Assembly: GCA_029246385.1 (NCBI GenBank)
Contig: JAQWNG010000034.1
Coordinates: 62,001 to 126,000 of the forward strand
Reading direction: 5' to 3'
DNA length: 64,000 nt
From: Halioglobus sp.
Lineage (GTDB): Bacteria > Pseudomonadota > Gammaproteobacteria > Pseudomonadales > Halieaceae
Every line of letters starts with the position of its first letter. Within the stretch, counting starts at the first letter, position 1. The translations under genes were made by a program, and so were the position numbers. Shown here one piece after another: positions 1 to 64,000 of this stretch. The notes below the pieces were generated by a model. The model made no database searches, had not been told where the DNA came from, and worked only from the letters and a program-made list of their open reading frames with translations.

Positions 1-103
1 TGATCACCGTACCATTTTTAATGGGCACGTTAAGATCTTCACGGATTAATACACGCTTCCCACGCAGTTTCTGATCCTGCATTAAATCAACGTTCAATGT
101 CAT
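1..103 (-). CDS. pgk: Phosphoglycerate kinase, N-terminal fragment (cut by window edge)
   Basis: Only the first 34 codons are in the window; the gene runs off the left edge. Reading from the ATG at 103 downward gives [18 protein letters not shown] followed by [16 protein letters not shown]. The R-x-D-x-N-V-P motif near the N-terminus is the start of the 3-phosphoglycerate binding site typical of phosphoglycerate kinase, the cytosolic enzyme that converts 1,3-bisphosphoglycerate and ADP to 3-phosphoglycerate and ATP. It lies 60 bases downstream of epd on the same strand. The tkt-epd-pgk order is a classic gammaproteobacterial arrangement, which supports the call. Confidence 0.93.
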
Positions 104-163
104 ATCACTTGACTCCGCAATCAGAGGTCCACTTACATGTGCCACATAACGCCTTGTGTATCT

Positions 164-1174
164 CTATAACTCACCCCAAAATTTAGCTACGTCCAGCATG
201 CGATTGGCGTAACCCCACTCGTTGTCAAACCAGGTCAATACTTTTACCAAGCGCTTTCCACTAATGCGAGTCTGACTAGCGTCAACAATACTGGATCTTG
301 GGTCATGATTAAAATCACACGAAGCTAGAAGCTCCTCAGTGTAGCCAAGGACGCCGTTGAAATCAGACAGTGCAGCGTCACGCAAAATTTGATTGATTGC
401 GCGCACATCCGTATCTCGTCGCGTTTGCACCGTCAGATCCATAGCCGACACATTGAGCGTAGGTACCCTCAATGCTTGTGCGCTAAAACGTCCTGCCATG
501 TCAGGTAGCAGTCTCTCAATCCCTCGTGCCAGCTCCGTATCAACCGGAATAATAGACTGAGCAGCGGCCCGTGTTTTGCGTAAGTCGGTATGATGGTATG
601 CATCTAGCACGGGCTGATCATTCATCGCAGAATGGATAGTAGTAATAGTGCCATTCTCAATACCAACCGTATCATCGAGGACTTTTATCAACGGCACAAT
701 ACCATTGGTTGAGCATGACGCGTTCGAAACAATACGATGCTCTGCGCGCAATTCGCCGTGATTGACGCCGTAAACGATCGTCTTGTCCACGTCGGACTGT
801 GCTGGCTGCGAAAACAGTACTTTGCGGGCACCCTGATGTAGGTGTTTTTCAGCCGTAGCCCGGTCGGTAAATGCACCCGTACATTCCAGCACAATATCTA
901 CCCCCAGCGCTCCCCAAGGAAGATCATCTATCTCAGAGTAATTCAGTAGGGTGATGGCATCACCAGCGACCCACAGTTGACTGGCGTCCCCCTCAAGAGG
1001 TTTCGGGAAGCGCCCGTGGGTTGAGTCATAGCGAGTGAGGTGCAATATCGTTCCCGCATCGGCCAATTCGTTGATGGCGACAATACTTAGTTCATGCCTG
1101 AGTGGGCTCTCGTATAGAGACCGCAGAATGCTGCGGCCGATTCTGCCGTAGCCATTAATAGCAAGACGCAACAT
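164..1174 (-). CDS. epd: D-erythrose-4-phosphate dehydrogenase (GapA-family)
   Basis: This 336-residue protein belongs to the glyceraldehyde-3-phosphate dehydrogenase family. The NAD-binding GYGRIGR is at residues 8-14, the catalytic Cys is about residue 154 (SNASCSTNG) and the catalytic His about 181 ([10 protein letters not shown]). The stretch [18 protein letters not shown] and the following [12 protein letters not shown] resemble E. coli Epd more than GapA. Epd oxidises erythrose 4-phosphate to 4-phosphoerythronate, the first step of the DXP-dependent pyridoxal phosphate route. The Cys usually found four residues after the catalytic one (SNASCTTNC) is Gly here. It sits 11 bases after tkt, whose product makes erythrose 4-phosphate, and just before pgk. 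A GapA function is the main alternative, since only sequence resemblance and context separate the two. Confidence 0.85.
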
Positions 1175-1185
1175 CTAGATCAGCC

Positions 1186-3186
1186 CTAAAGGAGTACATC
1201 TTCGACGACGGCGACCACATTGTCCGTCGTGAATCCAAAGTGTCGCATCAATTCATCGGCCGGCGCTGACTCGCCGAAAGTCGTCATGCCCACCACGCGT
1301 CCATCCAGACCGACATACTTGTGCCAGTAGTCTGCATGCAGCGCCTCAATTGCCACCCGAGCCAATATGTCGCTCGGCAACACCGCTTCTCGATAACCAG
1401 TATCCTGCTGCTCAAACAATTCGGCACAGGGCATCGATACTACGCGGGCATGCTTGCCCTTCGACGCCAGCTGCTCGGCTGCCGCAACCGCCAATTGAAC
1501 CTCAGAGCCAGTGGCAATTAAAATGACGTCGGGTGCGCCAGGGCAGTCTTTGAGCACATAAGCGCCGCGACTGATAGCGGCGACCTGTCCCTCATCACGA
1601 GGCTGATGGGGTAGCCCTTGGCGAGAAAAAACCAGTGCGCAGGGGCCGTCACGACGCTCAATAGCGACCTTCCAGGCTACTGCAGACTCCACAGCGTCGC
1701 ACGGGCGCCAGGTTTGCATGTTAGGGGTAGCACGCAGCGCAGTGAGCTGCTCGACCGGTTGGTGTGTCGGCCCATCTTCGCCGAGACCGATAGAGTCATG
1801 CGTGAAAACAAAAATGGATTGCTGCTTCATCAGCGCCGCCATGCGCACCGCATTGCGTGCATACTCCATAAAGATTAGGAAGGTTGCACCGTAGTTAATA
1901 AAGCCGCCGTGTAGTGCAATACCATTCATAATCGCCGCCATAGCAAACTCCCGAACGCCATAGTAAATATAATTACCGCTGGCATCCTTGGTACTTACAC
2001 CCTTTGATCCACTCCACAGCGTCAGATTTGATGCTGCCAGATCTGCTGACCCGCCAAGGAGTTCGGGCAAGAGCGGGCCGTAGGTATTGAGGCAATTCTG
2101 AGAAGCCTTGCGCGAAGCGATCGTCGCACCTTCCTTTTGGCATTGGGCAATATAGGCTGTGGCCTGCTGGGAAAAATCACGAGGTAACTCACCCGCAAGT
2201 CGCCGGCGAAGTTCTATTGCTAACTCGGGGTGCTCAGCGGTATAAGCCGCCATCATCTGCTCCCATTCCTGCTCACGGGCAGCACCCGACTCGCGCGCGT
2301 CCCAACCAGCATATATATCGGCGGGAATCTCAAAAGGTCCGTACTTCCAACCCAAAGCCTGACGTGTTGCAGCTACTTCGTCTTCACCCAGCGCCGAGCC
2401 ATGAGCAGACTCTGTGCCCTGCTTGCTAGGTGACCCCTTACCTATAATAGTCTTGCAGCAAATCAGCGTCGGCTTGTCACTTCGGGCGCGAGCAGCCTCA
2501 ATCGCAGCCTGAATTTCGGCGGCATTATGCCCGTCAACGCTCGCAATAACGTGCCAACCATACGCATCAAAGCGGGCGGGCGTATCATCCGTAAACCAAC
2601 CCTGAACCTGCCCATCAATCGAGATACCGTTGTCATCATAAAAAGCGATCAATTTGCCCAAACCCAGGGTTCCTGCGAGAGAACTTGCTTCATGCGAAAT
2701 ACCCTCCATCAGGCATCCATCACCCAGAAACACGTAGGTCGAGTGATCCACTACGGTATGCCCCGGTTGATTGAACTGCGCTGCCAAGATTTTTTCCGCC
2801 AAGGCCATGCCTACCGCATTCGCCAAGCCCTGTCCTAGCGGGCCCGTCGTGGTCTCTACGCCAGGGGCATAGCCATATTCCGGGTGGCCAGGCGTCTTAC
2901 TGTGCAGTTGGCGAAAATTTTGTATCTCCGTCATGGGCAGCTGATAACCGCTGAGGTGCAAAAGGGCATAAAGCAACATCGAACCGTGGCCATTGGACAG
3001 CACAAATCGGTCGCGGCCAGGCCAAACTGGATTTGACGGATTGTGCCGCAAAAAGCCATTCCACAGTACCTCGGCTATATCCGCCATACCCATGGGGGCA
3101 CCGGGATGGCCACTTTTCGCCTTTTGAACAGCGTCCATACTGAGGGCGCGGATAGCATTGGCAAGTTCTATGCGGGGGGACGACAT
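1186..3186 (-). CDS. tkt: Transketolase
   Basis: A 666-residue thiamine-diphosphate enzyme that moves two-carbon ketol units between sugar phosphates in the non-oxidative pentose phosphate pathway. The N-terminus has the family pattern [14 protein letters not shown]. The ThDP/Mg motif begins at [10 protein letters not shown] and ends in the Asn of AFYDDN. The middle domain carries [13 protein letters not shown]. The ATG at 3186 is chosen because it is preceded by GGAGAA at good spacing and gives the usual [13 protein letters not shown] start; an in-frame start at 3261 would add 25 residues with no family character. It is the first gene of a probable tkt-epd-pgk operon, 11 bases from epd. Confidence 0.96.
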
Positions 3187-3295
3187 CAAGTTCTCCGTAG
3201 AAGGTGAATAGGTGCAAAATGGTGCGCTATTTTCGCGTAAGCGGGAGCGAACGGCAAACAAATAGGGCTATATTTAGCCAATAACCGCAATTTCA

Positions 3296-3323
3296 TTGGC
3301 GTGAGAAACCCTAAAACTATATC
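3296..3323 (+). promoter_or_regulatory. Candidate sigma-70 promoter of the SAM-cycle operon
   Basis: TTGGCG at 3296-3301 and TATATC at 3318-3323 are separated by 16 bases, a plausible -35/-10 pair reading toward the SahR-like gene. The -10 hexamer falls inside the left half of the palindrome at 3314-3343, so a bound repressor would block RNA polymerase. This is a motif match by eye only. Confidence 0.45.
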
Positions 3324-3343
3324 AAAATATTTTGATATAGTTT
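3314..3343. promoter_or_regulatory. Perfect 30-bp palindrome, probable SahR-type operator
   Basis: The half-site AAACTATATCAAAAT (3314-3328) is followed directly by its exact reverse complement (3329-3343). A perfect dyad of this size between tkt and the ArsR-methyltransferase gene, overlapping a candidate -10 box, is what is expected for an autoregulated dimeric winged-helix repressor. The SahR family is known to repress methionine/SAM-cycle genes through palindromic sites; that this site binds the adjacent protein is inference. It also lies about 130 bases upstream of tkt and could affect that divergent gene. Confidence 0.75.
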
Positions 3344-3366
3344 CGGCAGCCTGCTACCATCCCGTA

Positions 3367-4377
3367 ATGACCTTGTTAAACGCTGCCGAAGCAGCGACAA
3401 CGCAGCTTGGCTCGCCGCCTTCAGTTCTGCAACTAACTCCGCTTACCCGCTTGTGCAAAGCTAGCGCAGATTCACTGCGTTTGCTGGTGCTAAGGGTGTT
3501 GCGCAAAGATTCATTCGGGGTATCCGAGCTTTGCGCCATCTTCGACATTCGCCAGCCCGCCCTCAGCCATCACTTAAAAGTGCTTTCCAGTGCTGGGCTA
3601 GTCGCTGCGAGGCGCGAGGCAAACTCTATTTTTTACCGCCGCCGCGAAATGGGCCAACATCCTGACTTAGAAGCGCTGCAACACAGCATTTTTGCTGCCG
3701 TGGATAAGATCGAGCTACCGCAAGACATTCAAGCGAGGCTATCAGCCATGCACCGGCAACGCGAGGAAAACTCCAGCACTTTTTTTCAACTCAATGCGCA
3801 TAAATTCCACCAACAACAGGATTTAATCGCTAGCTATGAGCAGTACGGCGATATCGCCATTCAAGTACTTCAAGACGCACCGTTGAAACACCATCGTACG
3901 GCGCTGGAGGTAGGGCCCGGGGATGGCTCATTCCTGCTCGAACTCGCCCCCCTATTCGAGCGCGTAGTGGCGCTGGACAATGCCCCTAGCATGCTAGAAA
4001 AAGCGCGAAGCAGGGCCGCTTTAGCCGGATTGGACAACATAGACTTTGTTCTCGATGACACCAGTAGCCCTGAATTGACCGGCCTGCAGGTCGACTGCGC
4101 CATTATTAATATGGTGCTGCATCACACGCCAGCACCGGGCGAAGTGCTGCGCGATGTAGGTGCATGCCTTGCGCCTGGTGGTGTTGTCCTCATTACCGAG
4201 CTCTGCAATCATGACCAAGGCTGGGCACGAGAGAATTGTGGCGATCTGTGGCTTGGATTCGACCCCGGAGAGTTAGCGCAGTGGGCAACGGACGCAGGAC
4301 TCAGGGACATCACCAGCGTCCATCTAGCGCAACGTAACGGTTTTCAAGTACAAGTGCGACTTTTTGGCCGACTTTAA
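3367..4377 (+). CDS. ArsR-family regulator fused to SAM-dependent methyltransferase (SahR-like)
   Basis: About 336 residues with two modules. The first is an ArsR-type winged helix (roughly residues 30-90; the recognition region reads [18 protein letters not shown]). The second is a class I methyltransferase fold with motif [17 protein letters not shown] and a post-motif acidic residue in [11 protein letters not shown]. It heads an operon with metK, ahcY and metF, matching the known SahR group, which senses S-adenosylhomocysteine and controls the SAM cycle. The methyltransferase-like part may be the ligand sensor rather than an enzyme; that is inference. I chose ATG 3367 because the open frame from GTG 3301 would run through the 30-bp palindrome and the candidate promoter. 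The ribosome site at 3367 is weak. Confidence 0.85.
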
Positions 4378-4402
4378 TGACTTTACTGGTAAGGATAAAA
4401 CT

Positions 4403-5560
4403 ATGAGCGAATACACACTTTTTACCTCAGAATCAGTTTCTGAAGGACATCCTGACAAGATGGCGGATCAGATTTCAGATGCAGTTCTGGACTACCTTCT
4501 CAAGCGCGATAAAAACGCGCGCGTCGCGGTCGAAACTATGGTTAAAACGGGCATGTGCATCGTCGCTGGCGAGGTCACCACCTCGGCCAATATAGATCTG
4601 GAAGATACTATTCGCCAAACTATACTCGACATTGGCTATGACAACTCTGACGTCGGTTTCGACGGCGCTTCCTGCGCAGTACTCAACGCCATTGGCAAGC
4701 AGTCCCGCGATATTGCTATGGGTGTTGACGAAAACAAGAACCACGAGCAGGGTGCTGGGGATCAGGGCCTGATGTTCGGCTACGCCACTAATGAAACTGA
4801 TGTTTTGATGCCTGCACCCATTTACTATGCCCATCGCCTAGTGGAGCGCCAAGCAGAGTTGCGCAAGAACGGTAAACTGCAATGGCTGCGGCCAGACGCC
4901 AAAAGTCAAATCACCCTGCGCTATGAAGATGGCAAGCCTGTAGCCATTGACGCAGTGGTGCTGTCAACTCAGCATGATAACAAGGTTAGTCAAAAAGAAA
5001 TTCACAAACAGATCCTAAAGCATGTCATTAAGGATGTTCTGCCGGCAGAGTGGCTGCACAAGGGCACTCAATATCACATCAACCCTACCGGCCAGTTCAT
5101 CATTGGCGGCCCTGTCGGCGACTGTGGCTTAACCGGACGCAAAATTATTGTGGATACATATGGCGGAATGGCACGTCACGGTGGCGGGGCATTTTCCGGT
5201 AAAGACCCGTCAAAGGTGGACCGTTCGGCAGCCTACGCCGGACGCTATGTCGCGAAAAACATTGTCGCAGCAGGTCTCGCGGAACGCTGCGAGATTCAAG
5301 TATCTTATGCAATTGGCGTCGCAGAACCCACTTCTATCGCCATCGACACGTTTGGCACGGGCAACGTTTCGGACGATCGCATAGTGGAACTCGTGCGCGA
5401 GCATTTTGACCTACGCCCCAAGGGTCTTATTGCGATGCTGAACCTGAAGCGTCCCATCTACCAGAAAACGGCAGCCTATGGACACTTCGGACGAGAAGAT
5501 AAGGATTTTACTTGGGAGAAAACGAATAAAGCAAAGGCGCTGAAAAAGGCGGCGCGTTAG
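4403..5560 (+). CDS. metK: S-adenosylmethionine synthetase
   Basis: A 385-residue protein, the normal length for MetK, which makes SAM from methionine and ATP in the cytosol. Visible family motifs are [20 protein letters not shown] at the N-terminus, [12 protein letters not shown] in the middle, and the glycine-rich loop [21 protein letters not shown] 4403 is preceded by AAGGAT and gives the expected [15 protein letters not shown] start; the frame is open 13 codons further upstream but without support. It lies 25 bases after the SahR-like gene and 64 bases before ahcY, and is presumably co-transcribed with them. Confidence 0.98.
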
Positions 5561-5596
5561 CAAAAAGACTGACGACTCACATTAACATTTAGACAA

Positions 5597-5611
5597 TGGG
5601 CGTTAAGCCCA
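5597..5611 (+). promoter_or_regulatory. Small hairpin directly before the ahcY ribosome-binding site
   Basis: TGGGC and GCCCA pair around a GTTAA loop, ending immediately before the strong GAGGAG ribosome site of ahcY. It is too small and lacks the U-run of a terminator, and the 64-base gap is too short for a SAH riboswitch. It may tune translation or may be chance. Confidence 0.3.
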
Positions 5612-5624
5612 GAGGAGAACAACA

Positions 5625-7016
5625 ATGAGCACAGCACACAAACTACAAACGACTGAAGACTACAAAATTGCCGACGTCTCACTAGCTCAATGGGGCCGTC
5701 GCGAGTTGGAGATTGCGGAAAGCGAGATGCCGGCACTGATGGCAATGCGAGCCAAGTACTCGGCCGGCAAGCCACTCGCTGGGGCAAAAATCTTAGGCTG
5801 TATCCACATGACAATACAGACAGGGGTATTAATTGAGACGCTGATGCAGCTCGGTGCCGAAGTGCGCTGGTCTTCGTGTAATATTTTCTCCACTCAGGAC
5901 CACGCTGCAGCCGCTATCGCCGCGGCGGGCATTCCTGTATTTGCCTGGAAAGGTGAAACCGAAGAAGAGTATGAATGGTGCCTTGAGCAGACCGTCCTCA
6001 AAGACGGCAAGCCATGGGACGCTAACATGATACTGGACGATGGCGGTGACCTCACCTCCTTACTGCATGACAAGTATCCCAGCATGCTGGACAAAATACA
6101 TGGCGTTACGGAGGAAACCACCACAGGTGTCCACCGTTTGCTGGAAATGCTGGAGCGGGGCACACTAAAGGTGCCGGCTATCAACGTGAACGACTCCGTG
6201 ACTAAGTCTAAGAATGACAACAAATATGGTTGTCGCCACAGCCTCAATGACGCAATCAAGCGCGGCACCGATCACCTAATGGCAGGCAAAAAAGCATTAG
6301 TCATCGGCTACGGGGACGTTGGCAAGGGCTCGGCACAATCGCTGCGCCAAGAGGGTATGATTGTAAAAATCAGCGAAATCGACCCTATCTGTGCTATGCA
6401 GGCCTGCATGGACGGTTTTGAGATTGTTTCGCCTTTCATCGACGGCATCAACGATGGCACTGAGTCGTGCATTGACCGCGAACTATTAGGCACTACTGAT
6501 CTTGTCGTCACTACCACTGGCAATTATAAGGTCTGTGATTCGAACATGCTAAGAGCGCTTAAAAAGAACTGCGTCGTCAGTAATATCGGCCACTTCGACA
6601 ACGAGATTGATACGGCTTACATGCGTAGCAACTGGGAATGGGAAGAGGTCAAACCGCAGGTACATAAAGTGTATCGCGACAAGGCAGCCAATGACTACCT
6701 AATCCTATTATCCGAAGGGCGCTTGGTGAATCTTGGCAATGCTACTGGTCATCCATCACGCATTATGGATGGCTCTTTTGCGAATCAAGTGCTGGCGCAA
6801 ATTTATTTATACGAGCGTAAGTTTGCGAATCTAGAGTCGGACATGAAGACCGCTGCGTTAAGTGTTGAAGTTTTGCCCAAGAAACTCGACGAGGAAGTGG
6901 CGGCACACATGATTGGTGGTTTTGGTGCAGTGCTCACCCGACTCACGCCGGAACAGGCTGATTATATAAAGGTCAGTCAAGACGGACCGTACAAACCCGA
7001 AAGCTACAAGTACTAG
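5625..7016 (+). CDS. ahcY: Adenosylhomocysteinase (SAH hydrolase)
   Basis: A 463-residue enzyme that splits S-adenosylhomocysteine into homocysteine and adenosine, relieving product inhibition of methyltransferases. It shows the [16 protein letters not shown] region, the NAD-binding [30 protein letters not shown], and the typical C-terminus ending in KPESYKY, where the conserved Lys/Tyr contact NAD of the neighbouring subunit. A GAGGAG ribosome site precedes ATG 5625 at good spacing. It stands between metK and metF in the operon headed by the SahR-like regulator. No SAH riboswitch is visible upstream, so control by the protein regulator is the likely mode. Confidence 0.98.
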
Positions 7017-7029
7017 GAAACGGTTACTA

Positions 7030-7869
7030 ATGGCTGCGCAAAAACCGCGCATAAGTTGCGAGTTCTTCCCGCCCAAAACAGTGGCAGGCATTGACAGGCT
7101 TTTAAGCGAGGTTATGCCCGCTCTTAACGCACTAGGTCCCGAGTTCTTTTCGGTGACCTACGGCGCAGGCGGCAGTACGCGTGACACCACTCTTGGGCTG
7201 GTATCTTCTATCAGGGAAGCGGGCATCGACGTCGCGCCTCACCTCAGCTTCGGCGGTGATGACGAGAATACTATTGCGGCGCTACTTGGAACATATCGGG
7301 ATGCGGGTATCAAACGTCTAGTCGCGCTGCGCGGTGATGTTCCGTCAGGAACCGGCGGCCCTGCACAGCTTATTTACGCCAGCCAATTAGTGGCGTTTAT
7401 TCGGGAGCGCACGGGAGATCATTTCCACATCGAAGTCGCGTCATATCCGGAGATACACCCAGAAGCGAAAAGCTATGACACCGATGTCGCTTTTCTTAAA
7501 ACTAAATTCGATGCTGGCGCCGATAGCGCGATAACCCAGTACTTCTTTAATGTGGAGTCGTACTTTTATTTTTTAGACCAGTGCGCAGCTATTGGCATCG
7601 ACAAGCCCATCTATGCTGGCATCATGCCAATAATCAATTTTTCTAATTTGATTCGCTTTTCCGCTAATTGTGGCGCCGAGATTCCTCGATGGATTTGCCG
7701 GCGTATCGACGCTTACGGTGATGATCAAGAGAGCATCGCAAAATTTGGCGTTGAGGTTGTCACTCAACTTTGTCAGACGCTGCTAGACAATGGGGTTCCA
7801 GGCATTCATCTGTACACTATGAATCAAGTGGAACCGACCCAACAAATTTATAATAATCTAGATCTGTAG
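7030..7869 (+). CDS. metF: 5,10-methylenetetrahydrofolate reductase
   Basis: A 279-residue flavoprotein that reduces methylene-THF to methyl-THF, the methyl donor for homocysteine remethylation. The TIM-barrel family pattern is clear: SCEFFPPKTVAG at the N-terminus, FFSVTYGAGGSTRD, LVALRGDVPSG, EVASYPEIHPEA, ITQYFFNVESYF, and the C-terminal GVPGIHLYTMNQ. Its start follows AGGAAA by 10 bases, 13 bases after ahcY. With metK and ahcY it completes the SAM-to-methyl-THF loop, although the methionine synthase itself is not in the window. Confidence 0.97.
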   Translation: MAAQKPRISCEFFPPKTVAGIDRLLSEVMPALNALGPEFFSVTYGAGGSTRDTTLGLVSSIREAGIDVAPHLSFGGDDENTIAALLGTYRDAGIKRLVALRGDVPSGTGGPAQLIYASQLVAFIRERTGDHFHIEVASYPEIHPEAKSYDTDVAFLKTKFDAGADSAITQYFFNVESYFYFLDQCAAIGIDKPIYAGIMPIINFSNLIRFSANCGAEIPRWICRRIDAYGDDQESIAKFGVEVVTQLCQTLLDNGVPGIHLYTMNQVEPTQQIYNNLDL

Positions 7870-7887
7870 TGCTAGGACTCGACAACT

Positions 7888-8622
7888 ATGCGCACAGCGC
7901 GTATCTACACCACGCACAAACTGCACGGTAACACCGCTGTTGTGCTGGAACCGGAACCGAGCAGGCACCTAGCGCGTGTTCTGCGTTTGGGGGTTGGTGA
8001 TAGCCTGACTCTTTTTGACGGCACGGGAGGCGAATACCGGGGCCGTATTACTGCCGTCGATAAAAAAAATGTCCACGTTAAAACAGGCGCTCACCTGGAA
8101 CAGGAATGCGAGTCACCTCTGAACATCCATCTAGGTGTCGCGATATCGCGCGGCGAACGCATGGACTGGGTCGTACAAAAGTCTACCGAGCTCGGCGTCA
8201 ATTCTGTGACACCATTATCGACAAAGCACACTGGCGTTAAGTTAGCAGGCGATCGTGCTGCCAAAAAAATTCACCATTGGCAAAAAATTGCTATCAGCGC
8301 CTGCGAGCAATGCGGACGTAATCGTACGCCAGTCATTCATCCTCTAGAGACACTCGACAACTGGCTAGCGTCTACTGTGGCCGAGTGCAGATATGTGCTG
8401 CACCACCGGGCGGACATCGATGCCGAACGCCGCGAACCCCCTGCCAGTATTGCGCTGTTAATCGGCCCAGAGGGTGGCCTAGATGACAGTGAAATCTTCG
8501 CGGCAGAGCAGGCCGGCTACTCATCCCTCGGGCTGGGGCCGCGAGTGCTGCGCACTGAGACCGCACCGCTTGCGGCTATCGCCATACTGCAAGGCAGGTG
8601 GGGAGACATGCAGCCACACTAA
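7888..8622 (+). CDS. rsmE: 16S rRNA m3U1498 methyltransferase
   Basis: A 244-residue SPOUT-class methyltransferase. The N-terminal PUA-like part includes HLARVLRLGVGDSLTLFDG. The C-terminal trefoil-knot SAM site reads LLIGPEGGLDDSEIFAAE followed by LGPRVLRTETAPLAA. It methylates U1498 of 16S rRNA on the assembled 30S subunit. It follows metF by 18 bases and so could share the SAM-cycle transcript, which links it to its methyl donor. Its stop codon overlaps the stop of the convergent esterase gene by four bases. Confidence 0.95.
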   Translation: MRTARIYTTHKLHGNTAVVLEPEPSRHLARVLRLGVGDSLTLFDGTGGEYRGRITAVDKKNVHVKTGAHLEQECESPLNIHLGVAISRGERMDWVVQKSTELGVNSVTPLSTKHTGVKLAGDRAAKKIHHWQKIAISACEQCGRNRTPVIHPLETLDNWLASTVAECRYVLHHRADIDAERREPPASIALLIGPEGGLDDSEIFAAEQAGYSSLGLGPRVLRTETAPLAAIAILQGRWGDMQPH

Positions 8623-9869
8623 CGTGCCTGCAGCCACTGCGCATGTGTCCATTCTAGAAATTGACCGACAGCATAAGCCGTGTGGTCTGTGCGCACCGAA
8701 TGGAAAATCTCGAAAGCGTGCTGCGCTCCCGGGAGTTCCGCATAGACAACGGGTTGTGTAGACGCGGCCCGCAAGGCAGAAACGAACGCCCGCGCCTCTT
8801 CCACCCAAACTAACGAGTCATGCGTACCTTGAATCACCATCATGGGCGGAGAATCTGCCGAAACATGACTGAGTGGCGAAGCGCTATCCCACAGTTGCGG
8901 GTTATCCTCTTTTGAGCACTGCATAACGCGATCGGCGAGCAGCGCATCCATGGACATTTTTGGTCGAATGCCAGCCCGATCAAGGAAGTCATAGACACCA
9001 TAAAAGGGTACCGCCGCCTGCACAGAAGTATCCACTGTTTCGAAGCCGGGCTGCCAATCAGCTCGGTTAGGCGTCAAAGCCGCCAACGAACTCAGATGGC
9101 CGCCAGCAGAACCTCCGGTAATCGCAATGAAATTCGGATCGCCGCCGTAATCCCTGATATGGTCTTTTATCCACGCAATGGCCTTTTTCACATCGATAAT
9201 ATGCGCGGGAAAAGCCGCCTTGGGGCTCAAACGATAGTTGATCGCAACACACAGCCAACCGCGCTGCGCCATGTGGTACATCAGCGGCTTGGCCTGCTGT
9301 TCTTTTTCCCCAATAATCCAAGCTCCTCCGTGCACCTGAAGTAGCACTGGAAACCCGCCCTCGCGCGGCTCATGCGGACGATAGATATCGAGTAAGTTGC
9401 GCTTGCCAGCGTCCGCGTATGCGATATTCCCGTCCACACGAACGCCATCACGCTTGAAATGAAAAGGTTTTAGCCATTGCCGTGTAAGAAGGTCATCAGA
9501 CAAGACGTGCTGACGTGCTGTTGGTATATCGGCCCTGTAATTCTCTCCGAGGGACTTGCGTAAAGCTGGGCGAAGATGAGTCGGTGTATCCATAGACTGA
9601 CAGTGTAAATAGACTAACCCTACCCACCCCAGCGCGAAAATACCCAGCCCGGTCTGCGCCAGAGGATCGGACAAACCCCCCGTGAATGCTAGTAGCGCAG
9701 CCAGCGCAACCTGCCACAACAGATGAATCAATGCCAACTCACCGCATAACCAAGCGCTCAAGAAGTAGATAGGTACGAACCAGTATACCCGCCGCGCTTG
9801 TACAATTGCGGTAAGAACGCAATAAGCGCTCAATAGCGCTAAGAAAAAGTAAATGCCTGCTAGGCTCAC
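8619..9869 (-). CDS. Alpha/beta hydrolase (HSL-type esterase) with N-terminal membrane segments
   Basis: About 416 residues. The first 100 or so contain three or four hydrophobic stretches, suggesting a membrane anchor. The rest is an alpha/beta hydrolase with the oxyanion motif VHGGAW, the nucleophile elbow TGGSAGGHLSS, and a later Asp and His (QGTHDSLVW, PGAQHAFEI) completing a likely Ser-Asp-His triad. This resembles the hormone-sensitive-lipase/carboxylesterase group; the substrate is unknown. I prefer GTG 9869, which has GGAG six bases upstream, over TTG 9881. It stands alone, converging on rsmE and divergent from gshB. Confidence 0.8.
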   Translation of the reverse strand: MSLAGIYFFLALLSAYCVLTAIVQARRVYWFVPIYFLSAWLCGELALIHLLWQVALAALLAFTGGLSDPLAQTGLGIFALGWVGLVYLHCQSMDTPTHLRPALRKSLGENYRADIPTARQHVLSDDLLTRQWLKPFHFKRDGVRVDGNIAYADAGKRNLLDIYRPHEPREGGFPVLLQVHGGAWIIGEKEQQAKPLMYHMAQRGWLCVAINYRLSPKAAFPAHIIDVKKAIAWIKDHIRDYGGDPNFIAITGGSAGGHLSSLAALTPNRADWQPGFETVDTSVQAAVPFYGVYDFLDRAGIRPKMSMDALLADRVMQCSKEDNPQLWDSASPLSHVSADSPPMMVIQGTHDSLVWVEEARAFVSALRAASTQPVVYAELPGAQHAFEIFHSVRTDHTAYAVGQFLEWTHAQWLQAR

Positions 9870-10017
9870 GTCGCTCTCCAAAACTACATAGTCCCTTAAA
9901 GGACCTAGTTTAAGCGAATTTCACTCTGATGTGGCGCTCTCGCCATAATCTTTCCTACTTGCACCTGTCATGAGCTTTGCGTAAGTTAGCAGACCCTTGA
10001 AACACGTGAGACAGGTA

Positions 10018-10974
10018 ATGGCCATCAAATTAGGCGTGGTGATGGACCCCATCAGCGGCATCAATTACAAGAAAGACACCACCATGGCGATGCTGTGGGC
10101 GGCTCAAGATCGGGGGTGGGAATTATTCTATATGGAGCAGACACACGTCTATCTCGAGCAGGGTGTTGCGCGAGCGCGTATGGCCCCGCTGCAGGTTTTT
10201 CGCGATCATGACCACTGGTTTAGCCTCGACCGAGCTGAAGATAGAAATCTCGGTGAGCTCGACGTAATCCTAATGCGTAAGGATCCCCCTTTCGACAACG
10301 AATACATCTATAGTACGTATATCCTCGAAGCAGCAGAGCGCGAGGGGGCTCTTATAGTAAATCGCTGCCAAAGCCTGCGCGACTGCAACGAAAAAGTGTT
10401 CGCCACCCAGTTCCCCCAGTGCTGCCCTCCGGTGCTGGTCAGCGCGGACATGCAGCGACTCAAGGCGTTTCACCAGCAGCATGAAGACACTATATACAAG
10501 CCCCTCGACGGCATGGGCGGCAGTGCTATTTTTAGAGTAAAACCGGATGACACTAACATAAGCGTAATCCTCGAGATGCTCACAAAGAATGGTTGTGAGA
10601 CCATCATGGCGCAGAAATTTATTCCCCAAATTGAGAACGGTGATAAGCGCATACTGATGATCAACGGAGAGCCTGTACCCTATTGTCTAGCTCGAATCCC
10701 TCTAGCGGGCGAAACTCGAGCTAACCTGGCTGTAGGCGGTGCCGGTCAACCACAACGGCTTTCAGAACGTGACCAATGGATTGCTGCACAAGTCGGACCT
10801 AGCCTCCGCGAGAAAGGTCTTCTGTTTGTCGGGCTCGATGTGATTGGCGATTACCTCACAGAAATCAACGTCACCAGCCCGACCTGCATTCGAGAAATCG
10901 ACGCCGGCTATGACCTGGACATTGCTGGACAACTGATGGATTGTATTAGCGAAGAATTAATTAAAAGGTGCTAA
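10018..10974 (+). CDS. gshB: Glutathione synthetase
   Basis: A 318-residue ATP-grasp ligase that adds glycine to gamma-glutamylcysteine. It starts MAIKLGVVMDPISGINYKKD, the family signature, and continues with NRCQSLRDCNEKVFATQFP, the glycine-rich KPLDGMGGSAIFRV loop, and the metal-binding EINVTSPTCIREID. ATG 10018 gives the standard N-terminus; the frame opens at TTG 9997 but the extra seven residues are not conserved. The next gene starts seven bases after the stop. The order gshB-tonB-yqgE-ruvX matches Pseudomonas. Confidence 0.96.
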   Translation: MAIKLGVVMDPISGINYKKDTTMAMLWAAQDRGWELFYMEQTHVYLEQGVARARMAPLQVFRDHDHWFSLDRAEDRNLGELDVILMRKDPPFDNEYIYSTYILEAAEREGALIVNRCQSLRDCNEKVFATQFPQCCPPVLVSADMQRLKAFHQQHEDTIYKPLDGMGGSAIFRVKPDDTNISVILEMLTKNGCETIMAQKFIPQIENGDKRILMINGEPVPYCLARIPLAGETRANLAVGGAGQPQRLSERDQWIAAQVGPSLREKGLLFVGLDVIGDYLTEINVTSPTCIREIDAGYDLDIAGQLMDCISEELIKRC

Positions 10975-10981
10975 TCAACAC

Positions 10982-11806
10982 ATGTACTACCTGGAAACGG
11001 GACGCAATACGCACACTCGATTTTTCAATGCCTTAGCTCTGGCATTGGCTATTCATGCGGCCTTAATCCTAACTATAGCCTTTAGCGCCAGTACACCTGT
11101 TGCATATTCAACGCCGCAACTAAAAGTGACGCTCGCCAACCGTCCCAGTGCATTATCTCCGCAAGACGCAATTCACATTGCGCAGTCCAATCAGGAGGGT
11201 GACAGTTATAAAGCCAACATTAACCACATCAGCCCTCGCAGTAAGGCGCCCTTCCTAAAACACACCCAGCGGCGTGATCGGTTTCCCAGCGCAACTAGAG
11301 TCGTCCGCGCACAAAAATCTGAGCCGACAAAACACCCACAGCTAGAGCTTAGCCTGAAAGGGATTAGCTCAAAAGTCGATGGCCTGAGCGAGGAACTCAG
11401 CAATCTACAGGCGGAATTGGATCACCAAACAAGATATTACGCAGACCGGCCCCGCGTAAGGCGGTTGGATTCTGCTGCGGCCAAAAAATCTGCAGACGCC
11501 GCCTATTTACTGGACTGGCAACAACGTCTAGAAAACGTTGGCAACCGTTTTTATCCGCAAGCGTCTGTTCGCTATGGTATCTATGGCAGCCTTCGCATGC
11601 TGGTCGTTATCCGACGGGATGGTAATTTAGAGGACATAAAAATTCTAGCTTCCTCTGGCCATGCCTTACTTGATAAGGCCGCTATCGGAATTGTACAAAT
11701 GGCTGCGCCCTACTCTGCCTTCCCGCCTGAGCTCTGGGCTTCCGTCGAAAAACTGGAAATTATTCGGACGTGGCATTTCCGAGAAAACGCGTTAAGCTCG
11801 CCCTAG
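10982..11806 (+). CDS. TonB-like energy transducer with a coiled-coil linker
   Basis: A 274-residue protein with one N-terminal membrane helix (about residues 16-34) and a C-terminal TonB domain (about 175-270: YPQASVRYGIYGSLRMLVVI, then SSGHALLDKAA and PPELW). Such proteins couple inner-membrane proton force to outer-membrane receptors. The usual proline-rich periplasmic spacer is missing; instead about residues 120-150 read as a heptad-like coiled coil (SSKVDGLSEELSNLQAELDH). No exbB/exbD genes are nearby. Its place after gshB corresponds to the Pseudomonas tonB3 locus, a gene linked there to type IV pili, and pilTU follow here; the link is inference. Confidence 0.8.
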   Translation: MYYLETGRNTHTRFFNALALALAIHAALILTIAFSASTPVAYSTPQLKVTLANRPSALSPQDAIHIAQSNQEGDSYKANINHISPRSKAPFLKHTQRRDRFPSATRVVRAQKSEPTKHPQLELSLKGISSKVDGLSEELSNLQAELDHQTRYYADRPRVRRLDSAAAKKSADAAYLLDWQQRLENVGNRFYPQASVRYGIYGSLRMLVVIRRDGNLEDIKILASSGHALLDKAAIGIVQMAAPYSAFPPELWASVEKLEIIRTWHFRENALSSP

Positions 11807-11859
11807 TATTGCATAAGATTGCTTGCGCCATTTTCTAAACACAAGAGACACGTTTAGCA

Positions 11860-12450
11860 ATGCATAGAAGATTGTCCACCAAGATAGCTAAAAGCGGTGA
11901 TTGTCTACGAAATCATTTCCTACTCGCTATGCCCCAACTGTCGGGGGGCATTTTTTCGCAAAGTATCACCTACATCTGCGAGCATGATGAAGGCGGCGCC
12001 ATGGGTATTGTCATCAATCGACCTCTAGACTTATCAGTGAACGACATGTTTAAAGACCTGGGCATCAGCACGCAAAGTGATTCCCATCGTCTTCAGGTAA
12101 TGGCGGGTGGTCCGGTACAAGTGGATCACGGCTTTGTACTGCACCGCCACTGTGGTAGGTCATGGGAGGCCAGCATCAAAGTAACGCCCGAAATCAGGCT
12201 GACCAGCTCTCGTGACATTCTTCGCGCAATCGCAGCTGACGACGGACCGAGTAATCATCTGATCGCTTTGGGTTACGCTGGATGGGCTGCCGATCAGTTA
12301 GAGCAAGAGTTAGCAGAAAACAGTTGGCTGACTCTTCCCGGAGATAGTGAGATTATTTTTTCCACGACTTATGACAAACGTCTAAGCGCTGCTAAAACCC
12401 TACTAGGAATAGACATGAACCTAATTTCCAGTCAGGCGGGGCACGCCTAA
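11860..12450 (+). CDS. yqgE: YqgE/AlgH family protein (UPF0301)
   Basis: A 196-residue member of the YqgE/AlgH family. The conserved core is LRNHFLLAMPQLSGGIFSQS, then ITYICEHDEGGAMGIVINRP and a GGPV motif in MAGGPVQVDHGFVLH. Its biochemical role is not settled; in Pseudomonas, AlgH was reported to affect alginate production. The N-terminus has about 14 residues more than usual, and I see no better in-frame start. It is followed 26 bases later by ruvX, the usual partner. Confidence 0.92.
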   Translation: MHRRLSTKIAKSGDCLRNHFLLAMPQLSGGIFSQSITYICEHDEGGAMGIVINRPLDLSVNDMFKDLGISTQSDSHRLQVMAGGPVQVDHGFVLHRHCGRSWEASIKVTPEIRLTSSRDILRAIAADDGPSNHLIALGYAGWAADQLEQELAENSWLTLPGDSEIIFSTTYDKRLSAAKTLLGIDMNLISSQAGHA

Positions 12451-12476
12451 TTGAACAGCCAGCCAGAAAAGTCTCA

Positions 12477-12908
12477 ATGAAAAAACTTCACGGCACAGTC
12501 ATGGCGTTTGATTACGGCCTGTCTCAGATCGGTGTGGCGATAGGCAACTGCATGCTCGGAACGACGCAGCCTCTTGCCGTACTTCGAGCGAAAAATGGCC
12601 AACCAGAGTGGCAGGCCCTTAAAGATCTGATGAAAGAATGGCGACCAGACGTCTTGGTGGTTGGCGAACCATTAAATATGGACGGGACTACAAGCGAATT
12701 CAGCGAACGGGCCAATAAATTCGGTCGACGTTTACATGGGCGCCTGGGTCTAGAAGTGGCAATGGTCGATGAGCGGCTCAGTAGCTTTGAAGCGAAGGAA
12801 AACAGTCGCGAGCACGGTCATCGAGGAGACTATAAACGGCAACCGGTGGACAGCCTTGCCGCAGAACTTATCCTGCGCACTTGGCTGGCAGAAAACGCTG
12901 ATAGATAA
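12477..12908 (+). CDS. ruvX: RuvX/YqgF family RNase H-fold protein
   Basis: A 143-residue RNase H-like protein, normal for YqgF. The first acidic residue is in MAFDYGLSQIGVAIGN, the central segment is VLVVGEPLNMDGTTSE, and the VDERLSSFEAKE motif is clear. It is annotated as a Holliday-junction resolvase-like enzyme, and in E. coli it is linked to 5' processing of pre-16S rRNA. It overlaps nothing but sits tightly after yqgE and converges on pilU with a 12-base gap. Confidence 0.93.
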   Translation: MKKLHGTVMAFDYGLSQIGVAIGNCMLGTTQPLAVLRAKNGQPEWQALKDLMKEWRPDVLVVGEPLNMDGTTSEFSERANKFGRRLHGRLGLEVAMVDERLSSFEAKENSREHGHRGDYKRQPVDSLAAELILRTWLAENADR

Positions 12909-12920
12909 CCTGGCCGGCCG

Positions 12921-14060
12921 TTAGCGTCTGTGGAAGCGACCTTCTTCCTCATGATCATCGACGGTAAGCCCCAACCCGGCGACTGATTCAAACTCTCCTC
13001 CCTCATGCATTTTTATTTTCAGCCGAACATCGTTAGCAGAATCAGCGAAGCGCAATGCTTCTTCTTTGTCTATCAGTCCATCCGTGTACGCTTTAACTAG
13101 CGCCTGGTCGAGTGTCTGCATGCCGAGCTCCGTTGACTTGGCCATCAGCTCTTTAATCAAGTGCACCTCGCCTTTGCGAATATATTCCGCGATCAAGGGC
13201 GAGTTGAGCAACACCTCAACGACCGGAGTGCGTCCCTTGCCGTCCTTAAGTGGCACTAACTGCTGAGCCACCATTGCCCTCAAGTTTAAGGAGAGATCCA
13301 TCCACACCTGATTGTGCATTTCAGCCGGAAAGAAGCTCTGAATTCGGTCCAATGCTTGGTTGGCATTGTTTGCATGCAGTGTGCATAGGCAGAGGTGGCC
13401 GGTCTCGGCAAAAGTCAACGCTTGGCGCATAGTTTCGGCCGTCCGCACCTCACCAATCAATATAACGTCCGGTGCTTGTCGCAGGGTATTTTTAAGAGCC
13501 ACGTCAAAAGACTCCGTATCCATGCCGACTTCTCGCTGAGTAACGATGCAGCCAGCGTGCTCATGTATATATTCAATGGGGTCTTCAATGCTAATAATGT
13601 GACCTCGACTATTATGATTGCGATAACCTACCATCGCCGCGAGAGAGGTTGATTTACCGGTGCCGGTGGCGCCAACAAAAACAACTAGGCCACGCTTGGC
13701 CATAGCCAACTCTTTAATGACCGGCGGCAAGCCCAATTCATCAATGGTCGGTATTGCGGACTGAATGCGCCGGACGACCATACCGAAATTACCACGTTGC
13801 ATAAAAGCGCTAGCTCGAAAACGACCCAGACTTTCGGAACTCATCGCGTAATTACATTCATGGTGTCTGTGAAACTCTTCTTGCTGATCTTTTCTCAGCG
13901 TAGACAATACAAGCTCTCGCGTCTCCGTATCAGAAAGTGGTGTATCAAATATCGGATGCATCTCTCCATTAACTTTGATACTAGGCGGAGCGTTGGCGGT
14001 AATAAACCCGTCAGATGCACCCTCCTTCACCATTCGTTCCAGCAAGTCTTCGATCCTCAT
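12921..14060 (-). CDS. pilU: Type IV pilus retraction ATPase accessory protein PilU
   Basis: A 379-residue PilT/GspE hexameric ATPase. Walker A is GATGTGKST, the Asp box IISIEDPIEYIHEH, Walker B DVILIGEVR, and the His box AETGHLCLCTLHANNA. PilU assists PilT in pilus retraction on the cytoplasmic face of the inner membrane. The C-terminal tail after KEEALRFADSANDVRL is acidic and longer than in PilT, as is usual for PilU. It lies 38 bases downstream of pilT on the same strand, the Pseudomonas order. Confidence 0.95.
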   Translation of the reverse strand: MRIEDLLERMVKEGASDGFITANAPPSIKVNGEMHPIFDTPLSDTETRELVLSTLRKDQQEEFHRHHECNYAMSSESLGRFRASAFMQRGNFGMVVRRIQSAIPTIDELGLPPVIKELAMAKRGLVVFVGATGTGKSTSLAAMVGYRNHNSRGHIISIEDPIEYIHEHAGCIVTQREVGMDTESFDVALKNTLRQAPDVILIGEVRTAETMRQALTFAETGHLCLCTLHANNANQALDRIQSFFPAEMHNQVWMDLSLNLRAMVAQQLVPLKDGKGRTPVVEVLLNSPLIAEYIRKGEVHLIKELMAKSTELGMQTLDQALVKAYTDGLIDKEEALRFADSANDVRLKIKMHEGGEFESVAGLGLTVDDHEEEGRFHRR

Positions 14061-14098
14061 GTTACGGGTCTCCTTTAGGTTGCAAGCAGATTAGGGTC

Positions 14099-15133
14099 TT
14101 AAAAGTTTTCCGGCATCCTAGCTTTTTCACGCGCCACTTCGCGGGTGACGAGCTGCTTTCCTAGCATTTTTTCTAAGCACTGGTCCATGGTTTGCATGCC
14201 TAATGCACTGCCCGTCTGGATAGCAGAATACATCTGCGCTACCTTATCCTCTCGAATCAAATTTCGTATTGCGGAGGTGCCACGCATAATCTCATGAGCG
14301 GCTATCCGTCCGCCGCTAGCTTTTTTTAGTAGCGTTTGAGATATCACAGCCTGCAGTGACTCCGACAGCATAGAGCGCACCATAGATTTTTCCGCTGCGG
14401 GAAAAACATCAATCACCCGATCAATCGTCTTAGCTGCTGACGTCGTATGCAGTGTGCCAAACACCAAATGCCCGGTTTCCGCTGCCGTCAACGCTAGACG
14501 TATGGTTTCTAGGTCACGCATCTCTCCCACCAACACGATATCGGGATCTTCGCGCAGCGCGGAACGCAATGCTTCAGCGAAACCTAAGGTATGGCGATGC
14601 ACTTCACGTTGATTGACGAGGCACTTCTTACTCTCATGAACAAATTCAATAGGATCTTCGATAGTGAGTATATGTTCGTGTTTATTGTCATTGATAAAAT
14701 CCACCATGGCAGCCATGGTCGTGGACTTGCCTGAACCTGTGGGCCCAGTCACCAGCACGAGACCGCGCGGCATCATGGCTATATCGCGAAAAACCTGTCC
14801 CATGCCAAGATCTTCCATAGATAACACTTTGGAGGGGATGGTGCGAAACACGCCTGCGGCACCCCTGTTCTGGTTAAACGCATTGACTCTAAAACGCGCG
14901 ATGCCAGGCACTTCGAAGGAAAAATCTGTCTCTAGGAACTCTTCGTAGTCTTTACGCTGCTTATCATTCATGATGTCGTAGATCAATTCGTGCACTTGCT
15001 TGTGTTCCATGGGCGGCAAATTCACACGGCGAATGTCGCCGTCAACACGGATCATTGGTGGCAGACCCGCTGAAAGGTGTAGATCGGACGCGCCCTGCTT
15101 GGCGCTAAAGGCCAGTAATTCTGTTATATCCAT
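14099..15133 (-). CDS. pilT: Type IV pilus retraction ATPase PilT
   Basis: A 344-residue retraction motor. It starts with the near-universal MDITELLAFSAKQGASDLHL and has Walker A GPTGSGKST, Asp box ILTIEDPIEFVHES, Walker B DIVLVGEMRD, His box AETGHLVFGTLHTTSA, and the AIRNLIREDK region. The AIRNLIRE motif is characteristic of PilT proper. ATG 15133 has GAGGG upstream; the frame opens four codons earlier. It is first in the pilT-pilU pair and divergent from yggS across 116 bases. No pilus structural genes are present. Confidence 0.97.
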   Translation of the reverse strand: MDITELLAFSAKQGASDLHLSAGLPPMIRVDGDIRRVNLPPMEHKQVHELIYDIMNDKQRKDYEEFLETDFSFEVPGIARFRVNAFNQNRGAAGVFRTIPSKVLSMEDLGMGQVFRDIAMMPRGLVLVTGPTGSGKSTTMAAMVDFINDNKHEHILTIEDPIEFVHESKKCLVNQREVHRHTLGFAEALRSALREDPDIVLVGEMRDLETIRLALTAAETGHLVFGTLHTTSAAKTIDRVIDVFPAAEKSMVRSMLSESLQAVISQTLLKKASGGRIAAHEIMRGTSAIRNLIREDKVAQMYSAIQTGSALGMQTMDQCLEKMLGKQLVTREVAREKARMPENF

Positions 15134-15249
15134 TTGTACCCTCAAGTGTAGTCATTATTCGACGGGGCTTTAGTTCGACGGTGCTTTTGAACACGAGCCA
15201 GTGCCGCGCTCTTTTATTCTCATGTCCTACAGACCTCTAATCCGCTAAT

Positions 15250-15951
15250 ATGCGCGTCATGGACGAACAATCACTCTCTGACAATATAGCAAATCTGCTC
15301 CAAAGAGTAAGGCGCAGCGCGGGTAAAAGCCAGTACCACAATGGTGACATTCTTGTGATTGCTGCCAGCAAAGGCCATCTGGCAGCCGATATTCGCACCG
15401 CCCACGCCTGTGGCATCATGCATTTTGGCGAAAGCTACCTTCAAGAGGCGATCAAAAAAATGGCCGCGCTGGAAGATCTTCATCTGGGGTGGCACTTTAT
15501 AGGGCCAATTCAATCTAACAAGACTGCGCCGATTGCACAAAATTTTGATTGGGTGCATAGCATCGATCGTATCAAAATTGCTCGGCGACTTAGCGAACAA
15601 CGGCCACAGCACTTGCTGCCATTGCAAGTTTGTCTGCAGATAAATATATCAAAAGAAGCGAGTAAATCCGGCACAACAATTGATGCTTTGCCAGAATTAG
15701 CCACAACCGTGGTTGAATTACCTAATCTGCAGCTTCGCGGACTGATGGCCGTGCCGGCTGCTAATATCAGTGCTGACGAACAGCGCGATGCCTTTAGTGA
15801 GATGAGGGAGGCTTTGGCGCAGCTAAAAGGACTGTATTCCTCTGTCGACACACTCTCGATGGGTATGTCTGCAGACGTTGAGAACGCCATCCTCGAGGGT
15901 GCCACGGCAGTTCGAGTCGGCACAGCGATTTTCGGGCCTCGCAACAGGTGA
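15250..15951 (+). CDS. yggS: PLP homeostasis protein (YggS/PLPBP)
   Basis: About 230 residues, a fold-type III PLP-binding barrel without known enzyme activity that balances pyridoxal phosphate and amino-acid pools. The likely PLP Lys is in VIAASKGHLAADI, followed by HFGESYLQEAIKKM, HFIGPIQSNKTAPI and LSMGMSADVENAI. The sequence shows SKG where most homologues have SKT, and GES for GEN. Start could be 15250 or ATG 15259. It is followed by proC and yggT, the standard cluster. Confidence 0.93.
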   Translation: MRVMDEQSLSDNIANLLQRVRRSAGKSQYHNGDILVIAASKGHLAADIRTAHACGIMHFGESYLQEAIKKMAALEDLHLGWHFIGPIQSNKTAPIAQNFDWVHSIDRIKIARRLSEQRPQHLLPLQVCLQINISKEASKSGTTIDALPELATTVVELPNLQLRGLMAVPAANISADEQRDAFSEMREALAQLKGLYSSVDTLSMGMSADVENAILEGATAVRVGTAIFGPRNR

Positions 15952-16006
15952 TTTTGGTAGTAGCCAGCGTGTATAATGTTCCGCTAGCTCAATGTCTGGT
16001 GAACAC

Positions 16007-16846
16007 ATGAACGACGCAGTCTTGGACACGCCCAAAATCGCATTTATCGGCGCCGGCAATATGGCGAGCAGTATCATTGGCGGCTTGCTCAATGGTGGAC
16101 ATCCCGCTGACAGAATCAGTGCTGCCGATCCATTTCCAGCGAGTCTCGAGCGTTTACGTAAATTAGCCCCAATAGCCATTTATAGTGATAACGCGGAAGC
16201 AGTCGCTACTGCGGACGTAATTGTACTAGCAGTAAAGCCACAAATAATCGCTGAGGCCGCAGGCAGTATTGCCGAGGCTGTTAATGCCAATGGGCCAGTC
16301 GTTATTTCCATTGCCGCGGGAGTGACAATTAATAGTGTGCAAGCGCAACTTGGACCAACGGCCGCTATTATTCGCGCTATGCCTAACACCCCTGCTTTAC
16401 TGCAGTGCGGAGCCAGCGGGTTGTTTGCGAACAAAGACTGCACTAGCCAGCAGCGCGATTCTGCACAAGCCATACTCGAAGCCGTGGGCATGACATTCTG
16501 GGTGAAGTCAGAGCAAGAACTGGATGCGGTCACTGCGCTATCTGGCAGCGGACCCGCCTATTTTTTCCTGTTTATGGAAGCCATGGTGGATGCAGGAGAA
16601 AAGTTAGGCCTAGACCGCGAGGACGCGACTAATTTGGCACTGGAGACCAGTTTTGGTGCCTCACGCATGGCAATTGAACACCAAGATGTTGGTCTTGCAG
16701 AACTACGGCAGCGAGTTACCAGCCCAGGCGGAACAACAGAGAGCGCCATTGCGAGCTTCGAGCAAGATAAGCTGCATGACGTTGTGGCAAGAGCTATGAT
16801 TGCGGCTGCCGACAGAGCGGCAGAAATGTCACGGGAAATGGGCTAA
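16007..16846 (+). CDS. proC: Pyrroline-5-carboxylate reductase
   Basis: A 279-residue NADPH-dependent enzyme for the last step of proline synthesis. The Rossmann motif is IAFIGAGNMASSIIGGLL; the C-terminal dimer domain has SGSGPAYFFLFMEAMVDAG and QRVTSPGGTTESAIA. ATG 16007 is preferred because GGTGA precedes it; ATG 15992 would add five residues with no ribosome site. It lies between yggS and yggT in the conserved cluster. Confidence 0.96.
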   Translation: MNDAVLDTPKIAFIGAGNMASSIIGGLLNGGHPADRISAADPFPASLERLRKLAPIAIYSDNAEAVATADVIVLAVKPQIIAEAAGSIAEAVNANGPVVISIAAGVTINSVQAQLGPTAAIIRAMPNTPALLQCGASGLFANKDCTSQQRDSAQAILEAVGMTFWVKSEQELDAVTALSGSGPAYFFLFMEAMVDAGEKLGLDREDATNLALETSFGASRMAIEHQDVGLAELRQRVTSPGGTTESAIASFEQDKLHDVVARAMIAAADRAAEMSREMG

Positions 16847-16861
16847 CCGAGGAAAATATCT

Positions 16862-17449
16862 GTGACCGCTATGAATGAAATTATCATTTACCTAGTGCAG
16901 ACAGCGCTCAGTCTGCTTCTTCTCGTAATGCTGTTGCGTTTCTTGCTACAACTCGTTCGCGCTGATTTCTACAACCCGATTTCCCAGTTTGTAGCCAAGG
17001 TGACGAACCCTCTTGTATTGCCATTGCGTAAGGTAGTGCCTAGTTTTGGTAGTATCGACCTCGCATCACTGCTGCTTTCGGTGCTGTTACAACTGGCGGG
17101 CGTTGTCTCCATTTTGCTTCTTGAAGGAGTTACCTTGCCGCGCGTGCTGCCCTTACTTATTTGGTCTGCTCTAGGCGTTGTCGGCCTGCTGGTGAACATT
17201 TATTTCTTCGCATTGCTGGCAATGATTGTGCTCAGTTGGATAGCGCCGGGCAGCAAAAACCCTGCCATCTATTTGCTCTATCAGATCACCGAACCGGTGA
17301 TGGCCCCTGTGAGAAAAATATTACCTGCTATGGGTGGCTTGGATTTTTCCCCGATTTTAGTCTTCATTGCCATTAACATAATACAGATCGCCCTAAGGCA
17401 TATCGCCAACAGTGTAGGCCTAGTCCCTGGGCTAGTATTTGGTCTATGA
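16862..17449 (+). CDS. yggT: YggT family integral membrane protein
   Basis: A 195-residue protein made of two copies of the YGGT repeat, each a pair of membrane helices. The first repeat includes [20 protein letters not shown] and [16 protein letters not shown]; the second includes [20 protein letters not shown] and [16 protein letters not shown]. The function is not established, though a role in osmotic or envelope homeostasis has been suggested. GTG 16862 is preceded by GAGGAA; ATG 16871 is an alternative. It lies 15 bases after proC. Confidence 0.93.
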
Positions 17450-17456
17450 CGTGCCG

Positions 17457-18611
17457 ATGGTGAACGAATCAATCAATACTAGCCACTCCGTAGGTATTGT
17501 TACGCCACAGGTCGCTTACTTTGATGAGCCCTTACACCTGACCTGCGGGCGTGACTTGCCCCGCTACGAACTGGTGTATGAAACTTATGGCGAGCTTAAC
17601 CCCCAGCGCTCCAATGGCGTATTGATATGCCATGCCCTCAGCGGTAACCATCATGCTGCCGGATACCATAGCGCAGACGACAAGAAAGCCGGCTGGTGGG
17701 ACGAGTGTATCGGGCCAGGCAAGCCAATCGACACTAACCATTTTTTTGTTGTCAGCCTCAACAATCTAGGTGGCTGCCATGGCTCCACTGGGCCCACCGC
17801 CATTAACCCGACAACAGGAAAGTTGTGGGGGCCTGATTTTCCGCCTATGCGAACCACGGACTGGGTTCACAGCCAAGCCAAGCTGGCAGATTATCTCGGG
17901 ATTGATTGCTGGGCAGCGGTCGTGGGTGGCAGTCTCGGCGGTATGCAGGCTATGCGCTGGTCACTCGAATTTCCTGAACGCATTCGACACTGCATCGTTA
18001 TCGCAGCAGCACTGAAGCTTAGCGCCCAAAATCTCGCGTTCAACGAGGTGGCACGTCAGGCGATTCAGTCTGATCCACATTTTTTTGGCGGCACTTATCA
18101 GGATCAAGACCAAGTCCCCACCCGTGGTTTGGCACTGGCACGAATGATCGGGCATATAACCTACTTATCAGACGATGCTATGGCAAACAAGTTTGGACGT
18201 GATTTGCGATCAGGAAGTTTGGCGCGTGGCGACACTGCCGACGCCGAGTTTCAGGTACAAACTTATCTGCGTTATCAAGGCAGCCAATTCTCCGGCAATT
18301 TCGATGCGAATACCTATATCCTGATGACCCATGCCCTAGATTATTTCGACTTAGCATTGCAATACGACAACGACCCCGTTGCGGCATTTCGTCATGCACA
18401 GTGTAGCTTTTTCGTGGTTTCATTTTCCACTGACTGGCGCTTCTCGCCTGTCCGCTCACGAGAAATAGTTAATGCCCTGATTGCAGCAGAACGGCCTGTC
18501 AGTTATACAGAAATTGAGGCTAATGAGGGCCACGATGCATTCTTAATGCCCATTGCACGCTATCTTGATGTATTTCGCGCCTATATGCAGCGTGTCGCGG
18601 AAATCAACTGA
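17457..18611 (+). CDS. metX: Homoserine O-acyltransferase (probably succinyl-specific)
   Basis: About 384 residues of alpha/beta-hydrolase fold. The nucleophile Ser is in [14 protein letters not shown] (about residue 159); the Asp and His of the triad lie in [10 protein letters not shown] and EGHDAFL. It activates homoserine for methionine synthesis. Gammaproteobacterial MetX proteins are usually succinyltransferases rather than acetyltransferases; that assignment here is by relationship only. The start at ATG 17457 lies just after the yggT stop. It overlaps metW by one base in a TGATG junction, implying coupled translation. Confidence 0.93.
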
Positions 18612-19201
18612 TGCGCCTCGATTTATCCCATATTCAGCGCTGGATCGCACCGGATTCCCGGGTATTAGACCTCGGCTGTGGAGACGGCGTGTTTTTAGAG
18701 TTCCTGCGCGACCAGAGACAGGTTCGCGGCACCGGCCTAGAAATCGATCAAGCCTATATCACCTCAGCTATCGCGCGCGGGCTTAACGTCGTGGAGCAGA
18801 ACATGGACGAGGGCCTGTCGAATTTTCCCGACCACAGTTTTGATACTGTCGTCCTAGCCCTTGCTCTGCAGGCGGTAAATTATCCGGATCGCGTGCTAGA
18901 AGAGATGCTACGCATCGGCCGCGAGGGTATTGTTACTTTCCCTAACTTCGGTCATTGGCGGTGCCGCTTGATGCTGGGTATGCGCGGACATATGCCGGTG
19001 TCAAGCTTCATGCCCCACACCTGGTACAATACGCCCAACATACACTTCTGTACGGTGAACGATTTCGAGGACCTTTGCCGAGACAAAGGCATCCGCATTC
19101 TGGCCAGAAACATGGTTGGCAATATTAGCCGGCCGCCCATGCTTGCGAGGAGATGGCCAAACCTATTCGCCACCACGGCGATCTACCGGATTACCCGATA
19201 A
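18611..19201 (+). CDS. metW: Methionine biosynthesis protein MetW
   Basis: A 196-residue class I methyltransferase-like protein. Motif I is VLDLGCGDGVFLEFLRD; further family motifs are VVEQNMDEGLSNFPDHSFD, TFPNFGHWRCR and MPHTWYNTPNIHFCTVNDF. MetW is needed with MetX for homoserine acyltransferase activity in several proteobacteria. Its start overlaps the metX stop by one base, the usual metXW arrangement. Confidence 0.96.
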   Translation: MRLDLSHIQRWIAPDSRVLDLGCGDGVFLEFLRDQRQVRGTGLEIDQAYITSAIARGLNVVEQNMDEGLSNFPDHSFDTVVLALALQAVNYPDRVLEEMLRIGREGIVTFPNFGHWRCRLMLGMRGHMPVSSFMPHTWYNTPNIHFCTVNDFEDLCRDKGIRILARNMVGNISRPPMLARRWPNLFATTAIYRITR

Positions 19202-19202
19202 T

Positions 19203-19643
19203 ATGCGCCTATACCTTTTCATTCTCTCTACGTTCATTTGGCTGGCGCTGCCTTTCAGTCAGGCCCTGGCTCAGCAAATGGAGACATTCGAGCGTTTTGA
19301 GCTTTATTACAGTGTGGTCAACACCACATTCTTAGATCCAAAAATCGCTTCTACCTACGGTATCGCGCGAGGAGAGAAGCGGGCCATCCTCAACTTAGCC
19401 GTGCGTGAAAACCTAAGTGACGGCAGTACCGCTCGCGGTATCAAATTACAGGGCCGCACGTGGGACCTAATACAGAGTCAGACGCTCGAGTTCATTGAAG
19501 TTCGCGAAGGTAACTCAATTTACTACCTCGCCGAATTCCAGTTTATCAATGAAGAATGGCGCTTTTTTGAGATAGATTTTCGCCCCGTGGGGGCTGATCA
19601 AACATACACCTTTAAATTTAAACAGCAGCTCTACATCAATTGA
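19203..19643 (+). CDS. DUF4426 periplasmic protein
   Basis: A 146-residue protein with a cleavable signal peptide (MRLYLFILSTFIWLALPFSQ, cleavage probably after ALA near residue 23). The mature part is a small beta-rich domain of the DUF4426 family. Its function is unknown; it is commonly found between metW and rdgB, as here. ATG 19203 was chosen because it gives the signal peptide directly; the longer frame from 19116 lies inside metW. Its stop overlaps the rdgB start. Confidence 0.85.
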   Translation: MRLYLFILSTFIWLALPFSQALAQQMETFERFELYYSVVNTTFLDPKIASTYGIARGEKRAILNLAVRENLSDGSTARGIKLQGRTWDLIQSQTLEFIEVREGNSIYYLAEFQFINEEWRFFEIDFRPVGADQTYTFKFKQQLYIN

Positions 19644-20242
19644 AGAGCACCCTCATCAATGAAGAGGTCGTGGTGCTTGCTAGTGGTAATGCTGGAAAAT
19701 TGCGCGAGCTGAGCATGGTTCTGAGCCCCCTAAATATGACACTGAAGCCTCAAGCACAATTCGATGTGCCCGACGCAGAGGAAACTGGCTTCAGCTTTGT
19801 TGAAAATGCCATCATCAAAGCGCGTGCAGCCGCGCAACACACTGGACTGCCCTCAATTGCAGATGATTCTGGCATTGAGGTCGACCATCTAAACGGCGCT
19901 CCCGGTATTTACTCTGCACGATATTCAGGGGCCGGTGATGAGGCCAATAATGTCCGCTTATTGAAAGAGCTAGGAGAAACGCCCGAAGGGGAGCGAGGCG
20001 CTCGCTTCCAATGTGTGCTGGTCTACATGCGGCATGCTCTGGACCCCACACCCGTCATTTGTCAGGCCAGTTGGGAAGGGTTTATTTTGTTTGAGCCTCG
20101 AGGAAATAATGGCTTTGGCTATGACCCATTGTTTTATCTGCCTGAGTATCAGTGCACTTCTGCACAACTGTCACCTGCTATAAAAAATCGCATTAGTCAC
20201 CGCTCGAAGGCTAGCAGTCTTCTATTTGAAGCCCTGCGCTAG
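19640..20242 (+). CDS. rdgB: dITP/XTP pyrophosphatase (Ham1/RdgB)
   Basis: A 200-residue house-cleaning pyrophosphatase that removes dITP, ITP and XTP from the nucleotide pool. Motifs are LASGNAGKLRELS near the N-terminus, SFVENAIIKARAAAQ, IADDSGIEVDHLNGAPGIYS, and GNNGFGYDPLF. The start is TTG at 19640, overlapping the preceding stop by four bases. No in-frame ATG lies before the conserved core, and GTG 19670 would remove the beginning of the first beta strand. Confidence 0.94.
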   Translation: MKSTLINEEVVVLASGNAGKLRELSMVLSPLNMTLKPQAQFDVPDAEETGFSFVENAIIKARAAAQHTGLPSIADDSGIEVDHLNGAPGIYSARYSGAGDEANNVRLLKELGETPEGERGARFQCVLVYMRHALDPTPVICQASWEGFILFEPRGNNGFGYDPLFYLPEYQCTSAQLSPAIKNRISHRSKASSLLFEALR

Positions 20243-20247
20243 CGCTG

Positions 20248-21387
20248 ATGCCGCTCCCTCCTCTGGGACTTTATATTCACTTGCCTTGGTGCGAGCGCAA
20301 GTGTCCATATTGCGATTTCAATTCCCATGAAGCTACAGACATTCCCGAGGATCGCTATATTCGCGCCTTGTTGCAGGACTTACGCAAAGACTCTCCAATG
20401 GTGCAGGGACGAGCAGTAGACACTCTCTTTATTGGCGGCGGTACACCCAGCCTTTTTTCCGCTGCAGCGATTCAAAAACTGATGCGAGGTATTGCGGAGT
20501 TGATTCCACTCGCGCCAACACTAGAAGCGACAATGGAAGCCAACCCTGGAAGCGCAGATGCAGACAAATTTTACGCTTTCAAAGATGCAGGCATTAACCG
20601 ATTGTCAATTGGCATTCAGAGCTTCGACGATGCTCAGCTGCAGACGCTAGGCCGCGCACACACAAGCGATCAGGCCTATGCTGCGATTAATTTTGCACGT
20701 CAGGCTGGTTTCGATAGTTTCAATCTGGACATGATGCATGGACTTCCCGGCCAAACCTTACCCCGCGCCAAAATGGATTTACTTGCGGCCATTACCTGTA
20801 AGCCTTCGCACCTTTCCTGGTACCAACTGACCATTGAACCGAATACGGTTTTTCACAAGCATCCTCCGCTACTACCAATTGAAGATGAACTGGCAGACAT
20901 CCAACAATGCGGCGAGCAACTCCTTGCCGACAGCGGTTACGCGCAATATGAGGTGTCCGCCTACAGCAAAGAAGGCTTCAACAGCCGCCATAATAGTAAT
21001 TACTGGTCCTTTGGCGATTATCTGGGTATCGGTGCGGGTGCACACGGCAAAATCAGTTTTCCTGATGGGCGAATCAAACGCTATAACAAGAAACGGCAAC
21101 CAAAAGACTATATGTCGGCTACCACAAAGGTATTTGTCGCCAGCACTCGAACCCTCCATCGAGATGAAATCGTAGGCGAATTTATGATGAACGCACTGCG
21201 CCTGAATGACGGTTTTTCGTTACAGCAATTTACGTCTCGAACAGGATTGGATTGCGCACAGTTAGAACCGCAGCTAGAACGGCTCTGCCAGCGAGAATTG
21301 CTTGTGCGCGATAGAAATATCGTTAGGACTACGGAAGCAGGGCGGCGCTTTTTAGACAGTGTTGTTGCAACATTTTTCCATGACTGA
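20248..21387 (+). CDS. hemW: Radical SAM heme-related protein HemW
   Basis: A 379-residue radical SAM protein. The 4Fe-4S ligands are in LPWCERKCPYCDFNSH (C-x3-C-x2-C). Further motifs are TLFIGGGTPSLF, EANPGS, RLSIGIQSFDDAQL and DMMHGLPGQ. It resembles oxygen-independent coproporphyrinogen oxidase HemN, but the HemW group (shorter, with CxxxCxxC followed by F) acts as a heme chaperone rather than an oxidase. It begins five bases after rdgB, the typical context. Confidence 0.93.
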   Translation: MPLPPLGLYIHLPWCERKCPYCDFNSHEATDIPEDRYIRALLQDLRKDSPMVQGRAVDTLFIGGGTPSLFSAAAIQKLMRGIAELIPLAPTLEATMEANPGSADADKFYAFKDAGINRLSIGIQSFDDAQLQTLGRAHTSDQAYAAINFARQAGFDSFNLDMMHGLPGQTLPRAKMDLLAAITCKPSHLSWYQLTIEPNTVFHKHPPLLPIEDELADIQQCGEQLLADSGYAQYEVSAYSKEGFNSRHNSNYWSFGDYLGIGAGAHGKISFPDGRIKRYNKKRQPKDYMSATTKVFVASTRTLHRDEIVGEFMMNALRLNDGFSLQQFTSRTGLDCAQLEPQLERLCQRELLVRDRNIVRTTEAGRRFLDSVVATFFHD

Positions 21388-21388
21388 C

Positions 21389-22090
21389 CTACGGCTCTAA
21401 ACATGCAGCACGAGAGAAAATAAGGTCCCAAACGCCATGGCCAAGCCGCGCACCCCGCGTCTCAAACTTGGTAAGAGGACGATATTCAGGGCGGGGAGCG
21501 AACTGATGCTCACCACAGGTATTGTACAGCCCGTCGGCACTGCTAAGAACAGCCATCATCTGCCTCGCATAATTTTCCCAGTCGGTCGCTAAATGGAGAA
21601 TACCCCCTATCTTAAGCTTGCTTGTAAGTTGCGCAACAAAGGGCGACTGAATAAGTCGCCGTTTATGGTGGCGTCTCTTGTGCCAAGGGTCAGGGAAAAA
21701 AATTTGTATCGCGTCCAGCGATTCAATAGGAATACAGTCGCCTAAGATTTCCACTGCGTCATGGCAATACACCCGAAGATTCTCAATGCCGCGTTCTTCC
21801 ATACTGTGCAGCAACTTGCCGACACCAGGGGAATGCACTTCAATACCTATAAAATTTGTTTCTGGGCGGACCTCAGCCATTTCCACCAGCGATTGCCCCA
21901 TCCCAAATCCGATCTCCAATGTCCGCGGCCCGGAGCGACCAAACACTGTATCAAAAGCTATTTCACGGCCATCATATTCAAGGCCCCAGCGCTGCCAGTT
22001 CTCTTGAAGGGAACGTTTTTGAACCTGCGTCATACGACCGGTGCGCAACACATAACTGCGGATGCGCTTTTTCTTATCCAGATCCGCCAT
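21389..22090 (-). CDS. trmB: tRNA (guanine-N7-)-methyltransferase
   Basis: About 233 residues. It makes m7G46 in tRNA. Motifs are RSYVLRTGRMTQ, TLEIGFGMGQSLVEMA (SAM site), FIGIEVHSPGVGKLL, IQIFFPDPWHKRRHHKRRL and a C-terminal TKFETRGARLGHGVWDL. ATG 22090 has GAGAAG just upstream; ATG 22105 does not. It follows the DUF423 gene by 25 bases and converges with hemW at a one-base gap. Confidence 0.95.
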   Translation of the reverse strand: MADLDKKKRIRSYVLRTGRMTQVQKRSLQENWQRWGLEYDGREIAFDTVFGRSGPRTLEIGFGMGQSLVEMAEVRPETNFIGIEVHSPGVGKLLHSMEERGIENLRVYCHDAVEILGDCIPIESLDAIQIFFPDPWHKRRHHKRRLIQSPFVAQLTSKLKIGGILHLATDWENYARQMMAVLSSADGLYNTCGEHQFAPRPEYRPLTKFETRGARLGHGVWDLIFSRAACLEP

Positions 22091-22115
22091 GAGACTTCTC
22101 GCCATTACTACTGAA

Positions 22116-22493
22116 TCAGACCATAAGCTTCCAGCCCGCTGCGGCGAGACAGGCCCAGCCAGCGATCAATGCTAAGCCACCTAATGGGGTAATCGCTCCC
22201 AACCAGCGCATACCGGTGAAACTTAGCAGATAGAGGCTGCCAGAGAACACTAAAATTCCGATGACAAATAACCACCCACTGCTTTTCAGTAACACCGTCT
22301 GAGAGTGGCTCAGGGCCATCACACCAACCACTAAAAGCGCAAGGGTATGATAGAAATGATACTGAACGGCAGTTTCAAACACATTGAGTGCATGCTCATC
22401 CAGTCTTCCCTTGAGGGCATGCGCTCCAAACGCACCGAATAAAACGGCTGACATGCCACTAAAAGAAGCCAGAGTGATAAATACTTTTGCCAT
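22116..22493 (-). CDS. DUF423 family membrane protein
   Basis: A 125-residue protein with four predicted membrane helices. The family signature is FGAFGAHALKGRLDEHALNVFETAVQYHFYH (quoted in part: FGAFGAHALKG and AVQYHFYHTLALL), followed by FSGSLYLLSFTG and ITPLGGLALIAGW. The function is unknown; E. coli YgdD is a homologue. It lies between rpoH and trmB on the same strand. Confidence 0.88.
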   Translation of the reverse strand: MAKVFITLASFSGMSAVLFGAFGAHALKGRLDEHALNVFETAVQYHFYHTLALLVVGVMALSHSQTVLLKSSGWLFVIGILVFSGSLYLLSFTGMRWLGAITPLGGLALIAGWACLAAAGWKLMV

Positions 22494-22543
22494 CTACAGA
22501 GTATAGCGCAGAGATGATGAAACCGCCTCTGCTGTGAGGCTAT

Positions 22544-23398
22544 CTAGGCCGGGATGGCGACACGGAGCTTTTTCATCGCACTCTGTTCAAGCTGCCGGAT
22601 GCGCTCCGCAGAAACACCATGCTGCGCTGCCAATTCATGCAAGGTGGCCTTTTTCTCTGCCAACCAGCGCTGCGAAAGTATGTCACGGCTACGTTCATCT
22701 AAATCAGCCAAAGCATGGTGAAGCTGTGCTTCACTATTGTCCTGCCACTCACTAGATTCGAGTAACTGAGCAGGATCTCCACTGTGATCCTCAAGATAAT
22801 ACTGAGGAGCATGCCAACCATCATCATCTGCATCAGCCGGTTGGTCGTAGCCGAGGTCACGACTACTCAAGCGGCCCTCCATACGCTGCACTTCATGCAC
22901 GCCCACGCCCAGATCGTCTGCGATGGCCTGCGCCTCATCCACGCTTAACCAAGACAGCGTTTTTTTGGCACTACGCAGATTAAAAAATAATTTGCGTTGC
23001 GCCTTGGTCGTGGCAACTTTAACAATGCGCCAGTTGCGCAAAATAAATTCGTGCATTTCGGCTTTGATCCAGTGCACCGCAAAAGACACCAAACGAACAC
23101 CTTTCTCGGGGTTGTAGCGCTTGACCGCTTTCATCAGACCAGCATTACCTTCCTGAATCAAATCAGCCTCGGCGAGGCCATAACCGGAATAGCTGCGTGC
23201 AATGTGGACCACAAAGCGTAAATGCGACATCACTAACTCGCGCGCAGCCTGCACATTTTCGTTGTAATATAGATCTTCGCCCAGTTCGCGTTCGCGCTCT
23301 ATACTAAGCACCGGAATACGGCTCACAGCCTGCACATAAGCAGACAAGCTGCCGCCGGGCACCATCTGATCAACCGGTTGTAAACTCTTTTTCATCAT
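22544..23398 (-). CDS. rpoH: RNA polymerase heat-shock sigma factor sigma-32
   Basis: A 284-residue sigma-70-family factor. Region 2 includes VMSHLRFVVHIARSYSGYGL and the core-binding EADLIQEGNAGLMKAVKRYN; the RpoH box reads TTKAQRKLFFNLRSAK, which distinguishes it from other alternative sigmas; region 4 ends with SAERIRQLEQSAMKKLR. It directs transcription of chaperones and proteases. It follows ftsYEX on the same strand, as in many gammaproteobacteria, after a 152-base AT-rich gap. That gap contains a perfect CIRCE element 30 bases before the start codon, suggesting HrcA control in addition to the usual post-transcriptional control. Confidence 0.97.
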   Translation of the reverse strand: MMKKSLQPVDQMVPGGSLSAYVQAVSRIPVLSIERERELGEDLYYNENVQAARELVMSHLRFVVHIARSYSGYGLAEADLIQEGNAGLMKAVKRYNPEKGVRLVSFAVHWIKAEMHEFILRNWRIVKVATTKAQRKLFFNLRSAKKTLSWLSVDEAQAIADDLGVGVHEVQRMEGRLSSRDLGYDQPADADDDGWHAPQYYLEDHSGDPAQLLESSEWQDNSEAQLHHALADLDERSRDILSQRWLAEKKATLHELAAQHGVSAERIRQLEQSAMKKLRVAIPA

Positions 23399-23428
23399 TA
23401 CGTTTCTCGATTAGCTTGAATGATTATT

Positions 23429-23455
23429 TTAGCACTCAATGAGTTAGAGTGCTAA
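23429..23455. promoter_or_regulatory. CIRCE element (HrcA operator) upstream of rpoH
   Basis: TTAGCACTC (23429-23437), a nine-base spacer and GAGTGCTAA (23447-23455) match the canonical TTAGCACTC-N9-GAGTGCTAA in every position. HrcA binds this element and represses at normal temperature. It lies 30 bases upstream of the rpoH ATG, in the likely leader or promoter. The 75 bases beyond it are AT-rich, with a TATAAT at about 23490 on the minus strand, but I cannot fix a single promoter. hrcA itself is not in the window. Confidence 0.92.
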
Positions 23456-23550
23456 TCCTAGAAAAGTTCCATAATATTAAAAAAATACACATTATATTAT
23501 ATTAAATTCAATGAGTTACAGGATAAAGTCTTAACAAGCGCGCGGGCGCT

Positions 23551-24534
23551 CTAGCGCGGCTGAATACGGGCCAAATGACGCGAGACCGCGAGCCAGGCAC
23601 CTGCTAGACCGAGCAAACCGCCTAAAATTACGAGATTTAAGCTACCCATGACCCCGAGCCCACTAAGCTGAAATGCACTCTCATAGAGCGTCGCTAAATT
23701 ACTTATTGGCCTTTCAAGGGACCACAGTGCCGCTGATACCAAGAGAGCGGCCAAGACTCCCCCGCCGACGCCATACCAGAGTCCGGTATACAAAAATGGC
23801 CTTCTCACGAAACCGTTACTTGCACCTACTAACTTGACGATCACAATCTCATCTCGACGGCTTTCAATCGCAAGCCGGATGGTATTGCCCAGAATTAGCA
23901 TGACTCCAATGACCAGCATCCCACCTATCGCCAAGACCAGACGGCGACTGAGCACCATCAGGCTGTTCAGCCGCTGCAGCCACTCCATATCCAATACCGC
24001 CTCCGCCACATCTGAATTGCCCTGCAGTTCGGTACGCAGTGCCGACACTCCGCGTCCGTCTAGGCCGGCATCAGGTGTCACCAAAATTAAATCCGGCAAC
24101 GGGTTTGCCTGCAGGCTAGCCAGTACATCTGCAAACCCAGACAGCGTGCGAAACTCGTCCAAAGCCTCCTCGCGTAAAATAACTCGTGTATCGCTAACGT
24201 CTTGTCTCGCGCTCAACTCAACTTCAATTTCTCGTAATCTGTCGAGGGAGACTTCCCTCTGCAGGAAAAGAGAGATTTGCGCTGGACTATCCCAGCCAGC
24301 ACTCACCTTGTTCACATTGTCCAATGCAACATTCAATCCAACCGGCAGGGCGAGTGCAATACCGATCACCAGCCATGTCAAGAAACTAGCGCCCGGACTG
24401 TCGACCACTCGCATCAGACTATCGGCAGCCGACAGACGGTGATGCCGTATCCAAGCTTTGACATGCCCGCGCAAGTCCGTGCGACTCAAGCTAGCGCCTT
24501 CTTTGCGCCGAACACTGTCGTGCTGGCCCATCAC
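23551..24534 (-). CDS. ftsX: Cell division protein FtsX
   Basis: A 327-residue inner-membrane subunit of the FtsEX complex, which links the Z-ring to septal peptidoglycan hydrolase activation. A cytoplasmic N-terminal tail is followed by a membrane helix (about residues 50-72), a periplasmic domain, and three C-terminal helices with the family segment AIESRRDEIVIVKLVGASNGFVRRPFLY. Its start (GTG 24534, or ATG 24531) overlaps the ftsE stop, indicating translational coupling. Confidence 0.95.
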   Translation of the reverse strand: MMGQHDSVRRKEGASLSRTDLRGHVKAWIRHHRLSAADSLMRVVDSPGASFLTWLVIGIALALPVGLNVALDNVNKVSAGWDSPAQISLFLQREVSLDRLREIEVELSARQDVSDTRVILREEALDEFRTLSGFADVLASLQANPLPDLILVTPDAGLDGRGVSALRTELQGNSDVAEAVLDMEWLQRLNSLMVLSRRLVLAIGGMLVIGVMLILGNTIRLAIESRRDEIVIVKLVGASNGFVRRPFLYTGLWYGVGGGVLAALLVSAALWSLERPISNLATLYESAFQLSGLGVMGSLNLVILGGLLGLAGAWLAVSRHLARIQPR

Positions 24535-25196
24535 TACGCTCCACCGCTGACCAAACGGCCTTGGCTTAACGTAATAATACGGTGACGTAAACGCGAAATC
24601 AGGACCAAGTCATGGCTGGCGATTAAGACGGTAACGCCTACCCGATTAAACGCCTCGAACAGATTCATAATTTCAGCCGACAAAGCCGGATCGAGATTTC
24701 CAGTAGGCTCGTCCGCCAGCAGAATTTTTGGCTTCCCCACCACCGCCCTGGCAATACCCACACGCTGCTGTTCTCCGCCGGACAGCGCAAGGGGCATGGC
24801 TCGTTCCCGGTTCAGCAACCCTACTTTATCTAGGGCGGCACGCACTCGTCGCCCAATCTCTCGAGCATCGTAGCCCGCTATAATCAACGGCAGCGCCACA
24901 TTATCGAATATCGTTCGATCAAACAGCAGCTGATGATTCTGGAACACGACGCCTATGCTGCGACGATGTTGTGGAATGCCGCCGGGGCGAACCGCAGCCA
25001 AATTTTGCTCATTGACGATGACTTGCCCGCGAGTGGGCCTATCCATCAGCATTATCAGGCGCAGCAGTGTACTTTTGCCGGCGCCCGAATGTCCGGTAAG
25101 AAAAACGAGTTCATTCTGGGCTATCTCGATGCTGATTTCCCGCAAAGCGTCATGCCCTCCGTCATAGCGCTTACTAACTCGGTCGAAGCTAATCAT
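24534..25196 (-). CDS. ftsE: Cell division ATP-binding protein FtsE
   Basis: A 220-residue ABC ATPase. Walker A is GHSGAGKST, the signature LSGGEQQRVGIARA, and Walker B ILLADEPTGNLDP. With FtsX it forms a type VII-like ABC complex at the division septum. The gene overlaps ftsY by four bases and ftsX by one, forming a tight ftsYEX unit. Confidence 0.97.
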   Translation of the reverse strand: MISFDRVSKRYDGGHDALREISIEIAQNELVFLTGHSGAGKSTLLRLIMLMDRPTRGQVIVNEQNLAAVRPGGIPQHRRSIGVVFQNHQLLFDRTIFDNVALPLIIAGYDAREIGRRVRAALDKVGLLNRERAMPLALSGGEQQRVGIARAVVGKPKILLADEPTGNLDPALSAEIMNLFEAFNRVGVTVLIASHDLVLISRLRHRIITLSQGRLVSGGA

Positions 25197-26290
25197 GCAG
25201 GGGTGTCACCCCCATCAAACAATGCCTCAATGAAGGTCTCTGCCTCGAAAGGGCGCAGATCATCGGCAGCTTCGCCTACCCCTATAAATCGGATCGGAAG
25301 CCCCAGTTTTTTTGCGATCGCAAAGATGACTCCGCCTTTGGCGGTACCGTCCAACTTCGTCAACGTGAGGCCTGACACGCCTACCCAGCGCTGAAAATGT
25401 TCGGCTTGAGACAGTGCATTCTGCCCCGTGCCAGCGTCCAAAACTAACATGATTTCATGCGGCGCAGACGCGTCAATTTTACTCATAACCCGGACCACTT
25501 TCTCCAGTTCCTCCATGAGGTTATCCTTGTTATGTAGACGACCGGCCGTATCAGCAATCAGGATATCTACTTTCCGCGCTCGGGCTGCTTGCAATGCGTC
25601 AAAAATGACAGACGCGCTGTCCGCCCCCGTATGCTGCGCTATGACCGGCACATCGTTGCGTGCTCCCCATACCTCGAGTTGCTCAACTGCTGCCGCCCGA
25701 AATGTATCACCCGCGGCAAGCATAACGGAATGTCCCGCGCTCATATAATGTTTCGCCAATTTACCGATAGTGGTCGTCTTACCAACCCCATTGACGCCTA
25801 CCATTAAAATGACAAACGGCTCATGCCTATGAACCTCCAATGGTTCCTCACAGGGCCGCAGCAATGCCAACAGTTCCTCCTGCAGGGCGCCCTGCAGTGC
25901 GTCCGGTCGCATCAGCTCATTGCGTGAGACACGCTGCATAAGCCGGTCAATAATTTCTACCGTGGCATCAACGCCAACATCCGCCAACAGCAGGCGGGTC
26001 TCTAACTCTTCAAAAAGCTCTGCATCAATTTCTTTACGGCCCAAAAACAAGGTGCCAAGGCCCTGCAATAACGTATCGCTAGTGCGGCCCAAGCCACGAC
26101 GTAAGCGGGATAACAAGCTACCTTTTGGCGGTGACGATGATTCTTGCTCTAATTCTAGTTCTGGCGCAACCACTGAAACGTCAGCCATATGCTTCTGTGC
26201 TTGAAGCACATCATCGCCGGCTACTGCCGAGCTTTTATCAGATAGTGCTTGTTCTGCTGATATTTGGCTTTTTCGTTTAAAAAATTTCAT
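25193..26290 (-). CDS. ftsY: Signal recognition particle receptor FtsY
   Basis: A 365-residue SRP GTPase that docks ribosome-nascent chain complexes at the membrane. The first 70 or so residues form an acidic A-domain (LELEQESSSPPKG). The NG domain has G1 GVNGVGKTTTIGKLA, DTFRAAAVEQLEVW, DTAGRLHNK, and TKLDGTAKGG. The start at ATG 26290 has a weak ribosome site, but the MKFFKRKSQ beginning is reasonable. It is the first gene of ftsYEX-rpoH and divergent from rsmD. Confidence 0.96.
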   Translation of the reverse strand: MKFFKRKSQISAEQALSDKSSAVAGDDVLQAQKHMADVSVVAPELELEQESSSPPKGSLLSRLRRGLGRTSDTLLQGLGTLFLGRKEIDAELFEELETRLLLADVGVDATVEIIDRLMQRVSRNELMRPDALQGALQEELLALLRPCEEPLEVHRHEPFVILMVGVNGVGKTTTIGKLAKHYMSAGHSVMLAAGDTFRAAAVEQLEVWGARNDVPVIAQHTGADSASVIFDALQAARARKVDILIADTAGRLHNKDNLMEELEKVVRVMSKIDASAPHEIMLVLDAGTGQNALSQAEHFQRWVGVSGLTLTKLDGTAKGGVIFAIAKKLGLPIRFIGVGEAADDLRPFEAETFIEALFDGGDTPA

Positions 26291-26370
26291 ATATGCCGTG
26301 CTAGAGTATCGAGATGAAAATGATAGTTGTGCCCAGCCGCTATCTTACCACCCTTGGATTCGGCGGAGAA

Positions 26371-26952
26371 ATGACAAGATCAGGCAAACACAGCGGAAAG
26401 CGTCAACAGCTACGAATCATTGGTGGGCAGTGGCGTGGTCGAAAACTCTCATTTACGCCCGCCGACGGCTTGCGCCCAACAGGGGACAGAATAAGAGAAA
26501 CGCTGTTCAATTGGTTGGCGCCAACGATTCACGGAGCACGATGTGTTGACCTGTTTGCAGGGAGCGGCGCACTTGGACTAGAGGCGCTTTCGAGAGGGGC
26601 GATCCACTGCGACTTTGTCGACAGCTCCAATGCAACCGTGAGCCAAGTGAGCGACCACCTCAAAACACTTGTGGCCGCGGATCGAGGTCGGTGCCACTCC
26701 ATTTCAGCGCAGCAGTTTCTAGAGATCACAACTCAAGCGTATGACATCGTATTTATTGATCCACCCTTCATGCAACAATTAGCGAAGCCCATCTGCGAAG
26801 CACTGGCGAAGAGACCCTTATTGAGTAAGGGCGCGCTGGTGTATGTTGAGACGGCGGCGATGGACTCACCTCCCGAAGTTCCGGCAAACTGGAGGGTGCA
26901 CCGAGAGAAGGTTGCGGGTGGCGTTGCGTATCGCCTATTCAGCCTTGGCTAA
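26371..26952 (+). CDS. rsmD: 16S rRNA m2G966 methyltransferase
   Basis: About 193 residues from ATG 26371. Core motifs are RIIGGQWRGRKLSF, GLRPTGDRIRETLFNWL, CVDLFAGSGALGLEALSRGA (SAM site; 20 residues) and the catalytic DPPF in IVFIDPPFMQQ. It methylates G966 of 16S rRNA. The chosen start has GGCGGAG just upstream and gives a length close to E. coli RsmD (198); ATG 26314 is possible but adds 19 residues without family resemblance. It is divergent from ftsY, as in many gammaproteobacteria. Confidence 0.93.
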   Translation: MTRSGKHSGKRQQLRIIGGQWRGRKLSFTPADGLRPTGDRIRETLFNWLAPTIHGARCVDLFAGSGALGLEALSRGAIHCDFVDSSNATVSQVSDHLKTLVAADRGRCHSISAQQFLEITTQAYDIVFIDPPFMQQLAKPICEALAKRPLLSKGALVYVETAAMDSPPEVPANWRVHREKVAGGVAYRLFSLG

Positions 26953-26987
26953 TCAAACAAACGTCGCCCAGTTACAACGCGTGCTAA

Positions 26988-27545
<558 letters not shown>

Positions 27546-27557
27546 CTTAGTGACAAT

Positions 27558-28370
27558 TTAGCGCTGGCAGGTAGCGCAGAATACGCTGCTGCGCTGCCCC
27601 AAGCGTACCTCCCTTAACGCAGCGTCGCAACACGTACAGGGCTGACCCGCCCGTCCATAAACCAAAAGTCGTTGCGCGAAGTACCCGGGGCTACCGTCAC
27701 CCCCAACAAAATCTCTCAGCGTTGTTCCACCTTGATCTATCGCGGAAGTAAGTACTTGCTTTATGTTTTTGGCCAAACGCTGATAGCGGGCTGCTGAAAT
27801 CCTTCCTGCAGCGCGATCTGGACGGATTCCGGATATAAACAGCGCCTCGTTAGCATAAATGTTACCGACACCAACCACCACTTTGCCGTCCATGATGAAA
27901 TTCTTAACGGGACTCTTGCGGCCCCGGGAACGCTGATACAAAACATCGCCGTCAAACTGTGAAGAAAGGGGCTCCGGCCCAAGGTGAGCCAGTAACGGGT
28001 GATTCTCGCCAGCACCCAACCAAAGAAAGCATCCAAAGCGTCGAGGATCGTGGTAGCGCAGGCATACCTCATCGTCCAGCAGAACATCGATATGATCATG
28101 ACGGGCGGGGGAGGCATCGGCATCGACCAAACGCAGGGACCCAGACATTCCCAAATGAACCAGTAGCGAGCCTGTCTGTGTTCGAAAGAGCAGATATTTA
28201 GCGCGGCGTTCTACTGACTCGATGATCTGCCCAACCAGCAAAGTGGCCAATTGATTAGGCACTGGCCAGCGCAACCGCGGCTCTCGAACAACTACCCCGG
28301 CGATCGCCCGACCGACACAATGCGGCTCGACGCCTCGACGGGTGGTTTCAACTTCTGGCAGTTCAGGCAT
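27558..28370 (-). CDS. mutM: Formamidopyrimidine-DNA glycosylase
   Basis: A 270-residue base-excision repair enzyme for 8-oxoguanine. The N-terminal [13 protein letters not shown] supplies the catalytic Pro (after Met removal) and Glu. [12 protein letters not shown] contains the conserved Lys/Met region, and the zinc finger closes the protein: CTCC, 16 residues, then CATC. The helix-two-turn-helix segment [12 protein letters not shown] is present. It lies downstream of rpmB-rpmG, separated by their terminator, on the same strand. Confidence 0.97.
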
Positions 28371-28412
28371 GGCAGAGTATCTTTTTATGCTATCGAGTAA
28401 CGGGCCTTAAAA

Positions 28413-28440
28413 CAAAAAACCCCAGCTATGGCCAGGGTTT
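28413..28440 (-). terminator. Rho-independent terminator after rpmG
   Basis: On the minus strand AAACCCTGGC and GCTGGGGTTT form a 10-bp stem (two G-T pairs) around a CATA loop, followed by a run of T. It lies 27 bases after the rpmG stop and ends the rpmB-rpmG transcript before mutM. Confidence 0.8.
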
Positions 28441-28466
28441 CGATCGTCAATTTCTCGGAAAGAAGA

Positions 28467-28622
28467 TTACTTAATTTTACCTTCCTTATACATGACATGC
28501 TTGCGCACGACGGGGTCATATTTTTTCATTTCCAGTTTGTCGGGCGTGGTACGCTTATTCTTGTCTGTGGTGTAAAAGTGTCCAGTACCAGCAGATGAAT
28601 TCATTCTGACCTTATCTCTCAT
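28467..28622 (-). CDS. rpmG: Ribosomal protein bL33
   Basis: A 51-residue protein read directly from the sequence: it starts [20 protein letters not shown] and ends [18 protein letters not shown]. This is a classic short bL33 of the large ribosomal subunit. It has no zinc-binding Cys pairs, so it is the zinc-independent form. The start has AGGAG upstream (minus strand AAAGGAGAATTGCG). It lies 12 bases after rpmB and is followed by a clear terminator. Confidence 0.97.
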
Positions 28623-28634
28623 CGCAATTCTCCT

Positions 28635-28871
28635 TTAAACCTTTTCGCCGCGAGCGCGGAGATCCTCTAGCACTTGCTCGATCCCCAACTTGTCAATAAT
28701 ACGCATGCCCTTGGTCGAAACCCGCAAGCTCACAAAGCGCTTCTGTGACGGCAACCAAAAACGATGTTGGTGCAGATTGGGCAAAAACCGGCGACGAGTG
28801 CGATTCTTTGCATGTGATACGTTATTACCCGATACCGGGCGCTTCCCGGTGACCTGACAGACTCTAGCCAT
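28635..28871 (-). CDS. rpmB: Ribosomal protein bL28
   Basis: A 78-residue large-subunit protein. It starts [20 protein letters not shown] and continues with [14 protein letters not shown], the bL28 signature. ATG 28871 is the family start and is preceded by GGGAGAGAAACATC; the longer frame from 28913 is leader. It is the first gene of the rpmB-rpmG pair, with a good promoter candidate at 28964-28992. Confidence 0.98.
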
Positions 28872-28963
28872 GATGTTTCTCTCCCAAAATAGACGCGGGA
28901 TTGCCAATAACAATACGTGTGATTTCGCGACCTAACCGAGACACAGGCCGCGCAAAGCGCGAC

Positions 28964-28992
28964 TTTATACCAGAACGCCCAACCCATAGCAA
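28964..28992 (-). promoter_or_regulatory. Candidate sigma-70 promoter of rpmB-rpmG
   Basis: On the minus strand, TTGCTA (28987-28992) and TATAAA (28964-28969) are 17 bases apart. That is 4/6 and 5/6 matches to consensus with ideal spacing, about 95 bases upstream of the rpmB ATG. A second weaker pair lies closer to the gene. Motif match by eye. Confidence 0.55.
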
Positions 28993-29045
28993 GCGCTTCG
29001 AAGTAAGCGGGAGGATACGACAGGGGGCGTTGCACGCACTCCGCC

Positions 29046-29714
29046 TCACAATAGACCCTCCTCGGCAAAGGAATACTCTCGGCCGCGGCCGATAATAATG
29101 TGGTCTAGCACTCGAATATCCAATAATGACAACGCCGAGCACAGCCGCTCAGTGATTCTGCGGTCGGCGCTGCTGGGCTCAACAACCCCAGAAGGGTGAT
29201 TATGCGCGAAAATCACTGCGGCCGCACCATACTGCAGGGCCCTTACGGCCACTTCACGCGGATAAACCGTCGCCCCATCAAGCGTGCCAAAAAATAAATC
29301 TTCGCAGCGCAGCACGCTGTGCTGGCTATCCAAGAAAAGGCAGGTGAGGACCTCTGCACGGTGACGCCCCAAGTGGTATTGAAGGAAACGCCGTGTTGCG
29401 CCGGGATTGGTGAGCACATCCGCGGAAGACACTTTTTGGAGGGCCTGACGACGCGCCAATTCCATTGCTGCGCTTAAACGAGCGTAAGTCGCGGGACCAA
29501 CTCCAGCACAAGCGAGCAACCTATTCTGATCCGACCGCACGAGATTACTGATGCCATCAAATTCTTTCAGAAGGTTGCGCGCCATATCCAGTGCGCTGCA
29601 GTCTCGATAGCCCGTATTGAGGAGCAAAGCCAATAGCTCGCCATCTGACAGCGCTGCGGCACCTCGCGCCAACAGTTTACCTCTCGGCCCTTCGTCGAAT
29701 GCCCAACCGGCCAT
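29046..29714 (-). CDS. radC: RadC family JAB/MPN-domain protein
   Basis: A 222-residue protein with an N-terminal helix-hairpin-helix-like part (GAAALSDGELLALLLNTGYR) and a C-terminal JAB metalloprotease-like domain. The metal-site motif FAHNHPSGVVEPSSADRRIT (H-x-H, S, D) is intact. The true function is unknown; the name comes from an old, revised DNA-repair assignment. ATG 29714 gives the family start MAGWAFDEGPRGKLLARGAA; the frame extends 18 codons further without conservation. It is divergent from coaBC, as in E. coli and Pseudomonas. Confidence 0.93.
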   Translation of the reverse strand: MAGWAFDEGPRGKLLARGAAALSDGELLALLLNTGYRDCSALDMARNLLKEFDGISNLVRSDQNRLLACAGVGPATYARLSAAMELARRQALQKVSSADVLTNPGATRRFLQYHLGRHRAEVLTCLFLDSQHSVLRCEDLFFGTLDGATVYPREVAVRALQYGAAAVIFAHNHPSGVVEPSSADRRITERLCSALSLLDIRVLDHIIIGRGREYSFAEEGLL

Positions 29715-29814
29715 ACTCTCAGCGCCCCTCCTTGAGGTCCCGCCGCAGAGTGTCAAATGCGGCGTCACAGTGGTATCTTTCTCAATGAGGTATGTTCCCA
29801 GTTTGAGAGTTTAA

Positions 29815-31017
29815 ATGGCACATCTTTTCAATCGCAACGTCCTGCTCGGCGTCAGTGGCGGGATCGCAGCTTATAAGTCAGCAGAGTTGGTCAGAGAACT
29901 GCAGGAACTCGGCGCCAATGTCTGCGTTGTCATGACGCGCGGTGCGCAGGAGTTTATTACCCCCCTGACACTTCAAGCCCTTTCAGGCAATCCGGTGCAT
30001 ACCGAGTTACTGGATGAAAATGCTGAAATGGGAATGGGGCACATTGAGCTGGCGCGCTGGGCTGACCTGCTGCTGATCGCACCGGCGACTGCTGACCTGA
30101 TCGCCAGACTAAGCGCCGGTCGGGCCGACGATCTGCTCTCGACCGTCGCCTTGGCAACGGCAGCACCACTCATGTTGGCTCCGGCGATGAATCAGCAGAT
30201 GTGGAAGGACCCCGCCACGACAGCCAACATAGACACACTTTCGTTAAGGGGTGCGCGGATGGTCGGACCTGCGGCTGGCCCGCAGGCCTGCGGTGATATC
30301 GGCCTCGGGCGCATGGAAGAACCCTCTATTATTGCCGGCGCTGCGGCCAGCGTATTCCAGAGCAGCCAACTCGCCGGCAAACGCGTCATGATAACAGCGG
30401 GGCCTACCCGAGAAGCCTTGGACCCGGTACGTTATATTTCTAATAACAGCTCAGGAAAAATGGGTTACGCGCTCGCAGCAGCAGCTGTAGACGCAGGCGC
30501 AATTACAACGTTAGTAAGCGGCCCAGTGACCTTGACCCCACCCGACCATGTGCAATTTCTAAGCGTACAAAGTGCGCAGCAGATGCTGGAGCAATGCATC
30601 GAGCTCTTACCAGAGTGTGACATTTTTATCGGCTGCGCTGCAGTGGCTGATTACCGCCCCACGGAAGTGGCAAATCAAAAAATAAAAAAAGCGCACGATG
30701 AAATGACGCTGCAACTTGTGCGCAATCCCGATATTGTCTTGGCAGTGGCTTCAAGTCAATATCCTACGTATACCGTTGGCTTCGCGGCTGAAACCAATAA
30801 CGTTGTCGCACACGCCAAGGAGAAAATGCAACGGAAAGGGCTCGACATGATGGTAGCTAACGATGTAGCCAATGAAGCTATAGGTTTCAATAGCGATAAC
30901 AATGCCGTTACTGTCCTATACCGCGATGAAGAGAATACCCTAGAGCTTGCGAGCAAGGCCTCCATAGCACAACAAATTATTCATTTAATTGGCCATCAAA
31001 CTCGAAAAAACGACTAA
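29815..31017 (+). CDS. coaBC: Bifunctional phosphopantothenoylcysteine decarboxylase/synthetase
   Basis: A 400-residue two-domain enzyme (Dfp) that makes 4'-phosphopantetheine from 4'-phosphopantothenate and cysteine. The N-terminal FMN-dependent CoaC part has GVSGGIAAYKSAELVREL and the PAMNQQMW motif. The C-terminal CoaB part has ITAGPTREALDPVRYISNNS and SGKMGYALAAAA, then GCAAVADYRP and KIKK. It is followed five bases later by algC; the dut gene usually found in between is absent. Confidence 0.97.
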   Translation: MAHLFNRNVLLGVSGGIAAYKSAELVRELQELGANVCVVMTRGAQEFITPLTLQALSGNPVHTELLDENAEMGMGHIELARWADLLLIAPATADLIARLSAGRADDLLSTVALATAAPLMLAPAMNQQMWKDPATTANIDTLSLRGARMVGPAAGPQACGDIGLGRMEEPSIIAGAAASVFQSSQLAGKRVMITAGPTREALDPVRYISNNSSGKMGYALAAAAVDAGAITTLVSGPVTLTPPDHVQFLSVQSAQQMLEQCIELLPECDIFIGCAAVADYRPTEVANQKIKKAHDEMTLQLVRNPDIVLAVASSQYPTYTVGFAAETNNVVAHAKEKMQRKGLDMMVANDVANEAIGFNSDNNAVTVLYRDEENTLELASKASIAQQIIHLIGHQTRKND

Positions 31018-31022
31018 AAAGC

Positions 31023-32462
31023 GTGCCACATAACCCCACACTGAAACCTCTACTTGCCGGCAACCCAAAAGTTGCCGTGCCGACGGGGGGCGCTTTTAGC
31101 GAGCAGATATTTCGCGCCTATGACATTCGCGGTCACGCGGAAAAAGAGCTCACCGATACAATGATAGCGAGCATTGCAGGGGCGGTCGGCACAATCGCCG
31201 AGCAAATGGGAGAGCACGCACTAATCGTAGGATGTGACGGCAGAGCCTCCAGCCCTCGGATTAAAGCGGTACTGATCCGCGCAATTATGGCGACAGGGCG
31301 AGATGTTATCGACATTGGTATGGCTCCCACGCCACTGCTCTATTTTGCAACGCGGCATTTGCCTTGCCCATCCGGCATCATGATAACAGGCAGCCACAAC
31401 CCCGCTGATCAAAACGGATTGAAAATTGTCTTGAACCGGCAGACCCTTGCCGACGGCCGTATTGCTGAGATTCGAGATCAAGCAGCAGCCGGCAATTTTA
31501 GTACCGGCAGTGGACAAATCACGCAGAAAAATATTGTTCCCGCCTATTTAGACAAGGTCCGCGATGATATTACCATCGCCAGGCCCCTTAAAATTGTCAT
31601 CGATGCCAGCAACGGCGCGACCAGCGAACTCGCGCCGTTATTGTTTCAGAGGCTTGGCTGCGAAGTCATACCACTAAACTGCCAAGTGGACGGTCGCTTT
31701 CCTGGTCATCCCCCAGACACCAGTAACGAGGAAAACCTTGCCGCGTTGGTGCAAAAAGTGCTCGACGCTGAGGCCGACTTTGGTGTCGCTTTTGATGGCG
31801 ATGGCGACCGCTTAGCGGTTGTCACGCCCTCCGGAAAAATCATCCGCTCGGACGTGTTGCTGATGCTCTATGCTCAAGACTTTTTGTCGCGCAATCCTGG
31901 CGCGGATGTTGTCTTTGACGTCAAGTGTAGTCGCCTGCTCTCTACACTGATTACCGACTATGGCGGCCGACCCGTGTTATCCAAAACTGGGCATGCTTTT
32001 ATGAAACAAAAAATGCAGGAAACTGGCGCTCTATTGGGCGGAGAGTTCTCCGGGCACATGTTCTTTGGTGAGCGCTGGTATGGATTTGACGATGGTATCT
32101 ACGCTGCGGGTCGCTTGGCAGAGATCATAAGCTCTCACGAGTACACTTTGGACAATGCCGTTGCAAAATTACCGGCTGCCAGCAGTACGCCTGAAATTAT
32201 TATTCCGGTAGCGGATGACTATAAATTTGAGTTGGCAAATAAAATCGTCAACAATACCCATTTTCCTTCTGGGAAAGTGACCACTCTGGATGGACTCAGG
32301 GTAGACTTCAGCGACGGCTGGGGCTTGGTGCGCGCGTCCAATACTGGATCGGCTCTCACGGCTCGCTTTGAAGCAGACACACCGGAAAATCTCAACAAGA
32401 TCCAGGACGAGTTTAGAACCCAAATCGCAAAAATAGACCCTGCGATTGAACTTAATTTCTAA
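31023..32462 (+). CDS. algC: Phosphomannomutase/phosphoglucomutase (AlgC type)
   Basis: A 479-residue alpha-D-phosphohexomutase. The active-site Ser is in IMITGSHNPADQNGLK, the metal loop is FDGDGDRLAVV, the sugar loop GGEFSGHMFFGERW, and the phosphate site near the C-terminus is VRASNTGSALTARF. It interconverts mannose or glucose 1- and 6-phosphates and so supplies precursors for lipopolysaccharide and polysaccharides, such as those of the locus at 51.4 kb. The GTG at 31023 has no clear ribosome site; GTG 31077 is possible, giving a start nearer to Pseudomonas AlgC. Confidence 0.93.
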   Translation: MPHNPTLKPLLAGNPKVAVPTGGAFSEQIFRAYDIRGHAEKELTDTMIASIAGAVGTIAEQMGEHALIVGCDGRASSPRIKAVLIRAIMATGRDVIDIGMAPTPLLYFATRHLPCPSGIMITGSHNPADQNGLKIVLNRQTLADGRIAEIRDQAAAGNFSTGSGQITQKNIVPAYLDKVRDDITIARPLKIVIDASNGATSELAPLLFQRLGCEVIPLNCQVDGRFPGHPPDTSNEENLAALVQKVLDAEADFGVAFDGDGDRLAVVTPSGKIIRSDVLLMLYAQDFLSRNPGADVVFDVKCSRLLSTLITDYGGRPVLSKTGHAFMKQKMQETGALLGGEFSGHMFFGERWYGFDDGIYAAGRLAEIISSHEYTLDNAVAKLPAASSTPEIIIPVADDYKFELANKIVNNTHFPSGKVTTLDGLRVDFSDGWGLVRASNTGSALTARFEADTPENLNKIQDEFRTQIAKIDPAIELNF

Positions 32463-33407
<945 letters not shown>

Positions 33408-33511
33408 CTTGCATAAACTGATAAAAATTCTCTCCCATTACGGCTCGGCTTATTGCAGGCACGACGGGTAATCGCTAGCATTGGGTAATACGCTAGTTGA
33501 TATGGAATGCT

Positions 33512-34147
33512 ATGCCCCCTAGAAAATCCCAAAGGCGCCAGCAAATATTGGAAGCTCTCGCCCACATGTTGGAGGGCGGCCAAGGGAGCCGGATCACTAC
33601 TGCGGGTCTTGCTAAACAAGTCGGGGTTTCCGAGGCAGCTTTGTATCGGCACTTTCCCAGCAAGTCAAAAATGTTCGAAGGCCTCATCGAATTTATCGAA
33701 GACACGCTTTTTGGCCGCATCACTATTATTTTGAGTGATGAGCAGTTTGCCGCGGTGCGCTGCGAAAAAATGCTCATGTTATTGCTCGTATTTGCTGAAC
33801 GCAATCCAGGGCTTACCCGAATCCTCACCGGTGATGCGCTAGCTGGAGAAACTGAACGCCTGCATGTCCGGGTGGCGCAACTATTCGATCGCTTTGAGAC
33901 GCAACTGAAGCAAGTCATTCGGGAAGCAGAATTACGCGAGGGTTTGCGTCCCAGCATTCCTTTGCCCGCGGCCGCCAACCTGCTAATAGCGGCAGCGGAG
34001 GGACGTCTATCGCAGTATGTGCGCAGCGGATTTCAACGTCTTCCGACGACAGAGTGGCCCCGCCAGTGGGAGCTATTAATGGATGGCTTTTTTCGCGAAG
34101 CCATCACTACGCCAATTCCCGGCCAAACCAGCCGTTTTAGTCGCTAA
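33512..34147 (+). CDS. slmA: Nucleoid occlusion factor SlmA (TetR family)
   Basis: A 211-residue TetR-fold protein. The helix-turn-helix lies in RITTAGLAKQVGVSEAALYR followed by HFPSKSKMFEGLIEFIEDTLF, the SlmA pattern. SlmA binds specific chromosomal sites and blocks FtsZ assembly over the nucleoid. ATG 33512 gives the standard MPPRKSQRRQQILEALA start, with GGAA upstream. It converges on pyrE; slmA next to pyrE is the E. coli arrangement. Confidence 0.93.
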   Translation: MPPRKSQRRQQILEALAHMLEGGQGSRITTAGLAKQVGVSEAALYRHFPSKSKMFEGLIEFIEDTLFGRITIILSDEQFAAVRCEKMLMLLLVFAERNPGLTRILTGDALAGETERLHVRVAQLFDRFETQLKQVIREAELREGLRPSIPLPAAANLLIAAAEGRLSQYVRSGFQRLPTTEWPRQWELLMDGFFREAITTPIPGQTSRFSR

Positions 34148-34193
34148 GCCAGCAACGAAGGGTATTACTTGCCCAGCGTGCTCGTCATAGAGA

Positions 34194-34838
34194 TCAAACG
34201 CCATACTGCCGACGATATTGCAGCATCGCGGCCAAAGCCCCCGGGGGCCCGTGATCTTCTGACTCCAGATAGTGAATAATATGGCCCATGTTAATGATAC
34301 TTAACACCGGCGCGTCGTGGACTCGCGCCACCTCCTGTGTCGCGGACAACTGACCCTCTCCCCGCTCCTGCCGATCAAGGCCGATGACAACGCCAGCTAG
34401 GGCCGCGCCGGCTTCATCGATCATCTTGATCACCTCTCGAACAGCTGTACCCGCGGTAATGACGTCGTCGATCACCAGCACACGCCCTCGCAAAGGACTG
34501 CCCACCAACACCCCCCCCTCACCGTGGACTTTAGCCTCCTTGCGGTTGTAGGCATACGGGACATCCAGCCCGTGGTAGTCCGCCAGAGCAATAGCCGTGG
34601 CTGCGGCGAGGGGAATGCCTTTATAGGCAGGTCCTAGTAATACGTCAAACTGCAAGCCTGAATTCACAATGCAGTGCGCGTAGCACCGACCTAAGGAAGC
34701 AAGTGCAGCACCCGTTGAAAATGCCCCCGCATTGAAAAAGTAGGGACTGACGCGGCCTGACTTAAGGGTAAATTCACCGAATTTTAACACCTCATTACTG
34801 CGGGCAAGCTGAATAAATTCTGTTTGGACTGCATGCAT
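34194..34838 (-). CDS. pyrE: Orotate phosphoribosyltransferase
   Basis: A 214-residue enzyme that joins orotate to PRPP in pyrimidine synthesis. It has [51 protein letters not shown] (flexible loop) and the PRPP-binding [18 protein letters not shown]. It stands alone on its strand, convergent with slmA and divergent from the Crc-like gene across 263 bases. Confidence 0.97.
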
Positions 34839-35101
34839 ATTGACTATAGATCCTTAAACGAAACATTGTATTCCACAGCTTACGCTATAGAATGTCCGGA
34901 ATAGTATGTATTCATTTTTAACACTAAAAACCGAGCGGTAAATTCTGCTCCCGATATTAATATAATTTACGTCGGCAATGCTGTTAAACAGCAATCATAG
35001 CTATTTTAAGTACAGCCATTCTGACACGAACTCGGTGAAATGCTTAAGTTATTGCGCGACTCAGGCGTCATGATACACGCTCTCATATCAAGGGATCAAA
35101 A
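34839..35101. other. Intergenic region pyrE/crc with a 15-bp dyad
   Basis: This AT-rich 263-base gap must carry the divergent start signals of pyrE and the Crc-like gene. I see no open frame with coding character. TGCTGTT-A-AACAGCA at 34979-34993 is a perfect dyad of unknown function; its CTGT/ACAG spacing does not fit LexA. I could not settle on a promoter pair. Confidence 0.4.
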
Positions 35102-35866
35102 ATGAGGATCATCAGCATCAGTGCAGATGGCATTAAAAATGCCGCTGAACAAGGTATGTTTGACTGGCTAAGCGAGCAGGATGCAGATTTTATTTGTGTC
35201 CAAGATCTGCAATGTTCAGAGTATGACTTGCAGGACAAAGCCTTTTTCCCGGAAGGGTATAACGCCTACTTTTTTGACGATGCGGGCGGCAAAGCCAACG
35301 GCGTTGCTATTTATTGCCGACAAATGCCCAAGGCAATCATAACTGGATTAGGTTTCGCTGACTTTGATATGGAAGGTCGCTACATACAGGCAGATTATGA
35401 AAACCTTAGCGTGGCCTGTCTTTTAGCTCCCCAGGTAGACTCAGATGACGCGTCGCAGCAAGCTCGGAAAAACGAATTTTTCGCACTCCTCAGCAGCCAC
35501 CTGCAAAAAGTACGCAACAAGCGTCGAGAGTTCATCATTTGTGGCAACTGGAATATCGCCCACAGTGCGGCAGATGTTCAGGACAGCCAGCGCAACGCCA
35601 CTACGTCAGGCTTTCTTGCCGAAGAGCGCCAGTGGATGGACGAGGTGCTAGAGTCGGGTTATGTTGACGCATTCCGAGAGGTTAGCTCAGATCAGGACGA
35701 GTTCAGTTGGTGGCCAGAGGGCGAACGGGGTACTAATGGCTGGCGCACTGATTTCCATTTGATCTCCCAGGGACTGAAATACGCGGTAGATTACGGTGCT
35801 ATCTATAAGATAAGGCCGTTCTCGTCTCACGCACCCGTCATTATGGATTACGATATCGAGCTTTAG
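35102..35866 (+). CDS. crc: Crc-like protein (ExoIII fold, degenerate active site)
   Basis: A 254-residue protein of the exonuclease III/AP endonuclease fold that aligns by eye with Pseudomonas Crc along its length, for example GLGFADFDMEGRYIQADYEN, KRREFIICGNWNIAH and FSWWPEGERG. Crc works with Hfq in carbon catabolite repression and is not a nuclease. Several ExoIII catalytic positions are changed here: N7 to Ser, the first metal Glu (E34) to Asp35, the GDxN motif to GNWN and the SDH motif to SSH. This supports a non-catalytic role. Its place next to pyrE and rph is the Pseudomonas one. A strong AGGGA precedes the start. Confidence 0.85.
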   Translation: MRIISISADGIKNAAEQGMFDWLSEQDADFICVQDLQCSEYDLQDKAFFPEGYNAYFFDDAGGKANGVAIYCRQMPKAIITGLGFADFDMEGRYIQADYENLSVACLLAPQVDSDDASQQARKNEFFALLSSHLQKVRNKRREFIICGNWNIAHSAADVQDSQRNATTSGFLAEERQWMDEVLESGYVDAFREVSSDQDEFSWWPEGERGTNGWRTDFHLISQGLKYAVDYGAIYKIRPFSSHAPVIMDYDIEL

Positions 35867-35884
35867 TGTGCGGCTGCACTGGGC

Positions 35885-36607
35885 TTATCCAGAAGCTAAC
35901 GCAGCTTTTTGTAAGGTGATCAACTGCTGTATCCCATCGGACGCCAAGTCCAGCATACCATTGAGTTCCTCGCGAGCAAACGGTGCCTGCTCAGCCGTAC
36001 CCTGTACTTCAATAAATCCTCCGGACTCCCCCATTACGACATTCATATCGGTATCCGCAGAAGAGTCCTCCGGATAATCCAAGTCCAGCACAGGGACGCC
36101 TTGGTAAATTCCCACCGACACTGATGCCACCATTTGCAGCAAAGGGTCATCCTCAATCAGTTTCTCGCGCTGCAGATAGTTAATGGCATCCACGAGAGCA
36201 ACACAGGCTCCAGTGATTGCAGCAGTGCGGGTGCCACCGTCCGCCTGAATAACATCGCAATCTACCGTTATCGTGTTCTCACCGAGTTTCGAAAAATCAA
36301 TCGCCGCCCGCAATGAGCGTCCTATTAAGCGCTGTATTTCCAATGTGCGCCCGCCCTGCTTGCCCCGAGAGGCCTCTCGACCCATGCGACTGCCAGTGGA
36401 ACGCGGCAGCATGCCGTACTCTGCTGTCACCCAACCCTGACCTTGGCCACGCATAAAGCGCGGGACACCCTTTTCTACCGACGCAGTGCAAATGACTTGG
36501 GTGTCACCAAAGTACACCAGCACTGAGCCCTCGGCATGTCGCGTATAGTTACGGGAAATATTGATCTCTCTAAGTTGCGCAGGTGCACGCCCACTAGGTC
36601 GTTGCAT
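35885..36607 (-). CDS. rph: Ribonuclease PH
   Basis: A 240-residue phosphorolytic 3'-5' exoribonuclease that trims tRNA 3' ends. It has [40 protein letters not shown] (20 residues), [37 protein letters not shown] and [19 protein letters not shown]. The C-terminal tail is full length. It converges with the Crc-like gene and is divergent from yicC across 161 bases. Confidence 0.97.
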
Positions 36608-36768
36608 GAATTTACTCCGTCGTATTCAGTAAGCGAGCTAGTATACGCCAGCCGGCAGGCTAAAGTCGTTAAATAGCGCAGTAACGTCTCTGCGCAGCCC
36701 GGCCTGTTTGCACTAATAACAAACTGCTACACTGATGATCAGGCAAGGGAAATGGAGCACTGGCTGCA

Positions 36769-37635
36769 ATGATTCAGAGCATGACCGCGTTTGCTCGAGA
36801 GAGCGCCGACATTGGGCAGGGTACACTGACGGTAGAAGTGCGGTCAGTTAACCATCGCTATCTCGATTGCAGCTTTAAACTGCCTGATGCATTGCGCGCA
36901 CTGGAGCCAAAATTACGTGAACACACCAGCGCCAGCCTGACAAGAGGCAAAATAGACTGCATGATGCGTTTGCAGAGCGAACAAACACAAACTGAGGCGC
37001 TAGATATTGATGCAGACCGGCTCGATGCGTTACTGAAGGCGACCAGCATTATCCAGAAGCAGTTGAACAGTTCAGCGTCCATCAACCCGCTAGAGGTATT
37101 GTTATTCCCCGGCGTCTGCTGTGGGCAAAAAGTGTCGGAAGAACAGCTGCAAAAGAAGGCACTGTCCCTATTTAGCAAAGCCTTGGAGAATATGCATCAA
37201 AACCGTTGCCGAGAAGGGCAGAAGTTAGCGACACTGATACTGGATCGCATGACGCTGGTTGAAGCAGAGGTCCATGCTATGCGCGAGGTACTGCCGACTC
37301 TAATGCAACATCAGCGCAACCGCATCATCCACAGAATCGCCAACTTGGAGGTAGAAGTCGAGCAGAATCGACTAGAGCAGGAGTTGGTCTACATGGCACA
37401 GAAAGCCGATGTCGATGAAGAGTTAGATCGCCTCGATGCCCATATAAGCGAAGTGCGGCACGTGCTCAAACAGGGCAGCCCCTGCGGTAGGCGACTAGAC
37501 TTTCTGATGCAAGAACTGAATCGAGAAGCCAATACTTTGTCTTCCAAGTCGCAATCGGTGACGACGACCCAGAGCGCGGTGGAGTTAAAGGTGCTCATCG
37601 AGCAAATGCGCGAACAAATACAAAATGTTGAGTAA
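36769..37635 (+). CDS. yicC: YicC family protein (endoribonuclease-like)
   Basis: A 288-residue member of the YicC family: MIQSMTAFARESADIGQGTL, EVRSVNHRYLDCSFKLPD, LTRGKIDCMMRL and the C-terminal RRLDFLMQELNREANTLSSK motif. Recent work on E. coli YicC describes an endoribonuclease affecting small RNA stability; whether that applies here is by family. It is followed by gmk 36 bases later, a common pairing. GGAG lies 11 bases before the ATG. Confidence 0.93.
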   Translation: MIQSMTAFARESADIGQGTLTVEVRSVNHRYLDCSFKLPDALRALEPKLREHTSASLTRGKIDCMMRLQSEQTQTEALDIDADRLDALLKATSIIQKQLNSSASINPLEVLLFPGVCCGQKVSEEQLQKKALSLFSKALENMHQNRCREGQKLATLILDRMTLVEAEVHAMREVLPTLMQHQRNRIIHRIANLEVEVEQNRLEQELVYMAQKADVDEELDRLDAHISEVRHVLKQGSPCGRRLDFLMQELNREANTLSSKSQSVTTTQSAVELKVLIEQMREQIQNVE

Positions 37636-38289
<654 letters not shown>

Positions 38290-38363
38290 TACTATCGACG
38301 TCATTAATGCTGGACGCGCCCCCCTTGTAATGCGCTATACTTTGTGGTTCCCGTCGGCGCAGG

Positions 38364-38386
38364 CTCTCTGTACTGCGGGCAGAGAG
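38364..38386 (+). promoter_or_regulatory. Hairpin in the gmk-rpoZ gap
   Basis: CTCTCTG and CAGAGAG form a seven-base stem around a nine-base loop, about 95 bases before the rpoZ start. It has no U-run directly after it, so it does not look like a terminator. TATACT at about 38336 may be a -10 box for rpoZ, which would put the hairpin in the leader. Confidence 0.3.
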
Positions 38387-38481
38387 GTGTCGGCATCAGC
38401 GATGGCGCCTCAGAGTAAGAAATCTGTGTCTCCAAACCAACGCCTTGGGGTAGTACACGCAAACATAGGAAATAGTGAATC

Positions 38482-38742
38482 ATGGCACGCGTAACCGTTG
38501 AAGATTGTCTGGAAAATGTTGCAAATCGCTTTGAGCTTGTCATGGTCGCGAGCAAGCGGGCTCGACAATTGGCTACCGGCGGGAAAGATCCTCTAGTACT
38601 GGAGGAATCGGACAAAAGCACCGTGATTGCCCTGCGCGAAATTGCCGAGGGGCTGGTTACCAATGAAATTCTCAGCCGGGCAAGCGAAATAGCTGCAGAA
38701 GAAGAGCTGGCAGAAGTGTTTGAGGCCAGCGAAGCGCTATAG
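38482..38742 (+). CDS. rpoZ: RNA polymerase omega subunit
   Basis: An 86-residue omega subunit. It starts [20 protein letters not shown], the family signature, followed by [12 protein letters not shown], and [17 protein letters not shown]. It assists assembly of the beta-prime subunit and is part of a ppGpp-binding site in E. coli. AGGAA precedes the ATG. The gene lies 39 bases before spoT. Confidence 0.97.
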
Positions 38743-38781
38743 GTCAGCGGGCATCACTGATAGGGGCTTGAAATCGACAGC

Positions 38782-40896
38782 ATGCAAACCCTTGATGCCC
38801 TAAATATCACCCTTCGTAGTTACCTCAACACCGAGCAAACCAATCACGTAAATCGTGCTTATTTTTTCGCCGAGCAAGCGCATTATGGGCAACAGCGACG
38901 CAGTGGCGACCCTTATGTAAGCCATCCCCTTGCTGTCGCTGGCATCCTCGCCGATATGCATATGGACCATCAAAGCTTGATCGCAGCCATGCTGCACGAT
39001 GTGATTGAAGACACTGGTATCGAAAAAATTGCCATTGGTGAGCAGTTTGGCCCCACGGTCGCTGAACTGGTCGATGGCGTCAGTAAATTAACGCAGATGG
39101 AATTCCAGTCCCTGGAAGAAAAACAGGCAGAAAATTTCCAGAAAATGGCGCTGGCGATGGCCCGGGATATTCGCGTAATTCTGGTAAAGCTCGCCGATAG
39201 GCTCCACAACATGAGGACGTTGGGGGTGCTTACGTCTGCTAAAGCACGGCGAATCGCGCGAGAAACACTCGATATCTACGCCCCTATCGCCGCGCGCTTA
39301 GGCATGAACACAGTGCGCCTCGAATTTGAAGAGCTTGGCTTTAATGCGCTCTATCCCATGCGTGCGAGACGCATAGACGCCGCACTGCGAAAATCAGTTG
39401 GACATCGCAAGGAACTCGTTGAAAAAGTCCGCCATCAGATAGAGGTCACGCTGGAACAGGAGGGCCATGAAATTTGTGTGATTGGACGCGAAAAACACCT
39501 GTACAGCATCTATAGAAAAATGAAGTCCAAGCATAAATCCTTTTCCGAAATCACAGATATCTATGCCTTTCGCATCATCGTAGACTCTGTTGACACCTGT
39601 TATCGCGTACTAGGCTGTATTCATAGCCTCTATAAACCGGTACCCGGCGAATTCAAAGATTATATTGCTATTCCTAAAGCCAACGGCTACCAGTCTCTGC
39701 ACACTGTCCTAATGGGCATGCATGCTGTGCCAATTGAGGTTCAAATCCGCACGCAAGAAATGGAAGACATGGCCAATAAGGGTATCGCTGCGCATTGGTT
39801 ATACAAGACTGACAGCCAGACCAGCACGAGTAGTCATGCCCGCGCCAGAGAATGGGTGCAGGGTTTGCTTGAAATGCAGCAGCGCGCAGGCAACTCCTTG
39901 GAGTTTATAGAAAGCGTCAAAATTGACCTCTTTCCAGATGAAATCTATGTCTTTACCCCACAGGGCCGCATACTTGAGCTCCCAAGGCGTTCCACTCCAG
40001 TGGACTTCGCCTATGCCGTGCATACAGACGTGGGCAACAGCTGTGTAGCTTGCCGGATAAACCGACGCCTTTCGCCACTGTCCGAGCCTCTGCAAAGCGG
40101 CCAGACCATTGAAATTTTAACCTCAGCCGGCGCCCAGCCCAACCCAGCCTGGCTCGACTATGCCGTAACCGCCAAAGCCCGCTCAAATATTCATCACTTC
40201 CTGAAAAGTCAGACTCTGGATGACTCCATAGCCCTCGGGCGCAACCTTTTGGACAAAGGTCTTATGGGTTTTGGCACCAATTTGGCAAATCTCGCTGAAG
40301 ACAGGCTTCAGGACTTTCTATCACAACAACACCATGAAAACCTCGATGAGCTGCTGGTGGATATCGCTCGCGGCAATCGATTACCTGAGTTCACTGCACA
40401 ACAACTGTTGAGCGGTTTGGAAGAAGACCCGTTACAGCACCGTGACAGCGTCCAGCCTGTGGCCATCTGTGGAACGGAAGGCTTCATGGTTGGCTATGCT
40501 AGGTGCTGCCACCCCGTACCTGGCGACCCTATTGAGGGCTATCTGAGCCTCGAAAAAGGCGTGGTTGTGCACCGTGAGCAATGCAAAAATCTTGCCGATA
40601 TACGCGATCATAACGAGCGACAAATAGCGTTGCGCTGGGACGACAATGTGGAAGGTGAATATTCCGCGGAGCTGCGTGTAGAAGTTGAGAATCGTCGCGG
40701 AATGCTTGCCGTAATTGCCACCCGCATCAATAGTATGAACGTGAATATCGAAAAAATATCCACTGAGGACAAGGACTATCAGTTTACCTATGTCACCTTG
40801 GAAATACTGGTACACGGCAGAGTGCATTTAGCCCGAGTCATGAAGCGCCTCCGGACTATCAATCACGTGCACAAAGTAAACCGTGTCAAAAACTGA
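38782..40896 (+). CDS. spoT: Bifunctional (p)ppGpp synthetase/hydrolase SpoT
   Basis: A 704-residue Rel/Spo protein. The hydrolase HD site is intact (HPLAVAGILADMHMD, then AAMLHDVIEDTG). The synthetase region has YRKMKSKHKSFSEITDIYAF and EFKDYIAIPKANGYQSLHT. It is followed by a TGS domain (IYVFTPQGRILELP, PVDFAYAVHT), the conserved CCHPVPGD of the zinc-finger-like region, and a C-terminal ACT domain (about residues 630-704, VEVENRRGMLAVIATRIN). It tunes stringent-response alarmone levels. Confidence 0.97.
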   Translation: MQTLDALNITLRSYLNTEQTNHVNRAYFFAEQAHYGQQRRSGDPYVSHPLAVAGILADMHMDHQSLIAAMLHDVIEDTGIEKIAIGEQFGPTVAELVDGVSKLTQMEFQSLEEKQAENFQKMALAMARDIRVILVKLADRLHNMRTLGVLTSAKARRIARETLDIYAPIAARLGMNTVRLEFEELGFNALYPMRARRIDAALRKSVGHRKELVEKVRHQIEVTLEQEGHEICVIGREKHLYSIYRKMKSKHKSFSEITDIYAFRIIVDSVDTCYRVLGCIHSLYKPVPGEFKDYIAIPKANGYQSLHTVLMGMHAVPIEVQIRTQEMEDMANKGIAAHWLYKTDSQTSTSSHARAREWVQGLLEMQQRAGNSLEFIESVKIDLFPDEIYVFTPQGRILELPRRSTPVDFAYAVHTDVGNSCVACRINRRLSPLSEPLQSGQTIEILTSAGAQPNPAWLDYAVTAKARSNIHHFLKSQTLDDSIALGRNLLDKGLMGFGTNLANLAEDRLQDFLSQQHHENLDELLVDIARGNRLPEFTAQQLLSGLEEDPLQHRDSVQPVAICGTEGFMVGYARCCHPVPGDPIEGYLSLEKGVVVHREQCKNLADIRDHNERQIALRWDDNVEGEYSAELRVEVENRRGMLAVIATRINSMNVNIEKISTEDKDYQFTYVTLEILVHGRVHLARVMKRLRTINHVHKVNRVKN

Positions 40897-40937
40897 GCGT
40901 CCAGACAACTTGTACCGCTTATAGGATGGAGACCCCC

Positions 40938-41321
40938 TTGAGTAATCGCGCCGTCATTTCAACACTCGCCGCCCCTGCCGCCATTGGCCCCTATTCGCAA
41001 GCAGTTAAGGTCGGCAATACCGTATGGCTATCCGGTCAAATCCCGCTTGAGCCTGGCACGACCGAGCTCGTGTCCGAAAATATCACCGAACAGGCGGTGC
41101 AGGCTTTTCAAAATCTAAGTGCAGTTGCAGATGCAGCTGGAGGCAACCTGAGAAATGCAGTTAAAATCAATATCTCACTCACTGACCTTGCACACTTCGC
41201 CGTTGTGAATGACGTCATGGCACGCTTCCTTGAAGAACCTTTTCCCGCTCGCGCCTGCGTGCAGGTCGCCGCGCTGCCCAAGGGTGCGCAGATTGAGATA
41301 GAAGCCGTCCTCGTGCTTTAG
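40938..41321 (+). CDS. ridA: RidA family enamine/imine deaminase
   Basis: A 127-residue trimeric enzyme that hydrolyses reactive 2-aminoacrylate-type enamines made by PLP enzymes. The sequence has APAAIGPYSQAVKVGNTVWL, SGQIPLEPGT, and the catalytic Arg in PFPARACVQVAALPKGAQIE (20 residues). I prefer TTG 40938 because GGAG lies seven bases upstream and it gives the standard MSNRAVIST start; ATG 40926 would add four residues and would place that ribosome site inside the gene. It follows spoT by about 40 bases. Confidence 0.93.
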   Translation: MSNRAVISTLAAPAAIGPYSQAVKVGNTVWLSGQIPLEPGTTELVSENITEQAVQAFQNLSAVADAAGGNLRNAVKINISLTDLAHFAVVNDVMARFLEEPFPARACVQVAALPKGAQIEIEAVLVL

Positions 41322-42193
41322 CTCTGAGCAAGCATCGCACCATATCCGCTTTTATAGCTGGGATAAATCAACTGGTAACCACTGTCATGTAACGCTCTAT
41401 TTCGACAGCGTTTATGGCCGCTCTGGCCGCGCCCACTGGGTCGATCGACTGGTCCGAGTAATCGCTGCTGCTGCACCCCCGCTAACCTCAGTGCGCCTGC
41501 CAACCAGGCTTCTACTTCGTAACGAGGCGCCGGCTCATCATCTACCCCAATATACAGAGGCTCGATTGTTTTGCCGGCGTCGACCAACTGCAACAGATGC
41601 GCGAGAAAGCCGGCACAATCATCCCGGTGAATACGATTGGTGTAGCTCACAGGCTCCGAGTGGCATAGTTCCCCACTGCGGACCCTCGACAAAAAACGAC
41701 TTCCCGGGGCGCCATATATCCCAGCAAATCGCACCAGTGACGCATTATGCCCCGAGGCCAGCAGGTACTGTTCGGCGGCAATTATTGCCAGAGCATAAGG
41801 GTCGTCGTCCGTCAGGGCACTATTATTATCCACCCAGCCGCCGTGGGCCTCGGCAAAAACGCGAGTGCTGCTTACCATCAAGATATGTCGCGGTCGATGC
41901 ATCCCCAGACCCGAGATCAAATGGCTCATAGCCGTTTGGAAGCCGGCTTTATAGCCCGCTTGAGTTCGGTCTGCAGGATTAAATGTCGCGAGCACGAAGT
42001 CCGGTTCTAACTGCGCTATAAAATCCAGGCTTGCGGTCTGAGTGTAGTCCGCTGCATGGGCGACAAATTCAGCCGGTAACTTCGAAATGTTACGCCTCAC
42101 ACCGGCAACGTCCCACCCCTGTGCGACAAGCAGCGCACCGGTACGAATACCAATATCCCCACATCCGACAATTAGAACAGAACTATGCTTCAT
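41318..42193 (-). CDS. NAD(P)-dependent epimerase/dehydratase-like protein (YeeZ type)
   Basis: A 291-residue extended short-chain dehydrogenase fold. The nucleotide motif is SVLIVGCGDIGIRTGALL near the N-terminus; MVSSTRVFAEAHGGWVDN and SLVRFAGIYGAPGSRF follow. The canonical Tyr-x3-Lys is not obvious (DPYALAIIAAEQ has no Lys), as in the YeeZ group, so catalysis is uncertain. Substrate unknown. It is divergent from oxyR across 54 bases and its stop overlaps that of ridA. Confidence 0.8.
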   Translation of the reverse strand: MKHSSVLIVGCGDIGIRTGALLVAQGWDVAGVRRNISKLPAEFVAHAADYTQTASLDFIAQLEPDFVLATFNPADRTQAGYKAGFQTAMSHLISGLGMHRPRHILMVSSTRVFAEAHGGWVDNNSALTDDDPYALAIIAAEQYLLASGHNASLVRFAGIYGAPGSRFLSRVRSGELCHSEPVSYTNRIHRDDCAGFLAHLLQLVDAGKTIEPLYIGVDDEPAPRYEVEAWLAGALRLAGVQQQRLLGPVDRPSGRGQSGHKRCRNRALHDSGYQLIYPSYKSGYGAMLAQS

Positions 42194-42247
42194 ATATTAA
42201 TCACTCACTGGTTACACTAGGGGCCTTAGTCTTAAGGTCGAGACCCC

Positions 42248-43150
42248 ATGACATTAACAGAACTGCGCTACCTTGTAGCACTAGCCGAATCAGGTCATTT
42301 TCGCAAAGCGGCTGAGCAATGCAACGTCAGTCAGCCCACCCTGAGTATCGCCATCAAAAAGCTGGAAGTTGAGCTAGGTGTCTGCCTGTTCGAGCGCGCA
42401 CGCCACAAAGTGACCACCACACCGACGGGAGAGCTTATCGTAGGGCAAGCTCGCACGGTTCTGCGCGAAACACAAAACCTGCGACTGCTGGCGGAGCAGG
42501 GCAAGGATCCAATGGGCAGCATGCTCTCCGTCGGTGCGATCTATACCGTCGGCCCCTATCTGTTCCCAGACCTGGTCGGTGGTCTACAGCAATTGGCCCC
42601 CAACATGCCGCTATTCATCGAGGAGAGCTACACCGCCAGCCTGCGCGTCAAGCTAAGCACCGGAGAGCTGGACGCTATTTTTGTAGCCCTGCCATTTACC
42701 GAAACTGACATAGTCACGCGGACACTCTTCAGTGAGCCGTTCGTCGTGTTACTACCAAAAGACCACCCACTAGCTGCATGCTCACACATCAATGCCGGCA
42801 GCTTGGCCGAACATCAGGTGCTTTTAATGGGTGAGGGCCACTGCTTCCGCGATCAAGTGCTGGAAGCCTGTCCAGGGCTGCAGCGCGCGATACGGGAAAA
42901 ATATGCACAGGGACAGACAGTGGTAGAAGGCGGCTCGCTGGAGACTCTAAAGCACATGGTGGCAAGCGGCCTAGGTATTACTGTTCTGCCGAAGTCGGCG
43001 GCAAATGAAGCAACTCGCGGAAACAATTCACTGGCTTTGCGTCCGTTCGAAAGTCCGGCACCTTGCCGCAGCATTGCCTTAGCTTGGCGTGTCAGTTATC
43101 CGCGACCAGAGGCTATCGACATTCTCATCAATGCCCTGAGACCCCATTGA
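42248..43150 (+). CDS. oxyR: Hydrogen-peroxide sensor regulator OxyR
   Basis: A 300-residue LysR-family regulator. The winged helix spans about residues 1-60 (LRYLVALAESGHFRKAAEQC). The redox pair is conserved at exactly the E. coli positions: Cys199 in GEGHCFRDQ and Cys208 in VLEACPG. On oxidation these form a disulfide and activate catalase and alkyl hydroperoxide reductase genes. It is followed five bases later by recG, the Pseudomonas order, suggesting co-transcription with a DNA-repair helicase. Confidence 0.95.
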   Translation: MTLTELRYLVALAESGHFRKAAEQCNVSQPTLSIAIKKLEVELGVCLFERARHKVTTTPTGELIVGQARTVLRETQNLRLLAEQGKDPMGSMLSVGAIYTVGPYLFPDLVGGLQQLAPNMPLFIEESYTASLRVKLSTGELDAIFVALPFTETDIVTRTLFSEPFVVLLPKDHPLAACSHINAGSLAEHQVLLMGEGHCFRDQVLEACPGLQRAIREKYAQGQTVVEGGSLETLKHMVASGLGITVLPKSAANEATRGNNSLALRPFESPAPCRSIALAWRVSYPRPEAIDILINALRPH

Positions 43151-43154
43151 TACA

Positions 43155-45224
43155 ATGATAGACGGTATCGCCAATATTTCAGTGCAAGAGCTCCGCGGAG
43201 TCGGTCCCAAGCTCGCAAGCATGCTCGCCGATTACGGCGTTCACAACGTGGAGGATCTCCTATTTCATCTCCCATTGCGCTATCAGGACCGCACACGGGT
43301 CACCCCCATCGCAGCGGCTAGGGAGGGCAACGATGTCGTCATAGAAGGTGACGTGAGAGCGGCAGATATCGTCTTTGGGCGCCGCCGCAGCCTAGTCGCG
43401 CGGATTCAGGACGGTAGCGGAACGTTGACACTGCGCTTTTTCCATTTTAGCGCTGCACAGAAAACCAGCCTGCAAACCGGCAGCCGACTGCGCTGTTTCG
43501 GCCAGGTACGTCGTGGCGGTAGTGGCCTAGAAATGTACCACCCAGAATATCGTGTACTGCAAGACGAAAAGGTCGCTGTAGAAGAAGCTCTAACGCCGAT
43601 CTACCCGACGACGGCGGGTATCAGCCAAAATCAATGGCGGAAATTGTGTAAGCAGGCCCTCACCCGTCTGCACAAAGAAGACGTCGATGAGCTGTTACCG
43701 CTCAGCGACACATATCCCTACGAGCTTACCAAGGCCCTGCAGTATCTGCACTCACCACCCCCTGATGCCGCGCAAGAATCACTGCGAGACGGTACGCATC
43801 CGGCCCAGTTGCGACTAGCCTTGGAGGAATTAGTAGCACACAATTTATCGCTGCACCGACTGCGCGAGCGACAACAAGAAGAAGGTGCGCCAGCCCTCCC
43901 GTTCAGCGAGAGTGTACTAGCAACATTTTTTGCAGACCTGCCCTTTACTCCAACGAAAGCTCAGCTGAGGGTCCTGCAGGAAATCGCGATTGACCTCGCC
44001 AAACCTGTTCCAATGCTGCGACTACTGCAGGGTGATGTGGGGTCAGGAAAGACCTTGGTGGCAGCAGGGGCTGCCCTGCAGGCTATTAATAACGGCTATC
44101 AGGTCGCGATCATGGCGCCAACCGAGATATTGGCGGAGCAACACTGGCGCAACTTTTATCAGTGGTTCGAGCCCCTCGATATTACCATGGAGTGGCTAAG
44201 TGGCCGCACCAAAGGCAATAAACGGATAAGCGCTCTCGGACGTATTGCTTGCAGCGACGCGAGCCTCGTAATAGGCACCCATGCGCTATTTCAAGATGAT
44301 GTGGCTTTCGGCTGTTTAGGCTTAGTTATCGTAGATGAACAACACCGGTTCGGCGTTCATCAGCGCCTTGCCCTGACTAAAAAAGCAGCACCACAGTTGG
44401 GCCGAGCGCATCAACTGGTGATGACGGCAACGCCCATTCCCCGCACACTATCCATGGTCGCCTATGCCGACCTAGATTGTTCAGTGATAGATGAACTGCC
44501 GCCGGGTAGGGCTCCGGTGACCACGACGCTGATCGATAGCAACCGACGCGAGGAGGTAGTGACGAGAGTCGCGGCCGCCTGTCGCGACGGCCGCCAGGCC
44601 TACTGGGTGTGCACACTCATTGAAGAAAACGACGTACTGCAGGCGCAGGCCGCAGAAGCGACTGCTGCAGAGTTACGCGAAGGGTTGCCTAATCTAGCGA
44701 TAGGGTTAATCCACGGACGGCTGAAACCGATGGAAAAGGCCTCCATAATGGCCGCATTCAAAAATGGCGAATTGGCCTTACTGGTGGCCACAACGGTTAT
44801 TGAGGTCGGTGTAGATGTGCCCAACGCTAGCCTGATGATCATTGAAAACCCCGAACGACTTGGTCTGGCTCAGTTGCACCAGCTACGCGGACGGGTAGGC
44901 AGAGGCGAACAAGCCAGCCACTGTGTGCTGCTATACCAGACCCCACTGTCTGCCAACGGCAAACAGCGACTTGCTGTTATGCGAGAAAGTTCGGACGGAT
45001 TCTACATTGCCGAGAAAGACTTAGCACTGCGAGGTCCTGGCGAGGTACTAGGCACCCGCCAGACCGGCCTGATGGAGTTCAGAGTCGCTTCGCTACCGAC
45101 ACACAGTCACCTATTGGACACCGTGCAGTCTATTGCCAATACCATCCGTGAATGCTATCCGGAACGGACTGATCCACTGATTCATCGATGGGCCGGCTCC
45201 GGCCAGCAATTTGCCAAGGTTTGA
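43155..45224 (+). CDS. recG: ATP-dependent DNA helicase RecG
   Basis: A 689-residue superfamily 2 helicase that remodels stalled forks and Holliday junctions. An N-terminal wedge/OB part (LRGVGPKLASMLADYGVHNV; FHLPLRYQDRT) is followed by helicase motifs: LLQGDVGSGKTLVA (I), APTEILAEQH (Ia), VDEQHRFGVHQR (II), TATPIPRT (III), ATTVIEVGVDVPNAS (V) and QLRGRVGRGEQ (VI). Length is typical. It begins five bases after oxyR. Confidence 0.97.
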   Translation: MIDGIANISVQELRGVGPKLASMLADYGVHNVEDLLFHLPLRYQDRTRVTPIAAAREGNDVVIEGDVRAADIVFGRRRSLVARIQDGSGTLTLRFFHFSAAQKTSLQTGSRLRCFGQVRRGGSGLEMYHPEYRVLQDEKVAVEEALTPIYPTTAGISQNQWRKLCKQALTRLHKEDVDELLPLSDTYPYELTKALQYLHSPPPDAAQESLRDGTHPAQLRLALEELVAHNLSLHRLRERQQEEGAPALPFSESVLATFFADLPFTPTKAQLRVLQEIAIDLAKPVPMLRLLQGDVGSGKTLVAAGAALQAINNGYQVAIMAPTEILAEQHWRNFYQWFEPLDITMEWLSGRTKGNKRISALGRIACSDASLVIGTHALFQDDVAFGCLGLVIVDEQHRFGVHQRLALTKKAAPQLGRAHQLVMTATPIPRTLSMVAYADLDCSVIDELPPGRAPVTTTLIDSNRREEVVTRVAAACRDGRQAYWVCTLIEENDVLQAQAAEATAAELREGLPNLAIGLIHGRLKPMEKASIMAAFKNGELALLVATTVIEVGVDVPNASLMIIENPERLGLAQLHQLRGRVGRGEQASHCVLLYQTPLSANGKQRLAVMRESSDGFYIAEKDLALRGPGEVLGTRQTGLMEFRVASLPTHSHLLDTVQSIANTIRECYPERTDPLIHRWAGSGQQFAKV

Positions 45225-45256
45225 ATATCCAGTAATCATCGCTGACACGCTTGATG

Positions 45257-45805
45257 CTAGGGCAGAAATAATGCCTGCCAGCGCCGCTCCAGTTCTTCCA
45301 CACCAATAGCACTTAAGGTTTCTATGTTCCTGTTTGGAATCTGTTCGGGATCAGCGAAGCCATCCAAGGCGCGGCTTACCATATTTTCCCGAAGCAGGTG
45401 AATAAGCGGATAAGGTGCCCGATTGCTGAAATGGCTAGCAGTTTCAGGGCCCTCTCCCGCAAATAGATATTGCGGATGAAAACTGGCCAGCTGAACGATA
45501 CTCTCGAGACCAGACTCAACCAACAGATCCTGAGCTTCATCGACAAATTGCAAATAGTCTTCGAAATCCCAAAGAGCCTTGGGAAACACAACGAGCGTGG
45601 TAGCAACATCCTGCTCCGGGCTGCGCTGCAACAAATCCAGTTCCTGCAAAAACATCCAGCGCAAATCATTTGTGCTATCTTGCTCGCATACTGCGATACG
45701 CAGATTCGACGCGGCCAGCAGTGGACCCGCAAAAGGGCACAGATTCAAAGCGACAACGAAATTGCGCAGCCAGAGCCTCACATGACGCTCAGTGCTGTCA
45801 GTCAC
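45257..45805 (-). CDS. DUF1415 family protein
   Basis: A 182-residue protein of the DUF1415 family. Conserved segments are WLRNFVVALNLCPFAGPLL near the N-terminus, FPKALWDFEDYLQF, LASFHPQYLFAGE and NRAPYPLIHLLRENMVSRAL (20 residues). The LNLCPFA Cys is invariant in this family. The function is unknown. It converges on recG and lies 30 bases after the rubredoxin-reductase stop side on the same strand orientation, downstream side facing recG. Confidence 0.82.
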   Translation of the reverse strand: MTDSTERHVRLWLRNFVVALNLCPFAGPLLAASNLRIAVCEQDSTNDLRWMFLQELDLLQRSPEQDVATTLVVFPKALWDFEDYLQFVDEAQDLLVESGLESIVQLASFHPQYLFAGEGPETASHFSNRAPYPLIHLLRENMVSRALDGFADPEQIPNRNIETLSAIGVEELERRWQALFLP

Positions 45806-45835
45806 CTACGGCACCGGTGACCACAAAGCGTCACG

Positions 45836-47206
45836 TCACGCCATAATCGCAGGTAATTCTTTCTGCAGGTTAATTTTCTCTTTAATAGACTCACCGGTCA
45901 GGGCAAAGCCCAGCAGCTTGCCATCGCGGTCACGGAACTGCGCGTTGACATTGTTGCCTTCGGCCACAATAGTCCAGTCTCCCTCTGCCGCATGAGCAAT
46001 TGGCGCCACCACTACCGGGCAAGCGGGCGTTTTGATCGTCACCGGCATGGCCCCGTAGCTGACCTCAGTAGGCTGACCTGCTAGAGTTTTACCCAATGCT
46101 TTCGCTGCCGCCATCAAAGGAGCGACGTAAACTAACACGTGCCCGTCTACCTCGGCGCAATCACCCATCGCATAAACGTGGCTAGCACTGGTCTCCAACA
46201 GCCGATTGGTAACGATACCGCGATTGACGACAATACCGCCAGACTTGGCTAAATCGGTTCGGGGCCGCACACCAACCGCCGAAATAACGATGTCGGCGGC
46301 AATGGTCTCACCGTTATTCAGGCTCACGATCACTCCCTCCTCGGCCTTATTCACGGCAGTCACCAGCGGACCGAAATGGAACCGCGCACCTTTCTGTTCA
46401 AGCGCTGTCTGTACCGCCTTACCCGCAGGTTCGGGCAGCAACGTTGGCAGGCAGTAGCCAAGAGGGTCTACCGCCTCCACCTCAAACCCGCCATTAATTA
46501 AATCATTAGTGTATTCGCAGCCGATCAGGCCGCCGCCAATGATGCACACCTTCTTCACCTCATTTTTGACAACTGCGACGCGAAAATCAGCATAGTCCAG
46601 CAAATCATTGACGGAGTAGACCAGCTCCTGCCCGTCGCCTTCAATCGGAGGACGGATCACCTCGGCACCCACAGCTAGAACCAGCTCACGATAGTGGATT
46701 ACAGTCTCCGCATCACCCACCTTAATCAACTGACGCTCGGTATCAATTTCGCTCACCTTAGTCATGGTCCAAACGCTGGCTTTAAGCTGGCGAGCCATGC
46801 TACCCGCGTCCAACTGGGCCAAATCATCAGCCGAGTGGTCTTTGGTATAACCCGTTGAAAGCATCGGCTTGGAATAGGAGCGGCCATCGTCCGATGTAAT
46901 CATGATAAGCGGCGTTTCGCTATCGTGCTTGCGAAACTCTTTGGCCAAGCCATACCCCGCTAAGCCTGTCCCAAGAATTACCACCGGCGCATGGACTTTG
47001 TCCACCGCAGGCTCTTCATGGTGAGGCACATCGTCGACCGGCGCCTCTTTCAGTAATTCAAAATCTTCTTTGCCGACGCCACAGTCAGGACACAACCAAT
47101 CTTCCGGAACATCCTCCCACTTGGTGCCTGGCGCAATACCATCGTCTGGCCAACCTTCTTTCTCATCATAGATCAGGCCACAGACAATACATTCCCACTG
47201 ACTCAT
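45836..47206 (-). CDS. Rubredoxin fused to FAD-dependent rubredoxin reductase
   Basis: A 456-residue fusion. Residues 1-50 are a complete rubredoxin: iron ligands Cys6/Cys9 (ECIVCG) and Cys39/Cys42 (LCPDCG). After an acidic linker (about 52-70) comes an FAD/NAD oxidoreductase: VVILGTGLAGYGLAKEFRKH (FAD), VCIIGGGLIGCEYTNDL (NAD), and YAMGDCAEVDG (second FAD motif). Pseudomonas has separate rubA and rubB genes at this locus that pass electrons from NADH to alkane hydroxylase or oxidative-stress enzymes. The partner here is unknown; no alkB is nearby. Confidence 0.9.
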   Translation of the reverse strand: MSQWECIVCGLIYDEKEGWPDDGIAPGTKWEDVPEDWLCPDCGVGKEDFELLKEAPVDDVPHHEEPAVDKVHAPVVILGTGLAGYGLAKEFRKHDSETPLIMITSDDGRSYSKPMLSTGYTKDHSADDLAQLDAGSMARQLKASVWTMTKVSEIDTERQLIKVGDAETVIHYRELVLAVGAEVIRPPIEGDGQELVYSVNDLLDYADFRVAVVKNEVKKVCIIGGGLIGCEYTNDLINGGFEVEAVDPLGYCLPTLLPEPAGKAVQTALEQKGARFHFGPLVTAVNKAEEGVIVSLNNGETIAADIVISAVGVRPRTDLAKSGGIVVNRGIVTNRLLETSASHVYAMGDCAEVDGHVLVYVAPLMAAAKALGKTLAGQPTEVSYGAMPVTIKTPACPVVVAPIAHAAEGDWTIVAEGNNVNAQFRDRDGKLLGFALTGESIKEKINLQKELPAIMA

Positions 47207-47318
47207 GCTACTTCTCGCTCTTTATACCGCTTAAGAATGTCTTCACTTACCAATCGCCACATACGCGGCTATACGGTAACCAAAGAACGGACAAATTTAG
47301 AAAACGAACACTATAGAG

Positions 47319-47337
47319 TTGTACAATAATTGTGCAA
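47319..47337. promoter_or_regulatory. 19-bp near-perfect palindrome, possible operator
   Basis: TTGTACAAT-A-ATTGTGCAA has one mismatch between its nine-base arms. It lies in the divergent gap between the rubredoxin-reductase gene (113 bases away) and ubiC (about 104 bases away). It may bind a dimeric regulator of either gene; the protein is not identifiable. Confidence 0.45.
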
Positions 47338-47440
47338 GGGTTTTTTCCTGGTAAGCTTCTGGAAGTCTGGATCCACAGCGCCCTTGCAAGCTCACTCTGG
47401 ATGACGCATTCTCGCCACTCAAATTAAGGACGTGATAGCT

Positions 47441-48094
47441 TTGCAACCGCCCAATCCCACACTGACGCGACACTCTAACGGGCGCAAACGCATATCCGTT
47501 GAGCCCCGCTGGCGACCGGAGGGACCGTATGCCCGCGCGATTCTGTCGCCACGTTTGCGCTGCTGGCTAACAGACAATGGCTCTCTGACGATGCGACTGA
47601 TGGAGTCTAAACAGGGTAAATTCAGCGTAAAACGCTTATATCAGGGCTGGGAGGTCCCGCTATGCTCCGAGCGCCGACTGTTAGCTTTACCCCCCAGACA
47701 GATTGCACTGGTGCGCGAAGTCGCTCTATTATTAGATGACAGCGCTGTCGTCTTTGCCCGAAGCATCTTTCCCATTACAAGTCTAAATGGCGGTCTGGCA
47801 CACTTGCGCAGGTTGCAGAATAAATCCCTGGGGGCCTTCCTATTCAGGCATGCCGGTATGCGCCGTTCTCCCTTTGAGTTGTCGCATATATCGGGCAACA
47901 GTGACTACCTGCCAGAGGACTTGCGTCAAATCGAACCCGCTTGGGGGCGGCGCTGCCGTTTCGAAATCAGCGGGAAAAAACTCATGGTAAGTGAAGTTTT
48001 CCTAAAGGCTTTTACCCCTTGGAGGTCATCGCCGTCGATGAACCGCACGCAGCGCGGCAAGATCAGCACTGCATTTATGTCGTCAACCCAGTAA
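47441..48094 (+). CDS. ubiC: Chorismate lyase
   Basis: About 217 residues. It releases 4-hydroxybenzoate and pyruvate from chorismate, the entry step to ubiquinone. Family segments are GSLTMRLMESKQGKFSVKRL (20 residues), LALPPRQIALVREVALLLDD, VFARSIFPITSLNGGLAHLR, LGAFLFRHAGMRRSPFEL and GKKLMVSEVFL. UbiC normally ends shortly after the last motif; here about 27 extra polar residues follow. TTG 47441 has AAGGA ten bases upstream and is preferred over GTG 47432. It is followed 33 bases later by ubiA. Confidence 0.88.
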   Translation: MQPPNPTLTRHSNGRKRISVEPRWRPEGPYARAILSPRLRCWLTDNGSLTMRLMESKQGKFSVKRLYQGWEVPLCSERRLLALPPRQIALVREVALLLDDSAVVFARSIFPITSLNGGLAHLRRLQNKSLGAFLFRHAGMRRSPFELSHISGNSDYLPEDLRQIEPAWGRRCRFEISGKKLMVSEVFLKAFTPWRSSPSMNRTQRGKISTAFMSSTQ

Positions 48095-48127
48095 GCTATG
48101 TGGTTTACCACGCCGCAATAGGCTTCA

Positions 48128-48997
48128 ATGGCAACCTCACCTAACACTCGCGCGCTACTGCAACTGATTCGCTTTGATAAGCCGATCGGCACCTTGCTTC
48201 TGCTATGGCCGGCCCTTTGGGCCCTCTGGCTCGCTGCGCAAGGCGTGCCTGACTTTACACTGTTGGCTATTTTTATGGTCGGCGCCTTTCTCACTCGCTC
48301 CGCCGGCTGCATCATCAATGACCTCGCTGATCGGAACCTAGACGGTGCAGTAGCACGCACCCATGATCGGCCACTCGTGACTGGCGCAATCACTGTTCGG
48401 GCAGCGGTGACCCTTGGTGTGGTACTGCTGCTGCTTGCGTTTATACTAGTCCTGTTGACCAACCGGTTGACTGTTATACTCGCCATTGCTGCAGTGATAC
48501 TCGCCGCCAGTTATCCGTTTATGAAACGCTACATGCAACTACCCCAACTGGTCTTGGGTGCCGCATTTTCCTGGAGTATTCCAATGGCCTTTGCTGCCCA
48601 GAGTAGCGCACTACCTGCAACGCTGTGGCTAGTCTATCTGGGAAACCTACTCTGGACTATGGCCTACGATACGGCCTACGCCATGGTAGATCGAGAAGAC
48701 GACCTCAAAATAGGCATTAAGTCCGCCGCCATATTATTTGGCCCGTATGACCGCGTCATGATTGCACTGCTGCAGGCGTCTAGCCTGACATGCCTTTACC
48801 TCGCGGGACAGTCGTTCGGACTGGGCTTCTACTACAACGCATCGCTGGCCGTATCTGCCGTTTTTTTTAGCTATCAGCAATACCTGATCCGAACCCGCAA
48901 ACCAGATGCCTGCTTCAGAGCCTTCCTGAATAACAACTGGGTAGGTATGGCTATCTTTGTCGGCATAGCGCTCAACTATCTGACAGACGGCACCTGA
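48128..48997 (+). CDS. ubiA: 4-hydroxybenzoate octaprenyltransferase
   Basis: A 289-residue integral membrane prenyltransferase, the next step in ubiquinone synthesis after UbiC. It has IRFDKPIGTLLLLWPALWAL, the first Asp-rich motif in NDLADRNLDGAVARTHDRPL (20 residues), and the second in DTAYAMVDREDDLKIGIKS. About eight or nine membrane helices are visible. It follows ubiC, the standard order. Confidence 0.97.
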   Translation: MATSPNTRALLQLIRFDKPIGTLLLLWPALWALWLAAQGVPDFTLLAIFMVGAFLTRSAGCIINDLADRNLDGAVARTHDRPLVTGAITVRAAVTLGVVLLLLAFILVLLTNRLTVILAIAAVILAASYPFMKRYMQLPQLVLGAAFSWSIPMAFAAQSSALPATLWLVYLGNLLWTMAYDTAYAMVDREDDLKIGIKSAAILFGPYDRVMIALLQASSLTCLYLAGQSFGLGFYYNASLAVSAVFFSYQQYLIRTRKPDACFRAFLNNNWVGMAIFVGIALNYLTDGT

Positions 48998-49004
48998 GCG
49001 GAAC

Positions 49005-50162
49005 ATGGCCCTAGGTCCGCATCCGCAGGCATTCACCTCAGAGTTTCTAAGCAGTCTGAACCAAGTTTCTGCTGCGCAATGGAATGCTATTGCAAGTACT
49101 GACTATCCCTTTCTGCGGCACGACTTTCTGCTTGGGTTAGAAACAACTGGATGCACAACAGCCGAAACCGGATGGCAGCCTTGCCATCTCATCCTTCGCT
49201 GTGACGGCGAATTGGTGGCAATTATGCCGCTTTATCTAAAGGCGCATTCTTACGGTGAGTACGTGTTCGACTGGTCCTGGGCTGATGCCTGGCGACAGAG
49301 CGGCCTTGCCTATTATCCGAAATTACTCACCGCAATACCGTTCACCCCCGCCACAGGGCCCCGCCTATGCGTCTCTAACAGCGTTGATTCGGACCAGTGC
49401 ATGCACGCCGCGCTTACCGCTGTAAAAGCTCTGGCCGCGCAGCGACACATCTCATCTTGGCATCTATTGTTCCCCGACGAAACAATGAGCGAGACCCTAC
49501 TTGATGCAGGCCTGCATCGCCGAGCAGGCACTCAGTTTCACTGGTTCAACGAGAACTATGGTTGTTTCGAGGATTTTCTTGCGACCTTCAACAGCCGTAA
49601 ACGCAAAGCACTAAAAAAAGAGCGTCGGCGTGTCGCAGAGCAAGGGCTGGTGCTAAAAACACTGACGGGAGCGCACATCGGCGAGCAAGAGTGGGAACAG
49701 TTCTATCGCTTTTACCAGCTGACTTATGCCAAGCGCAGTGGCCATGGTGGCTATCTGAGTCGTGATTTTTTCGTCACTACCGCCGCAGGCATGGGTGACC
49801 AGGTGGTGATGGTGCTGGCCTACCTCGATACGCGCGCTGTAGCCGGAGCCCTCTATTTCTGTTCTAGCGATACGCTGTTCGGGCGCTACTGGGGCTGCGA
49901 GAAAGAATATGACTGCCTGCACTTTGAGGCCTGCTATTATCAGGGTATTGAGTATTGTATCGCCAACAAAATAGCGCGATTTGACCCAGGAGCACAGGGA
50001 GAGCACAAAATTCAACGCGGCTTTCGCCCGATAAACACATGGTCGAATCACTGGATCGCAGACCCTGATCTGGCTGCAGCAGTAGGCGATTTCACTCACC
50101 GGGAGGAGGAGCAAAATAGCCTTTACCGCCAAGGAGTAAGCAAAATGTTGCCCTTCAAATAA
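49005..50162 (+). CDS. FemAB/GNAT-like protein (PF04339 type, 'peptidogalycan' family)
   Basis: A 385-residue protein of the family described as peptidogalycan biosynthesis/recognition, a double-GNAT fold related to FemAB. Visible segments are PFLRHDFLLGLETTGC, YVFDWSWADAWRQSG near residue 90, FNSRKRKALKKERRRVAEQG (20 residues), YLSRDFF and RYWGCEKEYDCLHFEACYYQ (20 residues), ending FDPGAQGEHKIQRGF. The substrate is unknown. It begins eight bases after ubiA and may be co-transcribed. Confidence 0.85.
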   Translation: MALGPHPQAFTSEFLSSLNQVSAAQWNAIASTDYPFLRHDFLLGLETTGCTTAETGWQPCHLILRCDGELVAIMPLYLKAHSYGEYVFDWSWADAWRQSGLAYYPKLLTAIPFTPATGPRLCVSNSVDSDQCMHAALTAVKALAAQRHISSWHLLFPDETMSETLLDAGLHRRAGTQFHWFNENYGCFEDFLATFNSRKRKALKKERRRVAEQGLVLKTLTGAHIGEQEWEQFYRFYQLTYAKRSGHGGYLSRDFFVTTAAGMGDQVVMVLAYLDTRAVAGALYFCSSDTLFGRYWGCEKEYDCLHFEACYYQGIEYCIANKIARFDPGAQGEHKIQRGFRPINTWSNHWIADPDLAAAVGDFTHREEEQNSLYRQGVSKMLPFK

Positions 50163-50194
50163 TACATTCCCAGCATTAGCTGCTAGCAACGCAG

Positions 50195-50974
50195 CTACGC
50201 TGGACGGCTCTCACGGGTGAACACCCACTCTCGCGCACTTGATTCGGCTTTGCTGTAGCAATATCCGGCGGTTTTGAACTCTTTTAACGCCTCGGGCTCA
50301 TCCAATTCGTTATCCAGAATAAACCGAGCCATTTGTCCGCGTGCTTTCTTGGCAAAGAAACTTATTACCTTAAATTTGTCGCCCTTGAAATCTTTAAAGA
50401 CAGGCGTAATGACGTCACCGTCCAACGCCTTTGACTGTATTGATCTAAAATACTCGTTGGATGCGAGATTGATTAGCGCCTTACTGCAGGAGCCCTTTAG
50501 CTCGCGATTAAGAGATTTTGTGATGGCATCACCCCAAAATTGATAGAGGTTTTTCCCGCCGCGATTAACAAACTTAAGCCCCATTTCAAGTCGATAAGGC
50601 TGCATCAAGTCAAGCGGGCGCAGCAGCCCGTATAGGCCAGAGAGAATACGCAGATGGTTCTGGGCAAAAATGAGCTGTGTCTCGGTCAGGCTCGAAGCCT
50701 CTAAGCCTGTGTAGACATCACCCTTAAACGCCAGTATCGACTGCTTAGCATTACTCAGCCCAAAGGGCTCCCCCCAATCGATGAAGCGCCGGTAATTCAA
50801 TTCTGCAATATTCTCACTAACCCCCATCAAAGCCTGAATATCTTTTGGGCTGAGAGCACGTGCATCGTCTATGAGCTCAGCAGATCGCGCTAAAAACTCA
50901 GGCTGAGTATTATTAAGCGTGCCCGCTGGCGTATCAAAGTCCAGTGTTTTTGCCGGCGATAAAACAGTCAACAT
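50195..50974 (-). CDS. yaaA: Peroxide stress protein YaaA (DUF328)
   Basis: A 259-residue DUF328/UPF0246 protein. It starts MLTVLSPAKTLDFDTPAG and has YRRFIDWGEPFGLSNAKQSI (20 residues), AFKGDVYTGLEA, HLRILSGLYGLLRPLD and YRLEMGLKFVNRGGKNLYQF. In E. coli, YaaA is induced by OxyR and limits free iron during peroxide stress; oxyR is 8 kb away here. It is convergent with the FemAB-like gene and stands alone. Confidence 0.93.
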   Translation of the reverse strand: MLTVLSPAKTLDFDTPAGTLNNTQPEFLARSAELIDDARALSPKDIQALMGVSENIAELNYRRFIDWGEPFGLSNAKQSILAFKGDVYTGLEASSLTETQLIFAQNHLRILSGLYGLLRPLDLMQPYRLEMGLKFVNRGGKNLYQFWGDAITKSLNRELKGSCSKALINLASNEYFRSIQSKALDGDVITPVFKDFKGDKFKVISFFAKKARGQMARFILDNELDEPEALKEFKTAGYCYSKAESSAREWVFTRESRPA

Positions 50975-51085
50975 TCGATTAAGTCCAAATTAAAAGGGAA
51001 TGGCGAAGCCATGGTCTGACCATTGTGGCGTATATGGTACTCCGTGACACTAAAATTAAGAAAGAACCATTTCCTGTGATGGGCA

Positions 51086-51238
51086 TCACGGCCGACTCCT
51101 AGGCATGCCATCCAATGCTGCGGCTATTAACCCCCACGCCACAAGAGAACAGGCTGCCAGCACGAACTCAATCGTGTAGGCCGCCTCAAAAGTACCGCGC
51201 AAGCTGTTGATATAAAAGTATAATCGGTGTACCTTGTT
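51086..51238 (-). pseudogene. Possible C-terminal remnant of a membrane protein gene
   Basis: A 50-codon frame without a start codon, bounded by an upstream stop, ends with a natural TGA. Its residues SLRGTFEAAYTIEFVLAA followed by CSLVAWGLIAAAL look like the last membrane helix of a transporter, with a basic tail (MPRSRP). The coding look without a start suggests the end of a deleted gene, perhaps of the major facilitator type. The short length makes chance possible. Confidence 0.35.
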
Positions 51239-51305
51239 TTAGGTATGTACAAATTAATATGCAACTTTACACATCATTCCCTATGTTGCGTCAAAGGCAT
51301 GCACG

Positions 51306-51327
51306 TTATGTTGAGTGTTCAACATAA
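51306..51327. promoter_or_regulatory. 9-bp inverted repeat upstream of the polysaccharide operon
   Basis: TTATGTTGA-GTGT-TCAACATAA is a perfect 9-4-9 dyad ending 72 bases before the first start codon of the locus. Its position suits an operator or activator site. No U-run follows, so it is not a terminator. Confidence 0.45.
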
Positions 51328-51399
51328 AACGCAATGGTAAAGCACCAAATGTAATGATTAACCTAGACTAAGCTGACACTAGCATGCCGAGGAACATTG

Positions 51400-51966
51400 A
51401 TGTCATACTCTACCATACGCAAATTACTCATATCACTGTCTGGCTTTTTAGCCTTGCTGTCAATTTCAGCCTCTAGTGCACCGTATCTTGTCAATCCGGG
51501 CGATGTGCTTAGAGTCGACGTGTGGAATGAAGACCTCCTCAGTCGCGATGTTTTAGTGCGCCCGGACGGCTTTATCAGCCTGCCAATGATCGGCGAGATC
51601 GACACCACCGGTCGCACTCCGTCAAACGTCAGTGATGCTATCGCTCAAGCCTTAAGTACCTACATGAAGGATACACCGCAGGTGATTGTCTCTGTACAGG
51701 GCGTTGAGGGCAATAAAATTTACGTGGTAGGCAAAGTGATTCGTCCTGGCGAATACAAAATCACCAGTGACACTGACATCGTTCAGGCACTGGCACTGGC
51801 AGGAGGCCTCAACACGTTCGCGGCCGAAAACGATATTTTGGTCTTACGACGCGAAACCGACGGTACGCAAGTTTCTATCCCATTTGAATACGCGACCGTG
51901 CAGGGTGGCGAAGAAATGCATACCAATATTGTGCTTCGTAGCCGCGATATTGTAGTCGTTCCTTGA
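51400..51966 (+). CDS. Outer-membrane polysaccharide export protein (Wza-type, exosortase-locus)
   Basis: A 188-residue protein with an N-terminal signal peptide (cleavage after about residue 26, SASSA). The poly_export domain follows: YLVNPGDVLRVDVWNEDLLS, VRPDGFISLPMIGEI, and a SLBB part with VYVVGKVIRPGEYKI-like sequence (actual IYVVGKVIRPGEYKI). Such proteins form the outer-membrane polysaccharide channel. It is short compared with Wza, as is usual in exosortase-linked loci. ATG 51400 is preceded by GAGGAA. It opens the locus. Confidence 0.88.
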   Translation: MSYSTIRKLLISLSGFLALLSISASSAPYLVNPGDVLRVDVWNEDLLSRDVLVRPDGFISLPMIGEIDTTGRTPSNVSDAIAQALSTYMKDTPQVIVSVQGVEGNKIYVVGKVIRPGEYKITSDTDIVQALALAGGLNTFAAENDILVLRRETDGTQVSIPFEYATVQGGEEMHTNIVLRSRDIVVVP

Positions 51967-51990
51967 TTGCCAAGCTCACTCATCAAAAAA

Positions 51991-53178
51991 ATGTTCAGGC
52001 GGGCTCACATCGTTTTTTGTCATGCTGGCTTTTCCCCAGCTTATTTACTGGCGGTATTTTTTATATGTACCGGCACACAAGCAAAGGAGTATTCTCTCGA
52101 CTATAAAGTGAGCGGTGGCGCAGATTACAACGACAACGAGGGGTTAAGCCGAGAAGATAAAAGGTCGACGTCTGGCGTTCAGCTTTCGCTTCCCATCAAT
52201 TTTATGATGCGCAGTGAACGAACGAGCGCGTCATTTAAAAGCGAGCTAAAATCTTTTAAGTTTGATGACAGCGGGTACAACAGCAATGATCAGAACTTTC
52301 AAGCTGATACCAGCCATCAACTGGAGCGCGGATACGTGAGCGGCAGTGCAGGCTATATGCGTGGTTCAACTCGAACTACTGAATTTCTTGATACCGGTCG
52401 CATAGGAGGCGTATCCACGCGCGTCGAGCGTGTAAGTGCTGCAACTAGCGCAGCGTACTATTTAACAGAAAATAATCGCGCCTCCGCCGGTTTAACTTAC
52501 GGAAAAACAGACTACGCAAGCCCTCGCTATATAGGCGGCACAACTATTGCCGCTTCCATTGGCGCGGCCAATCAGTGGAGCGATAGAACCTCGCTATCTC
52601 TGCGGGCTCGTGTTGCGCGCTACCAAAATGATGCCAATCGGCAGACCACATCAGACATCATTGGCTCTCAAGCGGGCTTCAATTCCGTGCTGTCGGAAAA
52701 CTTAGACATGTCACTAAGTGGTGGCCTAACGTATGTAAAGACGTCTATCGATTCTAATGCATCTGCCTCTCGGCCAGACTCTAACACTACTGGATATGTA
52801 GTTAACGGCGCCGTCAACTACAGGCAAGAGCGCTATTCGTTATCGGCGACTTTAGCTAGAAATATCAGGCCTACGGGCAATGGTGACCTGAATATATTTG
52901 ACCAGGTTACTGTTGACTACCGCTATAAATTATCAGATCTGAGCGCTTTTAACGTAAGGCTCATAGGCGGCAACACCGAAGCCTTAGAAGGTTCTTTGGA
53001 CAATGACCGCACATTTGCACTAATTCGTTTAGGTATAACTTATAAGCTGTCTCAATACTGGGCCGCGTCTGGCGGCTATACATATCGTTATCAGGATGCT
53101 GGCCGCGGTGCAGCTCAGTCCAACGCGTTGCAAATCAATCTGACTTTTAATCCCGAAACATACATGTGGTCGCGTTGA
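51991..53178 (+). CDS. PEP-CTERM-system outer-membrane beta-barrel protein
   Basis: About 395 residues. A signal peptide ends near GTQA, then the whole protein shows alternating beta-strand patterns, ending in Trp-Ser-Arg, consistent with an outer-membrane barrel. It resembles the PEP-CTERM-system-associated outer membrane protein family found in these loci. It may help export polysaccharide as an EPS porin. ATG 51991 is chosen for the signal peptide; the frame is open from TTG 51967 directly after the previous stop. Neither start has a clear ribosome site. Confidence 0.75.
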   Translation: MFRRAHIVFCHAGFSPAYLLAVFFICTGTQAKEYSLDYKVSGGADYNDNEGLSREDKRSTSGVQLSLPINFMMRSERTSASFKSELKSFKFDDSGYNSNDQNFQADTSHQLERGYVSGSAGYMRGSTRTTEFLDTGRIGGVSTRVERVSAATSAAYYLTENNRASAGLTYGKTDYASPRYIGGTTIAASIGAANQWSDRTSLSLRARVARYQNDANRQTTSDIIGSQAGFNSVLSENLDMSLSGGLTYVKTSIDSNASASRPDSNTTGYVVNGAVNYRQERYSLSATLARNIRPTGNGDLNIFDQVTVDYRYKLSDLSAFNVRLIGGNTEALEGSLDNDRTFALIRLGITYKLSQYWAASGGYTYRYQDAGRGAAQSNALQINLTFNPETYMWSR

Positions 53179-53229
53179 CGTATCACTCGCAGCCTATCAA
53201 CTTCAAGTTAAAAAGAGAATTGCCTTTTA

Positions 53230-54996
53230 ATGAACAGTGAAGAAGAATATGTAAAGTCCATGGACGATTACGTTGCCATGCTGAAGCGGCGCAAGTGGGC
53301 GATGATCATACCAGCGGTTGTTGTTTTTGCATCGGCGATAATTTTGGCTTTTGCCCTACCCCCCGTGTATCAATCACAGGCCACGATTCTGGTCCAACAG
53401 CAGGCCGTAGCGAATGCCTTCGTACAAAGTAGCGTTAACAGCTTTGCGGAACAACAGGTGCAGACTATCAGCCAGAGAGTGCTCACTGTCGCCAACATCG
53501 GCAAAATTGTTGAAGAGTTTAATCTGTATGGACAAGCAGGCGCTGACACTGCGTCTCGCCTTCCCGGCACTGAACTGGCATCACTGTTCCGTGAAGACTT
53601 AGATGTAGAAATGGTTAACTCTCAAGTAATAGATCCCAACACTGGCAGGGCTACACAAGTGACAATCGCGTTCACACTTGCATTCAAGGCAGGCTCGAAA
53701 AAAAGCGCACAGCAGGTTGCCACCAAGTTGGTGACGCTCTTCTTAGACGAAAATCTAACTATTCGAGCGGGCCAGGCAGACAGCACTGCACAATTTTTCG
53801 AAATAGAAGGTCGGCGATTAACGCGTGAGGTGTCTGACATTGGTGAGGAACTGGCTCAGTTCAAAGCGCTTAATGAAGGTAGCTTGCCACAGCTGTATCA
53901 ATACAACCTAAACATGCTTCAGAGAAACGTAGACCAACTCTCGAATACGAAAATACGGCTGCAGGAGTTGAAGACACGTGAAATTGAGATTGCCTCACGG
54001 CTCGCACAGATAAGCCCGTTTTCGCCGGTGACGCTGCCCACTGGAGAGCTAGTATTGAGTGACAGCGATAGGTTAAAAGCGGCTCAGTCGGATTATAGAC
54101 GCAAATCTGCTATATATAATGACAACCATCCCGATGTGGTTCGACTTTATCGTGAGATACAAGTTCTGCAAGCAGAGCTGGGTGTAGAAACAGACGTAGA
54201 CGATCTACGCCAGCAGTTGCAGGGCCAGAAACGGCACCTTGGTGAATTGCAGAGTAAATATCTAGACAGTCATCAAGACATTAAGAATACTCAACAACTT
54301 ATCGGCCAGCTGGAAGCAAGTATTAGGTCTGCTGGAAGCGCTGGGTCTGTAAATTATACTCCAGAGGCGGACAATCCGGCCTACGTATTACTAAGCACAC
54401 AACTTAGTGCAACGAAGTCAGAGGTCGAGTCCATCCTCAAACTACAAACTGAATTACAAGAAAAAGTAGAGCGGTATGAGGAAATAATAAAAACCGCGCC
54501 TGACGTGGAAAAAGACTATGAAGCTCTGCAACGTGATTATCGAACCGCTGTCACCAAATATCAGGAAGTCAAGAGCAGGCAGCAAGATGCACAAATGTCC
54601 AAAAGCATGGAAGCAAACCGTAAGGGTGAACGCTTTATTCTTATAGAGCCTCCCGTGTTACCCTCTGAACCAGCGAGTCCGAACCGCCCTGCCATTATGT
54701 TTTTGGGTCTATTGCTCGGAGTAGGTACAGGCGTTGGTTTGGCTCTGTTAAGAGAAGCTCTGGATAGTGGCATTCAAAGCACAGGTGAGTTAGGCAGCAT
54801 CATGGGCGAGCCGCCTCTTGTCACTATCCCCTATATTGAAAACGAATTGGATGCCACAAAAGATCAAAAGAGCCGGCGGCTACAGTGGTTAACAATGGCC
54901 GTAGGCGGCATCGTAATCTTGGCGTGTATACATTTTTTTTACATGCCACTCAACGTGCTCTACTTCGTGATATTCAATAAGTTAGGATTTAGCTAA
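53230..54996 (+). CDS. Polysaccharide chain-length determinant (Wzz/EpsF type, exosortase-locus)
   Basis: A 588-residue inner-membrane co-polymerase. A Wzz domain begins the protein with a first membrane helix (about residues 25-47) in RKWAMIIPAVVVFASAIILA (20 residues). Long periplasmic coiled coils follow (about 190-260 and 320-470). The proline-rich segment LIEPPVLPSEPASPNRP precedes the second helix. An extra hydrophobic stretch ends the protein (about 555-585). It would set polymer length together with the kinase-like ATPase encoded next; the two genes overlap by one base. Confidence 0.88.
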   Translation: MNSEEEYVKSMDDYVAMLKRRKWAMIIPAVVVFASAIILAFALPPVYQSQATILVQQQAVANAFVQSSVNSFAEQQVQTISQRVLTVANIGKIVEEFNLYGQAGADTASRLPGTELASLFREDLDVEMVNSQVIDPNTGRATQVTIAFTLAFKAGSKKSAQQVATKLVTLFLDENLTIRAGQADSTAQFFEIEGRRLTREVSDIGEELAQFKALNEGSLPQLYQYNLNMLQRNVDQLSNTKIRLQELKTREIEIASRLAQISPFSPVTLPTGELVLSDSDRLKAAQSDYRRKSAIYNDNHPDVVRLYREIQVLQAELGVETDVDDLRQQLQGQKRHLGELQSKYLDSHQDIKNTQQLIGQLEASIRSAGSAGSVNYTPEADNPAYVLLSTQLSATKSEVESILKLQTELQEKVERYEEIIKTAPDVEKDYEALQRDYRTAVTKYQEVKSRQQDAQMSKSMEANRKGERFILIEPPVLPSEPASPNRPAIMFLGLLLGVGTGVGLALLREALDSGIQSTGELGSIMGEPPLVTIPYIENELDATKDQKSRRLQWLTMAVGGIVILACIHFFYMPLNVLYFVIFNKLGFS

Positions 54997-55847
54997 TGGA
55001 ATCTTTGCAAGAAGCGATCGAAAAAGCACGCCTCGAACGAGAGGGCTTGATAGGTAAAACGACAGCCGTCGGTGCGTCACAAAAAAGTGCGTTACCGGAA
55101 GCATCAACGGAGAGCAAGGATTCTAACGAGGCCTTTGAAGCCGGAAAGAATCCATCGCCACTGCGCTCACAGCTCCGCTATAGCACTACACGGAGCGTCG
55201 AGCTGGATCCGACCATGCTATCCGCTAGCCGCATTGTAACGGCGGATATAGACGACCCGCGCGCGGAAGGCTACCGCCAGCTGCGCAGCCAGGTATTGAT
55301 TAAGATGAAGCGCAACAACTGGCACAGCCTAGCCATAACAAGCGCTCAAGAAAGCTCCGGCAAAACGCTCACAGCCATCAATCTTGCGATCTGTATGTCG
55401 CAAGAGGTTACAAATACTGTCATGTTAGTTGATTTAGACCTTCGGACCCCGCAGGTCCATTCCACGCTGGGTATCGATATTGACAAAGGTGTTGTGGATC
55501 ATCTTCTCCATGATGAACCCCTCGAGAATATCCTCGTTAACCCGGGTCTTCCTCGTTTGGTTTTGTTGCCAAGCCTGCCTCAGGGCAGTCATTCCTCCGA
55601 AATTCTCTCCTCCCCCGAAATGAGTATGTTCGTGGATGAGATTACCAACCGTTATCCAGACCGCATTATTATATTTGACTTGCCGCCCTTACTACAAAAC
55701 GATGATGCCATGGTATTTGTGCCCAAAGCCGACGCCTTCTTATTTGTAGTTGAACAAGGTGTGACGCGTCCAGACGAGATCGAACGTTCCCTGCAACTGC
55801 TCGGGCCTTCTAAAATGATGGGGACTATTCTCAATAAAGCTCGATAG
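54996..55847 (+). CDS. CpsD/CapB-like tyrosine-kinase-family ATPase lacking a Tyr tail
   Basis: A 283-residue BY-kinase-like protein. Walker A is TSAQESSGKTLTA (Lys about 123), Walker A' VMLVDLDLR (about 142-150) and Walker B IIIFDLPPLL. These partner with Wzz-type proteins to control polysaccharide synthesis. The C-terminal tyrosine cluster of true autokinases is absent: the protein stops at MMGTILNKAR with no Tyr tail. So it may bind ATP without autophosphorylating the usual cluster. It matches the exosortase-locus tyrosine autokinase family in position. Confidence 0.85.
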   Translation: MESLQEAIEKARLEREGLIGKTTAVGASQKSALPEASTESKDSNEAFEAGKNPSPLRSQLRYSTTRSVELDPTMLSASRIVTADIDDPRAEGYRQLRSQVLIKMKRNNWHSLAITSAQESSGKTLTAINLAICMSQEVTNTVMLVDLDLRTPQVHSTLGIDIDKGVVDHLLHDEPLENILVNPGLPRLVLLPSLPQGSHSSEILSSPEMSMFVDEITNRYPDRIIIFDLPPLLQNDDAMVFVPKADAFLFVVEQGVTRPDEIERSLQLLGPSKMMGTILNKAR

Positions 55848-55866
55848 CCGTTTGGAATATAGGTGT

Positions 55867-56772
55867 ATGTACTCTAATTTTTTTAGTCTAAAAGATAAGC
55901 CATTTAGCCTTATTCCTGATGGCGACTCTGTTTTTCTCTCACCGGGCCATGCCGCCGCGTTTAGCATGCTAGAATTTGGCTTGCTGGAACAAGTAGGCAT
56001 TACCGTTATTACGGGGGAGGTGGGTAGTGGAAAAACGACCCTCCTTCGACACCTTCTCAGCAGAATCGATTACAATCAATTGACCGTGGGCCTCATCGGC
56101 ACGGCACATAGCTCCTATGGGACATTGCTCAAATGGATAGTCACTGCATTCCGAATATCCATAGAGAGCAATGACGAAAGTGCATTATTGCAATCGGTAC
56201 AGCAATTTTTAATTGATCAATACGCGATCGGCAAACGTACCGTGGTGATTGTCGATGAAGCACAAAACATGTCAACACAAGATTTAGAGTCGTTGCGTTT
56301 ATTGACTAATATCAACGCCGATAAAAATCAGTTATTACAGATAATTCTAGTCGGTCAACCCGAGTTATTGCAGAAGTTTTTTGAACCGGGGATGTCTCAA
56401 CTCGCTCAACGAGTTTCCGCTGAATATAATTTGAGCCCGTTGAGTCTGCCTGATACTTTGGGGTATGTGCGTCATCGCATTGAGTCAGTTGGCGGGCAAC
56501 GTGACTTGTTTGATTTATCTGCCTTACTGGCGGTGTATTACTTTAGCGGTGGCTTACCCCGCATCATTAACACGCTCTGCGATGGGGCGCTAGTGGTCGC
56601 CTACGGCAAAAGTATCGTAACCGTAAACCTTCCGATTCTGCTAGAGGTTGTGAGCAGCAAACGAATTGGCGGCATACACCGCGCCGGCATTGATGATCCT
56701 GAGAGGGAAGCTGTCAGAAACACAGTACTTAAAATGAACGACATTGACCTTCTCAGCAGTATCCAGCATTAA
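55867..56772 (+). CDS. ExeA-like AAA ATPase (XrtA-associated type)
   Basis: A 301-residue ATPase. The start MYSNFFSLKDKPFSLIPDGD (20 residues) is the ExeA/exosortase-locus family pattern. Walker A is GEVGSGKTT (Lys about 56) and Walker B TVVIVDEAQNM, followed by LRLLTNINADKNQLLQIILV (20 residues) and a C-terminal winged region with SGGLPRIINTLCD. It may power or signal polysaccharide export. ATG 55867 has AGGTG upstream; TTG 55852 would add five residues. It is followed directly by the exosortase gene. Confidence 0.87.
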   Translation: MYSNFFSLKDKPFSLIPDGDSVFLSPGHAAAFSMLEFGLLEQVGITVITGEVGSGKTTLLRHLLSRIDYNQLTVGLIGTAHSSYGTLLKWIVTAFRISIESNDESALLQSVQQFLIDQYAIGKRTVVIVDEAQNMSTQDLESLRLLTNINADKNQLLQIILVGQPELLQKFFEPGMSQLAQRVSAEYNLSPLSLPDTLGYVRHRIESVGGQRDLFDLSALLAVYYFSGGLPRIINTLCDGALVVAYGKSIVTVNLPILLEVVSSKRIGGIHRAGIDDPEREAVRNTVLKMNDIDLLSSIQH

Positions 56773-58365
56773 ATGAATCCTGTGACCTCAAAGTCGACAG
56801 CCGCTAGCGGCACAGACCGGATGATGCTAGCAATGCTGTTCATCTCAATTGGGTCTCTAGGTTTCATCTTCACCGATAGCCTGCTGGAAATGGAGTATCG
56901 GTGGTCATCAATGGAGCAATATAGCTACGGCTATATGGTCCCCATCGTGGCTCTCTTTCTGTTATGGCAAAAAATAGGCGAGCTGAAATCTATGGATTGG
57001 CAGCCTACCTGGTGGTCCTTCAGCTTGATGGCGTTAGCGCTGCTCGGCTGGTGCCTAGGTGAGCTCAGCGCTCTGTTCATTATTGTGCACTACAGTTTTT
57101 TATTGTCGGTAATTGCACTGACAATGGCGGTGACTGGTTGGCGCGGCGCGCGACTATTGTGGGCGGCCCTGCTTTATCTCATATTCATGATACCGCTCCC
57201 ATCATTTATTTTGAATCAACTCTCTGCTGAATTGCAGTTGATATCAACGCAGATTGGCGTTGCTGTTATCCGTCTACTGGATATCAGTGTATTTGCAGAA
57301 GGTAATGTTATTGACCTCGGAAGTTATCAGCTACAAGTCGTGGAGGCCTGCAGCGGTCTGAACTATTTATTCCCATTGATGAGCTTTGGGTTTTTAATTG
57401 CGGTCTTATATGAAGGCAGGCTATGGCACCGCTGGCTTATTTTTTTAGCGACAATTCCTATTACGGTTTTAATGAATAGTCTACGTATCGGCATCATCGG
57501 GGTAACGGTCGAATACTGGGGAATCTCTGCAGCAGAAGGGTTTTTGCATTCATTTGAAGGTTGGTTCGTCTTTATGGCGTGTCTGGCCCTGCTCACGCTG
57601 TTGATTTGGACACTTAATATCCGCAACACAGACGGTCGCAGTGCACTCCATAGGATCAACCTTTTTTACGCATCCCCGGCGGAAATAAAGGTTATCCCGT
57701 CAGGCAAGCGAGCGACAAACGGCACCCTCATGGCTGCCATGATTCTATGCGTCTTGGCTCTCCCTGCGAGCATGATTCTTACCACTGCGGACGAAATCGC
57801 TCCCGAGCGCGAGCTTTTTTCGCAGTTTCCGCTAATTAAAGACGAATGGGTTGGCCAAGATGATGTCATCGAGGAGCGAGTTCTTGATAAGCTTCTTTTG
57901 TCTGACTACATCCTAGCTGATTACCGCCGTTCCAGTGACGCCATGCCGGTCAACTTGTACGTCGCCTACTATGGCTCGCAACGCACTGGCGCTGCCATTC
58001 ACTCACCGCGCAGCTGTATTCCCGGTGGCGGGTGGGAAATCACTGACTTAGAGCAGCTACAACTGTCTGACGCCTTGGGAACGGACGGGCCTTCCGTTAA
58101 TAGGGCTATCATTCAACTGGGAGACCAGCGTCAGCTGGTCTATTACTGGTTTCAGCAACGCGGCCGCACATTTACAAATGAATATATGGCTAAGTGGTAC
58201 CTTTTTCTAGACGGGATCACCATGGCCCGCAGCGATGGCGCATTGGTCCGCCTCATTACGCCTATGCCACCAAATAGCGATGCAGCCGAAGCGGATCAGC
58301 GCTTACAGGAGTTCCTGCGCGAGTTTTACCCTGAGCTAAGTCGGTTCATTCCGGGCGAGAACTAA
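56773..58365 (+). CDS. Exosortase fused to EpsI domain (XrtD-like)
   Basis: A 530-residue protein. Residues 1-285 form a multi-helix exosortase with the catalytic triad Cys193 (VVEACSGLNYLF), Arg238 (MNSLRIGIIG) and His259 (FLHSFEGWF). Exosortases cut and transfer secreted proteins carrying C-terminal PEP-CTERM-like tags. A further helix (about 318-337) leads to an EpsI domain with its hallmark HSPRSCIPGGGWEI (Cys415). EpsI is separate in many loci; the fused form resembles exosortase D, which acts on VPLPA-type tags. No tagged substrate is visible in the window. Confidence 0.85.
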   Translation: MNPVTSKSTAASGTDRMMLAMLFISIGSLGFIFTDSLLEMEYRWSSMEQYSYGYMVPIVALFLLWQKIGELKSMDWQPTWWSFSLMALALLGWCLGELSALFIIVHYSFLLSVIALTMAVTGWRGARLLWAALLYLIFMIPLPSFILNQLSAELQLISTQIGVAVIRLLDISVFAEGNVIDLGSYQLQVVEACSGLNYLFPLMSFGFLIAVLYEGRLWHRWLIFLATIPITVLMNSLRIGIIGVTVEYWGISAAEGFLHSFEGWFVFMACLALLTLLIWTLNIRNTDGRSALHRINLFYASPAEIKVIPSGKRATNGTLMAAMILCVLALPASMILTTADEIAPERELFSQFPLIKDEWVGQDDVIEERVLDKLLLSDYILADYRRSSDAMPVNLYVAYYGSQRTGAAIHSPRSCIPGGGWEITDLEQLQLSDALGTDGPSVNRAIIQLGDQRQLVYYWFQQRGRTFTNEYMAKWYLFLDGITMARSDGALVRLITPMPPNSDAAEADQRLQEFLREFYPELSRFIPGEN

Positions 58366-58370
58366 AGACT

Positions 58371-59996
58371 ATGATTCAGCTTCTATATCTATACAGTTTT
58401 TTCATAGGGTTATTGTCATCGCTGATATTAATCCCGCTTTTAGTAAAATACGCAAGCAAACTGGGTCTAGTAGATAACCCTGTCGGGAGCTTACGAAAAC
58501 TCCATAAAGCTCCGATGCCACGCAGTGGTGGACTCGGTATTATTATTCCAACGGCTATTGCAATACTCGTTATCTTGCCATGGAATGACGCTATTTTAAG
58601 CTTCCTGGTTAGTAGCCTAGTTATCGTCGGTTTTGGACTGCTGGATGATGTTATGGAGCTCAAGCCAGCTCAAAAGCTCATCGGGCAGACATTGGGGGTC
58701 TGCCTTGCGATGGTCGGAGGCATGGTCATCAGCACCGTACCGTTTATTGATGATGCTCCGATCTGGATGAGTTATGCGCTGACCTTTGTCTTCGTTATGG
58801 CTGTTATCAACGGCGTGAATTTTTCGGATGGTATGGACGGACTCGCCGCCGGCACAACGCTTATGGCGCTAGTAGTGATCTTTCTTCTAGCGGTAGCTAG
58901 TAATAACGCTCAAGTCGCCATTATTGCCGCGTCCATCTGCGCGGCATTGGTTGGATTTTTACGCTTCAATACACATCCGGCAACTATTTTTATGGGTGAT
59001 GCCGGAAGCCAGTTTTTGGGTTTTAGTGTCGCCTGGCTGGCCATAACCCTCAGTCAAGCTGAAGCATCAACTCTAACCCCGTTACTGCCATTGCTCATTT
59101 TAGGTATTCCGATTATGGATGTCCTGCAGGTCGTTTGTGTAAGGGTCAAAAAGAAGCTTCCGCTACCGGGCCCTGACAAAGAGCATTTCCATCACCAGAT
59201 TGCCAAACTTGGCTTGACTCAGGCGAGTGTCGTGGCAACGGTCTACATCCTACAACTCATCCTGCTTTTTGGCGCTTTCTTAGTGAAGCATGACACAGAC
59301 ACGACAGCATTCGGTTTTTACGTCTTTTACCTAGCTGGGGTCTTGGGGCTACTGTACTTAGCGCATATGCAAGGCTGGACAGTGGGAGGCGCGAAAGCGT
59401 TTGAAGGTCATAATCGGCGGAACGGCGTCTTTAGGCGAGTCAGCGCTTTGCATCCTTATTCAGGAAAATTCTATGGCGCCGTCACAGCCGGCCTATTGTG
59501 GGTGTTTGCAGTAATTTCTACGGGAATGCCAAAGGGCTTAATTTATATAGCCCTGATCGTAGCAATTAGCATAGTGTCTCTCAGACTCATAGCAAAAGGC
59601 CGATGGACCTTATTAATCGCGAGAGTCTCTACCTACACGGCAAGTACGTTCTGCGTATATGGAATGACGCTGTCATTAGGACCTCAGGACTTATTCGGCA
59701 TTTTTGACCTGTTTCTTATTAGTTTGACTATCTTGTTGGCGATCTCCATCCGCACCACCCGCAAAAAGTACTTCTGGCTGACGCCACAAGACTTACTTGT
59801 CCTATTTTTTGTTATATTGCTTGCCCCTTCGTTATCCTTAGACCTCGGGCCAGGCGTGAACGCCGGCGCCCTTGTATACAAGACCATCTTACTGCTTTAT
59901 CTTTGTGAATATGTTCTCGCTAGAGGCTATCTTGCCCAGAAGCGGCTCACCACCGCCGCGTTGTTTTCATTATTCCTTCTTTCAATAAACCTTTGA
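58371..59996 (+). CDS. WecA/MraY-type undecaprenyl-phosphate glycosyl-1-phosphate transferase with C-terminal membrane extension
   Basis: A 541-residue membrane protein. The first 330 residues are a polyprenyl-phosphate sugar-1-phosphate transferase: PRSGGLGIIIP, GLLDDVMELKPAQKLIGQ, NGVNFSDGMDGLAAGTTLMA (20 residues; the catalytic Asp pair), TIFMGDAGSQFLGF, and PDKEHFHHQIAKLGLT (HHH-like motif). It would load the first sugar onto undecaprenyl phosphate. About 200 extra residues with several membrane helices follow; typical WecA proteins end near residue 360. The start is five bases after the exosortase stop. Confidence 0.85.
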   Translation: MIQLLYLYSFFIGLLSSLILIPLLVKYASKLGLVDNPVGSLRKLHKAPMPRSGGLGIIIPTAIAILVILPWNDAILSFLVSSLVIVGFGLLDDVMELKPAQKLIGQTLGVCLAMVGGMVISTVPFIDDAPIWMSYALTFVFVMAVINGVNFSDGMDGLAAGTTLMALVVIFLLAVASNNAQVAIIAASICAALVGFLRFNTHPATIFMGDAGSQFLGFSVAWLAITLSQAEASTLTPLLPLLILGIPIMDVLQVVCVRVKKKLPLPGPDKEHFHHQIAKLGLTQASVVATVYILQLILLFGAFLVKHDTDTTAFGFYVFYLAGVLGLLYLAHMQGWTVGGAKAFEGHNRRNGVFRRVSALHPYSGKFYGAVTAGLLWVFAVISTGMPKGLIYIALIVAISIVSLRLIAKGRWTLLIARVSTYTASTFCVYGMTLSLGPQDLFGIFDLFLISLTILLAISIRTTRKKYFWLTPQDLLVLFFVILLAPSLSLDLGPGVNAGALVYKTILLLYLCEYVLARGYLAQKRLTTAALFSLFLLSINL

Positions 59997-60026
59997 GCGT
60001 TCTACTCAATCCACGAGGCCATATCA

Positions 60027-62417
60027 ATGCAGTATAAACCCTTTGCCCTTTTCTTTCTGATACAGCTGACGCTTATAGCTTTTCTTGGGGGATGCTCATC
60101 AAGCGAGGAACAGCAGGCGAATTATTTAAAGCGTGCGCAGGCACAATATGATGCCGGTGATCTTAAAAAAGCGCGCATAGAGCTAAAAAATGTTCTACAA
60201 ATCAACCGCTACAACCCTCCAGCTCGATACCTGCAAGCCCTTATAAACATGGAGGATGCTAACTGGCGCGACGCTCACAAAAATTTGGTTCTGGCGATCG
60301 AGTATGACCCTGATTTTATCGATGCGCGCATAAAACTGGGCGGACTTTATCTAAGCGTTTTTGGGTCTGACGAGAATATTCTCGAACAAGCGGATCTCGT
60401 ATTAGCGATAGACCCTGGCAATGCAGACGCCCACGCACTCCGCTCCAGCGTATTTCGGCGTCAAAGAAAAGACGCAGATGCCATCAAAGAGGCGGAGCTC
60501 GGACTAAACAGTGTGCCCGGTCACGTCGGCGCTAGCGCCGCACTAGCCGCAATCTACATGAAAGACGACCCTGAGCTCGCGCTTTCGTACATTAACACTA
60601 GCATTGCCATCAACCCTTCCGATCGCGCCGCTAAAGGAATAAAGCTACTTTTATTAACTCAGCAAAGTAACCATGACGCCGCCATCGCTGTGTTCAAAGA
60701 ACTTATTGCAGATGACCCAGAAGACATAACATATTACCGGCTTTTGCTTGACTACCTTCGAGAGCAAGATCGCGGCGATGAGGTAGATGCGCTATTACGT
60801 AATCTCGCTACTTCGCCTCCAGATAATGTTGAGATAAAGGTCTGGCTAGCTCAGAGCTTAGACCGCGAGACTTTAAGCGACATCTCAGAAAGCACCATTA
60901 AGGGCTTTATTATCGAGCACCCAGAGGAATATGAGCTGCGTTTTGCCCTGACGTCACTCTATTTAAGATCGCAGCGCCCGACAGACGCGGACAGGGTTCT
61001 CCGAGAAATTATCGCACTCGACGAAGATGGCGCTGATGCACAATCTGCCCGCGGGACCATTGCCACCTTGGCATGGGGGGTGGACAAAGATCGAGCCGCG
61101 TCAGAGGCGATGACAGACGAGATATTGGCTATAGAGGACAGCAATGCAACTGCCCTAGGATTGAAAGCGACCTTCAAACTCATAGATGGTGATAGTATAG
61201 GTGCAATCACCAATCTACGCACTGCGTTAAAGTCTGATCCAACGGCAGTTGGTATAGCGCTTATGCTCGGTGACGCATATACCGCAAATAATTCTGCAGA
61301 TCTTGCGGTCGACGCTTACCGTAATGCACTTGAGTTGTCACCCAACAACGCCACTGCGGTGCAAAAGGTTTCTAAGATACTGATCAATCAGAAAGACTAC
61401 ACTGCCGCAGACTCAATACTGAAGGATTATCTGGAGCAAGCGCCAAAAAATATAGAGATTCGTGTTTTATTAATCGAATCTTATATGCTGCAGCAACGGT
61501 GGAATGATGCATTAGCCTCTGCACAAATAATAGCCGATCAAGAGGGGCAACTGACTCGAGGTATTTACCTGAGAGGTCGCGTGCGATACGCGCAGAAGGA
61601 ATACCCTGCGGCGATCGGGGCATTTAAAGAAGTCCTGCAAATTGAGCCAAATGCTGTTGAAGCCCTTTCATATCTCGTCAATACCTTGCTAGTAATGGAA
61701 GAAGTCGCCGCCGCAGAAGAATACTTATCGCGGCATATAAGCGCATATCCGCAGCAAGAACATGCGCTCGAGCTGCAAGGAGGGGTGTACTTAGCCTCCG
61801 GCGATCCTGATGCCGCCATCGAGAGCTATCGTGCTGCACTTACTATAAACCCTGAACAATTGTCTGCGCAAATCGCTCTGGGTAGAGCGCTTCAAGCAGA
61901 AGGCGACTTAGTAGGGTCACTTCAAGCGTATGAAGATGGCCTACAATTATCGCCCCAAAATGTCGGCCTGCTAAACCTCAAAGCCGGATTGTTGGAAGCT
62001 ATGAAACGCTACCAGGATGCAGCAGATATATACAACGCAGTGTTAGCCATCGACGACGGTCAGGCCGTCGCATCAAACAACTTGGCCATGCTTTTAGTCG
62101 ATCACTTTCCGAGCGACGAAAGCTATTCTCGAGCGCTTCAGCTAACCGCTGAGTTCGAAGATAGTGATATAGCGGCGCTTCTCGATACTCGTGGCTGGGT
62201 TTACTACCAAATACAAGATTATGCTAACGCTAAGAGATTGTTACAGCGAGCAGTTGCAGCAGATGTCGATGAAAGCGTGTTTCGATTCCATTTAGGAATG
62301 ACATATTACAAACTTGGAGATAAAGATTCTGCCAAAATAGAACTAGAAAAATCTCTTGCTAATAAGCAGACATTTACAGGCTCTGATGAGGCGTCTAGAT
62401 TACTACAGCAACTTTAA
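60027..62417 (+). CDS. PrsT-type TPR lipoprotein of the exosortase locus
   Basis: A 796-residue protein with a lipoprotein signal peptide; the lipobox is FLGGC with lipidated Cys23. The rest is a chain of tetratricopeptide repeats, many ending in the AL-x-INP/LSP pattern (YDPDFIDARIKLGGLYL, SPNNATAVQKVSKIL, NPEQLSAQIALGRALQ). This is the PEP-CTERM-locus TPR lipoprotein family, slightly shorter than usual. It probably scaffolds export proteins in the periplasm. It is the last gene of the plus-strand operon, convergent with the glycosyltransferase. Confidence 0.85.
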   Translation: MQYKPFALFFLIQLTLIAFLGGCSSSEEQQANYLKRAQAQYDAGDLKKARIELKNVLQINRYNPPARYLQALINMEDANWRDAHKNLVLAIEYDPDFIDARIKLGGLYLSVFGSDENILEQADLVLAIDPGNADAHALRSSVFRRQRKDADAIKEAELGLNSVPGHVGASAALAAIYMKDDPELALSYINTSIAINPSDRAAKGIKLLLLTQQSNHDAAIAVFKELIADDPEDITYYRLLLDYLREQDRGDEVDALLRNLATSPPDNVEIKVWLAQSLDRETLSDISESTIKGFIIEHPEEYELRFALTSLYLRSQRPTDADRVLREIIALDEDGADAQSARGTIATLAWGVDKDRAASEAMTDEILAIEDSNATALGLKATFKLIDGDSIGAITNLRTALKSDPTAVGIALMLGDAYTANNSADLAVDAYRNALELSPNNATAVQKVSKILINQKDYTAADSILKDYLEQAPKNIEIRVLLIESYMLQQRWNDALASAQIIADQEGQLTRGIYLRGRVRYAQKEYPAAIGAFKEVLQIEPNAVEALSYLVNTLLVMEEVAAAEEYLSRHISAYPQQEHALELQGGVYLASGDPDAAIESYRAALTINPEQLSAQIALGRALQAEGDLVGSLQAYEDGLQLSPQNVGLLNLKAGLLEAMKRYQDAADIYNAVLAIDDGQAVASNNLAMLLVDHFPSDESYSRALQLTAEFEDSDIAALLDTRGWVYYQIQDYANAKRLLQRAVAADVDESVFRFHLGMTYYKLGDKDSAKIELEKSLANKQTFTGSDEASRLLQQL

Positions 62418-62498
62418 ACTCTCAGCTGGGATTGTTGCTGACTAATCTGACGAAAACGCGGGAGTAAGCTATGCTACTGCTATACGGCTTGTATGTGA

Positions 62499-63692
62499 CT
62501 ACATGAACAGCAGTCGATAAGCCTCAAGTAATTTTGGCTCTTCATACTCCCACTCTAGTTCGGTAATAATACGGTTTCGGCCGAAATCACCCATAGATTT
62601 TCGCCTAGCCGGATCATCAAGCAATGAGAGTATATTTTCTGCTAAGTCTTTCGCGTCATTTTTGCGAGCGTAGAGCGACGCCTCCTGAGCTGAAAAACGG
62701 CCTTCGCTTAAATCAAATTGCACAATAGGTTTGGCCAACGCCATATATTCCATAATTTTATTCATCGTAGACTTATCGTTCATATCATTAGCCACGTCAG
62801 GATTCACACAAACATCGGCTGTGTTAAGCATTTGCAGCATCTGCTGATCTGAAACACGTCCGGTGAACGTGACATAGGCCTCTACACCTAACTCCTTTGC
62901 ATAAGCCTGCAGACTAGCAAGCTCCGTTCCGCCTCCTACCAATCCAAAGTGCACATCAGTTCGGCACTTGTGCTCTACAATGTATTGCAGAGAGCGCAGC
63001 AGGTAATCGATGCCTTCTTGCTTGCCCATAACTCCAACATAACCGATTAGATATTTCCGACCTTTTTTAAGCGCGGGCACTGGTTCGATGATTCTCAATC
63101 GGTCAAGTTTTGGGCCGCTTCTGACGACGGTCACTTTGTCTGGACACATACCGCCGCGTTTTATTGCTATCTGCTTGTAGGATTCGTTAGTGGCGATGGA
63201 TCTGTCGGCCGTTTTAAACGTGAGTCTCTCGCACAGTAGCATTAATCGATAAAATAAATCGCGGCGACCAAACTTGGCTTCATAAAGTTCAGGATTAATG
63301 TCGTGGTGGTCGAAAAGAAATTTTTTTCGAAAAAACAGCTTAAAAAATCCACCAACAAGAAAGATCAAGTCTGGTGGGTTGCAGGCGTGTATTGCATCAA
63401 AGCCGCGACTAAACAGCACCTTAAAGGACAAGTAAAACTCCCAATATAGCGCCACACTGTACTCAAGTGCATAGCCCAAGGCACCTTCAGCCTCCGGAGG
63501 CAATGGATGCCGATAAATATGGATTCCTTCTAGGCATTCATACTTTTTTTCATATCCCTTGCCCGTAGGACAGATAATCGTAACTTGGTAACCATGTTGA
63601 TGCAGGGTCGTCGCTTCTTGCCAAACTCGACGGTCGAATGGAGAAGGAAGATTTTCGACTATAAAAAGAATTCGCTTACCAGCAGATACCAT
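62499..63692 (-). CDS. Group 4 glycosyltransferase
   Basis: A 397-residue GT-B glycosyltransferase of the GT4 type. The N-terminal domain has RILFIVENLPSPFDRRVWQE (20 residues) and IICPTGKGYEKKYE; the C-terminal domain has IGYVGVMGKQEGIDYLLRSL and the E-x7-E-like region NDKSTMNKIMEYMALAKP. The donor is probably a nucleotide sugar. ATG 63692 overlaps the upstream dehydrogenase stop by 17 bases, which suggests coupled translation; ATG 63707 is possible. It probably extends the polysaccharide started by the WecA-like enzyme. Confidence 0.88.
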   Translation of the reverse strand: MVSAGKRILFIVENLPSPFDRRVWQEATTLHQHGYQVTIICPTGKGYEKKYECLEGIHIYRHPLPPEAEGALGYALEYSVALYWEFYLSFKVLFSRGFDAIHACNPPDLIFLVGGFFKLFFRKKFLFDHHDINPELYEAKFGRRDLFYRLMLLCERLTFKTADRSIATNESYKQIAIKRGGMCPDKVTVVRSGPKLDRLRIIEPVPALKKGRKYLIGYVGVMGKQEGIDYLLRSLQYIVEHKCRTDVHFGLVGGGTELASLQAYAKELGVEAYVTFTGRVSDQQMLQMLNTADVCVNPDVANDMNDKSTMNKIMEYMALAKPIVQFDLSEGRFSAQEASLYARKNDAKDLAENILSLLDDPARRKSMGDFGRNRIITELEWEYEEPKLLEAYRLLFM

Positions 63693-64000
63693 CGTACCGT
63701 CCTGCAATACTGCGATGATTAACTATCCTGACAAGATCAACAATCACCTGCGCTTCGCTTGTCATGCCCATAATGTCTTTAAATTCGTGCGCACCGTTAC
63801 CAATAACAATGGTCTGCCCATGGGAAATCGCTTCTTCAATGGTGTCCACCATCAGAGAGGAAATGTGGGGAATAGCATTAAGAATGTAGTCTTTATTGGC
63901 GCCTGTAAGTCTTGCGAGATTCACGCTTCTATCATAAAGGCAAAGATCATATCCCTTGCCTATAAGGCGCTCTACCACCTCAACCAATGGACTTTCTCGT
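63676..64000 (-). CDS. AlgD-like GDP-mannose/UDP-glucose 6-dehydrogenase, C-terminal part (cut by window edge)
   Basis: The last 108 codons of a nucleotide-sugar dehydrogenase. The fragment reads RESPLVEVVERLIGKGYDL at its N-terminal end, then GANKDYILNAIPHISSLM and ends GRYDGICW. This resembles the C-terminal substrate-binding domain of AlgD (GDP-mannose 6-dehydrogenase) more than UDP-glucose dehydrogenase, but I cannot see the catalytic domain. It would supply a uronic acid, suggesting an acidic exopolysaccharide. The reading frame is open to the window end. Confidence 0.85.
   Translation of the reverse strand, partial: RESPLVEVVERLIGKGYDLCLYDRSVNLARLTGANKDYILNAIPHISSLMVDTIEEAISHGQTIVIGNGAHEFKDIMGMTSEAQVIVDLVRIVNHRSIAGRYDGICW

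What the first reader, a model, noticed from the sequence alone, without database searches (positions are those of the whole stretch)
23429..23455. Perfect CIRCE element directly before rpoH
The canonical HrcA operator, TTAGCACTC-N9-GAGTGCTAA, matches in all 18 arm positions and lies 30 bases upstream of the sigma-32 start codon. CIRCE usually sits before groESL or hrcA-grpE-dnaK. Here a chaperone-sensing repressor (HrcA responds to GroEL) would directly control the heat-shock sigma factor, nesting the two main bacterial heat-shock circuits. Whether this has been described for this lineage I cannot say.
Basis: partly seen in the sequence, partly recalled or inferred. Interest (0 to 1): 0.85.

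Follow-up and report, generated by a model that had tools for sequence, protein, structure and literature searches.

The report
HrcA operator inside the rpoH promoter
A switch sequence best known from chaperone operons sits, perfectly preserved, at the promoter of the gene for the master heat-shock sigma factor, here and in many related bacteria, which suggests that two heat-shock circuits usually treated as separate are wired in series.

Summary
A perfect CIRCE (23429-23455, 18 of 18 arm positions) lies 30 bp before rpoH. The genome, close to Haliea/Halioglobus, has one hrcA and one other CIRCE, before groESL. This is no local oddity: in a sample of the class, CIRCE (<=1 mismatch) occurs in 89 of 124 genomes; of the 75 sites listed (34 genomes) 31 precede groES, 30 rpoH, 12 hrcA, 2 unclassified; 30 of 33 fully listed genomes have one before rpoH. 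CIRCE and hrcA co-occur (83 both, 31 neither, 10 discordant). The rpoH site is built unlike the groESL site: a sigma-E -35 (GGAACTT) in register puts a -10 (TCTAA) in the left arm and loop, and right arm plus AAT forms an extended sigma-70 -10. Best reading: GroEL-dependent HrcA represses rpoH by covering both promoters, so GroEL availability gates sigma-32. Binding and repression are inferred. CIRCE before rpoH was predicted for Geobacter sulfurreducens in 2004 (PMC545781); I found no gammaproteobacterial report in the library searched, but the likeliest 2003 survey is not held.

The parts
23429..23455 (.). CIRCE (HrcA operator), perfect 9-9-9 palindrome
   Evidence: CIRCE with <=3 mismatches before rpoH in 52 of 80 RpoH-similar loci; with <=1 mismatch in 30 of 33 fully listed CIRCE-bearing genomes of the class
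23464..23470 (-). predicted sigma-E -35 box GGAACTT
   Evidence: GAACTT with <=1 mismatch in register in 41 of 52 named rpoH sites, control windows 0-4; GAAC in register in 19 of 30 class rpoH sites against 1 of 31 groES sites
23444..23448 (-). predicted sigma-E -10 box TCTAA, made of the end of the CIRCE left arm and the first loop bases
   Evidence: loop begins TAA in 31 of 52 named rpoH sites
23426..23434 (-). predicted extended sigma-70 -10, TGC-TAAAAT, made of the CIRCE right arm plus AAT
   Evidence: 1 promoter-like site found, shuffles 0.5, so weak alone; third base after CIRCE is T in 52 of 52 named rpoH sites and 29 of 30 class rpoH sites, against 3 of 31 groES but also 7 of 12 hrcA sites
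23450..23455 (-). weak sigma-70 -35 (TTAGCA, 18-base spacer), inside the CIRCE left arm
   Evidence: consensus match only, and intrinsic to any CIRCE
22544..23398 (-). rpoH, sigma-32
23551..24534 (-). ftsX, upstream neighbour, same strand; possible read-through into rpoH
   Evidence: no terminator-like site found in 23380-23600
24534..25196 (-). ftsE

Best explanation
The element is a working HrcA operator that controls transcription of rpoH. HrcA, kept active by free GroEL/GroES, binds the 27-bp palindrome and blocks RNA polymerase at two overlapping rpoH promoters: a sigma-E promoter (GGAACTT-N15-TCTAA), whose -10 lies in the left arm and loop, and a sigma-70 extended -10 promoter (TGC-TAAAAT), whose -10 straddles the right arm edge. 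When misfolded proteins occupy GroEL, HrcA loses activity, rpoH is derepressed, and sigma-32 raises groESL and the other chaperones. HrcA also sits on a sigma-70-like promoter of groESL, which has a separate sigma-32-like box downstream, so HrcA, rpoH and groESL form a coherent feed-forward loop (HrcA represses rpoH and groESL; sigma-32 activates groESL). Envelope stress acting through sigma-E would then raise rpoH fully only when HrcA is off. Shown here: the site, its conservation and register, hrcA and rpoE in the genome, co-occurrence with hrcA. Inferred: binding, repression, GroEL sensing in this organism, sigma usage, start sites.
For: Perfect site, unique in the window. One hrcA and one rpoE over the family cut-off (311.6 bits) in the genome; two CIRCE (<=3 mismatches) genome-wide, before rpoH and groESL. 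Each of 18 genus genomes has an exact CIRCE. Named loci: CIRCE (<=3 mismatches) before rpoH in 52 of 80, 40 exact. hrcA in 18 of 18 tested genomes with a site of <=1 mismatch in and near Halieaceae, against 0 of 28 without a site. Order: composite pattern in 63 of 390 genomes, reversed control in 0; hrcA in 53 of these 63 against 43 of the other 327. Class: of 75 sites, 31 groES, 30 rpoH, 12 hrcA, 2 unclassified; CIRCE x hrcA 83/6/4/31. Promoter layers: GAACTT in register in 41 of 52 named rpoH sites, control windows 0-4; class 19 of 30 rpoH against 1 of 31 groES; T at the last -10 position 29 of 30 against 3 of 31 groES; one search finds the same sigma-70 site with TG. sigma-E drives rpoH P3 in E. 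coli (PMC8103513, passages) and binds the rpoH promoter in Vibrio alginolyticus (PMC4890791, passages). GroE enhances HrcA binding in Campylobacter jejuni (PMC8533110, passages).
Against: No binding, transcript or mutant data. The sigma-E -35 is missing in 11 of 52 named rpoH sites and 11 of 30 class ones. The T after CIRCE also occurs in 7 of 12 hrcA sites, so it is not peculiar to rpoH; the promoter scan's single hit is against 0.5 in shuffles and its -35 is poor. Some genomes keep a site without a detected hrcA: L094 and L066 (1 mismatch) and L099 (3 mismatches) of the 50 tested; 10 of 63 pattern-bearing genomes in the order, two of them 99-100% complete (G316, G157; the G157 site is degenerate); 6 of 89 in the class. 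4 class genomes have hrcA but no CIRCE at <=1 mismatch. 43 hrcA-bearing genomes of the order lack the composite pattern; their rpoH was not examined. Genomes are related by descent, so the Fisher values overstate independence.
Confidence: 0.75

Rival explanations
1. HrcA binds and represses only a sigma-70 rpoH promoter; the GGAACTT/TCTAA match is an ancestral leftover or not used, so there is no gating of sigma-E.
For: The T after CIRCE is nearly invariant at rpoH (52 of 52, 29 of 30), whereas the sigma-E -35 is absent in 11 of 52 and 11 of 30.
Against: GAACTT keeps its register in 41 of 52 sites while control windows show 0-4. The loop bases that complete TCTAA are conserved at rpoH (TAA in 31 of 52) and not at groESL. 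A sigma-E-like pattern also precedes rpoH in 9 of 28 relatives without CIRCE, plus L099, with 0 in 115 control blocks over the 29 loci.
Confidence: 0.15
2. The inverted repeat acts mainly as an RNA hairpin in an ftsEX-rpoH read-through transcript, affecting stability or translation near the rpoH start.
For: rpoH follows ftsX on the same strand with no terminator-like site found between; the repeat lies 30 bases before the ATG; the centroid fold of the leader does form the CIRCE hairpin, and the leader folds 2.1 sd better than shuffles (6 of 200 as good).
Against: Arms are conserved in sequence, not merely in pairing (40 of 52 exact). The minimum-energy fold does not form the CIRCE hairpin. Presence tracks the hrcA gene.
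Confidence: 0.05
3. The site is a relic or decoy with no present effect on rpoH.
For: A few genomes carry it without detectable hrcA.
Against: In 18 of 18 tested genomes with hrcA in and near Halieaceae it has <=1 mismatch, and it recurs in 30 of 33 fully listed class genomes. In 28 of 28 tested relatives without a site, hrcA is missing too. In Pseudomaricurvus alcaniphilus, without hrcA, the site has 3 mismatches while GAACTT stays.
Confidence: 0.04

Closest known systems
HrcA/CIRCE control of groESL and hrcA-grpE-dnaK
   Same: Same operator sequence and same repressor family (PF01628); a groESL site is present in this genome too
   Different: Here the target is a sigma factor gene, and the operator is fused to predicted sigma-E and sigma-70 boxes instead of abutting a sigma-70-like -10; hrcA itself has no CIRCE at <=3 mismatches in this genome
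Predicted CIRCE before rpoH in Geobacter sulfurreducens (PMC545781, Table 8)
   Same: Perfect CIRCE at -51 from the rpoH start, inferred from sequence (passages seen)
   Different: A deltaproteobacterium; reported for that one genome of those studied; the passages seen describe no sigma-E or sigma-70 overlap at this site
sigma-E-dependent rpoH P3 promoter of Escherichia coli
   Same: sigma-E transcribes rpoH; RpoE -35 box GGAACTT (PMC8103513, passages)
   Different: HrcA (PF01628) is not among the hits in the E. coli control genome (E. coli is one of the 14 controls); here an HrcA operator covers the predicted -10

Membership tests
CIRCE / HrcA operator | TTAGCACTC-N9-GAGTGCTAA palindrome | tested here: met
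   18 of 18 positions
CIRCE / HrcA operator | hrcA gene in the same genome | tested here: met
   C41:10411-11079, 197.4 bits, cut-off 22.2
CIRCE / HrcA operator | lies in a promoter or leader of a heat-shock gene | tested here: met
   30 bp before rpoH, overlapping promoter-like boxes
CIRCE / HrcA operator | bound by HrcA, represses transcription, relieved by heat | not testable with these tools
   needs EMSA, ChIP, mutant RNA data
sigma-E-dependent rpoH promoter (P3 type) | GGAACTT -35 with a TCTAA/TCTGA/TCAAA-type -10 at about 15-17 bp | tested here: met
   GGAACTT-N15-TCTAA, the only GGAACTT-N14-17-TCTNA match in the window, 0.10 expected, 10 of 100 shuffles have one. GGAACTT and TCAAA from PMC4890791; other -10 variants and spacing recalled
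sigma-E-dependent rpoH promoter (P3 type) | rpoE present | tested here: met
   C27:3940-4488, 311.6 bits against cut-off 236.15
sigma-E-dependent rpoH promoter (P3 type) | transcription depends on sigma-E | not testable with these tools
   needs start-site mapping or in vitro transcription

The most novel reading that the evidence does not exclude
Across hrcA-bearing Gammaproteobacteria the ancestral wiring is HrcA gating sigma-32: a single 50-bp module in which the CIRCE palindrome doubles as the -10 of a sigma-E promoter and of a sigma-70 promoter of rpoH, so that GroEL availability, envelope stress and housekeeping transcription are integrated at one operator. The lineages on which the textbook sigma-32 model rests (E. 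coli and others without hrcA) would then be the derived, simplified case.
Probability: 0.5. Interest if true: 0.78.

Novelty: new variant of a known kind. Interest (0 to 1): 0.64.

Why it matters
HrcA/CIRCE and sigma-32 are usually presented as alternative or parallel heat-shock systems (recalled). Here the repressor would sit directly above the sigma factor, giving a GroEL-sensing input to rpoH transcription next to the DnaK- and translation-level controls known from E. coli (recalled). In the listed part of the class sample rpoH is as frequent a CIRCE neighbour as groES (30 and 31 of 75). The prediction is concrete and cheap to test: EMSA, start-site mapping and an hrcA deletion in an isolate would show whether sigma-32 is set by HrcA in a large part of the Gammaproteobacteria.

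Tried and rejected
Chance match: rejected. RNA hairpin or thermometer: ranked low, not excluded. A clade with rpoH as the only HrcA target: four genomes (G060, G062, G063, G067) show one CIRCE at <=2 mismatches, at rpoH, but GroES was not found in any of the four; strain HTCC2080 (G061) has a groESL CIRCE near a contig end, so assembly gaps are the likelier cause; unresolved. A sigma-E consensus before the genome's own rpoE: the exact pattern was not found, only a looser GAACTA...TCTAT stretch by eye. Literature: ten full-text searches. One search lists 10 papers holding at least three of CIRCE, HrcA, rpoH and 'upstream of rpoH'; I saw passages of all 10, and only PMC545781 places CIRCE before rpoH in what I saw. 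The other listings were not opened except PMC8103513, PMC4890791, PMC8533110 and PMC9866376 (passages). Permina and Gelfand 2003 is not held and RegPrecise could not be read, so an earlier notice there is not excluded.

Full report
OBSERVATION. The window carries TTAGCACTC-AATGAGTTA-GAGTGCTAA at 23429-23455 with no mismatch in the arms. No other site with up to 3 mismatches exists in the 64 kb; shuffled sequence gives 0.01. rpoH is the minus-strand ORF 22544-23398, RpoH by NCBIfam over its cut-off, behind ftsE and ftsX on the same strand. CIRCE ends 30 bases before its ATG.

GENOME CONTEXT. The genome (G000, 3.3 Mb, 45 contigs, 99.99% complete) has exactly two CIRCE sites at <=3 mismatches: this one and C41:33286, which precedes groES. 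One HrcA match is present (C41:10411-11079, 197.4 bits), followed by a GrpE-like ORF (by eye), with no CIRCE of its own. One RpoE over the family cut-off is present (C27:3940-4488), followed by an RseA-like ORF (by eye). The best named RpoH match is a Haliea MAG at 96%, and Haliea, Halioglobus and other Halieaceae dominate the top of that list, so I take the window to be from that family.

CONSERVATION. In the genus, 18 of 18 genomes have at least one exact CIRCE. Of the 12 inexact sites, 8 have the last arm base changed from A to G, which turns TAAAAT into TAGAAT.

DEPENDENCE ON hrcA. 50 of the 80 named-locus genomes were tested for PF01628 (the cap): all 28 without a site, 4 with weak or distant sites, and 18 with a site of <=1 mismatch, most of them titled Halieaceae or a genus of it. 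hrcA was found in 18 of the 18 (two hits partial, G057 and G065), in 1 of the 4 and in 0 of the 28. Against this, Pseudomaricurvus alkylphenolicus and a Cellvibrionaceae MAG keep a 1-mismatch site, and P. alcaniphilus a 3-mismatch site, without detected hrcA; GroES in those three has no CIRCE within 400 bases. I read these as leftovers after loss of hrcA, an inference. In the order, 390 genomes: composite pattern in 63, hrcA in 96; 53 have both, 10 the pattern alone, 43 hrcA alone, 284 neither (hand tally). In the class, 124 genomes: CIRCE (<=1 mismatch) in 89, hrcA in 87; 83 both, 6 CIRCE alone, 4 hrcA alone, 31 neither (hand tally). Relatedness makes the Fisher values too strong, but the association is plain.

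BREADTH. In the order, the composite pattern (GAACTT-N8-TTAGCACTCT-N8-GAGTGCTA, <=3 mismatches) has no reversed-control match in the 390 genomes; some 3-mismatch matches look like groESL sites. From the 45 matching genomes outside the own family I fetched 20 sites, in 15 families; 20 of 20 lie before an RpoH ORF. These were chosen by the pattern. In the class the pattern matches 69 of 369 genomes, the reversed control 1. I fetched every listed place outside G000, 73 regions: 45 lie before RpoH, 22 before GroES, 4 before HrcA, 2 unclassified. To remove the bias of the pattern I searched CIRCE alone in 124 genomes, each same-class genome from its own family. Its list was cut: 75 sites of 34 of the 89 positive genomes were shown, in an order the tool does not explain. 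Of these 75, 31 precede GroES, 30 RpoH, 12 HrcA and 2 were unclassified. In 33 genomes every <=1-mismatch site was examined; 30 have one before rpoH. The exceptions are G481, G555 and G547, whose third site lies at a contig end and is unclassified; G565, partly listed, is left out.

PROMOTER ANATOMY. In the window GGAACTT-N15-TCTAA runs from 23470 to 23444 on the minus strand and is the only such match in 64 kb (0.10 expected). TCTAA is formed by the last bases of the left arm and the first loop bases. In the 52 named rpoH sites, GAACTT with <=1 mismatch lies in register in 41; equally wide control windows further upstream give 0-4. Of the 11 without it, 6 are titled Luminiphilus and 5 Halieaceae. 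In the class sample, not selected for this box, GAAC is in register in 19 of 30 rpoH, 1 of 31 groES and 1 of 12 hrcA sites; control shifts at rpoH give 0-3 of 30. On the other side, the third base after CIRCE is T in 52 of 52 named and 29 of 30 class rpoH sites, against 3 of 31 groES sites, but also 7 of 12 hrcA sites. With the arm it mostly makes TGC-TAAAAT, TGC-TAGAAT or TGC-TAAACT, an extended -10; the promoter scan finds TTAGCA-18-TAAAAT with TG here (one site, 0.5 in shuffles). The fetched groESL sites, mostly of this family, are laid out differently: CTTGAC (<=1 mismatch) at -28 in 19 of 30 and AGAA directly before CIRCE in 16 of 30, and a sigma-32-like TTGAA-N12-17-CCC after CIRCE in 24 of 27 distinct sites. 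In the class, 22 of 31 groES sites have TTGAC at -31 to -25, rpoH 2 of 30. The rpoH operator is thus not a copied groESL promoter.

ORIGIN. A loose sigma-E pattern precedes rpoH in 9 of the 28 loci without CIRCE and in P. alcaniphilus (10 of 29 scanned), against 0 of 115 control blocks further upstream. BD1-7 clade bacterium SB11_3 has GAACTT-N15-TCTAA. This fits a sigma-E promoter that persists when the operator is lost, or one onto which the operator was laid; the data do not fix the direction.

MECHANISM. HrcA should block both promoters because both -10 elements lie in or at the edge of its operator. GroE enhances C. jejuni HrcA binding, and the B. subtilis titration model is cited there (PMC8533110, passages). 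The sigma-E to rpoH link is established in E. coli (PMC8103513, passages) and Vibrio alginolyticus (PMC4890791, passages). Combined, low free GroEL releases rpoH and groESL together, and sigma-32 reinforces groESL: a coherent feed-forward loop. Whether sigma-E input is truly gated depends on the untested sigma-E start.

ALTERNATIVES. An RNA role is less likely: the arms are conserved as sequence and presence tracks hrcA. The fold is not decisive: the minimum-energy structure lacks the hairpin, the centroid has it. A relic is unlikely given the conservation where hrcA is kept. A sigma-70-only operator is the most serious rival.

PRIOR ART. The only statement of CIRCE before rpoH I found is the sequence-based prediction in Geobacter sulfurreducens (PMC545781, passages), after ten full-text searches and passages of all 10 papers that one search lists. 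The 2003 survey of beta-, gamma- and epsilon-proteobacterial heat-shock regulons cited there is not held. I file the finding as a new variant of a known kind, with the reservation that the target may already have been listed for some gammaproteobacteria.

Noticed in passing
L002:1427-1580 (own groESL upstream): groESL has a sigma-70-like TTGACT-16-TAGAAT whose last base is the first of CIRCE, and a sigma-32-like CTTGAAA...CCCCAAT just downstream (by eye); the sigma-32-like box recurs in 24 of 27 distinct fetched groESL sites.
   Followed up: partly
G060, G062, G063, G067 (genomes of L054, L059, L062, L087): Four genomes have hrcA but only one CIRCE (<=2 mismatches), at rpoH, and no GroES was detected; either assembly gaps or an HrcA with rpoH as sole target.
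   Followed up: partly
L094, L066, L099 (before rpoH): CIRCE-like sites with 1, 1 and 3 mismatches before rpoH in genomes without detected hrcA and without CIRCE at groES: possible relics, or another CIRCE-binding protein.
   Followed up: partly
L003:1000-1180 (own hrcA upstream): hrcA carries no CIRCE at <=3 mismatches here, so HrcA is apparently not autoregulated, whereas 12 of 75 class sites lie before hrcA.
   Followed up: partly
L054, L056, L058, L059, L060, L061, L063 (before rpoH): Seven of the 11 named loci without the sigma-E -35 have GGTATTTTTC- or GGTAATTTTT-like sequence in its place, while CIRCE and the following AAT remain.
   Followed up: no
class sample, hrcA sites: T as third base after CIRCE in 7 of 12 hrcA sites: hrcA promoters may share the extended -10 seen at rpoH.
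   Followed up: no
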